Shown here piece by piece: positions 1-43,213 of a stretch of DNA of 43,213 nt (within the stretch, counting starts at the first letter, position 1; each line of letters begins with the position of its first letter). A program made the position numbers and the translations under genes. This stretch comes from Sphingomonadaceae bacterium. Its GTDB lineage: Bacteria; Pseudomonadota; Alphaproteobacteria; Sphingomonadales; Sphingomonadaceae. Below the pieces are notes generated by a model. The model did no database searches. It was not told where the DNA came from and saw nothing but the letters and a program-made list of their open reading frames with translations. The stretch is taken from positions 1-43,213 of the forward strand of contig JAFAZF010000015.1 in the NCBI GenBank assembly GCA_019239915.1, read 5' to 3'.

Positions 1-279
1 TTCTCGCTGCTGCCGGCGCAGAACGCCACGGGCAACTGGATCAAGATCGTCCAGCGCGTGCCCGTGCGCATCGCGCTCGATCCGGCCGAGCTCCGCCGCA
101 ATCCGCTGCGCATCGGCCTCTCGGCCAAGGTGGCGGTCGACACCAGCGATCGCAGCGGCGCGCTCGTCGCCGGCAGCGCCCCGCCCGCCGGCGGCACGCA
201 GGCAAGCATCGACGGCGGCCCCCAGGTCGAGGCACGCATCCGTCAGATCATCGCGCAAAACCTCGGGCGCGCGCGGTGA
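1..279 (+). CDS. emrA: EmrA/HlyD-type membrane fusion protein, C-terminal end (partial)
   Basis: The reading frame is open from base 1 and ends with TGA at 277-279; the start lies outside the window. The visible 92 residues begin FSLLPAQNATGNWIKIVQRV and continue PVRIALD, a hallmark of the C-terminal beta-barrel region of EmrA-like periplasmic adaptors. These join an inner-membrane MFS exporter to an outer-membrane channel such as TolC. The stop overlaps the GTG of the next gene (GTGA at 276-279), which suggests translational coupling with the EmrB-like transporter. The family is clear; the exported substrate cannot be inferred. Confidence 0.9.
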   Translation, partial: FSLLPAQNATGNWIKIVQRVPVRIALDPAELRRNPLRIGLSAKVAVDTSDRSGALVAGSAPPAGGTQASIDGGPQVEARIRQIIAQNLGRAR

Positions 280-1820
280 GCGGCCCCGGCGGTCAGGCCG
301 GCCTGCCGCCACTGCGCGGCGTCGCGCTCGCGATCACGTCGGTTGCGCTCGCGTTCGGCACCTTCATGCAGGTGCTCGACGGCACGATCGCCAACGTGTC
401 GCTGCCGACGATCTCGGGCAATCTCGGCGTCAGCTCCGACAGCGGCACCTGGATCATCACCTCGTTCGCGGTCGCCAACGGCGTGACCGTGCCGCTCACC
501 GGCTGGCTGATGCAGCGGTTCGGCGTCGTCCGCACCTTCGTCGCCTCGGTGATCCTGTTCACTCTGACATCGCTGCTCTGCGGGATCGCCTGGAGCCTGC
601 CGTCGCTGATCGCCTTCCGCATCCTGCAGGGGGCGGTTTCGGGGCCGATGATCCCCGGCAGCCAGGCGCTGCTGATCATGATCTTCCCGCCGCACAAGCG
701 CGGCGTCGCGCTCAGCATCTGGTCGATGACGACGCTGATCGCGCCGGTCGCCGGCCCCGTGCTCGGCGGCTACATCTCGGACAATTACCATTGGGGCTGG
801 ATCTTCCTGATAAACGTCCCCGTTGGGCTCACCGCCGCGTTCATCAGCTGGCGTTCGCTCAAGGATCGCGACACGCCGACGCGCAAGCTGCCGATCGATA
901 CGGTCGGGCTCGGCCTGCTCGCCTTCTGGGTGTTCAGCCTGCAGACCATGCTCGATCTCGGCAAGGATCGCGACTGGTTCCACAACGGCCTGATCACCGC
1001 GCTCGCGATCTTCGCCGCGATCGGCTTCATCGCCTGGTTGATCTGGGAGTTCACCGACGAGCATCCCGCGGTCGACCTGTCGCTGTTCCGCAACCGCAAT
1101 TTCGCGCTCGGCGTGCTCGCGACCAGCCTCGGCTACGCGCTGTTCTTCGCCAACAACCTGCTGCTGCCGCTGTGGCTGCAGGAGCAGATGGGCTATACCG
1201 CGACCTGGGCAGGCTTCGTCGCCGCGCCGAGCGGCTTGGTCGCGGTTGCGCTGACGCCGATCGTCGGGCGCTTGCGCATCGATCCGCGTTATCTCGCGAC
1301 GATCGCCTTCCTGCTCTACGGCGTCTCCTTCGAGATGCGCGCGCACTACACGCCGGATTCGACCTTCTGGATCTTCATGCTCCCGCTGCTCCCGCAGGGC
1401 GCCGCGATGAGCATGTTCTTCGTGCCGCTGTTCGGCATCTCGCTCGACGGCATCCCGCCCGAGAAGGTGCCGTCGGCGAGCGGCATCTCCAATTTTGCCC
1501 GCATCACCGCCGGCGGCTTCGCCGCCTCGCTGGTGACGACGATCTGGGATCGCCGCGAAGCATTGCACCAATCGCGCATGGTCGAGCTCGCCAACCCCTA
1601 TTCGCCCGCCTATCAGCATGCCAGCGCGCAGATGCAGGCGAGCGGGATGACCGAGACCCAGGTCGCCGGGTCCCTGCTCCACCAGGTGACCGGCCAAGCC
1701 TATATGCTCTCCGCGATCGAGATCTTCTGGGGCAGCGCGGTGCTGGCGGTCGCGATGATCGCCGTCGTCTGGCTCACGCGCAGGCCCGCGCCGACGGACC
1801 ATGTCGTCGCGGCCGACTGA
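276..1820 (+). CDS. emrB: EmrB/QacA-type MFS exporter (DHA2 family, 14 TM)
   Basis: Protein of 514 residues, the usual length for DHA2 drug:proton antiporters. An N-terminal helix with FMQVLDGTIANVSLPTI matches motif D1 of the family. It is followed by WIITSFAVANGVTVPLTGWL and by the motif C-like stretch APVAGPVLGGYISDNYHWGW. Repeated hydrophobic segments run to the C-terminus. GTG is chosen as start because it overlaps the stop of the EmrA-like gene by 4 nt. The pair would form a tripartite pump with an outer-membrane factor, exporting hydrophobic toxicants by proton antiport. No specific substrate can be read from the sequence. A convergent lipid kinase gene follows after 29 bp. Confidence 0.92.
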   Translation: MSGPGGQAGLPPLRGVALAITSVALAFGTFMQVLDGTIANVSLPTISGNLGVSSDSGTWIITSFAVANGVTVPLTGWLMQRFGVVRTFVASVILFTLTSLLCGIAWSLPSLIAFRILQGAVSGPMIPGSQALLIMIFPPHKRGVALSIWSMTTLIAPVAGPVLGGYISDNYHWGWIFLINVPVGLTAAFISWRSLKDRDTPTRKLPIDTVGLGLLAFWVFSLQTMLDLGKDRDWFHNGLITALAIFAAIGFIAWLIWEFTDEHPAVDLSLFRNRNFALGVLATSLGYALFFANNLLLPLWLQEQMGYTATWAGFVAAPSGLVAVALTPIVGRLRIDPRYLATIAFLLYGVSFEMRAHYTPDSTFWIFMLPLLPQGAAMSMFFVPLFGISLDGIPPEKVPSASGISNFARITAGGFAASLVTTIWDRREALHQSRMVELANPYSPAYQHASAQMQASGMTETQVAGSLLHQVTGQAYMLSAIEIFWGSAVLAVAMIAVVWLTRRPAPTDHVVAAD

Positions 1821-1849
1821 GTCGCAGGCTTAGCGCAGGCGTCCCTCCG

Positions 1850-2824
1850 TCAGGCCGCGAGGCTGAGGAACGGCACCGGCCCGGTCGGCGTCAGAACGAT
1901 CGGCCGGCCGGGCCGCGCCTCGAAGATCTCGCCGTCGAGGATCACGCTCGAGCGCTCGCCTTCGATGCGGATCTCGTCGCCTGCCTCGACATGCACGCCC
2001 GACACCGTGGCGCGGCCGAGCGTGCCGAACAGCCCGGCGAGGCCGGCGCGCAACAGCGAGAACGGCCGGTGATCGACGAGCATCAGCTTGAGCGATCCCG
2101 CCGAGACGCCGTCCTCCGCGAAGCTGCTGCCGAGCAGGAGCCGCTGCAGCGTCGTCACCACGAGCAGCGCGAAGCGGCCCTGCACCGCGCCGCTGCGCAG
2201 GATCGACACCTGCACCGGCCGCGGCTTGGGCGGCAGGAAGCTCGCGCGGATGCCGATCAACAGCGAGAACATCACGGCGAGACCGGTGAGCAGGTGGCTC
2301 AGCCCGTTGGGGAGCCCGATCGGATAGATGCGGTTGCGGCAGAACATGATCGCGTCGGCCAGCCCTGCGCCGCCGAGGAACATGCCGAGCACCGGCCGGC
2401 TGTTCGCCTCCCCGTCCGACAGCGCGATCAGCTCGCGTGCGACGATGTGCGGCGCGATGTCCTCGCGCGCCAGCCGCACCACCTTCTCGAGCGCCTGCAG
2501 CGGATCACCGACCGCGCCGAGATCGAGCGCGATGAGATTGGTCTTGCCGTTCGGCAGCACCGCGACCGGCGGCGGCCGGTCGCCGAAATGGCCGCCATGG
2601 TAGAGCTCGGTCATCGCCGCCTGGACGGTGCCGTCGCCGCCGTTGATCGCGAGCACCTGGGGGCGCACCCGCGCGATCGTCTTCAGCGCGTCGGCGATCT
2701 GGTCGACATGCTCGACCTCATAGTGGAAGACGTCGCTGTTCGCGGCGCAGAAGGCGCGCACCCGCGGCAGGATCGCCCGATTGCCGGTCGACCGCGGATT
2801 GGAGAGGAGCGCAACCCTCGCCAT
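1850..2824 (-). CDS. Diacylglycerol kinase-like lipid kinase (DAGKc domain)
   Basis: Protein of 324 residues with the nucleotide-binding signature NGGDGT at residues 61-66, preceded by an N-terminal LLSNPRSTG phosphate-binding loop. This is the DAGKc/YegS/sphingosine-kinase fold. Family members phosphorylate a hydroxyl on a membrane lipid such as diacylglycerol, ceramide or a related long-chain alcohol. The C-terminal half is the usual beta-rich lobe, ending near GEIFEARPGRPIVLTPTGPV. The ATG at 2824 is 6 nt beyond the stop of the DUF2141 gene, so the two probably form an operon. The lipid substrate is unknown. Nearby LPS-transport and lipid-modifying genes make an envelope lipid role plausible, which is inference. 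Confidence 0.88.
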   Translation of the reverse strand: MARVALLSNPRSTGNRAILPRVRAFCAANSDVFHYEVEHVDQIADALKTIARVRPQVLAINGGDGTVQAAMTELYHGGHFGDRPPPVAVLPNGKTNLIALDLGAVGDPLQALEKVVRLAREDIAPHIVARELIALSDGEANSRPVLGMFLGGAGLADAIMFCRNRIYPIGLPNGLSHLLTGLAVMFSLLIGIRASFLPPKPRPVQVSILRSGAVQGRFALLVVTTLQRLLLGSSFAEDGVSAGSLKLMLVDHRPFSLLRAGLAGLFGTLGRATVSGVHVEAGDEIRIEGERSSVILDGEIFEARPGRPIVLTPTGPVPFLSLAA

Positions 2825-2830
2825 GCGGCC

Positions 2831-3379
2831 TCAGCGCGCCGCCACCGACACTGGCCGGAAAGAGCCGCCCTGGACGTAGTTGAGCACCACCGGCACGGTC
2901 ACGACACCGTCGCCGACCCTCACCTCGACCTTCTCAGGCGCCGGCTTGCGGTGGAGCATCACCTCCCACAGCGACATACTGGGATTGCCCGACATGCCGC
3001 CGCCGTCTGCCATGCTGGTCTTGCCGGTGCCGTCGGCATCGTGGCGAACCGTCACCGCGTAGATGCCCGGTTTCGGCAGCGGCACGCAGATCTCGACCGG
3101 CCCCTGCGCAGGCACCGGCAGCTCGATGCGCTTGAGATAACTGCCCTTGTCGAAATAATGCGCGGGATCGCCGCCATAGGCCTGCACGCGCACGCGGCCT
3201 TCGCGCGCCTTGAAGCCGATCACCCGCACCAGCACTGCCGGGCGATCGGAGCCCGCGGCGCAGGCGGCGGCATAGGGACCGAGCGGATCGGCCGCGAGCG
3301 GCGAGGCCGCGAACGCGATCAGCGCTCCTCCCGTCCCCGCCAGCGCGGCCCAACGTGCGCCGATGCGCAGTTTTCCCAT
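2831..3379 (-). CDS. DUF2141 secreted protein
   Basis: Protein of 182 residues. It starts at ATG 3379 (MGKLRIG), and an N-terminal hydrophobic segment ends near AFAASPLAADP, which looks like a Sec signal peptide. The mature part has the beta-rich DUF2141 pattern: VRVIGFKAREGRVRVQAYGG, an acidic/aromatic middle, then GIYAVTVRHDADGTGK, resembling a transthyretin-like domain. Function is not established for this family. The frame stays open far upstream on this strand, but that extension is antisense to lptF and lacks family similarity, so the start at the signal peptide is preferred. It lies directly upstream of the lipid kinase and is divergent from lptF. Confidence 0.85.
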   Translation of the reverse strand: MGKLRIGARWAALAGTGGALIAFAASPLAADPLGPYAAACAAGSDRPAVLVRVIGFKAREGRVRVQAYGGDPAHYFDKGSYLKRIELPVPAQGPVEICVPLPKPGIYAVTVRHDADGTGKTSMADGGGMSGNPSMSLWEVMLHRKPAPEKVEVRVGDGVVTVPVVLNYVQGGSFRPVSVAAR

Positions 3380-3496
3380 GACCTCATCGACTCCGGCAGC
3401 TATAGGCGCGCGCGAAACGCGGCCTGAATCGGCCCTGTGTATCCAGCCAGATTGGATGCGCATGCGGCCAAATTGTGGTGATGAGGCGTCCAAAAC

Positions 3497-4717
3497 TTGC
3501 GCGTGCTGACGCTCACCGATCGCTACATCGCCCGGCTGATCGCCTTTCCGCTGCTGGCGACGCTCGTCATCGCGGCGATGCTGCTGCTCTTGGAGAAGAT
3601 GCTGCGGCTGTTCGATTTCGTCGTCCAGCAGGGTGGTCCGGTGAGCGTCGTGTGGAAGATGCTCGCCAACCTGATCCCGGAATATCTTTCGCTCGGCATC
3701 CCGATCGGACTGACGCTCGGCATCCTCCTCGCCTTCCGCCGGCTCGCGCTTTCCTCCGAACTCGACGTGCTGCGCGCCACCGGCAACGGCTACGGCCGGC
3801 TGCTGCGCGTGCCCTACATCTATGCGATCATGCTCGCGGTGACGAACCTCGCGATCGTCGGCTTCATCCAGCCCTATTCGCGCTACGCCTATGAGGGCCT
3901 GCGCTACGAACTCCGCTCGGGCGCGCTCGGCGCCTCGATCAAGGTCGGCGAGTTCACCAAGCTCGGCAAGTCGATGACGATGCGGATTGAGGACAGCCGC
4001 AACTCCGGCCGCGATCTCTCGGGCATCTTCGTGATGTCGAGCGGCAAGGACGGCAAGACGCTCGCCGTCACCGCCGAGCACGGCACCTTCATGGCGACGG
4101 ACGATCCCGACACGATCATCTTCCGGCTGCGGAACGGCACGCTTGTCCACGACGCGCCCGGCTTCAAGACCCCCCGCGTGCTGAGCTTCGTCGGCCACGA
4201 TCTCCCCATCGACCTGCCCAAGGTCGACAGCTTCCGCACCCGCGGCGGTCGCGACGAGGAGCTCACGATTCCCGAACTCGTCCGCTCCGGCGGCGACGGC
4301 CGGCTTACCGGCAAGGAGCGCGCGCAGAGCCGGGCGGAGTTCCACTTCCGCTTGGTCGAGGTCGCGACGATGCTGCTGCTGCCGCTCCTGGCGGTGTCGC
4401 TGGCGGTGCCGCCCAAGCGCTCGAGCTCGTCGCTCGGCATCTTCCTGTCGATCGTGATGCTGGTGACCTATCACAAGATCAACGAATATGCCGAGGGCGT
4501 CGCCGCGCTCGGCAAGGTCGAGCCGGTGCTCGCGCTGTGGATCCCGTTCCTGGGCTTCGCCTGGCTGATCGTTTGGATGTACCGCACGCTCGCGCACACG
4601 CCGGGTGGCCAGCCGATCGGCGCGCTCGAGCGCGCCGCCGACAAGGCGCTCGCCGCGATCAAGCGTTGGCTCGCGCGCCGGCGCCGCCACGGCACCAACC
4701 TCGTCCAGCCGGTCTGA
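3497..4717 (+). CDS. lptF: LPS export ABC transporter permease LptF
   Basis: Protein of 406 residues of the LptF/LptG permease family (YjgP/YjgQ). It has N-terminal membrane helices (YIARLIAFPLLATLVIAAML), the conserved LSLGIPIGLTLGILLAFRRL and SSELDVLRATG, a periplasmic beta-jellyroll at about 130-290, and C-terminal helices. With LptG and the ATPase LptB it extracts lipopolysaccharide from the inner membrane and feeds it to the LptA/LptC bridge. In sphingomonads the cargo may include glycosphingolipid, which is inference. TTG at 3497 is the first usable start, with GAGG about 10 nt upstream; GTG at 3503 is an alternative. lptG follows in the same direction, but a 120-bp palindromic repeat lies between them. 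Confidence 0.93.
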   Translation: MRVLTLTDRYIARLIAFPLLATLVIAAMLLLLEKMLRLFDFVVQQGGPVSVVWKMLANLIPEYLSLGIPIGLTLGILLAFRRLALSSELDVLRATGNGYGRLLRVPYIYAIMLAVTNLAIVGFIQPYSRYAYEGLRYELRSGALGASIKVGEFTKLGKSMTMRIEDSRNSGRDLSGIFVMSSGKDGKTLAVTAEHGTFMATDDPDTIIFRLRNGTLVHDAPGFKTPRVLSFVGHDLPIDLPKVDSFRTRGGRDEELTIPELVRSGGDGRLTGKERAQSRAEFHFRLVEVATMLLLPLLAVSLAVPPKRSSSSLGIFLSIVMLVTYHKINEYAEGVAALGKVEPVLALWIPFLGFAWLIVWMYRTLAHTPGGQPIGALERAADKALAAIKRWLARRRRHGTNLVQPV

Positions 4718-4740
4718 GGGAAGCGATATGAACCCGCCCC

Positions 4741-4864
4741 CCGTTCGTGCTGAGCCTGTCGAAGCACTGTCCTTCTTTGTCGCCCGAAGAAAAGGACAGC
4801 CCCCTTCGGCTGGCTGGCAATGCCAGCCGCTCAGGACAGGCTTCGATAAGCTCAGGGCGAACGG
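4741..4864. repeat. Imperfect palindromic (REP-like) repeat, copy A
   Basis: The left arm CCGTTCGTGCTGAGCCTGTC at 4741 reappears inverted and slightly diverged on the right (GCTTCGATAAGCTCAGG then CGAACGG, ending 4864). Two smaller stem-loops sit inside: CTGTCCTT pairing with AAGGACAG, and GGCTGGC pairing with GCCAGCC. The DNA would form a long branched hairpin between lptF and lptG. Copy B at 6879-6991 has the same arms. No coding function is seen. Confidence 0.8.
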
Positions 4865-4891
4865 TTTCTAGTTTAGATCGAAGGCGTAGCC

Positions 4892-6004
4892 GTGCAGCAG
4901 CTCCAGTTCTTCCCCTCGAAGACGATCGCCTTCTACATGGGGCGCAGCTTCCTGGTGCGCACCTTCGCGATCCTGGCGGCGCTCGTCATCATCCTGCAGA
5001 CGCTCGACCTGCTCGGCGAATCCGGCGACATCCTCGCCGCGCCCGGCAACGGGCAAGCGGCGCTGTGGCACTATGTCGGGCTCAGGCTGCCGCAGATCAT
5101 CTCGCGCTTCATCCCCTTCTCGGTGCTGCTCGCGACGCTGATCACTCTCGCGACGCTCAACCAGAACAGCGAGGTGATCGCGATGAAGGCGGCGGGCGTC
5201 TCGGCGCATCAGATCCTGGCGCCGCTGGTGCTCGTCAGCATCGGCATTGCCGGCGTGTCGTTCGTGTTCAACGATCGCATCGTCACACGGGCCACCGCCT
5301 CGCTCAACGCCTGGCAGAATGTCGATTACGGCGCGGTGCCCAAGGCAAGCGGCGGCGTCACCAACGTCTGGGTGCGCGACGGCGACGACCTGATCCATGC
5401 CGACGTCGTCACCGGCCGGCGCGAAGCGACGCGGCTTGGCCATGTCACGCTCTACGATCGCGACGGCGGCGCGCTGAAGCATATCGTCAACGCGCCCTAT
5501 GCCACCGCCGTCGTTGCCAACGGCCATGTCGCCGCCTGGCAGATGCATCAGCCGAGCATGTTCGATGTCGCCGCCGGCACCGACAGCCCGATCGCCGACG
5601 TCGTCTTCGCCCGAGGCGTCACCCCCGATCAGTTCACGCTCTCGAGCGTGGATGCCGACGAGCGCGGTTTCGCCAGCCTCCATGCCGCGATCGACGAGCT
5701 CAAGGCCGCCGGGCGACCGACCGGCCCGCTCGAGGCGGGGCTGTGGCACAAGATCTCGGGCGCGCTCTCGGCGGTGCTGATGCCGCTGCTCGCCGGCGTC
5801 GCGGCGTTCGGCCTCGCCCGCTCGGGCCAGCTGGCGATGCGCGCGGTGATAGGCATGCTCTTGGGCTTCACCTATTTCGTCGCCGACAATTTCGCGCTCG
5901 CGATGGGCAATTTCGGCGCCTACCCGCCCCAGCTCGCGGCGTGGTCGCCGTTCCTCTTGTTCCTGCTGATCGGCGAAGCGGTACTGATCCGCACGGAGGA
6001 ATAG
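4892..6004 (+). CDS. lptG: LPS export ABC transporter permease LptG
   Basis: Protein of 370 residues, the second permease of the Lpt exporter. An N-terminal region (FFPSKTIAFYMGRSFLVRTF) leads into the first helix. Conserved SRFIPFSVLLATLITLATLN and NSEVIAMKAAGVSAHQIL follow, the latter being the coupling-helix region that contacts LptB. The centre is a periplasmic domain, and C-terminal helices include LLGFTYFVADNFALAMG. The start is GTG at 4892. LptF and LptG form the heterodimeric membrane channel. Because a palindromic repeat separates the genes, expression of lptG relative to lptF may depend on read-through of that structure or on a separate promoter. Confidence 0.92.
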   Translation: MQQLQFFPSKTIAFYMGRSFLVRTFAILAALVIILQTLDLLGESGDILAAPGNGQAALWHYVGLRLPQIISRFIPFSVLLATLITLATLNQNSEVIAMKAAGVSAHQILAPLVLVSIGIAGVSFVFNDRIVTRATASLNAWQNVDYGAVPKASGGVTNVWVRDGDDLIHADVVTGRREATRLGHVTLYDRDGGALKHIVNAPYATAVVANGHVAAWQMHQPSMFDVAAGTDSPIADVVFARGVTPDQFTLSSVDADERGFASLHAAIDELKAAGRPTGPLEAGLWHKISGALSAVLMPLLAGVAAFGLARSGQLAMRAVIGMLLGFTYFVADNFALAMGNFGAYPPQLAAWSPFLLFLLIGEAVLIRTEE

Positions 6005-6080
6005 GGAACCAGCCGCAAAAGCGCCGCATTGGGTGGGCATGGGCGCGGTCGGACCGGTTTAGCTTTAGCGGGAGTAGTAC

Positions 6081-6860
6081 GTGGCGAGTGCCGAAGCAGG
6101 CCGAGCGGGTTTCTGGAACCGCCGGCATCATCTCGACAAGATGAGCTTCCGCGAGCTCGTCGTCGCCTATCTGCAGTATCCGGCGATTGTCGGCTATCTT
6201 GGCACGGCGGCGGCGGCGATCGCGCTCTTCATCTGGCGTCCGGCGCCGCTCGCGCCCACGCTCGTCGCGGTGGCGTTCGCGCTGTGGGTCTATCCGCTGG
6301 TCTGGTATGCACTGCACCGCTGGGTGCTGCACAGCCGCTGGATGTTCAAGGTGAGCCCGCTCGCGGCGACCTGGAAGCGCATCCACTACGATCATCATCA
6401 GGATCCGAACCATCTCGAGGTGCTGTTCGGCGCGCTGCACACGACGCTGCCGACGATCGCGCTCGCGACCGTCCCGGTCGGCTGGGCGATAGGCGCCTTC
6501 TGGGGCGCCGGCTTCGGCGCGGCGATGGCGGCGCTCGCGACTGGGCTCGTCACCACCTGTTTCTACGAATTCTGCCACTGCATCCAGCACCTCGCCTACA
6601 AGCCCCGCGCGAAGTGGCTCGCGGCGATCAAGGCGCGCCACATGGCGCATCATTTCCACGACGAGACCGGCAATTTCGGCATCACCAACTTCTTCTGGGA
6701 TCGCCTGCTCGGCACCTTCTACGAGCGTGCCGACCGGCCAGCGAAGAGCGCCACCGTGTTCAACCTCGGCTACACAGACGAGGTCGCCGCGCGCTGGCCG
6801 AGGGTGGCGCAGCTTTCGGGCGGCGTGGTGACCGGCCACCCGAGGCAGCGCGGGCGGTGA
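6081..6860 (+). CDS. Fatty acid hydroxylase / sterol desaturase family membrane protein
   Basis: Protein of 259 residues with the di-iron histidine boxes of the fatty acid hydroxylase superfamily: HRWVLH at 79-84, HYDHHQDPNH at 102-111, FCHCIQH in the middle, and HMAHHFHD near 190-197. At least four hydrophobic helices are visible. Members insert a hydroxyl or double bond into membrane-bound lipids using oxygen. Sphingomonad sphingolipids carry 2-hydroxy fatty acids, and eukaryotic FA2H/Scs7 belongs to this superfamily. An acyl-chain 2-hydroxylase role is therefore attractive but is inference; a carotenoid hydroxylase is another possibility. GTG at 6081 has GGAG six nt upstream. The ATG at 6141 is an alternative but would drop the conserved N-terminus. 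Confidence 0.85.
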   Translation: MASAEAGRAGFWNRRHHLDKMSFRELVVAYLQYPAIVGYLGTAAAAIALFIWRPAPLAPTLVAVAFALWVYPLVWYALHRWVLHSRWMFKVSPLAATWKRIHYDHHQDPNHLEVLFGALHTTLPTIALATVPVGWAIGAFWGAGFGAAMAALATGLVTTCFYEFCHCIQHLAYKPRAKWLAAIKARHMAHHFHDETGNFGITNFFWDRLLGTFYERADRPAKSATVFNLGYTDEVAARWPRVAQLSGGVVTGHPRQRGR

Positions 6861-6878
6861 TATGATCGAAACGGTCCT

Positions 6879-6991
6879 CCGTTCGCACTGAGCGCAGTCG
6901 AAGTGCAGCTACGGCTTAGCCTTCGGCTCCGCTCGGGCTGAACGCGCTGAGCGCTCGGGGCACGTCCTTCGACTGCGCTCGGCACGAACGG
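6879..6991. repeat. Imperfect palindromic (REP-like) repeat, copy B
   Basis: The arms CCGTTCGCACTGAGCGCAGT (from 6879) and TTCGACTGCGCTCGGCACG then AACGG (to 6991) are inverted copies with few mismatches. The same CCGTTCG, CTGAGC and GTCGAAG blocks occur in copy A at 4741-4864, so both belong to one interspersed family. It fills most of the gap between the hydroxylase and the GNAT gene. Confidence 0.78.
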
Positions 6992-7060
6992 AGCGATGGG
7001 CTCTTGCCACCGCGTCCCACCCTGCCATTAGGCGCATCAACCATAGCGGGGAGCGTAAGC

Positions 7061-8215
7061 ATGGCGAACGGTGTGACGATCCGGCCGGTGAAGACCAAGG
7101 CCGATCGCAAGGCGTTCGTCGCGCTGCAGTTTCGCCTCTATGCCGACGATCCCAATTGGATCCCGCCGCTCAAGGACGAGGCCTATGGCCTCATCACGCC
7201 CGGCAAGAATCCGTTCTTCGAACATGCCGAGGCCGAGCTGTTCCTGGCAATGCGGAACGGCAAGCCCGTCGGCCGCATCTCCGCGCACGTCGATCACCTG
7301 TTCCAGGGCATGTCCGGAGAACAGGGCGGCGGCAAGGATATGGGCAATTGGGGCCTATTCGAGGCGGAGGACGCCGAGATCGGCAGGCTGCTGATCGGCC
7401 ATGCCGAGGAGCGGCTGCGCGCGCGCGGCCTCACCCGCGCGCTCGCGCCGGTCTCGATGTCGATGTGGGAAGAGCCCGGCCTGCTCATCAAGGGTCATGA
7501 TCACTCGCCGACGGTGATGATGGGCCACAACAAGGCGAGCTATCAGGCGATCGTGGAGGACCTCGGCTACACCAAGGCCAAGGATCTCCACACCTACGAG
7601 CTCGACATCACGAAGGATTTCCCGCCGCTCGTCCAGCGCATCGTCCAATCGGGCGAGCGCAACAGCCGCATCCGCATCCGCGAGGTCGACAAGCGCAAGT
7701 TCGACGAGGAGGCCGCGATCATCCTCTCGATCCTCAACGATGCCTGGTCGGACAATTGGGGCTTCGTGCCGTTCACCGACACCGAGATCGCATTCACCGG
7801 CAAGAAGCTGAAGCCGATCGTGTTCAACGATCTGATCCGCATCACCGAGGTCGACGGCGAGCCCGTCGCCTTCATGATGACGCTGCCGGATCTCAACGAG
7901 CTCACCAAAGATCTGAACGGGGACCTCTTCCCGTTCAACTTCATCAAGCTGCTGTGGCGCCTGCGCAAGCCCAAGGTGCGGACGATGCGCGTTCCGCTGA
8001 TGGGCGTCGTCAAGCGGCTGCAGGCGACGCGGCTGGCAAGCCAGCTCGCCTTCATGATGATCGAGTATATCCGCCGCGCCTCGGTCGAGAACTACGGCTC
8101 GACGCGCAGCGAGATCGGCTGGATCCTCGAGGACAATCAAGGAATGGTCTCGATCGCGGACACGATCGGCAGCCAGATCAACAAGACCTACCGCATCTAC
8201 GAGAAGGCGTTGTGA
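7061..8215 (+). CDS. Long GNAT-fold acyltransferase, candidate bacterial ceramide synthase (bCerS)
   Basis: Protein of 384 residues starting at ATG 7061, preceded by GGGGAGCG. The N-terminus (VTIRPVKTKADRKAFVALQF, then RLYADDPNWIPPL and KNPFFEHAEAELFLAMRNGKPVGRISAHVD) is typical of a widespread long GNAT-like family, sometimes mislabelled dATP pyrophosphohydrolase. To my knowledge the ceramide synthase of Caulobacter (bCerS) is a GNAT-fold protein of similar size that N-acylates the sphingoid base. Sphingomonads depend on glycosphingolipids, so the same role is reasonable here. The upstream lipid hydroxylase and LPS exporter genes support an envelope lipid context. The GNAT-like family call is strong; the ceramide synthase assignment is inference. 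Confidence 0.7.
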   Translation: MANGVTIRPVKTKADRKAFVALQFRLYADDPNWIPPLKDEAYGLITPGKNPFFEHAEAELFLAMRNGKPVGRISAHVDHLFQGMSGEQGGGKDMGNWGLFEAEDAEIGRLLIGHAEERLRARGLTRALAPVSMSMWEEPGLLIKGHDHSPTVMMGHNKASYQAIVEDLGYTKAKDLHTYELDITKDFPPLVQRIVQSGERNSRIRIREVDKRKFDEEAAIILSILNDAWSDNWGFVPFTDTEIAFTGKKLKPIVFNDLIRITEVDGEPVAFMMTLPDLNELTKDLNGDLFPFNFIKLLWRLRKPKVRTMRVPLMGVVKRLQATRLASQLAFMMIEYIRRASVENYGSTRSEIGWILEDNQGMVSIADTIGSQINKTYRIYEKAL

Positions 8216-8287
8216 TAGCGCTTTGACGACAAGCGACGGGCGAGCGCACCGGCGCGCACCTGGTCTGAGCTACGGCAACGAAAGGCA

Positions 8288-9226
8288 ATGGAGGGGATGA
8301 TGAAGAGGCTGGACGGCAAGGTCGCGGTGGTGACGGGCGCGGGCCGCGGAATCGGCCGCGCCGAGGCGATGCTGCTCGCCGAGCAGGGCGCGAAGGTGGT
8401 CGTGAACGATCTCGGCGGCGGCGCCTACGGCACCGAGGCCGGCGACGCGTCGGTCGCCGACGCGGTGGTGCGCGAGATCAAGGATGCCGGCGGCGAGGCG
8501 GTTGCGCAGCATTCCAGCGTCGCCACGCGCGAAGGCGCCGAGGCCGCCGTCCAAGAGGCGATCGACAGCTTCGGCCGCATCGACATCCTGGTCAACAATG
8601 CCGGCATCGTCCGCCCTGCGCGGATCGACCGCATGACCGATCTCGACTGGCAGCTTTGCGTCGACGTCAGCCTGACCTCCAGCTTCTACGCCGCCCGCGC
8701 CGCCGCAAAGCACATGATCGCGCAGCGTTCGGGCGTGATCGTCAACACCGGCTCGACCTCGGGTTTCGGCCATTGGGGCATGGGCAACTACTCGGCCGCC
8801 AAGGAAGGCCTGCTGGGCTTCACCCGCTCGATCGCGCGCGAGCTCGGCGAGTTCGGTATCCGCGTCAACATGATCCGCCCGGTCTCCCACATCACCGGCA
8901 CGCACACGAAGGAGATCGACGAGACGCTGGCGGAAGCGGGGCGGCTCGGCCAGACGATCGTCTGGAACAAGCCGGTGACGATGACGCCGACGATCGCCGC
9001 GCTGCCCGAACATGTCGCCGCACTGACCGTCTGGCTTTGCACCGATGCCGCCGCACATGTCAGCGGCCGCGACTTCTTCATCGCGGGTGACGAGGTCGCG
9101 GTGGTGCCGGAACCCGAGGCGATCCGCACCACCTTCAATCCCGGCGGCTGGACGCTTGACGCGCTCGACGAGCCGGCGACGCGGGAATATCTCTTCGGCG
9201 ACGTGAAGAACCGCTACGTCAAATAA
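8288..9226 (+). CDS. SDR family NAD(P)-dependent oxidoreductase
   Basis: Protein of 312 residues. The Rossmann cofactor motif TGAGRGIG lies at 16-23, NNAG follows, and the catalytic set is Ser near 155, Tyr168 and Lys172 (NYSAAK). The strand VVVNDLGG after the second beta-strand resembles SDRs related to the 3-hydroxyacyl-CoA dehydrogenase part of multifunctional enzyme 2. A role in acyl-CoA or steroid-like alcohol oxidation is therefore possible. The tail after residue 260 is longer than in minimal SDRs. ATG 8288 is the longest start; ATG 8297 or 8300 are alternatives, and GGAGGGG at 8290-8296 sits very close to them. The substrate is unknown. Confidence 0.88.
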   Translation: MEGMMKRLDGKVAVVTGAGRGIGRAEAMLLAEQGAKVVVNDLGGGAYGTEAGDASVADAVVREIKDAGGEAVAQHSSVATREGAEAAVQEAIDSFGRIDILVNNAGIVRPARIDRMTDLDWQLCVDVSLTSSFYAARAAAKHMIAQRSGVIVNTGSTSGFGHWGMGNYSAAKEGLLGFTRSIARELGEFGIRVNMIRPVSHITGTHTKEIDETLAEAGRLGQTIVWNKPVTMTPTIAALPEHVAALTVWLCTDAAAHVSGRDFFIAGDEVAVVPEPEAIRTTFNPGGWTLDALDEPATREYLFGDVKNRYVK

Positions 9227-9237
9227 CGCGGCCTGCG

Positions 9238-10020
9238 CTAGGCGTCGCGCAGCACCACCCAGGTCGGTGCATGATCGCTCGCCTTCTCGCGGCCGCGATA
9301 GACCTTGTCGACGCCAGCATCGATCAGCCGGTCGGCGGCTGCCGGCGAGAGAAGATGGTGGTCGATGCGGAACCCCGCATCGCGCTGCCACGCACCCGCC
9401 TGATAGTCCCAGAAGGTGTAGAGCGGCCCTGCGGGGTGGCGGACGCGCAGCGCGTCGGTCCAGCCCTGGAAGAGCAGACGACGGAAGGCGGCGCGGCTTT
9501 CGGGCTGCATCAGCGCATCCTGCGCCATCGCCCGAACCGAGAAGGTGTCGTCGTGACTGAGCGTCGGAATGACGTTGTAGTCGCCGCAGAGGACCGCCGG
9601 CAGTTCGGTGGCGAGCAGGCCGGCGGCGTGCACGATCAGCCGTTCCATCCAGGCCAGCTTGTAATCGAACTTGGGGCCGGGTTGCGGGTTGCCGTTGGGC
9701 AGATAGAGGCAGCCGACGAGAACGTCGCCGACCGTCGCCTCGATATAGCGGCTATGGGTATCGTCGGGATCGCCGGCTAGGCCGCGGCGCCGCTCTTCCG
9801 GCTGCCGCCCCTTGGCGAGGATCGCGACACCGTTCCAGCTCTTCTGCCCGTGCCAGACCGCGCCGTAGCCCACGCCCTCGATCGCCGCAGCGGGAAACTT
9901 CTCGTCGTCCGCCTTGAGCTCCTGCAGACAGCAGACGTCCGGCGCCTGCTCCTCCAGATATTCGAGCAGCCGCGGCAGACGCGCACCGATGCCGTTCACG
10001 TTGTAGGTGACGATCTTCAT
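9238..10020 (-). CDS. xthA: Exodeoxyribonuclease III (AP endonuclease family)
   Basis: Protein of 260 residues, the standard size for ExoIII. The N-terminus MKIVTYNVNGIGARLPRLLE carries the Asn of the active site, DVCCLQELKADDEKFP holds the metal-binding Glu, CGDYNVIP the catalytic Asp-Asn pair, and SDHAPTWV the C-terminal Asp-His. It cleaves the backbone at abasic sites and trims damaged 3' ends during base excision repair. It lies 129 bp downstream of erpA on the same strand; whether they share a transcript is unclear. Confidence 0.95.
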   Translation of the reverse strand: MKIVTYNVNGIGARLPRLLEYLEEQAPDVCCLQELKADDEKFPAAAIEGVGYGAVWHGQKSWNGVAILAKGRQPEERRRGLAGDPDDTHSRYIEATVGDVLVGCLYLPNGNPQPGPKFDYKLAWMERLIVHAAGLLATELPAVLCGDYNVIPTLSHDDTFSVRAMAQDALMQPESRAAFRRLLFQGWTDALRVRHPAGPLYTFWDYQAGAWQRDAGFRIDHHLLSPAAADRLIDAGVDKVYRGREKASDHAPTWVVLRDA

Positions 10021-10149
10021 GGAGCGGGCTTAGCGAGGCCTAATGCCAACAGAAAGCCCTCTCCCGGAAGGAAGGGTTTGGAAGGGGTCGCTATCGCGAG
10101 CGAACCGTATCCAACTCCGCACCCCCCAAGTCCAACTTCTGGAAGGAGC

Positions 10150-10482
10150 TTAAATGGAGAAGCTGCTCCCGCAGCCGCAACCGGAGGCAGCGTTGGGATT
10201 GATCACCTTGAACGCGGCGCCGCCGAGGTTCTCGACGTAATCGACGGCGCTCCCGCGCAGCAAATCGAGGCTGACCGGATCGACGACGAGCGTCACGCCG
10301 TCGCGCTCAATCCTCTCATCCTCGTCGGCGACCGCTTCGGCGAGACCGAATACATATTGGAAGCCCGCGCAACCGCCTCCGTCCACCGACAGGCGCAGGA
10401 TCGGCGGCTTGCCGGTCTTGACCGCGATCGCGGCGACACGCGCGGCGGCGGAGGATGTGAGATCGACGGCAGCTTCGCTCAT
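10150..10482 (-). CDS. erpA: Iron-sulfur cluster insertion protein ErpA (A-type carrier)
   Basis: Protein of 110 residues of the HesB/IscA/ErpA family. The three conserved cysteines are visible: one in GGGCAGFQY and two in the C-terminal SGCGCGSSF. It begins VDLTSSAAARVAAIAVKTGK. A-type carriers hold a Fe-S cluster and deliver it to apo-enzymes. In this window ErpA could serve clients such as MiaB and the formate dehydrogenase-like enzyme, and may act with NfuA at 38.2 kb (inference). The start is ATG 10482. Confidence 0.93.
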   Translation of the reverse strand: MSEAAVDLTSSAAARVAAIAVKTGKPPILRLSVDGGGCAGFQYVFGLAEAVADEDERIERDGVTLVVDPVSLDLLRGSAVDYVENLGGAAFKVINPNAASGCGCGSSFSI

Positions 10483-10558
10483 GCCGCGAAGATAGGGCGC
10501 GCAAAGAAATGCGGCAAGTTCGGGAAGCCCCTGCCCTTCAGGACAGGGAGCGGGTTCG

Positions 10559-11320
10559 TCAGTCCTCTGGGCCGCCCATCGCGGTCGTGCTGATGTCGCC
10601 GGCCGGCGGCGGGTTGGTGGCGAGCGCGACCTGCGCGACGTTGTTGGCGCTCGGGTCCTTCATCGCCATCAGGTAGCTCGCGCCCTGGAGGAACGGCAGC
10701 GGATTGATCGCGCGATCGTCGAGCCGGACCTCGTAGTGGAGGTGCGGTCCGGTCGAGCGGCCGGTCGATCCGACGCGGCCGATCAGGTCGCCGCGATGAA
10801 CGCGGCTATTCTCGGCGACGAGCACGGCCGAGAGATGGCCGTAGCGCGTGTGGACGCCGCGGCCATGATCGATCTCGACGAGGTTGCCGTAGCCGTTGGA
10901 CGGCCCGGCGTGCGCCACGACGCCGTCCGCGGTGGCATAGACCGGCGTGCCGGCCGGGGCCGCCATGTCGAGCCCGGCGTGCATACGCGCGCTGCCCTCG
11001 AACGGATCGGCGCGAACGCCGAAAAAGGAGGTGAGAATGAAGCGGCTGACCGGCTGTGCCGAGGGAATCGAGATCGCGCCCTTCTGGATATTGTCCATCC
11101 GCGACCATTTCGCGAACAAGGCGTGAAAGCCGCCGTTTGCCGCAGGCTGCACGAACGGCGCTTGGCTGACTGCAGCGTTGGCCGCAGGCACAGGCCCGAA
11201 CGCGCTGCCGATATCGGCGGCAGCGGCGGCGGCCGGAGCGCCGGCGATCGCCAGCGCCGGAAGAACCATGCCAAGCCACCGGACCGCGGCAGATTTGGCG
11301 AAGCAACCTACTGAGAACAT
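10559..11320 (-). CDS. Secreted M23 family metallopeptidase (LytM domain)
   Basis: Protein of 253 residues. ATG 11320 is chosen because GGGGAAA lies just upstream and a signal peptide follows at once (LGMVLPALAIAGAPAAAAA). The LytM/M23 zinc site is intact: HAGLD in the first motif and HLHYEVR in the second, with the usual GTPVYATADGVVAHAGPSNGYGN-type core between. Such enzymes cut peptidoglycan cross-bridges or activate amidases in the periplasm. The last 40 residues are Ala/Pro-rich and likely disordered. A GC-rich stem without a U-run lies about 12 nt after the stop. No partner gene is adjacent. Confidence 0.9.
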   Translation of the reverse strand: MFSVGCFAKSAAVRWLGMVLPALAIAGAPAAAAAADIGSAFGPVPAANAAVSQAPFVQPAANGGFHALFAKWSRMDNIQKGAISIPSAQPVSRFILTSFFGVRADPFEGSARMHAGLDMAAPAGTPVYATADGVVAHAGPSNGYGNLVEIDHGRGVHTRYGHLSAVLVAENSRVHRGDLIGRVGSTGRSTGPHLHYEVRLDDRAINPLPFLQGASYLMAMKDPSANNVAQVALATNPPPAGDISTTAMGGPED

Positions 11321-11508
11321 GCGTTTCCCCGGCGACTCAAGGCCGCACCGCGACACCGCCGCGGAGGCACCTTCATCCTGGTTGTGCCGCTCGTGGATTG
11401 CCCTCCCCGCGTTCGGCCCCGCGTGTGTGAGTCAGCCGAACCGGGGTTGCAACCTTAAACGCGATTTCGCGCGTTGGACCGGGATTCCCCTGGGGTGAAT
11501 GGTTGATT

Positions 11509-11528
11509 TTCGCTGCCCAGGCAGCGAA
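11509..11528. terminator. Stem-loop next to the bcp stop codon
   Basis: TTCGCTGC and GCAGCGAA form a perfect 8-bp stem around CCAG, 6 nt beyond the bcp stop. On the plus strand it is followed by TTTT; on the minus strand (the direction of bcp) by AAAATC. It is therefore an atypical terminator for bcp and may instead protect the mRNA end. Confidence 0.4.
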
Positions 11529-11534
11529 TTTTGC

Positions 11535-12026
11535 TCAGGAAAAGCTGCTCTGATTGAGCGTCTCCGCCGCTTCCAGCAACGCATCGGCATGGCCGGGTAC
11601 CCGCACGTTGCGCCAGATCCGCGCGATGCGGCCGTCCTTGTCGATCAGGAAGGTGGCGCGGTCTATGCCCATATATTTGCGGCCGTACAGGCTCTTCTCG
11701 ACCCAGGTGCCGAACGCCTCGCACACCGAACCGTCCGCGTCGGTCGCGAGCGGAACCTTGAGATCATATTTGGCGGTGAACTTCTGATGGTCTTTGGCGC
11801 TGTTCTTCGAGACGCCGAGGATGGCGGTGTCGGCCATGTCGAACGCGGCCTTCTTTTCCGAGAAGTCCTTGGCCTCGGCGGTGCATCCCGAAGTGTCGTC
11901 CTTGGGATAGAAGTAGAGGACGAGCGGACGGCCGCGCAGCTGGCTCAGCTTGAGCGTGCCGCCATCGGGCGTCGCCAGCGCCACGTCGGGAGCCATGTCG
12001 CCTTCGTTGAGCCCGGTGCTAGCCAT
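11535..12026 (-). CDS. bcp: Thioredoxin-dependent thiol peroxidase (BCP-type peroxiredoxin)
   Basis: Protein of 163 residues with the peroxiredoxin pattern GDMAPDVAL, LVLYFYPKDDTSGCTAEA, with peroxidatic Cys48. The usual Pro of the TPGC motif is Ser here. The nearby resolving cysteine of E. coli BCP (five residues on) is absent; a Cys lies further downstream in VCEAFG. It reduces hydroperoxides using thioredoxin. ATG 12026 is preferred because AGGAG is better spaced to it than to ATG 12029. The start lies inside the end of glnE, so the two genes overlap by 8 nt and are probably translationally coupled. Confidence 0.92.
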   Translation of the reverse strand: MASTGLNEGDMAPDVALATPDGGTLKLSQLRGRPLVLYFYPKDDTSGCTAEAKDFSEKKAAFDMADTAILGVSKNSAKDHQKFTAKYDLKVPLATDADGSVCEAFGTWVEKSLYGRKYMGIDRATFLIDKDGRIARIWRNVRVPGHADALLEAAETLNQSSFS

Positions 12027-14712
12027 CATCGTCTCCTGCTGCCTGCCGGGCGATCCCGGACCACGCCTCGCGCACGCACGCGCGCGCCTTCTCATAGGCC
12101 GCAACGAGGCTCGGCCAATCGGGTTGCCCGCACGCGCTTGCGACGAGCGGTCGCGCCGCCTCGGACGGTTCGGCGCCACCCGGCGCGACCAGCCGGAGCG
12201 TCACGAGCAATCGCGACAGGAGGCGCCCGGCCTCGACCAGTTCGGGCGGCAATGCCGCGGCGTCGGCCAGCGCCTCGACCGCCCTGCCCAGCTCCGGCAC
12301 GAAGCCGTCGCGGCGCGCCAGCTGCGTGACATGGACGGCGAATTCGAGGTCGACCAACCCGCCATCGATCAGCTTGACGTCGAACGGCCCCGCGGATGGC
12401 TTATGCTTGGCGATGTCGCCGCGCATCTTGACGGCATCGGCGATCAGCCGCGGAATATCGCGCTCGCGGTGCAGCGTCTCGGCGATGATTGCCTGCAGCG
12501 CCGCGCGCGCCGCCGCCGAACCGAACACCGGCCGCGCGCGCGTGAGCGCCATATGCTCCCACGTCCAGGCGCTCTCGCGCTGGTAGCGCGCGAAGCTGTC
12601 CAGGCTGACGGCGAGCAGACCCTGATTGCCCGACGGCCGCAGCCGCGTGTCGACTTCGTAGAGCGGCCCCGCCGCGGTCGGCACCGACAGCGCCGCCGAA
12701 ACGCGTTGCGCGAGGCGATTGAAGTAATGCGTCGCGCCAAGCGGCTTTCGCCCGTCCGACTCTGCCCGATAGTCGCCGCTGAACAGATAGACGATGTCGA
12801 GGTCGGAGGCGTGCGTCAGCGCGCCGCCGCCAAACCGCCCGAGCGCGAGGATGACGAACTCGGCGCCCGGCACCCGGCCGTGCGTTGCCTCGAACTCGGC
12901 GATCGTCGCGGTCGCCAGCGTCTCGAGCGCCGCCTCGGCGATCCGGCCATAGCCTTGGGACACCTCGAGCGGATCATGCGCCCCGGCGACGATCTGTACG
13001 CCTTGGGCGAAGCGCAGCTCGCCGACGCGTTCGCGCACGAGATCGAGCAGCTTCTGATAGTCGTCGGCCGCATCGCGCTGGCCGAGCGCGCGTGCGAGAT
13101 CGGCGACGCTGCCCGGCGGCTCGAGCGCGCTCGCGTCGAGCAGGCCGTCGAGCAGCGCCGGCCGCTTGCCGAGCGCATCGGCGAGCGCCGGCGCGAGCCC
13201 CAATATGTCGCCGAGGAGATGCACCAGCTGCGGCCGCGCTTCGAGCAGGCGCAGCAGGTTGACCGCGCTCGGCAGACGCCCGAGCATCTCGTCGAACCGG
13301 CGCAGCGCGTGCATCGGATCGGTGCTCGCACCGAATGCCGCGATCAGCGCCGGCAGCAGCCGTTCGAGCGCCTCCTGGGCTGCCGGCGAACGAAGCGCGC
13401 GCATGCCGCCGCCGCGCCACTCTGCGATGCGCTTCGCCGCATGGGCTGCATCGTCGAACCCGGCTGCCGCCAGCGCCGGTTCGAGCGCCGAGGCGTCGGT
13501 CGGCAACCTCTCCTCGCAAGTGGGCTCCAGCGCATCATAGGCGGTGCCGACCGTCGCGACGTGCGGGCGGAGCATCGCGATCAACGCCTTACCATCGGCC
13601 AGCCCATGCAGGCGCGCGACATTGTCGAGCGCCTCAACCGTCTTCGGCAGCCGATGCGTCTGCTGGTCCTCGACCATCTGCAGGCGATGCTCGATCGTGC
13701 GGTAAAGCCGATAGGCATCGGCGAGCGCATCGGCCTGGATCGGGTCGATCCGCGCGGCGTCGCGCAAAGCCACGAGTGCGTCGAGGGTCGCGGGCGCGCG
13801 GAGCGCCGGATCGCGGCCGCCGAAGATCAGCTGGTGGATCTGCGCGAAGAACTCGACTTCGCGAATGCCGCCCCTGCCCCGCTTGAGATCGAAGCCGGGC
13901 GCGAGCGCCTGCCCCTGCGCGTGGTGCTGGCGGATGCGCCGCGAGATCGAGCGGATTTCCTCGATCGCTCCATAGTCGAGAGTCCGCCGCCACACGAACG
14001 GGCGGATCGTCGCGAGGAACTCGCGCCCGAGCGCGATATCGCCCGCAGCGGCGCGCGCGCGGATGAAGGCGGCGCGCTCCCATGGCAACGCCGACGCCTC
14101 ATAATAGGTGATCGCGGCGTTGATCGGCAGCGCGAGCGGCGTCGCCTCCGGCGATGGCCGCAGCCGCAAATCGACGCGGAGCACATGGCCGCCGTCCTGC
14201 GGCGACTGCAGCAGCTCCACTACGCGCCTTGCGATCCGCACCGCCGCCTCGACCGGCTCCTCGCGCGCGCGTCGCGGCAGGGTGTCCGGATCGAAGATCA
14301 GGATCGGATCGATGTCGGAGGAGTAGTTGAGCTCACGGCTGCCATGCTTGCCGAGCGCGAGCGCGGCGAACCCGCGCGGTTCCTCATCCGGCGTGCGCTC
14401 GAGGATCGCGGCCCGGATCGCGGCGTCGAGTGCGCGATCGGCGAAATCGGAGAGCGCCGCCACCACCTGCTCGAGCGTCAGCAGCCCCGCCAGATCCCCG
14501 ACCGCGACGACGAGCGCGAACGCGTGCCGCTCGACGCGCAACGCCCGCGCGACCGTCGCTTCGGCGCCGCCGAGCGCGCGTGCGGCGGCAAGCGCACCCA
14601 CGATGTCGTCGTTGGCCACGAGGTCGCAGAGCGCCGGCATCCGCTGCGCGAGCCTGCGCAGGAACGGCGCGTGCATCAGCGCACGCTCGAGCGCTGCCCG
14701 GCCGGCGCTCAT
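12019..14712 (-). CDS. glnE: Bifunctional glutamine synthetase adenylyltransferase/deadenylase
   Basis: Protein of 897 residues, slightly shorter than enterobacterial GlnE. Two nucleotidyltransferase domains are seen: GKHGSRELNYSSDID at about 121-135 (deadenylylation) and LGRFGGGALTHASDLDIVYL near 630-650 (adenylylation), each with the G-x-D-x-D metal motif. GlnE adds or removes AMP on glutamine synthetase in response to PII proteins and glutamine. It heads a likely two-gene operon with bcp. Its start is divergent from the small NepR-like gene, from which it is separated by only 63 bp. A very long open frame runs antisense to it, which is a GC-bias artefact. Confidence 0.96.
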   Translation of the reverse strand: MSAGRAALERALMHAPFLRRLAQRMPALCDLVANDDIVGALAAARALGGAEATVARALRVERHAFALVVAVGDLAGLLTLEQVVAALSDFADRALDAAIRAAILERTPDEEPRGFAALALGKHGSRELNYSSDIDPILIFDPDTLPRRAREEPVEAAVRIARRVVELLQSPQDGGHVLRVDLRLRPSPEATPLALPINAAITYYEASALPWERAAFIRARAAAGDIALGREFLATIRPFVWRRTLDYGAIEEIRSISRRIRQHHAQGQALAPGFDLKRGRGGIREVEFFAQIHQLIFGGRDPALRAPATLDALVALRDAARIDPIQADALADAYRLYRTIEHRLQMVEDQQTHRLPKTVEALDNVARLHGLADGKALIAMLRPHVATVGTAYDALEPTCEERLPTDASALEPALAAAGFDDAAHAAKRIAEWRGGGMRALRSPAAQEALERLLPALIAAFGASTDPMHALRRFDEMLGRLPSAVNLLRLLEARPQLVHLLGDILGLAPALADALGKRPALLDGLLDASALEPPGSVADLARALGQRDAADDYQKLLDLVRERVGELRFAQGVQIVAGAHDPLEVSQGYGRIAEAALETLATATIAEFEATHGRVPGAEFVILALGRFGGGALTHASDLDIVYLFSGDYRAESDGRKPLGATHYFNRLAQRVSAALSVPTAAGPLYEVDTRLRPSGNQGLLAVSLDSFARYQRESAWTWEHMALTRARPVFGSAAARAALQAIIAETLHRERDIPRLIADAVKMRGDIAKHKPSAGPFDVKLIDGGLVDLEFAVHVTQLARRDGFVPELGRAVEALADAAALPPELVEAGRLLSRLLVTLRLVAPGGAEPSEAARPLVASACGQPDWPSLVAAYEKARACVREAWSGIARQAAGDDDG

Positions 14713-14741
14713 CTATTACGCCTATGCATAATGATAATGAA

Positions 14742-14767
14742 GGAAACTCTCGGCGCCACGGCACGTT
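14742..14767 (+). promoter_or_regulatory. Candidate EcfG-type promoter of the NepR-like gene
   Basis: GGAAAC (14742-14747), 16 nt, then CGTT (14764-14767). The general stress sigma factor EcfG recognises GGAAC-N16/17-CGTT-like promoters. The same GGAAAC variant occurs before phyR in this window. The ATG at 14776 is only 8 nt beyond, so the mRNA could be leaderless or nearly so. Confidence 0.5.
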
Positions 14768-14775
14768 TTATAGAC

Positions 14776-14952
14776 ATGTATCAAGTGCGTTGGCAGAGTG
14801 AGAACGGTTCGGCGGTGGCTTACCAGGCCAACCAGCCGGTTCGCGCGCGTCCGCTCCACGAGGGCGTCGGCGACGCGCTCCGCGCCGCTTATGAGCCCAG
14901 CCAGCTCAACCTGCCCGAGGATATGAAGGGTCTGTTGGCCAGAATCCGATAG
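14776..14952 (+). CDS. Small NepR-like protein (possible second anti-sigma factor)
   Basis: Protein of 58 residues starting MYQVRWQSENGS. The last 27 residues, VGDALRAAYEPSQLN then LPEDMKGLLARI, line up with the NepR of this window (VGGALRSAYQKVVDEQTPSD then LLDLLKKL). VG.ALR.AY, the P-x-D and the LL are shared, with one residue missing in the loop. NepR folds as two helices that grip EcfG, and the two helices are kept here. The N-terminus differs. The gene faces ecfG and has an EcfG-type promoter motif directly upstream. ATG 14737 in the same frame is an alternative start, but it would lie within that promoter. Anti-EcfG activity is inferred. Confidence 0.6.
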   Translation: MYQVRWQSENGSAVAYQANQPVRARPLHEGVGDALRAAYEPSQLNLPEDMKGLLARIR

Positions 14953-15015
14953 CGCGCTCGGCAGATCGCGGCGGCAACGCGGTCAGGATCGACGCCATGC
15001 CGCCCTGGCCGCAAC

Positions 15016-15663
15016 CTATTCGCCGTTATCGCCGTCGTTTGCGCCGCTCAGCTGGTCGACCTGATCCATGATCGTCTTGAGCGCGGTTTCGCCGCTCGTC
15101 TTCTGCAGTCGTCGCGACGGCAAATTGCCCTCCGAAAGCAGCGCCTCGAGCGCGACGCGCCCGCGCGCAACCCGGCTCTTGATCGTACCGACGGCGCAAC
15201 CGCAAATCTCGGCTGCCTCCTCGTAGGCGAAGCCGCCCGCACCGACGAGGATCAGTGCCTCGCGCTGCGGCTGCGGCAAATGCAGCAGCGCGCGCTGCAT
15301 GTCCCCAAGCTCCACATGGCGGTCCTGGCTCGCGGGTGCAGCAAGCAGCTTCGATGCCGTGATATCGTCCCACTCGCCCTTGAAGCGCGCGCGGCGCATC
15401 TGGCTGAGGAAGAGGTTGCGCAGGATGATGAAGGTCCACGCACGCATGTTGGTACCGGCCTGGAAGCGGGCGCGCGCCGCCCACGCCTTGAGCAGCGTCT
15501 CCTGCACGAGGTCGTCGGCAGTATCGCGATTGCCCGACAGCGAGCGGCCGAAGGCGCGCAGGTGCGGGATGACCTGCGCAAGCTGATCCTTGAAGTCCGC
15601 GTCGGAGAGCGGGACGTGCTCGTGCGGCTCGCCGCCCGCAGGCTCGGCTTTGTCCTGCCTCAT
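15016..15663 (-). CDS. ecfG: General stress response ECF sigma factor EcfG
   Basis: Protein of 215 residues with region 2 (RDTADDLVQETLLKAWAARA) and region 4 with a helix-turn-helix (YEEAAEICGCAVGTIKSRVA), typical of ECF15/EcfG. ATG 15663 is preceded by GGGGG at good spacing. EcfG directs RNA polymerase to stress genes and is held inactive by NepR until phosphorylated PhyR takes NepR away. Gene order here is ecfG, small membrane protein, phyR on this strand with nepR-phyP divergent. The most likely promoter is the EcfG-type motif at 15937-15961, so ecfG would be self-activated. The C-terminal 35 residues are acidic and variable. Confidence 0.95.
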   Translation of the reverse strand: MRQDKAEPAGGEPHEHVPLSDADFKDQLAQVIPHLRAFGRSLSGNRDTADDLVQETLLKAWAARARFQAGTNMRAWTFIILRNLFLSQMRRARFKGEWDDITASKLLAAPASQDRHVELGDMQRALLHLPQPQREALILVGAGGFAYEEAAEICGCAVGTIKSRVARGRVALEALLSEGNLPSRRLQKTSGETALKTIMDQVDQLSGANDGDNGE

Positions 15664-15758
15664 CGATCCCCCGCTACCCACTTTAGCGCCACCACCCGGC
15701 GCCCTGCGCGCATGAGATAGGGTCGGGCCGCTCGAAGCGCCAGTCGCATACATCGCTT

Positions 15759-15899
15759 TTACCGGTAGATGAGGTAGAGAATCGCGAACAGGACGATGAT
15801 CGCGGCAAGCGAGATGCCGAGAACATAGCGCGTTACGCCCGGCGTCGAGCCGGCGCGCGCCTCGTCCGTATCGAGATGGGTGCGGCCGTTCTGCGCCAT
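15759..15899 (-). CDS. 46-residue single-pass membrane protein of the ecfG operon
   Basis: Starts at ATG 15899 (MAQNGRTHLDTDEARAGSTP), with GAGGA 8 nt upstream. The N-terminal half is soluble and polar; the C-terminal half is one hydrophobic helix (YVLGISLAAIIVLFAILYLI) ending YR. It lies between phyR and ecfG on the same strand, 95 bp before the ecfG start. A consensus-like EcfG promoter sits 38-62 bp upstream, so it should be stress-induced together with ecfG. No known domain is recognised. Confidence 0.7.
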   Translation of the reverse strand: MAQNGRTHLDTDEARAGSTPGVTRYVLGISLAAIIVLFAILYLIYR

Positions 15900-15936
15900 G
15901 GCGAAAATCCTCGTTGCGACCCCGATATGTCCACCG

Positions 15937-15961
15937 AACGCAAGCCCCGGTGGGTGGTTCC
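15937..15961 (-). promoter_or_regulatory. EcfG-type promoter for the membrane peptide gene and ecfG
   Basis: Reading the minus strand: GGAAC (15961-15957), 16 nt, CGTT (15940-15937). This is an exact match to the GGAAC-N16-CGTT pattern. It lies in the gap between the phyR stop and the small membrane protein gene and would start transcription about 30 nt before ATG 15899. Confidence 0.75.
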
Positions 15962-15975
15962 GCAAGGGTGTCGCG

Positions 15976-16773
15976 TCAGGCAGGCACAGTCGCCGCGTCG
16001 AAGAACAGCGCCTGGCTGATCGCTGCCTTCACCGTTGAGCGCTGGAACGGCTTGGTAATCAGGAAGGTCGGCTCCGGCCGCTCGCCGGTGAGCAGTCGCT
16101 CGGGGAAGGCGGTGATGAAGATCACCGGCACCTGGAACTGGGCGAGGATGTCCTTGACCGCATCGATGCCCGAACTGTCGTCGGCGAGCTGGATGTCGGC
16201 GAGCACGAGGCCGGGGCGCCGCGCCATCGCCTGCGCGACCGCCTCGTCGCGCGTCACCGCGACGCCGGTGACCTCGTGGCCGAGATCGCGCACGATCGTC
16301 TCGAGGTCCATCGCGATGATCGGCTCGTCCTCGATGATCAGCACCTCGGCATGCGTCTGCCGCTCGATCTCGGCGAGCGCCTCCGCGACGAGCCCCTCGA
16401 CCTCGGTCGCGGTGGCGTCGATCAGATAGCCGGTATCCTCGGGCGTGAAGCCCTCCATCGCGGTCAGCAGCAACGCCTGGCGCGACAGCGGCGTGATGCG
16501 CGAGAGGCGCGCGCGCGCGATCGCCTCCGGCTCCTTGTCCTCCTGACCACCATCGACGCCGGTTTCGACATTGGCCGAGCTCCAGATCGCGTGGAAGGTC
16601 CGGTAGAGGCCAAGCCGGGCATCGACGTCGCGCGGGAAATCATTCGGTGCCGCAACGATCGCCTCGAGCGTCGCCCGCACGAAGGCGTCGCCATGTTGCT
16701 GCGTGCCGGTCAGCGCGCGCGCATAGCGGCGCAGGAAGGGAAGATGGGGAGCGAGTTCCTGACCGAGCGACAT
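15976..16773 (-). CDS. phyR: General stress response regulator PhyR
   Basis: Protein of 265 residues with the diagnostic fusion: a sigma-factor-like N-terminal domain (about 1-125, SLGQELAPHLPFLRRYARAL) and a C-terminal receiver (about 140-260). The receiver has acidic pocket EDE, phospho-acceptor Asp193 (LADIQL), the FITAFPERLLTG segment and Lys in ITKPF. On phosphorylation the sigma-like domain binds NepR and frees EcfG. ATG 16773 is chosen (GGAGAGG upstream); the longer open frame is out of family. A candidate EcfG-type promoter on this strand at 16899-16924 overlaps that of nepR on the other strand. Confidence 0.96.
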   Translation of the reverse strand: MSLGQELAPHLPFLRRYARALTGTQQHGDAFVRATLEAIVAAPNDFPRDVDARLGLYRTFHAIWSSANVETGVDGGQEDKEPEAIARARLSRITPLSRQALLLTAMEGFTPEDTGYLIDATATEVEGLVAEALAEIERQTHAEVLIIEDEPIIAMDLETIVRDLGHEVTGVAVTRDEAVAQAMARRPGLVLADIQLADDSSGIDAVKDILAQFQVPVIFITAFPERLLTGERPEPTFLITKPFQRSTVKAAISQALFFDAATVPA

Positions 16774-16896
16774 GAGCGATACCTCTCCGTAACTTATCCG
16801 AGCGTTTTCGGCGGCCCGGCCGATGAAAGCAAGTGGTTGGGGGGACGACGCATACGCGCGCAAAAAATTGCGCCCCCTCACCCGCGCACATTGCCC

Positions 16897-16921
16897 GGAA
16901 CCAACGTCGCTCTTTTTTGTT
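16897..16921 (+). promoter_or_regulatory. Candidate EcfG-type promoter of nepR-phyP
   Basis: GGAAC (16897-16901), 16 nt, TGTT (16918-16921). It lies about 130 bp before the nepR start, leaving a 5' leader of roughly 120 nt. It overlaps almost completely with the phyR promoter motif on the other strand. Confidence 0.6.
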
Positions 16922-16924
16922 TCC
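16899..16924 (-). promoter_or_regulatory. Candidate EcfG-type promoter of phyR
   Basis: On the minus strand: GGAAAC (16924-16919), 16 nt, GGTT (16902-16899). The 28-bp segment 16897-16924 starts GGAAC and ends GTTTCC, so each strand presents a -35-like and a -10-like element. The phyR start is about 125 bp away, mirroring the distance to nepR. Confidence 0.55.
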
Positions 16925-17049
16925 ATGGCGGCGCGGGCAAATTATGCGGCGGTCCAAGTAGGCCCATCGGCAGCTCGAGCGTCGATGGGAATGCCGGTCG
17001 CGGCGCGCGCGATCGGCGATGCGCGGCGGTCGCCAAGGAGACGGGGCGG

Positions 17050-17220
17050 TTGGCTTTGAGCGATGAAAAAAAGGGGCGGAGAAAAGCCAGCGCAAGCGGC
17101 GGCTCCGGCAAGAACAATCAGGCTCGCGATGTCGGCGGCGCGCTCCGATCCGCCTATCAAAAGGTGGTGGATGAGCAGACGCCTTCCGACCTGCTCGACC
17201 TGCTCAAGAAACTCAGCTGA
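17050..17220 (+). CDS. nepR: Anti-sigma factor NepR
   Basis: Protein of 56 residues. A charged, disordered N-terminus (ALSDEKKGRRKASASGG) is followed by the conserved NepR core VGGALRSAYQKVVDEQTPSD and LLDLLKKLS, two amphipathic helices joined by a short loop. It binds and inactivates EcfG, and is removed by phosphorylated PhyR. TTG 17050 is taken as start because AAGGAG at 17035-17040 is well placed; no ATG in this frame is suitable. The gene is divergent from phyR and precedes phyP by 24 bp, as expected for the sphingomonad locus. Confidence 0.9.
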   Translation: MALSDEKKGRRKASASGGSGKNNQARDVGGALRSAYQKVVDEQTPSDLLDLLKKLS

Positions 17221-17244
17221 CGTCGCGCCCGCGGCGTCCGGGCA

Positions 17245-18858
17245 ATGAACCCTCCGCTTCAATCCAAACCACGCGCCGCGGCGTTGGCCAATCTGTTCGC
17301 GCGGCTTTCGACCGGCATGAAGATGCTGATCATCCTCTCGGCAGCGCTGCTGCCGCTGGGGCTGATCGCGCTGCTCGCTTCGGTTCAGTCGGCCGAGAAT
17401 AACCGCCAGACACGCAACGCCGCCTCGCGTCTGCTCGCGACCGATGCGGCCGATCGCGTCAACATGCTGATAGCGCGTACCGCCGTGACGATGCGGGCGG
17501 CGAGCACCGCCTTCGGCGATGCGCTGCCGGGCTCGCCCACTTGCCAGCGCACGATCGAGGCGCTCGCCGCCTCCCATCGGCTCAAACTGCGTTTCGCGAT
17601 CTTCAACGCAAGCGGCCAACTCGTCTGCGCCGTACGCGGTTACCGGCCGGCGGTGCCGACGCTGGCGCTCGCCGATGCCTCACGCACCGATATCGCTCCC
17701 GGTGGCGATGGGCTGTTGCTCGTCACCCGCGCCGCGAGCGGCGATGCGCTTGGCGTCGCGCAGCTGCCGGCCGCGGTGCTCACCGCCATCTCCCACCCCC
17801 ACGTGCCCCCTGGGAGCTACTTCCTCGCGGTTCGGGAAGGCGCGACCACACTGACGCTCGCGACCATCACGAGCCGACCGATCGGCAAGCTGATGACAAT
17901 CAGCGCGCCGTTCGCGCGTGCGCGGCTGACGCTCGTGATGACGATCCCCGAGACGCCGATCAGCTCGACCGAGATGCTGGTCATCGTGTTGCCGGTGCTG
18001 ATGTGGCTGGCCGCCGCGATCATCGGCTGGCTGGTCGTCGATCGGCTGCTTTTGCGCCCGCTGACGCGGCTGCAGGCGGCGATCAGCGCCTATGCCGCGG
18101 GGGATGCGCGCATCACCATACCCGCCCTGACGACGCCGGCGATCGAGATCCGCCAACTCGGAGAATCCTTCCGCGGAGTCGCGCTGACCGTCGCGCGCCA
18201 CGAAGCCGAGCTCGAGGAAGGCATCATGCGCCAGACACGGCTGACGCGCGAGGTGCATCATCGCGTCAAGAACAACCTGCAGGTGGTGGCGAGCCTGCTC
18301 AGCCTCCATGCGCGCGGCGCCAAGAGCGTCGACATCGCCGCCGCCTATGCCTCGATCCAGCGCCGGGTCGACGCGCTCGCGATCGTCCATCGCAACCATT
18401 ATGCCGAGCTGGAGGAGAGCCGCGGCGTCGCGCTTCGACCGCTGATCGCCGAACTCGCCGCCAATCTGCGCGGTTCGATGCCCGACGACGCAAAGGCGCC
18501 TGCGATCCTGCTCGACCTCAAGCCGTTCTACGCGACGCAGGATGTGGCGGTCTCGGTCGCCTTCCTGATTACCGAGCTCGTCGAGATGGCGCTGCTCTGC
18601 GCGCCGGCGAGTCGTGTTGCCGTTCATCTCGCGGCGACGGAGCGCGGCGACCGTGCGCGGCTCGCCGTAAACTCGCCGGCGCTACGCCCCGATGCCTGCG
18701 GCGACCAGGATGTCTCGTTGCGCTTCCGACGGGTCATCGAGGGGCTATCGCGCCAACTTCGCTCGGCCCTGATGCACGACGAGGATTGTATCGCGATCGA
18801 GATTGCCGTGATCGGCGACGCAGCGGCCGAAGAGGGCTCACCGCGCGCGGCCGCCTAG
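17245..18858 (+). CDS. phyP: PhyP-like HisKA_2 sensor protein with degenerate ATPase domain
   Basis: Protein of 537 residues. TM1 lies at about 28-48, a periplasmic sensor at about 50-235, TM2 at about 240-262, then a HAMP-like linker. The H-box REVHHRVKNNLQVVASLLSL has His338/339. The C-terminal ATP-binding domain is worn: the N-box reads LITELVEMALLCAP, lacking the Asn that binds magnesium, and no D-x-G-x-G is visible. In Sphingomonas Fr1, PhyP is encoded beside nepR and acts as a negative regulator of PhyR, probably as a phosphatase. Position and degenerate ATPase fit that role. Genuine kinases for PhyR would lie elsewhere. Confidence 0.87.
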   Translation: MNPPLQSKPRAAALANLFARLSTGMKMLIILSAALLPLGLIALLASVQSAENNRQTRNAASRLLATDAADRVNMLIARTAVTMRAASTAFGDALPGSPTCQRTIEALAASHRLKLRFAIFNASGQLVCAVRGYRPAVPTLALADASRTDIAPGGDGLLLVTRAASGDALGVAQLPAAVLTAISHPHVPPGSYFLAVREGATTLTLATITSRPIGKLMTISAPFARARLTLVMTIPETPISSTEMLVIVLPVLMWLAAAIIGWLVVDRLLLRPLTRLQAAISAYAAGDARITIPALTTPAIEIRQLGESFRGVALTVARHEAELEEGIMRQTRLTREVHHRVKNNLQVVASLLSLHARGAKSVDIAAAYASIQRRVDALAIVHRNHYAELEESRGVALRPLIAELAANLRGSMPDDAKAPAILLDLKPFYATQDVAVSVAFLITELVEMALLCAPASRVAVHLAATERGDRARLAVNSPALRPDACGDQDVSLRFRRVIEGLSRQLRSALMHDEDCIAIEIAVIGDAAAEEGSPRAAA

Positions 18859-18957
18859 CTGCACGGGGCGCCTGCGGTGCCGTTTACAAGACGGCGCGGT
18901 CTTCATCTTCTCTTAGCGTCGGGTAGCTTAGGGTGTGCGCGGACAGGGATCGAACCC

Positions 18958-19290
18958 ATGAACGTCGCCGCTGAGCTTGAGATTTCATCGTCGTCCGCGC
19001 CGCAGCAGCGCCAGGCGAGCCGCGCGCCGCTCAACGTGAGCGGAGGGCTGCGCAAGAGCGCGAGCAACGCGATCGGCGTGACGATCCTCGATCTTTCCAC
19101 GCACGGCTTCCGCGCCAGCGTGCCGGCGCCGCTGTCGGAAGGATCGGTGGTCTGGCTGAAGCTGCCCGGGCTCGCCGCGCAGCAGGCACGCGTCGCCTGG
19201 TGCGCCGGGCTGACCGTCGGCTGCGCGCTGACCGCACCGCTTCATCCGGCGGTCTTCGCGCATATCGTCGAGACGCTCGGCCGCGACTGA
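18958..19290 (+). CDS. PilZ domain protein
   Basis: Protein of 110 residues starting at ATG 18958. The body is a small beta-barrel pattern with RAPLNVSGGLRKSAS near the front and TILDLSTHGFRASVP, matching the D/N-x-S-x-x-G signature of PilZ domains. The N-terminal RxxxR is only partly recognisable, so c-di-GMP binding is plausible but not certain. The C-terminus has VAWCAGLTVGCAL. It follows phyP by 99 bp in the same direction. A GGDEF cyclase occurs at 32 kb, but no direct link is shown. Confidence 0.8.
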   Translation: MNVAAELEISSSSAPQQRQASRAPLNVSGGLRKSASNAIGVTILDLSTHGFRASVPAPLSEGSVVWLKLPGLAAQQARVAWCAGLTVGCALTAPLHPAVFAHIVETLGRD

Positions 19291-19316
19291 GTCGCAGCCG
19301 AGCACCCCTTATTTGA

Positions 19317-19826
19317 TCAGGCCGGGGCCTGCGCCTTGGGCGTGCGCGGCTTGCGCGGCGCGGCGCGCTTCGCGGGCGCCCCACCTTCGCCGGACGCACC
19401 GGAGGCCGCGGCACTCGAACCCGACTTGCGGCCGAGGCCGATCTTGCGGGCGAGATCGCGACGGGTCGCCGAATAATTCTCGGCAACCATGGGGTAGCTC
19501 GTCGGCAGCTTGTAGCGCGCGCGATAGCTGTCCGGCGTAAGACCGTGAGTCGCGAGATGGCGGCGCAGCGTCTTGTACGGCTTGCCGTCAATCATCGAGA
19601 TAATGTGATCTTTGGATCCGAGCGACTTGCGCGCGGAAACCGCGGGCTTGTGCTCTTCCTCGCTCGGCTGTTCGGCCGAGGGATCGCTGCTCGTCTCCAG
19701 CCCGCGGATCGCCGAATGCGTTGAGGCGATGAACGCCGGCAGGTCTTCGGGACGGATATTGTTATGGCCAACAAAGGCCGAGACAACATCAATGGTGAGC
19801 GCAATCATATCGGTATCGTCAGCCAT
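19317..19826 (-). CDS. MucR/Ros family regulator with altered zinc site
   Basis: Protein of 169 residues starting at ATG 19826, with GGAGG upstream. The N-terminal oligomerisation part (MIALTIDVVSAFVGHNNIRP) and the DNA-binding core (DGKPYKTLRRHLATHGLTPD, then YRARYKLPTSYPMVAENYS and RRDLARKIGLGR) are typical of MucR. Where the paralogue at 40028 reads CLEDG this one reads SMIDG: the first zinc-binding Cys is Ser, while Asp and both His remain. Some Mesorhizobium homologues also lack that Cys and are reported to fold without zinc. The Ala/Pro/Lys-rich tail of about 35 residues is extra. MucR proteins act as H-NS-like silencers at AT-rich sites. Confidence 0.9.
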   Translation of the reverse strand: MADDTDMIALTIDVVSAFVGHNNIRPEDLPAFIASTHSAIRGLETSSDPSAEQPSEEEHKPAVSARKSLGSKDHIISMIDGKPYKTLRRHLATHGLTPDSYRARYKLPTSYPMVAENYSATRRDLARKIGLGRKSGSSAAASGASGEGGAPAKRAAPRKPRTPKAQAPA

Positions 19827-20232
19827 GGAGCCTCCACTTAAGCTTGAGCAAGCTGTGGAGGCCGTAGGCGCAGCTCTGCTGCGTTGCAAGCTACAATATA
19901 GGTACCGACCAAGCTCGCTATTCGTCCCTTGATGAAACGCGCGGAGACACACCAAATAAATGCTTCCCAAGACGTGCCTCCGGCGGACAGCGAAGTGGTT
20001 GTCCGGATTACGCAAGATTTAAGCTTCTCACCGCAAACGACGGGCTAACGGACTGATGCGATAAGGTCGCCACCTGCATCGCAGAAATCCTGTCGTGCGA
20101 TCGGGAGCCGTGCGGGCTAATCCATCGACCGGCGAGGTCGCCGTTGCATAATCGCCGGCGAGACGCCAAGGCTCCGGAGCGACCTCGGCTGGATCGCAGC
20201 CGTTGTTTCCAAAGCCGGACCGGATCAGGATC
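19827..20232. other. 406-bp divergent intergenic region
   Basis: The DNA between the mucR-like gene and the lipoprotein gene contains several A/T-rich patches (for example TACAATATAGG near 19892 and AAGATTTAAGCTT near 20015), which stand out from the GC-rich background. MucR proteins prefer such sites, so autoregulation is likely. No RNA gene or credible ORF is seen; a 283-codon minus-strand frame crossing this area is a shadow. Confidence 0.4.
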
Positions 20233-20652
20233 ATGTCGACGGTTGCAACTCGAACCCGCCTGATCGCCGTGGTGACGCTGCTGTCGCTCGCTGCGTGCGG
20301 GCCCAGCGGCACTCAACCCGAAGACACCGAAGGCCGTACCGGTAAATCGGCGCAGATCGACGTGTCGGCGCAGCTTGCCGACGTCGACAAAGACAAGGCC
20401 GGCCAGGACGAGATTACCGCGACCGACGCCGCGACGGGCTATGATTCCATGCCGGCCGCGAGTTACGGTGCGCGCGTCGCCTATCAGCCGCCGCGCTGGG
20501 GGCAGGAGGCGAGCGCAGCACGCGCTGCGGCCCAGGCGCAAGCGTTGGCGGAAGCGCCGGTCAATGGCGATGACAGCGTCGACGACACGCCGATTCCATC
20601 CTCCGCGCCGGCCGATCCCACCGGCGCTGCGGGCGCGATTTCCCCGCAATAG
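20233..20652 (+). CDS. Small putative lipoprotein
   Basis: Protein of 139 residues. The N-terminus MSTVATRTRLIAVVTLLSLA leads to the lipobox LAAC, so cleavage and lipidation at the Cys are expected. The mature part is hydrophilic, Ala/Asp-rich and low in predicted structure, ending ADPTGAAGAISPQ. No domain is recognised. ATG 20233 is chosen because it gives a proper signal peptide; a TTG 30 nt upstream would add an unlikely leader. It stands alone between the mucR-like gene and a small Cys-rich ORF. Confidence 0.75.
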   Translation: MSTVATRTRLIAVVTLLSLAACGPSGTQPEDTEGRTGKSAQIDVSAQLADVDKDKAGQDEITATDAATGYDSMPAASYGARVAYQPPRWGQEASAARAAAQAQALAEAPVNGDDSVDDTPIPSSAPADPTGAAGAISPQ

Positions 20653-20789
20653 CGCGTAACGGCCGGTTCCGGCGCCGGCTCGACATTCGTCACGCGGGGA
20701 ACACGACTCGGCGCTCGAGAGTCGTTGCGGCCAGAGATCGCCGCAGCGCGCCTGCTCGCGCGAATAGGGCGAGCAGGAAGAGGCGCTTG

Positions 20790-21032
20790 ATGGACGCCAC
20801 ACTCGAACGGAATCCGGATCGCTACGCGGGAACGCGCGCGTTGCCGTGGAACACCCCACCCTCCGGCGAAGGTTCGCGACGCTGCGGCTGGTGCGGGCGC
20901 ACCATCTATCGTCCCGCCGAGCCCTGCTCTACCGCACCGATCGCGGACATCGAAGCGCTCGTCCAGCCACCTGCGCCGGGTGATCGATGTCTTTGGGAAA
21001 TGCGCACGCGCGGTCTGCTCGCGACGCGCTGA
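20790..21032 (+). CDS. Small cysteine-containing hypothetical protein
   Basis: Protein of 80 residues (MDATLERNPDRYAGTRALPW) with CGWCGRTIYRPAEPC in the middle, a CxxC plus a third Cys, and a fourth Cys near the end (GDRCLW). This could bind zinc. The ORF is short and in GC-rich DNA, so it may be spurious, but the ordered Cys pattern and the lack of any competing gene favour it. The 260 bp after it, to 21294, hold no gene I can support. Confidence 0.45.
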   Translation: MDATLERNPDRYAGTRALPWNTPPSGEGSRRCGWCGRTIYRPAEPCSTAPIADIEALVQPPAPGDRCLWEMRTRGLLATR

Positions 21033-21294
21033 CGGTCACGCTATTCAGCCGTCGCGATTGCGCGACCAGTGCGGCATAGGTGCGAACCGGGCGAAACCCG
21101 ACCTTGGCCGCTCCGCGCGCGAGCTTGCGCGCTCCGTCCACGAGCGCCGACGCGCGATCAGCTTTGCAACCATCGGATCGCAACAGGCGCGCGCCCTCAC
21201 CCTTCTCGCCGCGGCCTGTAATGCACCGCACTGGCGCCAACGCATCGGTTTATGCCGACGAGCGATTGCAAAGCGGGAATCGTCTGCGACCTTC

Positions 21295-21783
21295 CTATTC
21301 GTGGAAGATGTCGATCTCCGCGCCGGGGGCGAGCATCACCACCGGGATGTGGCGGTCCGTCTTGGCCTGATACTCGTCATAGGGCGGATACAGCCCGGCC
21401 ATGAATGCCCAGACCTTCGCGCGCTCCTCTCCGGCAGCTTCGCGGAACGCACCGCGGAAAGCCTGCCCGCCGATCTGGAAGTCGGCCCCGCCGGCGTCCC
21501 TGATGTTGAGATACCAGCCCGGATGCGCGGGCGCCCCGCCCTTCGAGGCGACGATCACCACCTCGCCGCCGAAATTGCCGTAGATCAGCGGCGAGATCAT
21601 CGTCTTGCCGGTCTTGCGGCCGACATATTTGAGCAGCAGCGTCGTCGTGAACGCGAGGCCGCCGACGCTGCTCATGTCGATGATGTGGCCTTCGCGCCCG
21701 CCGGATTCGAGATAGGTGCGCTTGTGCTCGGCCTGCCAGTCGCGCGCTGATCCGGAAGCCTTGATGCTGCTCTCGTCGCTCAT
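21295..21783 (-). CDS. Nitroreductase/quinone reductase family protein (Ddn-like)
   Basis: Protein of 162 residues with the split-barrel pattern of the deazaflavin-dependent nitroreductase family: TTTLLLKYVGRKTGKTMISP then LIYGNFGGEVVIVASKGG, and HPGWYLNIRDAGGADFQIGG. In actinobacteria these bind cofactor F420; many proteobacterial members have no known cofactor. Its ATG at 21783 overlaps the mobA stop (ATGA, 4 nt), so it is the last gene of the fdhF-fdhD-mobA operon. Why such a protein should be tied to molybdoenzyme assembly is not known. Confidence 0.82.
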   Translation of the reverse strand: MSDESSIKASGSARDWQAEHKRTYLESGGREGHIIDMSSVGGLAFTTTLLLKYVGRKTGKTMISPLIYGNFGGEVVIVASKGGAPAHPGWYLNIRDAGGADFQIGGQAFRGAFREAAGEERAKVWAFMAGLYPPYDEYQAKTDRHIPVVMLAPGAEIDIFHE

Positions 21784-22370
21784 GGCGCCCTCCGTTCGAT
21801 GCCTATGCCGCTATCGGACCGCGCATCGGCAACGTCCAGCCGTCGCGGCCGATCCTCTTCGTTAACCAGCCTCGCGAGATCGGCGGGCGTATTGATGTTC
21901 TCGATCGGAACATCGAGCGAGACCGCGATCGCTTCGACGCGCCTTGCCCACGCCCGCAGCGACCGGTCGTCGCCGACGATATGTGAGTCGAGCGTTGGCG
22001 CCAGCGCGCATCGCCACAGCCCGACGACAGGCGCATCCTTTATGTAGGCGCGATCGCCGGCGCGGCGCAGCCTATCCAGCAGATCGGTTGGCAGGCGCGA
22101 CGTGTCGCAGGGCACGCTCAGCACGGCGTCGAAGCCGCGCGCCGCGCCCTCGTGCAGCGCCGCATTGAGGCCGCCGAGCGGCCCCAATCCCGCCCGCGGC
22201 CGATCCGGCAACCCGCCCGCGCGGCCGCAGATCACCACCGCGTCGACCTGGCCCGCGAGCGCGGCGGCGACGCGATCGATCAGCGTCTTACCGCCGAGCG
22301 TCGCCAGCGCCTTGTCCGAACCGAAGCGGCGCGCCTGCCCGCCCGCCAGGATCGCGCCGAGCACGCGCAT
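21780..22370 (-). CDS. mobA: Molybdenum cofactor guanylyltransferase MobA
   Basis: Protein of 196 residues. The nucleotidyltransferase loop ILAGGQARRFGSDKAL at the N-terminus, then GLGPLGGLNAAL and SVPCDTSRLP (metal-binding Asp), define MobA. It transfers GMP from GTP to molybdopterin to give the MGD cofactor needed by DMSO-reductase-type enzymes, such as the FdhF-like protein encoded upstream. ATG 22370 shares one base with the fdhD stop (TGATG). The operon order is therefore enzyme, sulfurtransferase, cofactor enzyme. Confidence 0.93.
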   Translation of the reverse strand: MRVLGAILAGGQARRFGSDKALATLGGKTLIDRVAAALAGQVDAVVICGRAGGLPDRPRAGLGPLGGLNAALHEGAARGFDAVLSVPCDTSRLPTDLLDRLRRAGDRAYIKDAPVVGLWRCALAPTLDSHIVGDDRSLRAWARRVEAIAVSLDVPIENINTPADLARLVNEEDRPRRLDVADARSDSGIGIERRAP

Positions 22371-23215
22371 CAGCGCGTCGTCGGCACGAGCAGAGCATCG
22401 TTGCGCACGAGCACGCGCAGCGCGAGTCCGGCCTCCTCGGCGCGCGCGATCGCCAGCGTCGTCGGTGCCGAGATCGTCGCGAGCAGCGGGCATCGCGCCA
22501 GCACCGCCTTCTCGACAAGCTCGAACGAACAGCGCGACGACAGCAGCGCGAAGCCGCCATCCCATCCGCGCCGCTTGCGCAGCATCGCGCCGATCAACTT
22601 GTCGAACGCGTTGTGGCGGCCGACATCCTCGCGCACGAGCCACGGCTCGCCTGCCGCGGTGCAGGCGGCCGCGGCGTGAACCGCACCGGTGGCACGGTTG
22701 AGCGGCTGCAGATCGGCCAACGCGGCCGCAGCGCGGAATATCGCAGCGGCGTCCGGCAGGGATGACGCGGCGAGTGCGGGCAGCGGGCGCAGCGCCTGCT
22801 CGAGATTCTCGATCCCGCACAGCCCGCAGGATGAATCGGAGGTGCGGTGCCGCACGCGCTCGGCGGTCCGCTCCGCCACCTCCGGCGCAAGAACGATGCG
22901 CGCGACGATCCCCGCCGGCGTCTCGGCGACATCGACGTCCACGAGCTGATCGGCGCGATCGATCAGCCGCTCGGTCAACGAGAAGCCAAGGACGAGATCG
23001 ACGAGATTGCTCGGCGTCGCCATCAGCACCGCGTAGCCGAAACCGTCAAATTCCAGCGCGATCGGCACTTCCTCGGCAACGGCGCGCGCGATCGGCGCCT
23101 CCCCGCCCGCCACGGCGACCCGGCTGAAGCGGAGATCACGATAGCCGGCCCCAGCCTCCGCTAGATCGAACGGCGCCGCCGGCCGATCGAACGGCGCCGC
23201 CGCCGTGGCGGTCAT
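22370..23215 (-). CDS. fdhD: Formate dehydrogenase accessory sulfurtransferase FdhD
   Basis: Protein of 281 residues. The catalytic loop DSSCGLCG carries Cys130 and Cys133, and the middle has EVPIALEFDGFGYAVLMATP followed by LVLGFSLTER, typical of FdhD. It passes sulfur from a cysteine desulfurase to the Mo-bis-MGD cofactor before insertion into formate dehydrogenase. The start ATG 23215 overlaps the fdhF stop by 4 nt. Its neighbours on both sides (fdhF, mobA) confirm the role. Confidence 0.95.
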   Translation of the reverse strand: MTATAAAPFDRPAAPFDLAEAGAGYRDLRFSRVAVAGGEAPIARAVAEEVPIALEFDGFGYAVLMATPSNLVDLVLGFSLTERLIDRADQLVDVDVAETPAGIVARIVLAPEVAERTAERVRHRTSDSSCGLCGIENLEQALRPLPALAASSLPDAAAIFRAAAALADLQPLNRATGAVHAAAACTAAGEPWLVREDVGRHNAFDKLIGAMLRKRRGWDGGFALLSSRCSFELVEKAVLARCPLLATISAPTTLAIARAEEAGLALRVLVRNDALLVPTTR

Positions 23216-25500
23216 GCCGCGATCCGCACCGGCACCGATTTGGCGGCGGGAACATGGCTCTGCTCGGCATGATGCTCGACCGGCATCAGCACGTTGGCCT
23301 CCGGGTAATAGGCGCCGAGACAGCCGCGCGGGATCTCGTAGGGCGTCACGATCAGCCCCTCGCGCCGCCGCAGGATGCCGTCACCGGCGTCGCTCTCCAG
23401 CGCCACGATCTGGCCCTCGGCCAGCGCCGCCGCCGCAATGTCGTCGCGGTGCATGAGTAGCACGTCACGCGTTCCCTTGATGCCGCGAAAGCGATCATGA
23501 TAGCCGTAGATCGTCGTGTTGAACTGGTCGTTCGAACGCAGCGTCATCAGCCGGTAGCGCCCCTGCTCGTCCTTGAAGCCCGTCGCCGAGAGATCGCTCG
23601 GCACGAGGAACTCGGCTTTCTTGCTCTCCGTCTCCCAGATCCGTTCGGCGGCCTTGTTGCCCTTCCAGAAGCCACCGGGCGTAAACAGCCGCTCGTTATA
23701 CTTCTCGAAAGCCGCGGGATAGGTCTCCTCGATCGCGTCGCGGATCCGCGAATAATCCCCCACCCAAGCATCCCAGTCGACGTTTGGATTGGGCGGCAGC
23801 AGGCGCTTGGCGAGCGCGCCGACGATCGCCGGCTCCGAGAGCAGGTGCGGACTGGCGGGCGTGACCTTGCCGCGCGAGCCGTGGATGCAGCTCGTGGAAT
23901 CCTCGGTCGAGACCGCCTGCGGGCCGCTCGCCTGCACGTCGGCCTCGATCCGCCCGAGGCACGGCAGCAAATAGGTGACCTCGCCGGGAAACAGGTGATT
24001 GCGATTGAGCTTGGTCGCGATCTGCACGGACAGCCGGAGCTTCGGCCAGGCCGCTTCCATCGCCTGGGTCTCGGGAACGGCGCGCAGGAAGTTGCCACCG
24101 AGCCCGACGAACGCCTTGACCGATCCGTCGATCACGCCGCGGCAGCTCTCGACGGTGTCGAGCCCCTTCTCGCGCGGCGCGGTGAAGCCATATTGCTTCT
24201 CGAGCTTCTCGACCGGCACGAGCTCGGTCTTCTCGGTGATGCCGACGGTGCGCTGGCCCTGGACGTTGCTGTGCCCGCGCACCGGCGTCGGCCCCGCGCC
24301 CGGCTTGCCGATATTGCCGCGCAGCAGCAGCAGGTTCACCAGCATCCGGACGTTCTCGACGCCCTTGACGTGCTGCGTGATGCCCATGCCGTAGATCGCG
24401 AGCACGGCTTTCGCCTCGGCATAGACCTTCGCTGCCTTCTCGAGATCGCCGCGCGGCAGGCCGGTCTCCCGCTCGATCTCCGTCCAGTCGGCGGCGCGCA
24501 CCGCTGCGATGAAGTCTTCCGCGCCCGTGGTGTGCTGCGCGATGAAATCATGATCGAGCACCGGCTGGCCGCCGCTGGCCTTGGCGGCATCGTCCCACGC
24601 GACGAGGAACTTGCAGATCCCCATCATCGCGGCGAGATCGCTGCCGGCACGCAGCTGATGATATTGGGTGGAGATCGCGGTCTCCTTGAGCGTCGCCATC
24701 TCGATCGGGTTCTGCGGATCGGTGAAGCGTTCGAGTCCGCGCTCCTTCAGCGGGTTAAAGGTGACAATCTCGACGCCGCGCTTGCGGCAATCGCGCAGGT
24801 CATGGAGCATGCGCGGGGCGTTCGACCCGACATTCTGGCCGAAGAAGAGGATCGCGTCGCACTCCTTGAAATCCTTGAGCTGCGTCGTCCCCACCGGCAC
24901 CCCGATCGCCGCCTTGAGCCCGACCGAGGTCGATTCGTGGCACATGTTCGAACTGTCGGGCAGGTTCTGGTTGCCGTACATGCGCGCCATCAGGCCGTAC
25001 ATGTAGGAGGCCTCCAGGCTGGTGCGGCCGGACGAGTAGAAGACGACCGATTTGGGATCGAGCGGCTTCAGCGTTGCGGCGATATGGTCGAACGCCTCGT
25101 CCCACGCGCAGGCGACATATTTGTCGCTGTCGCAATCGTAGCGCAGCGGATGCGTGAGGCGGCCATGCTGCTCGAGATCATAGTCGCTCCAGCCGCGCAG
25201 CTCGCTGAGCGTGTGCTGCTCGAAGAATTCGGGCGTGGTGCGGAAATGCGTGAGTTCCCAGGCGGTCGCCTTGCCGCCTTCCTCGCAAAACTCGAACGGA
25301 TGATGGTCGGCGGGCTTCGACCAGGCGCAGCTCACGCACATGAAGCCTTCGGGCTTGTTCTGCCGCGTGAGTTCGCGCAGCGCCTCGGGGCCGACATGTT
25401 CGCGCGGAAGGATATCGGCGAGCGAACGCACCGAGCCCCAGCCGCCGGCGGGTCCCTGGAAAGGCTCGATCTCCGGCGAATCCGATCTTTGCTTGGTCAT
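23212..25500 (-). CDS. FdhF/YdeP-type molybdopterin oxidoreductase
   Basis: Protein of 762 residues starting at ATG 25500 (MTKQRSDSPE). Near the N-terminus Cys55, Cys58 (MCVSCAW) and Cys72 (FEFC) could be Fe-S ligands; the spacing is that of the YdeP group. The central and C-terminal parts show molybdopterin-binding patterns (FYSSGRTSLEASYMYGLMAR, LFFGQNVGSNAPRM, MTLRSNDQFNTTIYGYHDRF). It probably binds Mo-bis-MGD. Family members are called formate dehydrogenase alpha subunit or acid-resistance YdeP; actual formate oxidation is unproven. No beta or gamma subunit is adjacent, so it may be soluble. It heads the operon with fdhD, mobA and ddn. Confidence 0.88.
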   Translation of the reverse strand: MTKQRSDSPEIEPFQGPAGGWGSVRSLADILPREHVGPEALRELTRQNKPEGFMCVSCAWSKPADHHPFEFCEEGGKATAWELTHFRTTPEFFEQHTLSELRGWSDYDLEQHGRLTHPLRYDCDSDKYVACAWDEAFDHIAATLKPLDPKSVVFYSSGRTSLEASYMYGLMARMYGNQNLPDSSNMCHESTSVGLKAAIGVPVGTTQLKDFKECDAILFFGQNVGSNAPRMLHDLRDCRKRGVEIVTFNPLKERGLERFTDPQNPIEMATLKETAISTQYHQLRAGSDLAAMMGICKFLVAWDDAAKASGGQPVLDHDFIAQHTTGAEDFIAAVRAADWTEIERETGLPRGDLEKAAKVYAEAKAVLAIYGMGITQHVKGVENVRMLVNLLLLRGNIGKPGAGPTPVRGHSNVQGQRTVGITEKTELVPVEKLEKQYGFTAPREKGLDTVESCRGVIDGSVKAFVGLGGNFLRAVPETQAMEAAWPKLRLSVQIATKLNRNHLFPGEVTYLLPCLGRIEADVQASGPQAVSTEDSTSCIHGSRGKVTPASPHLLSEPAIVGALAKRLLPPNPNVDWDAWVGDYSRIRDAIEETYPAAFEKYNERLFTPGGFWKGNKAAERIWETESKKAEFLVPSDLSATGFKDEQGRYRLMTLRSNDQFNTTIYGYHDRFRGIKGTRDVLLMHRDDIAAAALAEGQIVALESDAGDGILRRREGLIVTPYEIPRGCLGAYYPEANVLMPVEHHAEQSHVPAAKSVPVRIAA

Positions 25501-25546
25501 CGCCGGAAAACGCGCGAGGCGCGCGCTGTGTCCACACCGCGCAACC

Positions 25547-25584
25547 AAAGAAAAAGCCCGCCTCGTCAAAGACTTGGCGGGCTT
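25547..25584 (-). terminator. Rho-independent terminator after tRNA-Val
   Basis: On the minus strand AAGCCCGCC (25584-25576) and GGCGGGCTT (25562-25554) form a perfect 9-bp stem with a 13-nt loop, followed by TTTCTTT. It lies just beyond the tRNA 3' end and before the fdhF gene, isolating the two. Confidence 0.88.
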
Positions 25585-25589
25585 GATCC

Positions 25590-25664
25590 TGGTGGGCGCG
25601 GCAAGGATTGAACTTGCGACCCCTGCGATGTCAACACAGTGCTCTACCACTGAGCTACGCGCCC
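25590..25664 (-). tRNA. tRNA-Val (GAC anticodon)
   Basis: Minus strand, 75 nt including an encoded CCA. Acceptor stem GGGCGCG pairs with CGCGCCC plus discriminator A. The D-arm is GCTCAGTGGTAGAGC. The anticodon stem CTGTG/CGCAG holds the loop TTGACAT with anticodon GAC (valine). The T-arm is GCAAGTTCAATCCTTGC. All arms pair well. Confidence 0.96.
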
Positions 25665-25721
25665 GGAGCGGAGCCCACTAGCCAAGGTCGCGCGGCCACG
25701 CAACAGCTTCCAGCGCCCGCT

Positions 25722-25806
25722 CGTCACCCCGGCCTTGAGCCGGGGTCCCGCCGCTTTCTCAAGCGTAGGCAAGACAGCGGGACCCCGGGTCGACCCCGGG
25801 TTGACG
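25722..25806. repeat. Imperfect inverted repeat (second REP-like family)
   Basis: CGTCACCCCGG, then AGCCGGGGTCCCGC on the left and GCGGGACCCCGGGTCGACC with GGGTTGACG on the right, form nested palindromes 85 bp long. The CGTCACCCCGG/CCGGGGTCCCG words are common intergenic repeats in alphaproteobacteria. The sequence differs from the 4741 and 6879 copies. It lies between tRNA-Val and cpdR. Confidence 0.72.
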
Positions 25807-25831
25807 ATGTCGGGATTGCCTTGCGTTTACT

Positions 25832-26209
25832 TCAGCTCAATTCGGTCGCGCTGCCGACCCGGAAGATGCGGTCGACCTCGAGCACGAGGTCGCGCAGGTG
25901 GAAGGGCTTTGAGAGCACCTTGGCATTGGGCGGCCGCCCCGGCGAGCGCAGCGCCACCGCCGCGAAGCCGGTGATGAACATCACCCGCATCTCGGGCGCA
26001 ATCGTCGCCGCGCGTTGCGCGAGCTCGATGCCGTCCATCTCGGGCATGACGATGTCGGTGAGCAGCAGGTCGAAGCGCTCGGCCTCGATATGGGCGAGCG
26101 CGGTCGTGCCGCGATCGGCGGTCGTCACCTCATAGCCGACGCGTTCGAGCGCGCGCGCGAGATATTCGCGCATCGAGCCATCGTCCTCCGCCAGCAGAAT
26201 GCGTATCAT
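25832..26209 (-). CDS. cpdR: Single-domain response regulator CpdR
   Basis: Protein of 125 residues consisting of one receiver domain: RILLAEDDGSMREYLARALE at the N-terminus, phospho-acceptor Asp52 in LLLTDIVMPEMDGIEL, then VMFITGFAAVAL and VLSKPFHLRDLV. These phrases match alphaproteobacterial CpdR almost word for word. Unphosphorylated CpdR primes the ClpXP protease for cell-cycle substrates and is controlled by the CckA-ChpT relay. The C-terminus ends in ELS rather than the AA of the Caulobacter protein, so its own turnover may differ. It is divergent from the N-formylglutamate amidohydrolase gene, the usual neighbour in alphaproteobacteria. Confidence 0.93.
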   Translation of the reverse strand: MIRILLAEDDGSMREYLARALERVGYEVTTADRGTTALAHIEAERFDLLLTDIVMPEMDGIELAQRAATIAPEMRVMFITGFAAVALRSPGRPPNAKVLSKPFHLRDLVLEVDRIFRVGSATELS

Positions 26210-26360
26210 CGGACCGCCGAACCCCCGTCATTCGTCACGCCATGCCGCCGTGCGCCTCGCATGCTCTGCTAGCCGGCAGCCCTTAAGATTTCGCCCCGCG
26301 CGGGCCGACATCTATGGGCAAGTCATTGCGCCGGCCCGCAACCCTGCTTAGCAATCTACC

Positions 26361-27245
26361 ATGGAAGGCGGCCATTCCGAAACCGGCTCGGCCGACGAAG
26401 CGCCGTTCGTGCTGCTCGGCGACGCCGGTGTGCCCGCGCTGCCGGTGCTGCTCAGCGTGCCGCATGCGGGGCGCGACTATCCGGCGGCACTGCTCGCCGC
26501 GTCGCGGCTGCCGCGCACCCGGCTCGAACTGCTCGAGGACCGCCATGCCAACCTGCTTGTGGAAACGGCCGTGGCGGCGGGCACGCCGGCGATCGTCGCG
26601 ACGCGGGCGCGCGCCTGGATCGACCTCAATCGTGCCGAGGCCGAGCTCGACGCCGCGATGATTCACCCGCGTCCGAACGGCGCGACGCGAAGCGACAGCA
26701 GCAAGGTGCTCGGCGGCCTCGGGCTGATCCCCCGGCGGATCGCCGGATCGGGCGAGATCTGGGCGGGACGTATCGCCGCCACCGATCTCGCGGAGCGCAT
26801 CGCCGCGCATCACCGGCCTTACCACGCCGCGATCGCCGCCACACTCGCGCACATCCATCGGGCGCACGGCATCGCCGTCCTGATCGATTGCCACTCGATG
26901 CCTTCGCTCAGCGGCGAGAACAGCCCCCCGCTCGTCGTCGGCGATCGCCACGGACGGAGCGCGGCGCGTGCGCTCGTCGACGCGGCGGGACGCGTCGCCG
27001 CAGCGAGCAATATCGCGACCGCGCTCAATGCTCCCTATGCCGGCGGCTACACGCTCGAGCGGCACGGCAGGCCGAACGCGGGGTTCCACGCGCTCCAGCT
27101 CGAATTCGATCGCACGCTCTATCTGGATGCGGTGCTGCGCGAACCGGGAGAAGGCCTGGATCGCACGGCCAAGCTGCTCGCGGAAATCGTCGCTGCGGTA
27201 GGTGCCACGGCGGCGCTGATGGCCGGCCCGATCGCCGCCGAATAA
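26361..27245 (+). CDS. N-formylglutamate amidohydrolase family protein
   Basis: Protein of 294 residues from ATG 26361. Conserved blocks are LLSVPHAGRDYP, AWIDLNRAEAELD, YHAAIAATLAHIHRAHGIAV then LIDCHSMPS, and a C-terminal ALQLEFDRTLYLD. These match the FGase (HutG-like) family, which binds a metal through His/Asp/Glu residues and splits N-formyl-L-glutamate into formate and glutamate. No other histidine-utilisation gene is adjacent, so a link to histidine breakdown is unproven. Its stop lies at the very edge of the terminator hairpin of the minus-strand sRNA. Confidence 0.88.
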   Translation: MEGGHSETGSADEAPFVLLGDAGVPALPVLLSVPHAGRDYPAALLAASRLPRTRLELLEDRHANLLVETAVAAGTPAIVATRARAWIDLNRAEAELDAAMIHPRPNGATRSDSSKVLGGLGLIPRRIAGSGEIWAGRIAATDLAERIAAHHRPYHAAIAATLAHIHRAHGIAVLIDCHSMPSLSGENSPPLVVGDRHGRSAARALVDAAGRVAAASNIATALNAPYAGGYTLERHGRPNAGFHALQLEFDRTLYLDAVLREPGEGLDRTAKLLAEIVAAVGATAALMAGPIAAE

Positions 27246-27345
27246 AGGACCACCCCGCGCAAATGCGCGAGGTGGCCAAGGTTCAGGGAGGAAACGCACC
27301 GAAGTGCGCCGGCGCCGCCGCGAAAGGGGGACACGGCAGGGCGCC
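27241..27345 (-). ncRNA. Probable suhB/MmgR-type (alpha-r8) small RNA
   Basis: On the minus strand a UUCG-capped hairpin (CGCAC-UUCG-GUGCG, 27308-27295) is followed by the single-stranded decamer UUUCCUCCCU (27294-27285). Then comes an 11-bp stem (CCACCTCGCGC, loop ATTT, GCGCGGGGTGG, 27275-27250) and a U-rich tail (TCCTTTATT). To my recollection UUUCCUCCCU between two stems is the hallmark of the alpha-r8/suhB family, whose Sinorhizobium member MmgR affects polyhydroxybutyrate storage. The 5' end near 27345 is inferred from the promoter; the added 5' part can also fold (GGCGCC pairs). The decamer is complementary to Shine-Dalgarno sequences, suggesting antisense repression. Confidence 0.65.
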
Positions 27346-27352
27346 AAGGGAC

Positions 27353-27380
27353 AAGATAAACTTGCCCGCGTACTTTTCAA
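27353..27380 (-). promoter_or_regulatory. Candidate sigma-70 promoter of the small RNA
   Basis: Minus strand: TTGAAA (27380-27375), 16 nt, TATCTT (27358-27353). Both boxes are near consensus for a housekeeping promoter, which is notable in this GC-rich DNA. The expected start is about 27345. Between 27381 and the SapC stop at 27600 I see nothing else that can be named. Confidence 0.55.
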
Positions 27381-27599
27381 GCGGGTTGCGTCTTTTTTGT
27401 CACAGGCACGGCGGCGCGGGCGTCGAACCTATCCCGCCACTGCTCGCGGACAGCCGAGCGCATCGAGACGCGCAGTCGAGAAAGCGCTGACAGCCAGTTC
27501 TTGGTCGACGCATTTTTTGACGCCGCTCGACGCCGCTTGAACCGAACGGATCGGGAGAGGCGAATTGCCGTTCGCCGTCCTTGCCGGGACGCGATCGAA

Positions 27600-28370
27600 T
27601 CAGACGTTCGCGAACTGCGGCGCCGGCATCCGCCCCTGCGCCATCTGCCGCGCGAACAGCTCGCGGATCAGCGGCAGCGAGAAGAAGTGCGCGTAGATCA
27701 GCCCCATCGCGCCCGACTGCACCATCTTGCGCGCGACGTCGCCGCGCAGCTCCTTCACGGCATCTTCGGAGATCATCTGGAAGCCGCGGTAGATGAACGG
27801 CTGCGCCGCGCCCTCGGGCTGGATCGTCACCTCGCCGTCGATCAGCAGCTTGGCGTCGGTCATTTCCTGGATGAACTGGGCGGTGCGGCGCCCGGCCTGC
27901 TCGAACTGTTCGAGGAACGCGAGCATGTTCTTCGTCGCCTCGCTGGGCTGGCCGTCCTCGAACAGCGCCGGGCCGTCGCCGTCCGGACCGATGCCTTCGG
28001 CGGTCGGATCGAAGCAGAGCGAGAGTTCGTCCGCGTCCGGCCGCAGCCGCGCGAGCATGTAGGGATAGCGGCGGACGTAGGCAGGCACATAGATGCCGCC
28101 GTCGAGCTTGCCCTCGTCGTTGACGAAGACGTTGATGCCCTCGTTGAGCCCCATCAGCGCGAGCGGCACCGGGTTCGGTCCGACCGAGAAGATGATCGGG
28201 AAGTGCCGCTGCGCGAGCGGGAACTCGTCGACCGTGATCGGGACCGCATGCGCCTTGGCGAACAGCGTCGGCGTGTCGATCTCACGCAGCTTCCAATCGC
28301 CGTGCGTCAGGCTCGAGAGCGGCTCGAGCTGGTTGTAGAACAGCGGCAGATCGGCAGGTGCGGTCGCCAT
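27600..28370 (-). CDS. SapC family protein
   Basis: Protein of 256 residues from ATG 28370, with GGAG seven nt upstream. The signature is PLFYNQLEPLSSLTHGDWKL, VPITVDEFPLAQRHFPIIFS then LALMGLNEGINVFVNDEGK, followed by VPAYVRRYPYML and CFDPTAEGI, as in SapC proteins. The name comes from a Campylobacter S-layer gene cluster; in sphingomonads and Caulobacter these are often near TonB-dependent receptors, and the biochemical role is not established. No signal peptide is evident. It lies 38 bp after the stop of the FAD oxidoreductase gene on the same strand, so they may be cotranscribed. Confidence 0.88.
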   Translation of the reverse strand: MATAPADLPLFYNQLEPLSSLTHGDWKLREIDTPTLFAKAHAVPITVDEFPLAQRHFPIIFSVGPNPVPLALMGLNEGINVFVNDEGKLDGGIYVPAYVRRYPYMLARLRPDADELSLCFDPTAEGIGPDGDGPALFEDGQPSEATKNMLAFLEQFEQAGRRTAQFIQEMTDAKLLIDGEVTIQPEGAAQPFIYRGFQMISEDAVKELRGDVARKMVQSGAMGLIYAHFFSLPLIRELFARQMAQGRMPAPQFANV

Positions 28371-28408
28371 CGCGGGCTCCAATTATGCTTATGTGAAAGG
28401 CGAGCGCT

Positions 28409-29866
28409 CTATTGCGCGGCGTCCGCTTCGGCAAGCGGCAGGAGCTTGCCGGGGTTCATGATACCGGCCGGATCGAGCGCCTGCTTGATCGCGCGCATGG
28501 CATGGAGCCGCGTCGGCTCGGCGAGGCGGATGAAGTCGGCGAGCTTGGTCTGGCCGATGCCGTGCTCGGCCGAAAGCGTGCCACCCTCGGCGGCGACGAA
28601 ATCATGCACGAAGCGCGTGACCGCCGAGCCATCGGCCTTGAACCAGGCGCGATCGTCGGCGTCCGCCGGCGCGCGCACGTTGAAGTGGACGTTACCGTCG
28701 CCGAGATGGCCGAAGGCGAGCGCGCGGACGCCCGGGAAGCGCGCCTCGACCGCCGCCCGCGCCCGCCCCATGAAGCCGGGCATCGCCGCGACCGGCACCG
28801 CGACGTCGTGCTTGGCCGCCATGCCGTCGATGCGCTCGGCCTCCGAGATGTTCTCGCGCAGCGCCCAGAGCGCCTCGGCCTGCGTTTCGCTGGCAGCGAG
28901 CGTTGCATCGCCGGCGAGGCCGTCCTCGATCGCGGTCGCGAGCGCGAGGCCGAGCGCCTCGTCGGGCGGCGGCGCATCGGCGAGCGCGGTCGCCTCGATC
29001 AGCACATTCCAGGGCCAGCGGCGTTCCAGCGGCGCGCGCATGTCCGGAATGTGCCGCAGCACGAGATCGAGCGCGTCGGCCGGCACGAGCTCGAAGCTCT
29101 CCACCGCCTCGCCCGTCGCCTGCTCCAGCCGGCGCAGGATCGCGAGCGCCTGTTCCGGCGCCTCGAGCCCCACCCAGGCCACCGCGCGCTGCGCCGCTGC
29201 CGGCACCAGCTTGAGCGACGCGGCGGTGACGACGCCGAGCGTGCCTTCGGCGCCGATCAACAGCTGGCGCAGATCGTAGCCGCGATTGTCCTTGCGCAGC
29301 GCCGTCAGCCCCTCGACGATCGAGCCATCGGGAAGCACCGCCTCCAGCCCCAGCACCAGCGCCCGCATCGTGCCGAAGCGCAGCACCTGCGTGCCGCCGG
29401 CGTTGGTCGAGATCAGCCCGCCGACCGTCGCCGATCCCTTCGCGGCGAGCGACAGCGGGAAGCGGCGGCCGGCATCCTCGGCCGCGGCATGGAGATCGGC
29501 GAGGATCACGCCCGCCTCGGCCTCGGCGATATTGTCCTGCGGCGCGATGCGGCGAATCCGATTCATGCGGCGCAGCGAGAGCAGGAGTTGGCTGCCGTCC
29601 GCCGAGGGCGTCGCGCCGGCCACCATCGAGCTGTTGCCGCCCTGGGGCACGATCCCGACGTGGGCCGCACTTGCCTCGCGCAGCACGAACGCCACCTCCT
29701 CGGCGTTCGCCGGCGAGAGCAGCGCCGCCGCTCTGCCATGGACGCGATCGCGCCAGTCGGTCGTCCACGTGTCGACGAGATCGGGATCCGTCGTGAAGCC
29801 GCGCGGCCCCAGCCGGTCGGCGAGCCGCGTCAGCAGGTCGGGCGTGGGGAAGCGAAGGCCGGTCAC
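28409..29866 (-). CDS. FAD-binding oxidoreductase, D-lactate/D-2-hydroxyglutarate dehydrogenase type
   Basis: Protein of 485 residues from GTG 29866; TTG 29902 is a longer option. The FAD-binding domain (PCMH type) shows VGIVPQGGNSSMVAGATPSA, then AGVILADLHAAAEDAGRRFP, and TVGGLISTNAGGTQVLRFGT. The C-terminal GlcD-like domain contains FGHLGDGNVHFNV (metal-binding His) and SAEHGIGQTK, ending with LDPAGIMNPGKLLP. These mark the family that oxidises D-2-hydroxy acids and passes electrons to quinone, ETF or cytochrome. Substrate cannot be fixed by sequence alone. No Fe-S C-terminal extension is present. Confidence 0.9.
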   Translation of the reverse strand: MTGLRFPTPDLLTRLADRLGPRGFTTDPDLVDTWTTDWRDRVHGRAAALLSPANAEEVAFVLREASAAHVGIVPQGGNSSMVAGATPSADGSQLLLSLRRMNRIRRIAPQDNIAEAEAGVILADLHAAAEDAGRRFPLSLAAKGSATVGGLISTNAGGTQVLRFGTMRALVLGLEAVLPDGSIVEGLTALRKDNRGYDLRQLLIGAEGTLGVVTAASLKLVPAAAQRAVAWVGLEAPEQALAILRRLEQATGEAVESFELVPADALDLVLRHIPDMRAPLERRWPWNVLIEATALADAPPPDEALGLALATAIEDGLAGDATLAASETQAEALWALRENISEAERIDGMAAKHDVAVPVAAMPGFMGRARAAVEARFPGVRALAFGHLGDGNVHFNVRAPADADDRAWFKADGSAVTRFVHDFVAAEGGTLSAEHGIGQTKLADFIRLAEPTRLHAMRAIKQALDPAGIMNPGKLLPLAEADAAQ

Positions 29867-29964
29867 GCGCAAGCCTATAGGCGGACGGACGCAACCCGAC
29901 AATTCATTGCCCGTTCAAGGCGTCGCCCGCTAAAGCTCCCGCGTGGAGACGGAATGAGGCCGAG

Positions 29965-30399
29965 TTGCTGATCGCGCTGATGCTCGCCGGGGCCGCGATA
30001 GCCGCCGCACCGCCCGACGCGCCTCCTCCGCCGGCCACCGCTCAGCCGACCCGGATGAGGCTCAGCGAGCATATCATCCTGCGCGTGCCGTTGCCGCGCC
30101 GACGATCGCCGCCGCCGCAGACGCCGTGGCGCGAGACGCATGGCCCGCGCTGCATCGACACCGATGCGATCGCGGGCGCGGCGGTCACCGAGTCCGCCAG
30201 CGTCGATTTCGTGCTCCGCGGCGGCAAGCGGCTGCGCGCCAAGCTCGATCGCGACTGCCCGGCGCTCAATTTCTACTCGGGCTTCTATCTGGTCTCGATC
30301 GGCGATGGCCGCACCTGCGCCGAACGGGATTCTGTACATGCCCGCTCCGGCGGCGCCTGCGAGATCGAGCGCTTTCGCGAACTCAAGCCGCAACGCTGA
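29965..30399 (+). CDS. Small exported hypothetical protein
   Basis: Protein of 144 residues starting at TTG 29965, with GAGG upstream. The N-terminal MLIALMLAGAAIAAAPPDA resembles a short signal peptide, then comes a Pro-rich linker (PPDAPPPPATAQP). The folded part has four Cys (RCIDTD, RDCPALN, RTCAERD, GACEIER), which may form two disulfides in the periplasm. FYSGFYLVSIGDGRTC is a notable stretch. No family can be named with confidence. It stands upstream of the RNA helicase with a 164-bp gap. Confidence 0.7.
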   Translation: MLIALMLAGAAIAAAPPDAPPPPATAQPTRMRLSEHIILRVPLPRRRSPPPQTPWRETHGPRCIDTDAIAGAAVTESASVDFVLRGGKRLRAKLDRDCPALNFYSGFYLVSIGDGRTCAERDSVHARSGGACEIERFRELKPQR

Positions 30400-30563
30400 T
30401 CAGCGGTGGAGCGCGTCGGCCGACGGATCGCGCTCATCACGTCGCGCACTATGCCGATCATTCTACGAATCCGCGGAAATACTTGACAGGAAGCGGCCCC
30501 ATCGACAGGGGCATTGCGCCAGAAGCGCGCGCCTCGGGCGACCCGCTCCCATCCGGATACTGC

Positions 30564-31910
30564 ATGACGTTCGCCGATCTCGGCCTTTCCGACGAACTGC
30601 TCCGCGCGGTCAACGACGCCGGCTACAACGAGCCGACGCCGGTCCAGCGCGCCGCGATCCCGCCGGTCCTGATGATGAAGGACCTGATCGCGATCGCGCA
30701 GACCGGCACTGGCAAGACCGCCAGCTTCGTGCTGCCGATGATCGACATCCTCGCCCACGGCCGCAGCCGCGCGCGGATGCCGCGCTCGCTGATCCTCGAG
30801 CCGACCCGCGAGCTCGCCGCGCAGGTCGCCGAGAATTTCGAGAAATACGGCAAGTATCACAAGCTCTCGATGGCGCTGCTGATCGGCGGCGTGCAGATGG
30901 GCGATCAGGTCAAGGCGCTCGAACAGGGTGTCGACGTGCTGATCGCGACGCCGGGCCGGCTGATGGACCTGTTCCAGCGCGGCAAGATCCTGCTTACCGG
31001 CTGCTCGATGCTGGTGATCGATGAGGCCGATCGCATGCTCGACATGGGGTTCATTCCCGATATCGAGGAAATCTGCACCAAGCTGCCGGCGACGCGGCAG
31101 ACACTGCTGTTCTCGGCGACGATGCCGCCGCCGATCAAGAAGCTCGCCGATCGCTTCCTCTCCAATCCGCGCCAGATCGAGGTTGCGCGCCCCGCCACCG
31201 CCAACGTCAACATCGAGCAGATGCTCGTGCCGACCTCGACCCGGACCAAGCGCGAGACGCTGCGCCGCCTGCTCCGTGCCGAAGACGTGCGCACCGCGAT
31301 CATCTTCTCGAACCGCAAGACGACGGTGCGCGATCTCGCCGGATCACTGCTCGGCCACGGCTTCGCCGCCGGCCAGATCCACGGCGACATGGAGCAGCCC
31401 GAGCGGCTGAAGGAACTCGACCGCTTCAAGGCCGGCGACATCAACATCCTCGTCGCGTCCGACGTCGCGGCACGGGGGCTCGACATCAAGGGCGTCTCCC
31501 ACGTCTTCAACTTCGACGTGCCCTGGCATCCCGACGACTATATTCACCGCATCGGCCGCACCGGCCGCGCCGGTGCCACCGGCAAGGCGTTCACGCTCGT
31601 CACGCCCGAAGATGACGAGGCGGTCGCGAATATCGAGAAGCTCACCGGCCAGACCATCGCGCGCGAAGTCCAAGCGGCCGAACCGGAGCGGGCGCCCGAG
31701 CCCTCAGCGCCATCGCCGGACCGGGCGCGCGATCGCCGCGGCGGGCGCAGCGGACGTGGCCGGCGCGACGACCAGAAGCGCGACGACCAGAGGCGCGATG
31801 ATAGCCGGCGTGAAAGTCGTTCCGAGACCGAAATCAATTCGGGGCCGGTCGAGAATGAACGCTGGAACGGCCCGGTTCCGGCCTTCCTCGGCTTCGGAAT
31901 CGCAGTCTAG
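30564..31910 (+). CDS. DEAD-box ATP-dependent RNA helicase (RhlE-like)
   Basis: Protein of 448 residues. All core motifs are intact: Q motif (GYNEPTPVQRAAIPPVL), Walker A AQTGTGKT at 46-53, PTRELA, TPGR, DEAD in VIDEADRMLDMGF, SAT, ARGLDIKGV and HRIGRTGRAG. The C-terminal 70 residues are Arg/Asp/Gly-rich (DRRGGRSGRGRRDD, repeated RDDQKRDDQRRDD), a basic RNA-binding tail seen in RhlE proteins. It remodels RNA duplexes, for example during ribosome assembly or cold shock. ATG 30564 is used; the frame is open further upstream but overlaps the preceding gene in another frame. Confidence 0.94.
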   Translation: MTFADLGLSDELLRAVNDAGYNEPTPVQRAAIPPVLMMKDLIAIAQTGTGKTASFVLPMIDILAHGRSRARMPRSLILEPTRELAAQVAENFEKYGKYHKLSMALLIGGVQMGDQVKALEQGVDVLIATPGRLMDLFQRGKILLTGCSMLVIDEADRMLDMGFIPDIEEICTKLPATRQTLLFSATMPPPIKKLADRFLSNPRQIEVARPATANVNIEQMLVPTSTRTKRETLRRLLRAEDVRTAIIFSNRKTTVRDLAGSLLGHGFAAGQIHGDMEQPERLKELDRFKAGDINILVASDVAARGLDIKGVSHVFNFDVPWHPDDYIHRIGRTGRAGATGKAFTLVTPEDDEAVANIEKLTGQTIAREVQAAEPERAPEPSAPSPDRARDRRGGRSGRGRRDDQKRDDQRRDDSRRESRSETEINSGPVENERWNGPVPAFLGFGIAV

Positions 31911-32024
31911 AGCCAATTTTTTCGTGTGGTTGTCGTTTTTTTTACGTCTTCCGCGCAAAAGCAGGGCTCACGAAATGTCGACCGGCGGGGGGCCGGCGGC
32001 CTTCGTTCAGACGAGGCAGCGTCG

Positions 32025-33047
32025 TTGAGCCAGATGGCCGACATCTTCGATCGCATCGGCCAGTTCATGGCCGAAGGGCAAATCGCGCCGACGCCGGCCA
32101 ACTATGAATTCTGGTATCGCTATGCGACCGGCGCCGACCCCGATCTCGTCATCGCCGTCGACGCGGTACGTTCCGCGCTCGGCAAGGTCTCGACCGGCGC
32201 GATGGCGAACATCCGCCGCGAGATGTACGGCGGCACCGGGCAGACCAACGTCAGCCGGCTGATCGACGAGACCGAGCGCCAGCTCGAGCGCATGGCCGGA
32301 CTGATGGAGCAGTCCGGCAAGGATGCGCGCGGCTATCGCGAGCAGCTCGACGACGATCATCAGAGCCTCGGCCCCGATACCGCGATCGAGAAGCAGCGCG
32401 CGCTGATCGCGGCGATGGCCGAGCGCACCGCGGCGATGATCGCCAAGACCACACGGCTCGAACAGGAGCTCGCCAGCTCGTCGGGCGAGATCGCGGCGCT
32501 GCGCAACGATCTCGAGCTCGCGCGTGTCGAATCGCGCACCGATCCGCTGACCGGACTATCCAACCGCAAGGCCTGCACCGATTATCTCGAAGCGCATGTT
32601 CTCCGCGCGCACGCCGAGAAGCGGCCGCTGAGCCTCGTGTTCATCGACATCGATCATTTCAAGCGCTTCAACGACAGCTTCGGTCATCGCACCGGCGACG
32701 AGGTGCTGCGGCTCGTCGCCGCCAGCCTCGAGCGCTTCTTCCACGGCCGCGGCTTCCCCGCGCGGTGGGGCGGCGAAGAATTCGTCGTCGTCGCGCCGAG
32801 TTGCGACGTCGGCCAGGCCGCCGAGATCGCCGACAGCTTCCGCCAGCATGTCGGCGCGCGCGGCATCCGCTCGCGTGACGGCCAGCAGGACATTGGCCGC
32901 GTCACCCTCTCCCTCGGCGTCGCCGAGCTGCGTGCCGACGAGGCGCCGCAGCAGCTCATCGATCGCGCCGACGCCGCGCTCTACGACGCCAAGGCGGACG
33001 GCCGGAACTGCGTCGTCACCGCCGACAGCGTGCGCCGCGCCGCCTGA
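32025..33047 (+). CDS. Diguanylate cyclase (GGDEF domain)
   Basis: Protein of 340 residues if it starts at TTG 32025 (GAGG 8 nt upstream); ATG 32034 is the alternative. The N-terminal 160 residues are alpha-helical (GQFMAEGQIAPTPANYEFWY), with a long coiled coil (TTRLEQELASSSGEIAALRN) ahead of the cyclase. The GGDEF domain has DPLTGLSNRKA, FIDIDHFKRFND and the active site GGEEF at 249-253. The inhibitory I-site RxxD is not present: the aligned residues read HGRG. It should make c-di-GMP without the usual feedback. No membrane segment is visible, so it is likely cytoplasmic. Confidence 0.92.
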   Translation: MSQMADIFDRIGQFMAEGQIAPTPANYEFWYRYATGADPDLVIAVDAVRSALGKVSTGAMANIRREMYGGTGQTNVSRLIDETERQLERMAGLMEQSGKDARGYREQLDDDHQSLGPDTAIEKQRALIAAMAERTAAMIAKTTRLEQELASSSGEIAALRNDLELARVESRTDPLTGLSNRKACTDYLEAHVLRAHAEKRPLSLVFIDIDHFKRFNDSFGHRTGDEVLRLVAASLERFFHGRGFPARWGGEEFVVVAPSCDVGQAAEIADSFRQHVGARGIRSRDGQQDIGRVTLSLGVAELRADEAPQQLIDRADAALYDAKADGRNCVVTADSVRRAA

Positions 33048-33068
33048 GCGCGCGGTCACTCGGGCCTC

Positions 33069-34715
33069 ATGGCCTTGCCGACCTTCGATCCGGTCCCCGG
33101 CTCCTTGGCCATCGAGGCGCGGGGCGAACATTTTCCCGACCAGGCTGCCTTGAGCGCGGCGCTGCCGTTCGCCCCGCGCCGCGGGCGGACCGATGCGATC
33201 CGTGCTGCTCTCTCTGCAACCCGGCTCTGGAGCGCGACCGCTCTCCTCCTCGTCACGCTGTCGATCCTGTTCCGGCTCTACGCCCTCGGGCGGCTGCCGG
33301 GAATCAACGGCGACGAGGCCTGGTACGGCGTTCAGGCGCAACATCTCGCGGCGGGCACGGCGGCGTGGCGAACGCCAAGCGGCAACCTGCCCGGTCCCTT
33401 CCAACTCGGCACGCTGGCGCTGCTGCAGGCGGTGCTTCCCCCTTCCTTCCCGCTGCTGCGCGTGCCGAGCGTGCTCGCCTCGCTCGGCGCGATGGCGCTT
33501 GCGTTCGCCATCGGGCGCCGCTTCTTCGACGGAAGAGCCGCGCTCGTCCTGCTGCTGCTCACCGCGACGCTGCCCGTCGACATCGTCTATGCCCGCTTCG
33601 GCTGGGATCCGAGCTGGAGCGTGTTCGCCGATCTCGGCGCAAGCTGGTTCGCGCTCGCCGGCAATCCCTGGGGCTGCACGCTCGCCCTGCTGCTGGCGCT
33701 TGCCGTCCATCCGACGAACCTGTTCGCCGCGCCGTTCCTGCTGCTGTGCTTCGCCGGCGCGGTGCGGGAGCGTGACGGCGCGCACGTGGCGCTCCGCCAG
33801 GGCCTGCTGTTAGCCGGGCTGATGCTGGCGGCGGTCGCGTGCCTCCGTGCCACGAGTTCGGATACGCACGCCGCGATCCGGGGCGGCCTCGTCGAACGCA
33901 TCGTCGATCCGAGCCATTTGCGCGATTTCGCGCTGCTCTACGCCCGTCTGCTCTCCGGCAACACGAGCTACGCCTATATCGTCGGCACCGGCTTCGGGGC
34001 GGCCGAGGCGGCGATCGACGCCGCGACGCTGATCGTCATCGGCGGCCTCGCGCTGTTCAGCGTGCAAGCGTTGCGAGGGCGGCCGGCGGGTCGGGACGCC
34101 GCGATCCTCATCGGTTGGGCGGCAAGCCTCGCCGCCTTCTACCTGATCGCCGGCAACCAGGCGATCGGCCCGCATTTCGAGCGCTATGCGCTCTGCCTCG
34201 TCGCGCCGAGCCTGCTGGCGCTCGCCACCATGCTGCGCCTCGTTCTCGAAAGGCGCGCGCTCCCGGCCGCGGCGATTCTCGCGGCGCTGCTGCTGATCGG
34301 CTTCGGCGACCGCTATTTCGGCGGCCTCATGCGCAGCGGCGGACGCTCCGATACCGCCTTCTGGACGGGCGCCGAAGAGCCCAAGCAGGCGGCGTTCGCG
34401 CGCATCGCCGCCGAGGCCGCCAGACATAGCGGCGCCCGCATCGTCGCCGAGGATTACTGGCTCTACTGGCCGCTCGCCTACCTCGCCGCTGGTCGACCGC
34501 TCGAGGTCGCGCAGGCGATCGCGCCGTCCACGCCGCCCCCGCCGGGCGGCACCTACTGGGTGACGTTCGGCGGCAGCGCGTTCGATCGCGCGCTGGCAGA
34601 TGGTCGCCGCGCGCGGCTGCGGTGGACGATCGCGGGCACCGCCCGGCCCGCGTTGCTCCATATCTGGTGGACGCAGCCCGGGATCAGGACGACGCCTGCC
34701 GGTACCGCACCCTGA
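33069..34715 (+). CDS. GT39/ArnT-like membrane glycosyltransferase
   Basis: Protein of 548 residues with about ten hydrophobic helices. After the first helix comes [10 protein letters not shown], with Asp82 and Glu83, the catalytic-type motif of GT-C enzymes of the PMT/ArnT group. [12 protein letters not shown] and [20 protein letters not shown] are further conserved stretches, and a soluble C-terminal part follows. Such enzymes move sugars from polyprenyl-phosphate carriers to lipids or proteins in the periplasm. Acceptor and donor are unknown. The first 50 residues are soluble. The gene follows the cyclase by 21 bp, and its end overlaps the convergent tgt by 32 bp. Confidence 0.8.
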
Positions 34716-35826
34716 ACGCCACCGCGAAGCTTCGCAACCGCCCCTCGCCGATCGCCGCCCGCAGCGCCGCCATCAGCGCCTGATAGAAAGCGAGGTTGTG
34801 CTCGGTCATCAGCATCGCGCCGAGGATCTCGCCGGAGCGGACGAGGTGGTGGAGATAGGCGCGGCTCCAGCTGCCGCAGACGGCGCAGCCGCAATCGGGA
34901 TCGAGCGGGCCTTCGTCCTCGGCGAAGCGGGCGTTGCGGATGTTGAGCGGACCCGCCCAGGTGAACGCCTGGCCGTTGCGGCCCGAGCGCGTCGGCAGCA
35001 CGCAATCGAACATGTCGATGCCGCGCTCGACCGCGCCGACGATGTCGTCCGGCTTGCCGACGCCCATCAGGTAGCGGGGCTTCGCGGCGTCGAGCTGCGC
35101 AGGCGCATAGTCGAGAACCGCGAACATCGCCTCCTGCCCCTCGCCGACGGCAAGGCCACCGACGGCATAGCCGTCGAACCCGATCGCGAGCAGCGCGTCG
35201 GCCGACGCCTTGCGCAAGCCTTCGTCGAGCGCGCCCTGTTGGATTCCGAACAACGCTGAATCGCGAACGCCAGCGTCAGCAGAGTCATCAAAGGCCGTTC
35301 GCGAGCGCCGCGCCCAGCGCATCGATCGCTCCATCGCCCGCGCCTGCGCCTCGCGCGGCACCGTCGTCGGCACCAGTTCGTCGAACGCCATGACGATGTC
35401 CGATCCGAGCAGCCGCTGGATCTCCATCGATCGCTCCGGCCCGAGCAGGTGCCGCGAACCGTCGAGGTGGCTGGCGAAGGTCACGCCCTGCTCGCTCACC
35501 TTGGCGAACTTCGAGAGGCTCATCACCTGATAGCCGCCGCTGTCGGTGAGGATCGGCCGCTCCCACTGCATGAAGCGATGCAGCCCGCCGAGCCTGGCGA
35601 TCCGCTCGGCGCCGGGGCGGAGCATGAGATGATAGGTGTTGCCGAGGATGATCTCGGCGCCGGTCGCGCGCACGTCCGCCGGCTTCATCGCCTTCACATT
35701 CGCGGCGGTGCCGACCGGCATGAACGCGGGCGTGCGGATCGTGCCGCGGCGCATCGCGATCGTGCCGGTGCGCGCCGCGCCGTCGGTCGCGGCGATCGTG
35801 AAGCGGAAGCGGGGTGCGCTGGTCAT
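34684..35826 (-). CDS. tgt: tRNA-guanine transglycosylase
   Basis: Protein of 380 residues. [29 protein letters not shown] with the active-site Asp, [20 protein letters not shown] then [13 protein letters not shown] with the nucleophile Asp, and the zinc ligands [20 protein letters not shown] are all present. It swaps guanine 34 of GUN-anticodon tRNAs for preQ1 on the way to queuosine. ATG 35826 is used; the extra upstream codons lack similarity. The gene is convergent with the GT39-like gene and overlaps it by 32 bp. No other queuosine gene is in the window. Confidence 0.96.
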
Positions 35827-35988
35827 GCCCCGCCTTAGAGGCATCGCTTCGGAAATCTCAAATCGTCACGATCCGTTCGCCGCGAATTAGCGGGTGCGGA
35901 GGCGATGCCTGCTCAAGACGATTTCAGGCGACAGAAAGGCGCTCGCGCGCAACAAGGCGCGTCGTCGACTCCGCCTTCTCGAGGTTCC

Positions 35989-36600
35989 ATGCGTTCGATC
36001 GTCCTGTTGCCGCTCGCTCTCCTCGCCGCCACCGGCGCGACCGCTGCCAAGCTGCCGAGCGACCACGCGATGCAGCGCATGCTGTTCGTCGCGCCCAACG
36101 GCAAACCCTATCGCGGCGCGCCTGGACAGCCTTACCCGTCCGCCGCCTGGTTCGCCGAAGCCGACGCCAATCATGACGGCAAGCTCACCCGCGCCGAGTA
36201 CCGGGCCGCCTTCATCGCTTATTTCGACACGCTCGACATCAACCACGATGGCGAGATCGATCCGAACGAGATCGAGCATTACGAAAACGACATCCTGCCC
36301 GAAACGCATATGACCGGCGGCGGCTTCGCAGGCTATGCCGCGAGCGAGGCGCAAGCGTCGGCCGGCGACGACGATTCCAGCGACGGTCCCAAGCAGCCTC
36401 CCGAGCAACCGGGCGGCGCCTCCTTCTTCGGCTTCTTCCACTTCGCCGAACCGATCGTGTGGATGGACACCAACTTCAATCGCGGCATCAGCCGCGACGA
36501 GTTCGCCGCCGGCGCCGACCGCAGCTGGCGCATGCTCAATCCCGACGGCAAGCCCTGGCTGACGCTGTCCGACCTCCCGAAGACGCAGGCACAGCGCTGA
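35989..36600 (+). CDS. Secreted EF-hand protein
   Basis: Protein of 203 residues from ATG 35989 (GAGG upstream), with signal peptide MRSIVLLPLALLAATGATAA. Two canonical calcium loops are seen: DANHDGKLTRAE at 59-70 and DINHDGEIDPNE shortly after. A third, weaker loop DTNFNRGISRDE starts at residue 160. Between them is a Gly/Ser/Asp/Pro linker (about 110-145). It would bind calcium in the periplasm or outside the cell. The partner is not known; the gene is followed by dedA. Confidence 0.9.
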   Translation: MRSIVLLPLALLAATGATAAKLPSDHAMQRMLFVAPNGKPYRGAPGQPYPSAAWFAEADANHDGKLTRAEYRAAFIAYFDTLDINHDGEIDPNEIEHYENDILPETHMTGGGFAGYAASEAQASAGDDDSSDGPKQPPEQPGGASFFGFFHFAEPIVWMDTNFNRGISRDEFAAGADRSWRMLNPDGKPWLTLSDLPKTQAQR

Positions 36601-36674
36601 ACTTCTGCCCTCCGCTCCAAGGCGGGTGCGGCCGCCCTCGACACCGCATCGCGAAGCTGTAGAGAGCGCGGCCG

Positions 36675-37307
36675 ATGTCGCTGACCAGCCATCTTTCCGC
36701 CGTCGCCGCCTGGATCGTCGGCGTGATCGCCGCCGGCGGCTATTGGGGCGTGATGCTCCTGATGGCGATCGAGAGCGCGTGCATCCCCCTGCCCTCCGAG
36801 ATCATCATGCCGTTCGCCGGCTACCTCGTGAGCCAGGGCAGGCTGGAGCTCTTCTGGGTGGCGACGGCCGGCGCGCTCGGCTGCAACCTCGGCTCGATCG
36901 TCGGCTACGAGCTTGCCAGATTTGGCGGTCGGCCGCTCGTTGAGCGCTACGGCCGCTACGTGCTGCTGTCGGCGCACGATCTCGATCGCGCCGAGACATT
37001 CTTCGCGCGGTTTGGCGGGCTTGCCGTGCTGATCTGCCGGCTGCTGCCGGTGGTGCGCACCTTCATCGCGGTGCCGGCCGGCCTCGCCCGCATGAACCTC
37101 GTGCGTTTCCACGCCTATACGTTCATCGGCTCCTGGCCATTCTGCTACGCGCTCGCTTATGCCGGCATGCGGCTGGGCGCGGCTTGGGACAGCGATCCGC
37201 GCGTAAAGGCGCTGTTCCACCGGCTTGATCTCGCGATCGTCCTGCTCGGTGTCATTTTTGTCATTTGGTTCGCCGTGCATAAGTTGCGCAAGGCGCGCCC
37301 GCGCTAG
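36675..37307 (+). CDS. DedA/SNARE-associated family membrane protein
   Basis: Protein of 210 residues with four to five hydrophobic helices. The family motifs are there: MAIESACIPLPSEIIMPFAG (E-x-x-x-x-P-x-P-x-E) and ICRLLPVVRTFIAVPAGLAR (R-x-x-P-x-x-R). DedA proteins are proposed lipid scramblases or transporters, for example of phosphatidylethanolamine or undecaprenyl phosphate, and matter for envelope integrity and drug tolerance. ATG 36675 is used. The pseudogene follows after 28 bp and could have been cotranscribed. Confidence 0.93.
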   Translation: MSLTSHLSAVAAWIVGVIAAGGYWGVMLLMAIESACIPLPSEIIMPFAGYLVSQGRLELFWVATAGALGCNLGSIVGYELARFGGRPLVERYGRYVLLSAHDLDRAETFFARFGGLAVLICRLLPVVRTFIAVPAGLARMNLVRFHAYTFIGSWPFCYALAYAGMRLGAAWDSDPRVKALFHRLDLAIVLLGVIFVIWFAVHKLRKARPR

Positions 37308-37335
37308 TTTCGCGCGCGAGACACTGGAGTTCCCG

Positions 37336-38070
37336 ATGGCGCTGCCAAAGCGTTCGTTGCTGTTCCGGCTCGGCAAGAGCTGGCGCAAGCGTATCGACGC
37401 CGTGATCGCACGCTCCTCACAGGTGCCGAACACCCCGGTGCTCGATGCCACGCTCTTCCCATGGCTGGCGGAGTTGCGCGCCGCGATGCCCGCGATCCGT
37501 GCCGAGGCACTCGAAGTGGTCACCGGGCAGCGCATTCCGGCGCTCCATGCGATCTCACCCGATCACCGCCGCATCGCGCCGCCCGACCAGTGGCGCGCCT
37601 TCTTCCTGCACGGTTAAGGCGAGCGCATCGAGCCCAACATCGCGCGCTGCCCGGCGACTGCCGCCGCCATGGTGCCGGGGCTGAACAGCGCCTTTTTTTC
37701 GATCCTGGCGCCCGGCACGCACATTCCCGCGCACTTTGGCGTGACCAAAGGGCTGGTCACCTGCCATCTCGGGCTGGTGGTGCCGTTCGGCAACACCTGC
37801 CGCATGCGCGTCGGCGAGGAGATCGTGACCTGGGCCGAAGGCGAGACGCTCGTCTTCGACGATACCTATCAGCACGAAGTGTGGAACGACACCGACGAGA
37901 CCCGCATTGTGCTGCTCGTCCAGTTTCGCCGCCCGCTGCGTTTTCCAGGCAGCCTATTCGCAGCGCTGTTCATATGGGGCATCCGCAACTCGTCGTTCGT
38001 CGCCGAGGCGCGGGCCAATCTCGATCGCTGGGAAACGGGCATGCGCGGGCTTGAGGCCGCACATCAGTAG
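37336..38070 (+). pseudogene. Aspartyl/asparaginyl beta-hydroxylase (LpxO-like), interrupted by an in-frame TAA
   Basis: The frame from ATG 37336 (MALPKRSLLFRLGKSWRKRI) encodes 93 residues to DQWRAFFLHG and then hits TAA at 37615-37617. The same frame continues without further damage for 150 residues (GERIEPNIARCP to EAAHQ, stop 38068-38070). The 2-oxoglutarate/Fe(II) site lies in the second part: PAHFGVTKGLVTCHLGL and DDTYQHEVWND. Relatives commonly read a Tyr at the stop position (HGYG), so a single change of TAT/TAC to TAA would explain it. LpxO enzymes add a 2-hydroxyl to lipid A acyl chains. A recent loss, a sequencing error or an in-frame restart at ATG 37669 are all possible. Confidence 0.82.
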
Positions 38071-38191
38071 GATGCGCGTCATCCGGCATGCTGGTCCACC
38101 GAACACCGGACAATGACTGCGCAGCACGGGCGGTCGCACCTGACGGGACACAAAGCTTGATCCGCCCGCCCATCCGCCCCAATTGTGGCGC

Positions 38192-38764
38192 ATGCTGATC
38201 GAAACCGAAGCCACGCCCAACCCCGCGACGCTCAAATTCATGCCCGGTCAGGCGGTGATGACCGCCGGCACGCGCGATTTCGCCGATCCGGAGGAAGCCG
38301 AAGCCTCGCCGCTGGCGGAGGCGCTGTTCGCGCTGGGCGATGTCCAGGGCGTGTTCTTCGGCCGCGACTTCGTCTCGGTGACCGCCGGCGAGGGATCGGA
38401 CTGGCGTGCGCTCAAGCCGGACGTGCTCGGCGTGCTGCTCGACCATTTCGCCAGCGGCGCACCGCTGTTCCGGGGCGGCGACGCCACGGGCATCGATGTC
38501 GCCGCCGACGAGGATTTCCCGGCGGATCCCGCCGACGCCGACATCGTCGACCAGATCAAGGACCTGATCGATACGCGCGTCCGCCCGGCGGTGGCCAACG
38601 ATGGCGGCGATATCGTCTACAAGGGCTTCCAGCGTGGCACCGTCTATCTCGCGATGCACGGAGCCTGCTCAGGCTGTCCATCGTCGACCGCCACGCTCAA
38701 GCAGGGGATCGAGCAACTGCTCAAACATTATGTCCCGGAAGTCACCGAGGTGCGCGCCGTCTGA
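38192..38764 (+). CDS. nfuA: NfuA-like Fe-S scaffold/carrier protein
   Basis: Protein of 190 residues. The N-terminal Nfu_N domain begins MLIETEATPNPATLKFMPGQ. The C-terminal NifU domain has IKDLIDTRVRPAVANDGGDI and the cluster-binding pair Cys159/Cys162 in GACSGCPSS. It holds a [4Fe-4S] cluster between two subunits and passes it to targets. MiaB, encoded 3 kb downstream, is such an enzyme, and ErpA is at 10 kb. ATG 38192 gives the standard start. Confidence 0.95.
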   Translation: MLIETEATPNPATLKFMPGQAVMTAGTRDFADPEEAEASPLAEALFALGDVQGVFFGRDFVSVTAGEGSDWRALKPDVLGVLLDHFASGAPLFRGGDATGIDVAADEDFPADPADADIVDQIKDLIDTRVRPAVANDGGDIVYKGFQRGTVYLAMHGACSGCPSSTATLKQGIEQLLKHYVPEVTEVRAV

Positions 38765-38797
38765 GCGCCGCCGGTTCCTCGCCGCCGCTTGGCGCCT

Positions 38798-39436
38798 ATG
38801 CCTCCAGCCTCATCTGAGCTGCGGTTGGTGATCGAGACCGCGACTCCCGCCTGCTCGATCGCACTGCTCCGGGGAGAGGCGCTCGTCGCCGAACGCCACG
38901 AGATCGTCGGCCGCGGCCATGCCGAGCGGCTGGTGCCGGCGATCGACCAACTGCTCATGGAAAGCGATGCGACTCCAGGCGCGATCCTTGTCGATTGCGG
39001 CCCCGGGAGCTTCACTGGCGTGCGCGTCGGGCTGGCGGCGGCGCGTGCGCTCGGCTTCGCCTGGCATGCGCCGGTCCACGGTTGCTCCTCGCTCGCGCTG
39101 ATCGCGGCGACGCTCCTCGAGCAGACCGGAGAGGAGAGCTGCGCCGTTGCCCTTCTCGGCGGCCACGGCGAGCTCTTTGTTCAGCGCTTCGGCGCCGCGC
39201 CGCTGACTGCTCTGACGGAGCTCGCCTCGCTGCCGCCGGAAGCCGCAGCAGCCACCATTCCCGATCGCCTTGTGGTCGGATCCGGCGCGGCCACGCTCGT
39301 CGCCGCGCGAGGTCATGGCGAAGCACGCGACGCGCTGCCCCGCGCCGCCGACGCACGCCGCCTCCCGGAAGCGCTCGCGATGCTGCCGCCGCGACCGCTT
39401 TACGGACGCGCGCCCGACGCGAAGCTGCCGGCATGA
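38798..39436 (+). CDS. tsaB: tRNA t6A37 threonylcarbamoyltransferase subunit TsaB
   Basis: Protein of 212 residues. The N-terminal ASKHA strand LVIETATPACSIAL and the signature DCGPGSFTGVRVGLAAARAL identify TsaB. It is the non-catalytic partner of TsaD in making N6-threonylcarbamoyladenosine at position 37 of ANN-decoding tRNAs. ATG 38798 is preferred over TTG 38789. Its stop overlaps the rimI start (ATGA at 39433-39436), a pairing common in bacteria. Confidence 0.93.
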   Translation: MPPASSELRLVIETATPACSIALLRGEALVAERHEIVGRGHAERLVPAIDQLLMESDATPGAILVDCGPGSFTGVRVGLAAARALGFAWHAPVHGCSSLALIAATLLEQTGEESCAVALLGGHGELFVQRFGAAPLTALTELASLPPEAAAATIPDRLVVGSGAATLVAARGHGEARDALPRAADARRLPEALAMLPPRPLYGRAPDAKLPA

Positions 39437-39924
39437 GCACCGCTCCCTCGCCCGCGCTTACGCTCCGCGATGGCGGCCAGGCCGACCTCGGCGAAGTGAT
39501 GACGAGCATGATCGAGGCGTTCGCGCCCGAATTCGGCGAGGCGTGGACCGCGGCCCAGTGCGGCGGCATCCTGCCGCTCCCGGGCGTACGCCTCATCCTC
39601 GCCAAGCTTGGTACGACGCCGGCCGGCTTCGCGCTCGCACGCGTGATTGCCGGCGAGGCAGAACTGCTGCTGCTCGGTGTCCGTCCGCGCTTCCGTCGTG
39701 GCGGGATCGGTGGCGCACTGCTCGTCGCGACCGTCGCCTATGCCCGCGAAGCCGGCGCCGACCACATCCATCTCGAAATGCGCGACGGCAATCCGGCACT
39801 GTCGCTCTATCGCACCGCAGGCTTCGTCCAGATCGGCCGCCGCCCCCGTTATTATCGCGGCACTGACGGCCGCCTGATCGACGCGCTCACGCTCTCCCTT
39901 CGGCTCGTCGGCGCACACGGCTGA
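39433..39924 (+). CDS. rimI: GNAT acetyltransferase RimI-like
   Basis: Protein of 163 residues with the GNAT acetyl-CoA motif LLLGVRPRFRRGGIGGALL (R-x-x-G-x-G) and the following strand GADHIHLEMRDGNPALSLYR then AGFVQIGRRPRYY, which is the RimI/Ats1 pattern. RimI acetylates the N-terminus of ribosomal protein bS18. It is translationally coupled to tsaB by a 4-nt overlap. The placement in the tsaB-rimI pair supports the name. Confidence 0.87.
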   Translation: MSTAPSPALTLRDGGQADLGEVMTSMIEAFAPEFGEAWTAAQCGGILPLPGVRLILAKLGTTPAGFALARVIAGEAELLLLGVRPRFRRGGIGGALLVATVAYAREAGADHIHLEMRDGNPALSLYRTAGFVQIGRRPRYYRGTDGRLIDALTLSLRLVGAHG

Positions 39925-40027
39925 GCGGTCATCTTCCGCTGCGGATCGTCGCTAGGGTGCTTGCCAAGTCAAATAATCGAGGACATGGCCCGCCGCGGGT
40001 CCAACAACAACAAGGCGCCTTTTCCTG

Positions 40028-40441
40028 ATGACTGACGATCCCGACATGACCGAAACGCTCATCGCGCTCACCGCCGACATCGTCTCGGCCCATGTGAGCC
40101 ACAACAACGTCCCGGTCCAAGATCTGCCGGCATTGATTCAGAACGTCCACCACGCGCTGGCTGGACTCGGCGAACCGCTTGCCGAGCCGGAGCCGCAGCC
40201 GGAACCTGCCGTCTCGGTGCGCGCCTCGATCAAGCCGGAATATATCATCTGCCTTGAGGATGGTAAGAAACTCAAGATGTTGAAGCGCCACCTGATGACG
40301 CATTATCAGATGACGCCTGAGCAGTATCGCGCCAAATGGAAGCTGCCGCTCGATTATCCGATGGTCGCTCCCGCTTATGCGGAGCAGCGTCGCAGCCTCG
40401 CCAAGAAGATCGGCCTCGGCACCAAGCGCGCCCGGTCCTGA
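40028..40441 (+). CDS. mucR: MucR/Ros family transcriptional regulator
   Basis: Protein of 137 residues with the standard MucR layout. N-terminal ALTADIVSAHVSHNNVPVQD is the oligomerisation part, and the zinc domain EYIICLEDGKKLKMLKRHLM then THYQMTPEQYRAKWKLPLDY and PMVAPAYAEQRRSLAKKIGL follows. The metal site is of the Cys-Asp-His-His type. It is a global regulator that silences AT-rich genes, often surface and cell-cycle functions. A paralogue at 19.3 kb has Ser in place of the Cys. It sits between rimI and fur, an arrangement seen in sphingomonads. Confidence 0.93.
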   Translation: MTDDPDMTETLIALTADIVSAHVSHNNVPVQDLPALIQNVHHALAGLGEPLAEPEPQPEPAVSVRASIKPEYIICLEDGKKLKMLKRHLMTHYQMTPEQYRAKWKLPLDYPMVAPAYAEQRRSLAKKIGLGTKRARS

Positions 40442-40522
40442 CCGGCCGCCTGCCCCTTCCCTGTCCGGCGTTTAGCCACTAACTTGCAACGCGCGGGCGG
40501 TGTGCCCGCCGGACGGGAATGC

Positions 40523-40945
40523 ATGACGCGACGGATCGATGTCGAGACGCTGTGCCACGAAAAGGGCCTGCGCATCACTGAGCAGCGCAAGACGATCGCG
40601 CGTGTGCTTTCCGAAGCCGTAGACCATCCCGACGTCGAGGCACTCCACGCGCGCGCATCGGCGATCGATCCTGGCATCTCGATCGCGACCGTCTACCGGA
40701 CGGTGAGACTGTTCGAGGAGGCCGGAATCCTCGAACGGCATGATTTCGGCGACGGTCGTGCCCGCTACGAGGCCGCCGCCGAGGCGCATCATGATCACCT
40801 CATCAACGTCGAGAACGGCGAGGTGATGGAGTTCGTCGATCCCGACCTCGAGGCGCTGCAGCGGAAGATCGCCGAAAAACTGGGCTTCCGTCTGGTCGAT
40901 CATCGCATGGAGCTCTACGGCGTGCGGCTCGACCGCAAGCATTGA
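40523..40945 (+). CDS. fur: Ferric uptake regulator family protein Fur
   Basis: Protein of 140 residues. The winged helix (GLRITEQRKTIARVLSEAVD, SIATVYRTVRLFEEAGIL) and the metal-binding HHDHLI at 89-94 are intact. The CxxC of the structural zinc site found in E. coli Fur (HLICLDCG) is replaced by LINVENG, as is usual in alphaproteobacterial Fur/Mur. It may therefore sense iron or manganese. ATG 40523 is taken as start. The plsC GTG starts 1 nt after the stop. Confidence 0.93.
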   Translation: MTRRIDVETLCHEKGLRITEQRKTIARVLSEAVDHPDVEALHARASAIDPGISIATVYRTVRLFEEAGILERHDFGDGRARYEAAAEAHHDHLINVENGEVMEFVDPDLEALQRKIAEKLGFRLVDHRMELYGVRLDRKH

Positions 40946-40946
40946 G

Positions 40947-41723
40947 GTGGGGACGGCGGCCGCGCGCGATCGCTCAGGCGTGCCGTCCAATCCGTCGTCC
41001 TCGCGAATTCGTGCGCGGTGGCGGATATTCCTGATCCTGCTCAGTCTGCTCGTCTGCCTGCCGTTGCACGCGCTGTCGCGGCTGCTGCTGGGCCGATCGG
41101 CCTGGCCGCCGCGTTTTCTCGGTCTCGCTGCGAGGGCGGCGGGCTGCGACTGGCGCGTGGTCGGCACGCCGCTCGAACGGAACGTGATGTTCGCCGCGAA
41201 TCACTTGAGCTGGCTGGACATCCTCGCACTTGGTGGCGCCAGTCGGGCCGCATTCGTCTCCAAGGCGGAGGTGAAGCGGTGGCCGGTGATCGGGCGACTC
41301 GCCAACCTCAACCGCACCATCTACGTCGAGCGCGCCGCCCGGGGCAGCGTGCGCGGCCAGGCCGACGCGCTACGCGACGCGCTCGTCACCGGCGCGCCGG
41401 CGGCGCTGTTTCCGGAAGGCACGACGGGGGACGGCGCCACGCTGCTCCCCTTCGCCCCAAGTCTGTTCGCCGCACTCTTTCCGCCGCTGCCGGGCGTGCA
41501 GGTTCAGCCGGTCGCGTTGATCTACGAAAGCCCGCGCGCGATCGCCTGGCATGATGACGAACCGGCCGGCGTCAACGCGCTGCGCGTCCTGGGGATGCGC
41601 GGCCGGAAGCGGCTCGCGGTGCACTTCCTCGATCCGATCGATCCGACAAGCTACGCCGACCGCAAGGCACTCGCCGCCGCCGCACGCTCGGCGATTGCCG
41701 CGGCACTGCCCGACCGCCTATAG
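40947..41723 (+). CDS. plsC: 1-acyl-sn-glycerol-3-phosphate acyltransferase (PlsC family)
   Basis: Protein of 258 residues with one N-terminal membrane helix (IFLILLSLLVCLPLHALSRL). The acyltransferase box NHLSWLD (His86-x4-Asp91) and FPEGTTGDG form the active site; KWPVIGRLANL-like and NRTIYVERA lie between. It acylates lysophosphatidic acid to phosphatidic acid or a related lipid; an ornithine-lipid acyltransferase is an alternative. GTG 40947 abuts the fur stop, so translation is probably coupled; GTG 40980 is a shorter option. miaB follows after 9 bp. Confidence 0.9.
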   Translation: MGTAAARDRSGVPSNPSSSRIRARWRIFLILLSLLVCLPLHALSRLLLGRSAWPPRFLGLAARAAGCDWRVVGTPLERNVMFAANHLSWLDILALGGASRAAFVSKAEVKRWPVIGRLANLNRTIYVERAARGSVRGQADALRDALVTGAPAALFPEGTTGDGATLLPFAPSLFAALFPPLPGVQVQPVALIYESPRAIAWHDDEPAGVNALRVLGMRGRKRLAVHFLDPIDPTSYADRKALAAAARSAIAAALPDRL

Positions 41724-41732
41724 CCGCGCGCC

Positions 41733-43058
41733 ATGACCCGCGCCACGCCCAAGAGCTTCCACGTCAAGTCGTTCGGCTGCCAGATGAACGTCTATGACGG
41801 CACGCGCATGACCGAGCTTCTCGCCGCGCAAGGGCTCACCGAGGCGGGTCAAGACGAGGCCGATCTCGTCGTACTCAACACCTGTCATATCCGCGAGAAG
41901 GCGACGGAAAAGGTCTATTCGGACATCGGCCGCATCGTGAAGCACAGCGTCGAGGCGCGCGGCGTGCGGCCGATGATCGCGGTCGCGGGCTGCGTCGCGC
42001 AAGCAGAAGGTTCCGAAATTCCGCTTCGTTCGAAAGCGGTTGACATCGTCGTTGGACCGCAAGCTTACCATCGCCTGCCCGCGCTGGTGGCGGACGCGGC
42101 AACCGGCGTGGCGGCGCTCGACACCGACATGCCAACCGCATCCAAATTCGGCGCGCTTCCCGCCCGCCGCGTGACGGGCGCAAGCGCCTTCCTCACCGTG
42201 CAGGAAGGTTGCGACAAGTTCTGCACCTATTGCGTCGTGCCCTATACGCGCGGCGCCGAGGTCTCGCGGCCCTGGGCACAGGTCATGGACGAGGCGCGTG
42301 CGCTTGTCGAAGGCGGCGCGAGGGAGATCACGCTGCTCGGCCAGAACGTCAACGCCTGGGAAGGCGAGGACGAGGCAGGTCGTACCCGTGGTCTCGACGG
42401 TCTCATCCGCGCGCTCGATCGGCTGCCGGGGCTCGCGCGGATCCGCTACACGACCAGCCATCCCTGCGACATGAGCGAGGCGTTGATCGGCGCGCACGGT
42501 GACGTCGAGACGCTGATGCCCTTCCTGCACCTGCCCGTGCAATCGGGATCGGATCGGATTCTCAAGATGATGAACCGCTCTCATGACAGCGCATCTTATC
42601 TCCGGCTCATCGATCGCGTGCGGCAGGCGCGGCCCGACATCGCGATCTCGGGCGATTTCATCGTCGGCTTTCCAGGTGAAACCGAAAGCGATTTCGCGGC
42701 GACGCTCGCGTTGGTCGAGACGGTCGGCCACGCCCAGGCCTTCTCGTTCAAGTACAGCCCCCGCCCCGGCACGCCAGCCGCCGACATGGACGAGCAGATA
42801 CCCGCCGACGTCATGGAAGCGCGGCTGCAGCGGCTGCAGGCACTGCTCAACTCGCAGCAGCACGCCTTCAACCGCGCCACGGTAGGCCGGCACACGCGCA
42901 TCCTGATCGAGCGCGAAGGCCGCCGGCCCGGCCAGAAGCTCGGCAAGACGCCCTGGCTCCAATCGGCGCACCTCGCGACCGAAGCACCGATCGGCAGCCT
43001 GATCGACGTGACGATCGCCAGCGCCGGCCCGAACAGCGTTGCCGTGGAGAAAATATAA
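41733..43058 (+). CDS. miaB: tRNA-2-methylthio-N6-dimethylallyladenosine synthase MiaB
   Basis: Protein of 441 residues. The N-terminal domain provides cysteines in FGCQMNVYD, NTCHIREKA and AGCVAQ for the auxiliary cluster. The radical-SAM motif CDKFCTYC has Cys160, Cys164 and Cys167. A TRAM domain (HTRILIEREGRRPGQKLGKT) ends the protein. It adds methylthio to i6A37 of tRNAs reading UNN codons. It is the last gene of the fur-plsC-miaB run. In alphaproteobacteria phoH-ybeY usually follow, but here an IS630-type transposase gene is found 26 bp beyond the stop. Confidence 0.96.
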   Translation: MTRATPKSFHVKSFGCQMNVYDGTRMTELLAAQGLTEAGQDEADLVVLNTCHIREKATEKVYSDIGRIVKHSVEARGVRPMIAVAGCVAQAEGSEIPLRSKAVDIVVGPQAYHRLPALVADAATGVAALDTDMPTASKFGALPARRVTGASAFLTVQEGCDKFCTYCVVPYTRGAEVSRPWAQVMDEARALVEGGAREITLLGQNVNAWEGEDEAGRTRGLDGLIRALDRLPGLARIRYTTSHPCDMSEALIGAHGDVETLMPFLHLPVQSGSDRILKMMNRSHDSASYLRLIDRVRQARPDIAISGDFIVGFPGETESDFAATLALVETVGHAQAFSFKYSPRPGTPAADMDEQIPADVMEARLQRLQALLNSQQHAFNRATVGRHTRILIEREGRRPGQKLGKTPWLQSAHLATEAPIGSLIDVTIASAGPNSVAVEKI

Positions 43059-43060
43059 CG

Positions 43061-43072
43061 TCTAGCGCTAGA
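43061..43072. repeat. 12-bp palindrome at the probable IS630 boundary
   Basis: TCTAGCGCTAGA is a perfect palindrome located between the miaB stop (43058) and the transposase stop (43084). IS630-family elements insert at TA, often within CTAG, so the outer end of the element may lie at or just after the second CTAG. The opposite end is outside the window. Confidence 0.4.
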
Positions 43073-43083
43073 GCCGTTTCTTA

Positions 43084-43213
43084 TCACGTTGCATCGTAGC
43101 CGGCAGCGGCGAAGTAGTTGGCGCATTCCTGGGGCGAGTAGAGGTCGATGATGCGGCCGATGGCGTTCCAGAGGCCGTGGATGGTGCGCTCGGCGGCTTT
43201 CCTGAGGTGCGCT
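43084..43213 (-). CDS. IS630-family transposase, C-terminal part (partial)
   Basis: Minus-strand frame open from the window edge to the stop at 43086-43084. The last residues read [20 protein letters not shown] and [20 protein letters not shown], ending in AT. I recognise the ending with [15 protein letters not shown] as the C-terminus of IS630-type transposases common in sphingomonads. The catalytic DDE residues lie outside the window, so activity cannot be judged. It faces miaB tail to tail. Confidence 0.85.

Follow-up and report, generated by a model that had tools for sequence, protein, structure and literature searches.

The short open reading frame (ORF) that faces ecfG in the window analysed here, a stretch of 43,213 nucleotides from a Sphingomonadaceae bacterium, is a conserved coding gene and, judged by position, gene order and helix-1 residues, the orthologue of nepR2 of Sphingomonas melonis Fr1. 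In the window organism, its product most likely serves as a PhyR-binding feedback brake rather than as a classical anti-sigma factor. NepR2 as a paralogue and feedback brake is already known from Fr1 (PMC6599016); what appears to be new is that close relatives conserve it, together with an unusually fixed and apparently leaderless promoter. In the Sphingomonas relatives examined, a brake so far known from a single strain would thereby belong to the regular equipment of the stress circuit, though domain libraries miss NepR2.

In the window, the ORF sits between glnE and ecfG, its stop codon 63 bp from that of ecfG. The features of the locus are as follows.

12019-14712 (-): glnE, divergent from nepR2, with 63 bp between the start codons
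14742..14767 (+): EcfG-type promoter GGAAAC-N16-CGTT, with the -10 element ending 8 nt before the nepR2 ATG
14776..14952 (+): nepR2 orthologue, from ATG at 14776 to TAG at 14950-14952, 58 residues
15016..15669 (-): ecfG, ECF sigma factor with regions 2 and 4, convergent with nepR2
15759-15899 (-): small membrane-protein ORF between phyR and ecfG, in the place of Fr1 #1446
15976..16770 (-): phyR, anti-sigma factor antagonist, the presumed binding partner of NepR2
17053..17220 (+): canonical nepR (PF18557, 28.9 bits; cut-off 25.7)
17245..18858 (+): HisKA_2/HWE sensor kinase, in the position of phyT/phyP in Fr1

The phyR product is the genome's only match to PF22233 at E 0.01, which leaves a single PhyR-type sigma-like domain.

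Conservation and coding constraint

Related loci were fetched with the ecfG product, and the sample consists of the best-matching 80 of at least 577, so that it is biased toward close relatives. Its labels are mostly Sphingomonas, with Sphingosinicella, Hephaestia, Parasphingopyxis, unclassified alphaproteobacterial MAGs and one Bacillus (L038) among them. The NepR2 profile was seeded with 14 hand-picked peptides, and locus E-values refer to a nominal database of 1000. On the strand opposite to ecfG and following it, a homologue lies within 1 kb in 70 of the 81 loci (the 80 and the window), and two further homologues at about 1.1 kb bring the number beside ecfG to 72.

Whole genomes were searched for the nine remaining loci. 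Seven of them, including that of Sphingomonas melonis AS2.3, carry nepR2 elsewhere, each time adjoining glnE, and NepR2 is found in all in 79 of the 81 close relatives (80 loci and the window). glnE is absent from the flank in eight of the nine loci without a nearby nepR2, and seven of these eight are the relocated copies; in the other, L009, the genome search matched canonical NepR only. In L082, glnE is nearby and nepR2 was not found at the sensitivity used. Where glnE is in the flank (71 loci), nepR2 accompanies it in 70. The nepR2-glnE pairing is a linkage that survives rearrangements, nepR2 staying with glnE in 7 of the 8 cases in which glnE is not near ecfG.

All ten same-genus genomes (the window and nine others) carry nepR2. 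In the nepR2 frame, two pairs of close congeners give pN/pS values of 0.007/0.200 and 0.040/0.133. Read in the other two frames, the same pairs give pS/pN values of 0.022/0.066, 0.062/0.041, 0.045/0.077 and 0.019/0.084, so that the relation of pN to pS is reversed in three of the four cases, the fourth being 0.041/0.062 as pN/pS. The 45 pairs among the ten genomes have a median pN/pS of 0.73, and dS reaches 1.2-3.9 in the nine pairs that include the window; nepR2 is therefore fast-evolving, and the wider pairs are little informative. Identity to the window ORF is 19-38%, a poor conservation of sequence. The motif W[QKT]S recurs inside the first 12 residues in 6 of the 10 same-genus copies, which supports the ATG at 14776 as the start codon. 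Antisense to glnE, the nepR2 frame stays open over some 1000 codons, so that its openness alone is uninformative. It is the conservation, the constraint and the promoter that bear out the proposal, made in a sequence-only reading of this DNA, that the ORF at 14776 is a gene facing ecfG.

In the wider family, 42 of 149 genomes (28 of 96 genera) match the NepR2 profile at E 1e-6, a lower bound in that part of the candidates per genome were scored, and a count in which some matches may be canonical NepR. Among 60 relatives, 30 match at E 0.01 with canonical NepR counted in; beyond the family, one in 24 does so (E 0.0099). NepR2 is thus common and, at the sensitivity used, not universal in the whole family.

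Membership in the NepR family

The sequence-only reading had likened the ORF to the NepR encoded at 17053-17217, and the shared VG.ALR.AY, P.D and LL positions can be read directly from the two proteins, as can the one-residue shorter loop between the helix-1 tyrosine and the helix-2 proline. Comparison among relatives likewise supports a second NepR-like protein. The check with a family model that had been suggested gives a divided answer: the Pfam NepR model, at its gathering score, has no match for the window ORF, to which Pfam and NCBIfam assign no family, and the relatives' own profile finds the solved NepR proteins.

This profile was built from alignment A1, which holds 70 of the 72 ORFs; L058 (the same hit as L046) and L026 (an uncertain GTG start) were omitted. 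PF18557 matches 9 of the 70 A1 sequences at E 0.1 or better (best 0.00048), and no other Pfam family matches more than a single member. The two Fr1-like copies described below score 12.7 and 14.9 bits with PF18557 (cut-off 25.7), and the AS2.3 copy has no PF18557 match. Against PDB chain sequences, the A1 profile finds NepR of 2lfw (E 4.4e-5) and of 3t0y (E 3.6e-4), followed by weaker matches to a designed protein (0.22) and to NepR of 5uxx (0.28) and 4qic (0.35), and nothing beyond those five up to E 10. Aligned with the window NepR by hhalign, it gives a probability of 93.7% (E 1.8e-7). The NepR2 profile also matches the canonical nepR product of the window's own genome (E 2.0e-5); among the 11 loci with such matches listed, it picks out canonical nepR in 10.

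AlphaFold2 predicts helices at residues 28-45 and 48-57 of window NepR2 (mean pLDDT 69.7, with 81-84 per block over residues 31-58; pTM 0.37). The two-helix pattern G..LR..[YF] and P..[hydrophobic]..LL is present in sequence, prediction and column counts, the columns of L35, R36 and Y39 holding L in 69/70, R in 65/70 and F, Y or W in 70/70 sequences, the window included. By these comparisons, the window ORF is a diverged NepR paralogue that domain libraries miss.

Orthology with NepR2 of Sphingomonas melonis Fr1

The question of whether this paralogue had been described, on which the sequence-only reading professed ignorance, was answered in 2019. In the accessible text of PMC6599016, Gottschlich et al. 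identify NepR2 as #1448, adjoining ecfG (#1447) in S. melonis Fr1 and lying within the EcfG regulon, and report the induction of #1448 by a stress mix as slightly under their cut-off. Deletion of nepR2 raises and overexpression lowers GSR activity, overexpression also leads to lower salt resistance, plasmid-borne nepR2 lowers the response in the deletion strain, and PhyR co-immunoprecipitated with NepR2. Of four substitutions reported there, L31A and F35A were weakening, and R32A and M46A were without effect.

The window order kinase-nepR-phyR-small ORF-ecfG-nepR2 is that of Fr1 #1443-#1448. Fr1-like genomes were sought among 295 genomes of the genus of AS2.3 with chain B (46 residues) of PDB 2lfw, which we take to be NepR of Fr1; 80 match at E 1e-12, and two are 100% identical (46/46 residues). 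Numbering by 2lfw gives L32, R33, Y36 and M48, as quoted in PMC6599016. The published Fr1 promoter sequences of #1444 and #1446 recur exactly in the Fr1-like genomes G222 and G079, and that of #1442 is exact in the G079 stretch only. Both genomes carry nepR2 between ecfG and glnE with L31, R32 and F35, and position 46 is M in G222 and V in G079; the G222 copy, a 56-residue ORF beside ecfG, accordingly has all four of the residues mutated in Fr1.

BLASTP aligns window NepR2 with the G222 copy over 29 columns, of which 12 are identical, with a two-residue gap. The helix-1 residues L31, R32 and F35 of Fr1 NepR2 correspond to L35, R36 and Y39 of the window, so that the aromatic is kept. Fr1 NepR2 thus resembles the window protein in its place adjoining ecfG, in gene order, in its two helices and in the helix-1 L/R/aromatic set, and the Fr1-like copies share an EcfG-type promoter with window nepR2. 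They differ in the stretch from Tyr/Phe to Pro, which relative to NepR is one residue shorter in the window and three residues shorter in the Fr1-like copies. An equal loop length in window and Fr1 was considered and rejected, as it rested on the published mapping of M46 and the Fr1-like sequences differ.

That mapping equates M46 of NepR2 with M48 of NepR in the available text of PMC6599016. Three residues beyond the helix-2 proline, at the place of M48 in NepR, the Fr1-like copies have F44; the family profile aligned to 2lfw agrees with this register, and BLASTP of window NepR2 with the G222 copy sets M50, the window equivalent of NepR M48, on F44. The Pfam coordinates fit this register too, with NepR2 residues 39-54 falling on profile positions 19-34 and window NepR residues 28-54 on positions 5-31. 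These alignments suggest F44, not M46, as the Fr1 NepR2 equivalent of NepR M48, and the null effect of M46A may be due to this.

The nepR2 promoter

The motif GGAAAC-N16-CGTT ends 8 nt before the ATG, as had been noted (14742-14767). GNAAAC-N16-CGTT has this single match in the window, with 0.12 expected and one match in 12 of 100 shuffles; for comparison across the family, the motif was treated as GAAAC-N16-CGTT. When the 100 nt preceding the chosen start are scanned for GGAAC-N15-18-CGTT, with nine positions scored, the best site reaches 8/9 in 62 of the 72 nepR2 loci, a count over related loci rather than of independent events. Scores of at least 8 occur in 4.9% of 3600 shuffles and in 5/72 cases on the opposite strand. 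The best site has GCAAC or GAAAC as its -35 element in 71/72 loci and CGTT as its -10 element in 62/72, and GGAAC-N16/17-NGTT is found upstream of nepR2 in none of the 72 stretches; the consensus is G[C/A]AAC-N16/17-CGTT or near.

The -10 element ends 8-9 nt before the chosen nepR2 start in 49/72 loci. A second scan, which allows in-frame alternative starts at 4-15 nt and thus favours short distances by design, places the 62 sites of 8/9 at 8 (30), 9 (27), 10 (2) and 11 (3) nt from ATG (54) or GTG (8); nine more sites of 7/9 raise the total to 71/72 loci, with none in L026 (5/9). An 8/9 site 4-15 nt before the start is present in 10 of the 10 same-genus genomes. The seven relocated nepR2 copies keep the motif (six at 8/9, one at 7/9), with a spacing of 8-9 nt in six and 17 nt in one, and a GTG start in three. 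Comparison among relatives lends support to both the EcfG-type promoter and the nearly leaderless transcript that had been proposed.

Canonical nepR offers a contrast. A strict pattern finds it in 49 of the 81 loci, the set used here, the remaining 32 not being included. Shine-Dalgarno-like tetramers within 16 nt precede nepR2 in 9/72 cases versus nepR in 37/49, the latter count being more lenient in that any in-frame start was allowed. GGAAC-N16/17-[TGA]GTT lies within 420 nt of nepR in 49/49 cases, as compared with 10/980 shuffles, and is the best-scoring site in 46/49, 157-291 nt before the conserved helix.

With its promoter mostly 8-9 nt before the start codon, the nepR2 mRNA is probably leaderless or nearly so. 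All leaderless starts reported for S. meliloti in the available portion of PMC3616915 used AUG, and the apparent GTG in 8/62 nepR2 copies calls for caution on this point. The supposition that a -35 element other than GGAAC makes a weak promoter was dropped; weakness is not claimed for nepR2 because in vitro data for Sphingopyxis granuli TFA speak otherwise, GCAAC versus GGAAC having mattered little there and CGTT being the best -10 element, as described in the accessible part of PMC7083833.

Conceivably, though this is a tentative reading that may well prove wrong, nepR2 represents a distinct class of EcfG promoter (CGTT, a -35 element other than GGAAC, 8-9 nt spacing) that is under selection and yields a leaderless mRNA for the brake, the Fr1 M46A substitution having fallen on the wrong position and F44 being the match of M48. 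With the same reserve, the nepR promoter would stand opposite, with a perfect -35 element, an imperfect -10 element and a leader. If so, the NepR and NepR2 brakes would be timed or translated differently during stress. The pair lends itself to a sharp and cheap test of the way in which two inhibitors with a common target are staggered by a cell. Literature on NepR2, EcfG, Sphingomonas and leaderless, mostly outside subscription journals, yielded no prior account of either the promoter pattern or the glnE linkage, and the words "leaderless" and "glnE" are absent from the main text of PMC6599016.

Similar sites occur elsewhere in the window. Two more GCAAC-N16-CGTT sites lie at 29891-29915 (+) and 12103-12127 (-), and G[ACG]AAC-N16-CGTT occurs 4 times against 0.79 expected, a number reached in 1 of 100 shuffles. 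A perfect GGAAC-N16-CGTT is located at 15937-15961 (-), by the small membrane-protein ORF (15759-15899). Across the 80 loci, the best site at this ORF has GGACC or GGAGC as its -35 element with CGTT 8-9 nt before the ATG in 10, and 38 have no 8/9 promoter site.

Proposed mechanism and alternatives

It is considered very probable that the ORF is nepR2, made by EcfG from a near-leaderless mRNA, and that its product occupies activated PhyR and so frees NepR to damp the response. Stress would release EcfG, which would transcribe nepR2 from its G[C/A]AAC-N16-CGTT promoter into an mRNA with little or no leader. NepR2, which appears to retain both helices of NepR as well as the residues by which helix 1 touches the PhyR sigma-like domain, would then occupy activated PhyR, so that canonical NepR would be free to rebind EcfG. 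With NepR back on EcfG, the response would be damped or shut off, an anti-anti-anti-sigma action that amounts to delayed negative feedback and provides the simplest account. Comparable feedback has been proposed for a NepR paralogue in Methylobacterium, according to the available text of PMC4814048. The account joins the gene, its coding constraint, NepR homology, conserved promoter and orthology by gene order, as found here, to EcfG dependence, a negative effect and PhyR binding, as demonstrated by others in Fr1 (PMC6599016); from these we infer the same action in the window organism, the leaderless start and competition as the mechanism. Of the three roles that the sequence-only reading had offered, it is that of a PhyR decoy in negative feedback that is backed by experiment in the Fr1 orthologue, by PhyR co-immunoprecipitation and by the effects of deletion and overexpression.

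The first of the other two roles, a true second anti-sigma factor that binds EcfG directly, in the manner of RsiA2 in Sinorhizobium meliloti, and PhyR in addition, seems unlikely. Both NepR helices are kept in the prediction, the profile matches canonical NepR, and sigma-factor binding is on record for both RsiA proteins of S. meliloti (PMC4814048). However, in the Fr1 two-hybrid assay NepR2 and EcfG were unstable together, unlike NepR and EcfG (a result given as data not shown in the text available from PMC6599016), which does not support classical action on EcfG there and which the authors suggest might mean that no complex forms. Moreover, the interhelix loop varies in length among NepR2 proteins and is constant in canonical NepR, and Methylobacterium includes NepR paralogues that bind PhyR without detected sigma binding (PMC4814048).

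A much poorer case can be made that nepR2 acts chiefly as an RNA, by read-through that yields antisense RNA to the ecfG 3′ end. The genes are convergent with a gap of at most 100 bp in 58/72 loci, and among the 65 loci whose gap is at most 250 bp, a crude, uncontrolled scan leaves 41 with neither side showing a terminator-like site. Against this, 7 of the 8 genomes without glnE near ecfG keep nepR2 and its promoter at glnE, apart from ecfG; constraint acts on the protein, as seen from pN/pS in close pairs; and the effect of plasmid-borne nepR2 in the Fr1 deletion strain points the same way (PMC6599016, available text). Antisense action on ecfG as the main function is rejected because nepR2 follows glnE, not ecfG.

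Still less plausible is the remaining suggestion, by which NepR2 would serve a different ECF15 sigma factor as its dedicated partner. Alphaproteobacteria commonly have ecfG paralogues (PMC4814048), but only one EcfG was found in this genome, where a protein search at E 1e-5 gives a single further match, which has 36% identity and adjoins what is, judged by look, probably its own anti-sigma factor. This other ECF sigma factor gene, beside that anti-sigma-like protein, lies on contig C26 of the genome (L110:829-2001, minus strand).

A chance ORF in GC-rich DNA, with its long open frame antisense to glnE and its lack of a Pfam family, is refuted by conservation, coding constraint and promoter, and carries next to no weight.

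Comparison with other NepR-like proteins

Canonical NepR (PF18557; PDB 2lfw, 3t0y) shares with the window protein a helical pair and the elements G.ALR..[YF] and P..[ML]..LL; it differs in that the window ORF has no Pfam match and another promoter type, and in that Fr1 NepR2 lacks evidence of EcfG binding. MexAM1_META2p0735 of Methylobacterium extorquens, according to the available text of PMC4814048, has an EcfG-type promoter, binds PhyR and acts negatively on overexpression, with no sigma binding detected; it belongs to a different genus and is likened to NepR2 by description. NepR2 of Sphingopyxis granuli TFA has the same name and an EcfG-type promoter, but according to PMC7083833 its gene shares an operon with ecfG1, which it precedes and overlaps, and has a GGAAC -35 box, an arrangement unlike that of the window. 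RsiA2 of S. meliloti is likewise a second NepR and a negative regulator; it differs in binding the sigma factor and in not being RpoE2-regulated, as described in the available part of PMC4814048. Further literature on NepR2 includes PMC11165598.

Further NepR-like matches

On contig C43 of the window's own genome, an ORF (L111:2808-3077, plus strand) ending ALQAFFGSTAAEPLPSDMHAMLAKLD resembles NepR helix 2 and adjoins ORFs that by look resemble phage tail genes. It matches the NepR2 profile at E 0.0099 and PF18557 at E 0.315 and has no PHROG match; by tblastn no viral contig codes for a relative, and of 33 pattern matches none was confirmed. As a third NepR it was set aside as a weak match that could be chance. 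A different NepR-like short ORF, with the pattern AFAQP.GQ.LP..F..[LM]L..LDR, occurs away from the GSR locus in 4 of 9 congeners (L112, L113, L114 and L115), at about bases 2160-2810 on the strand of the hit.
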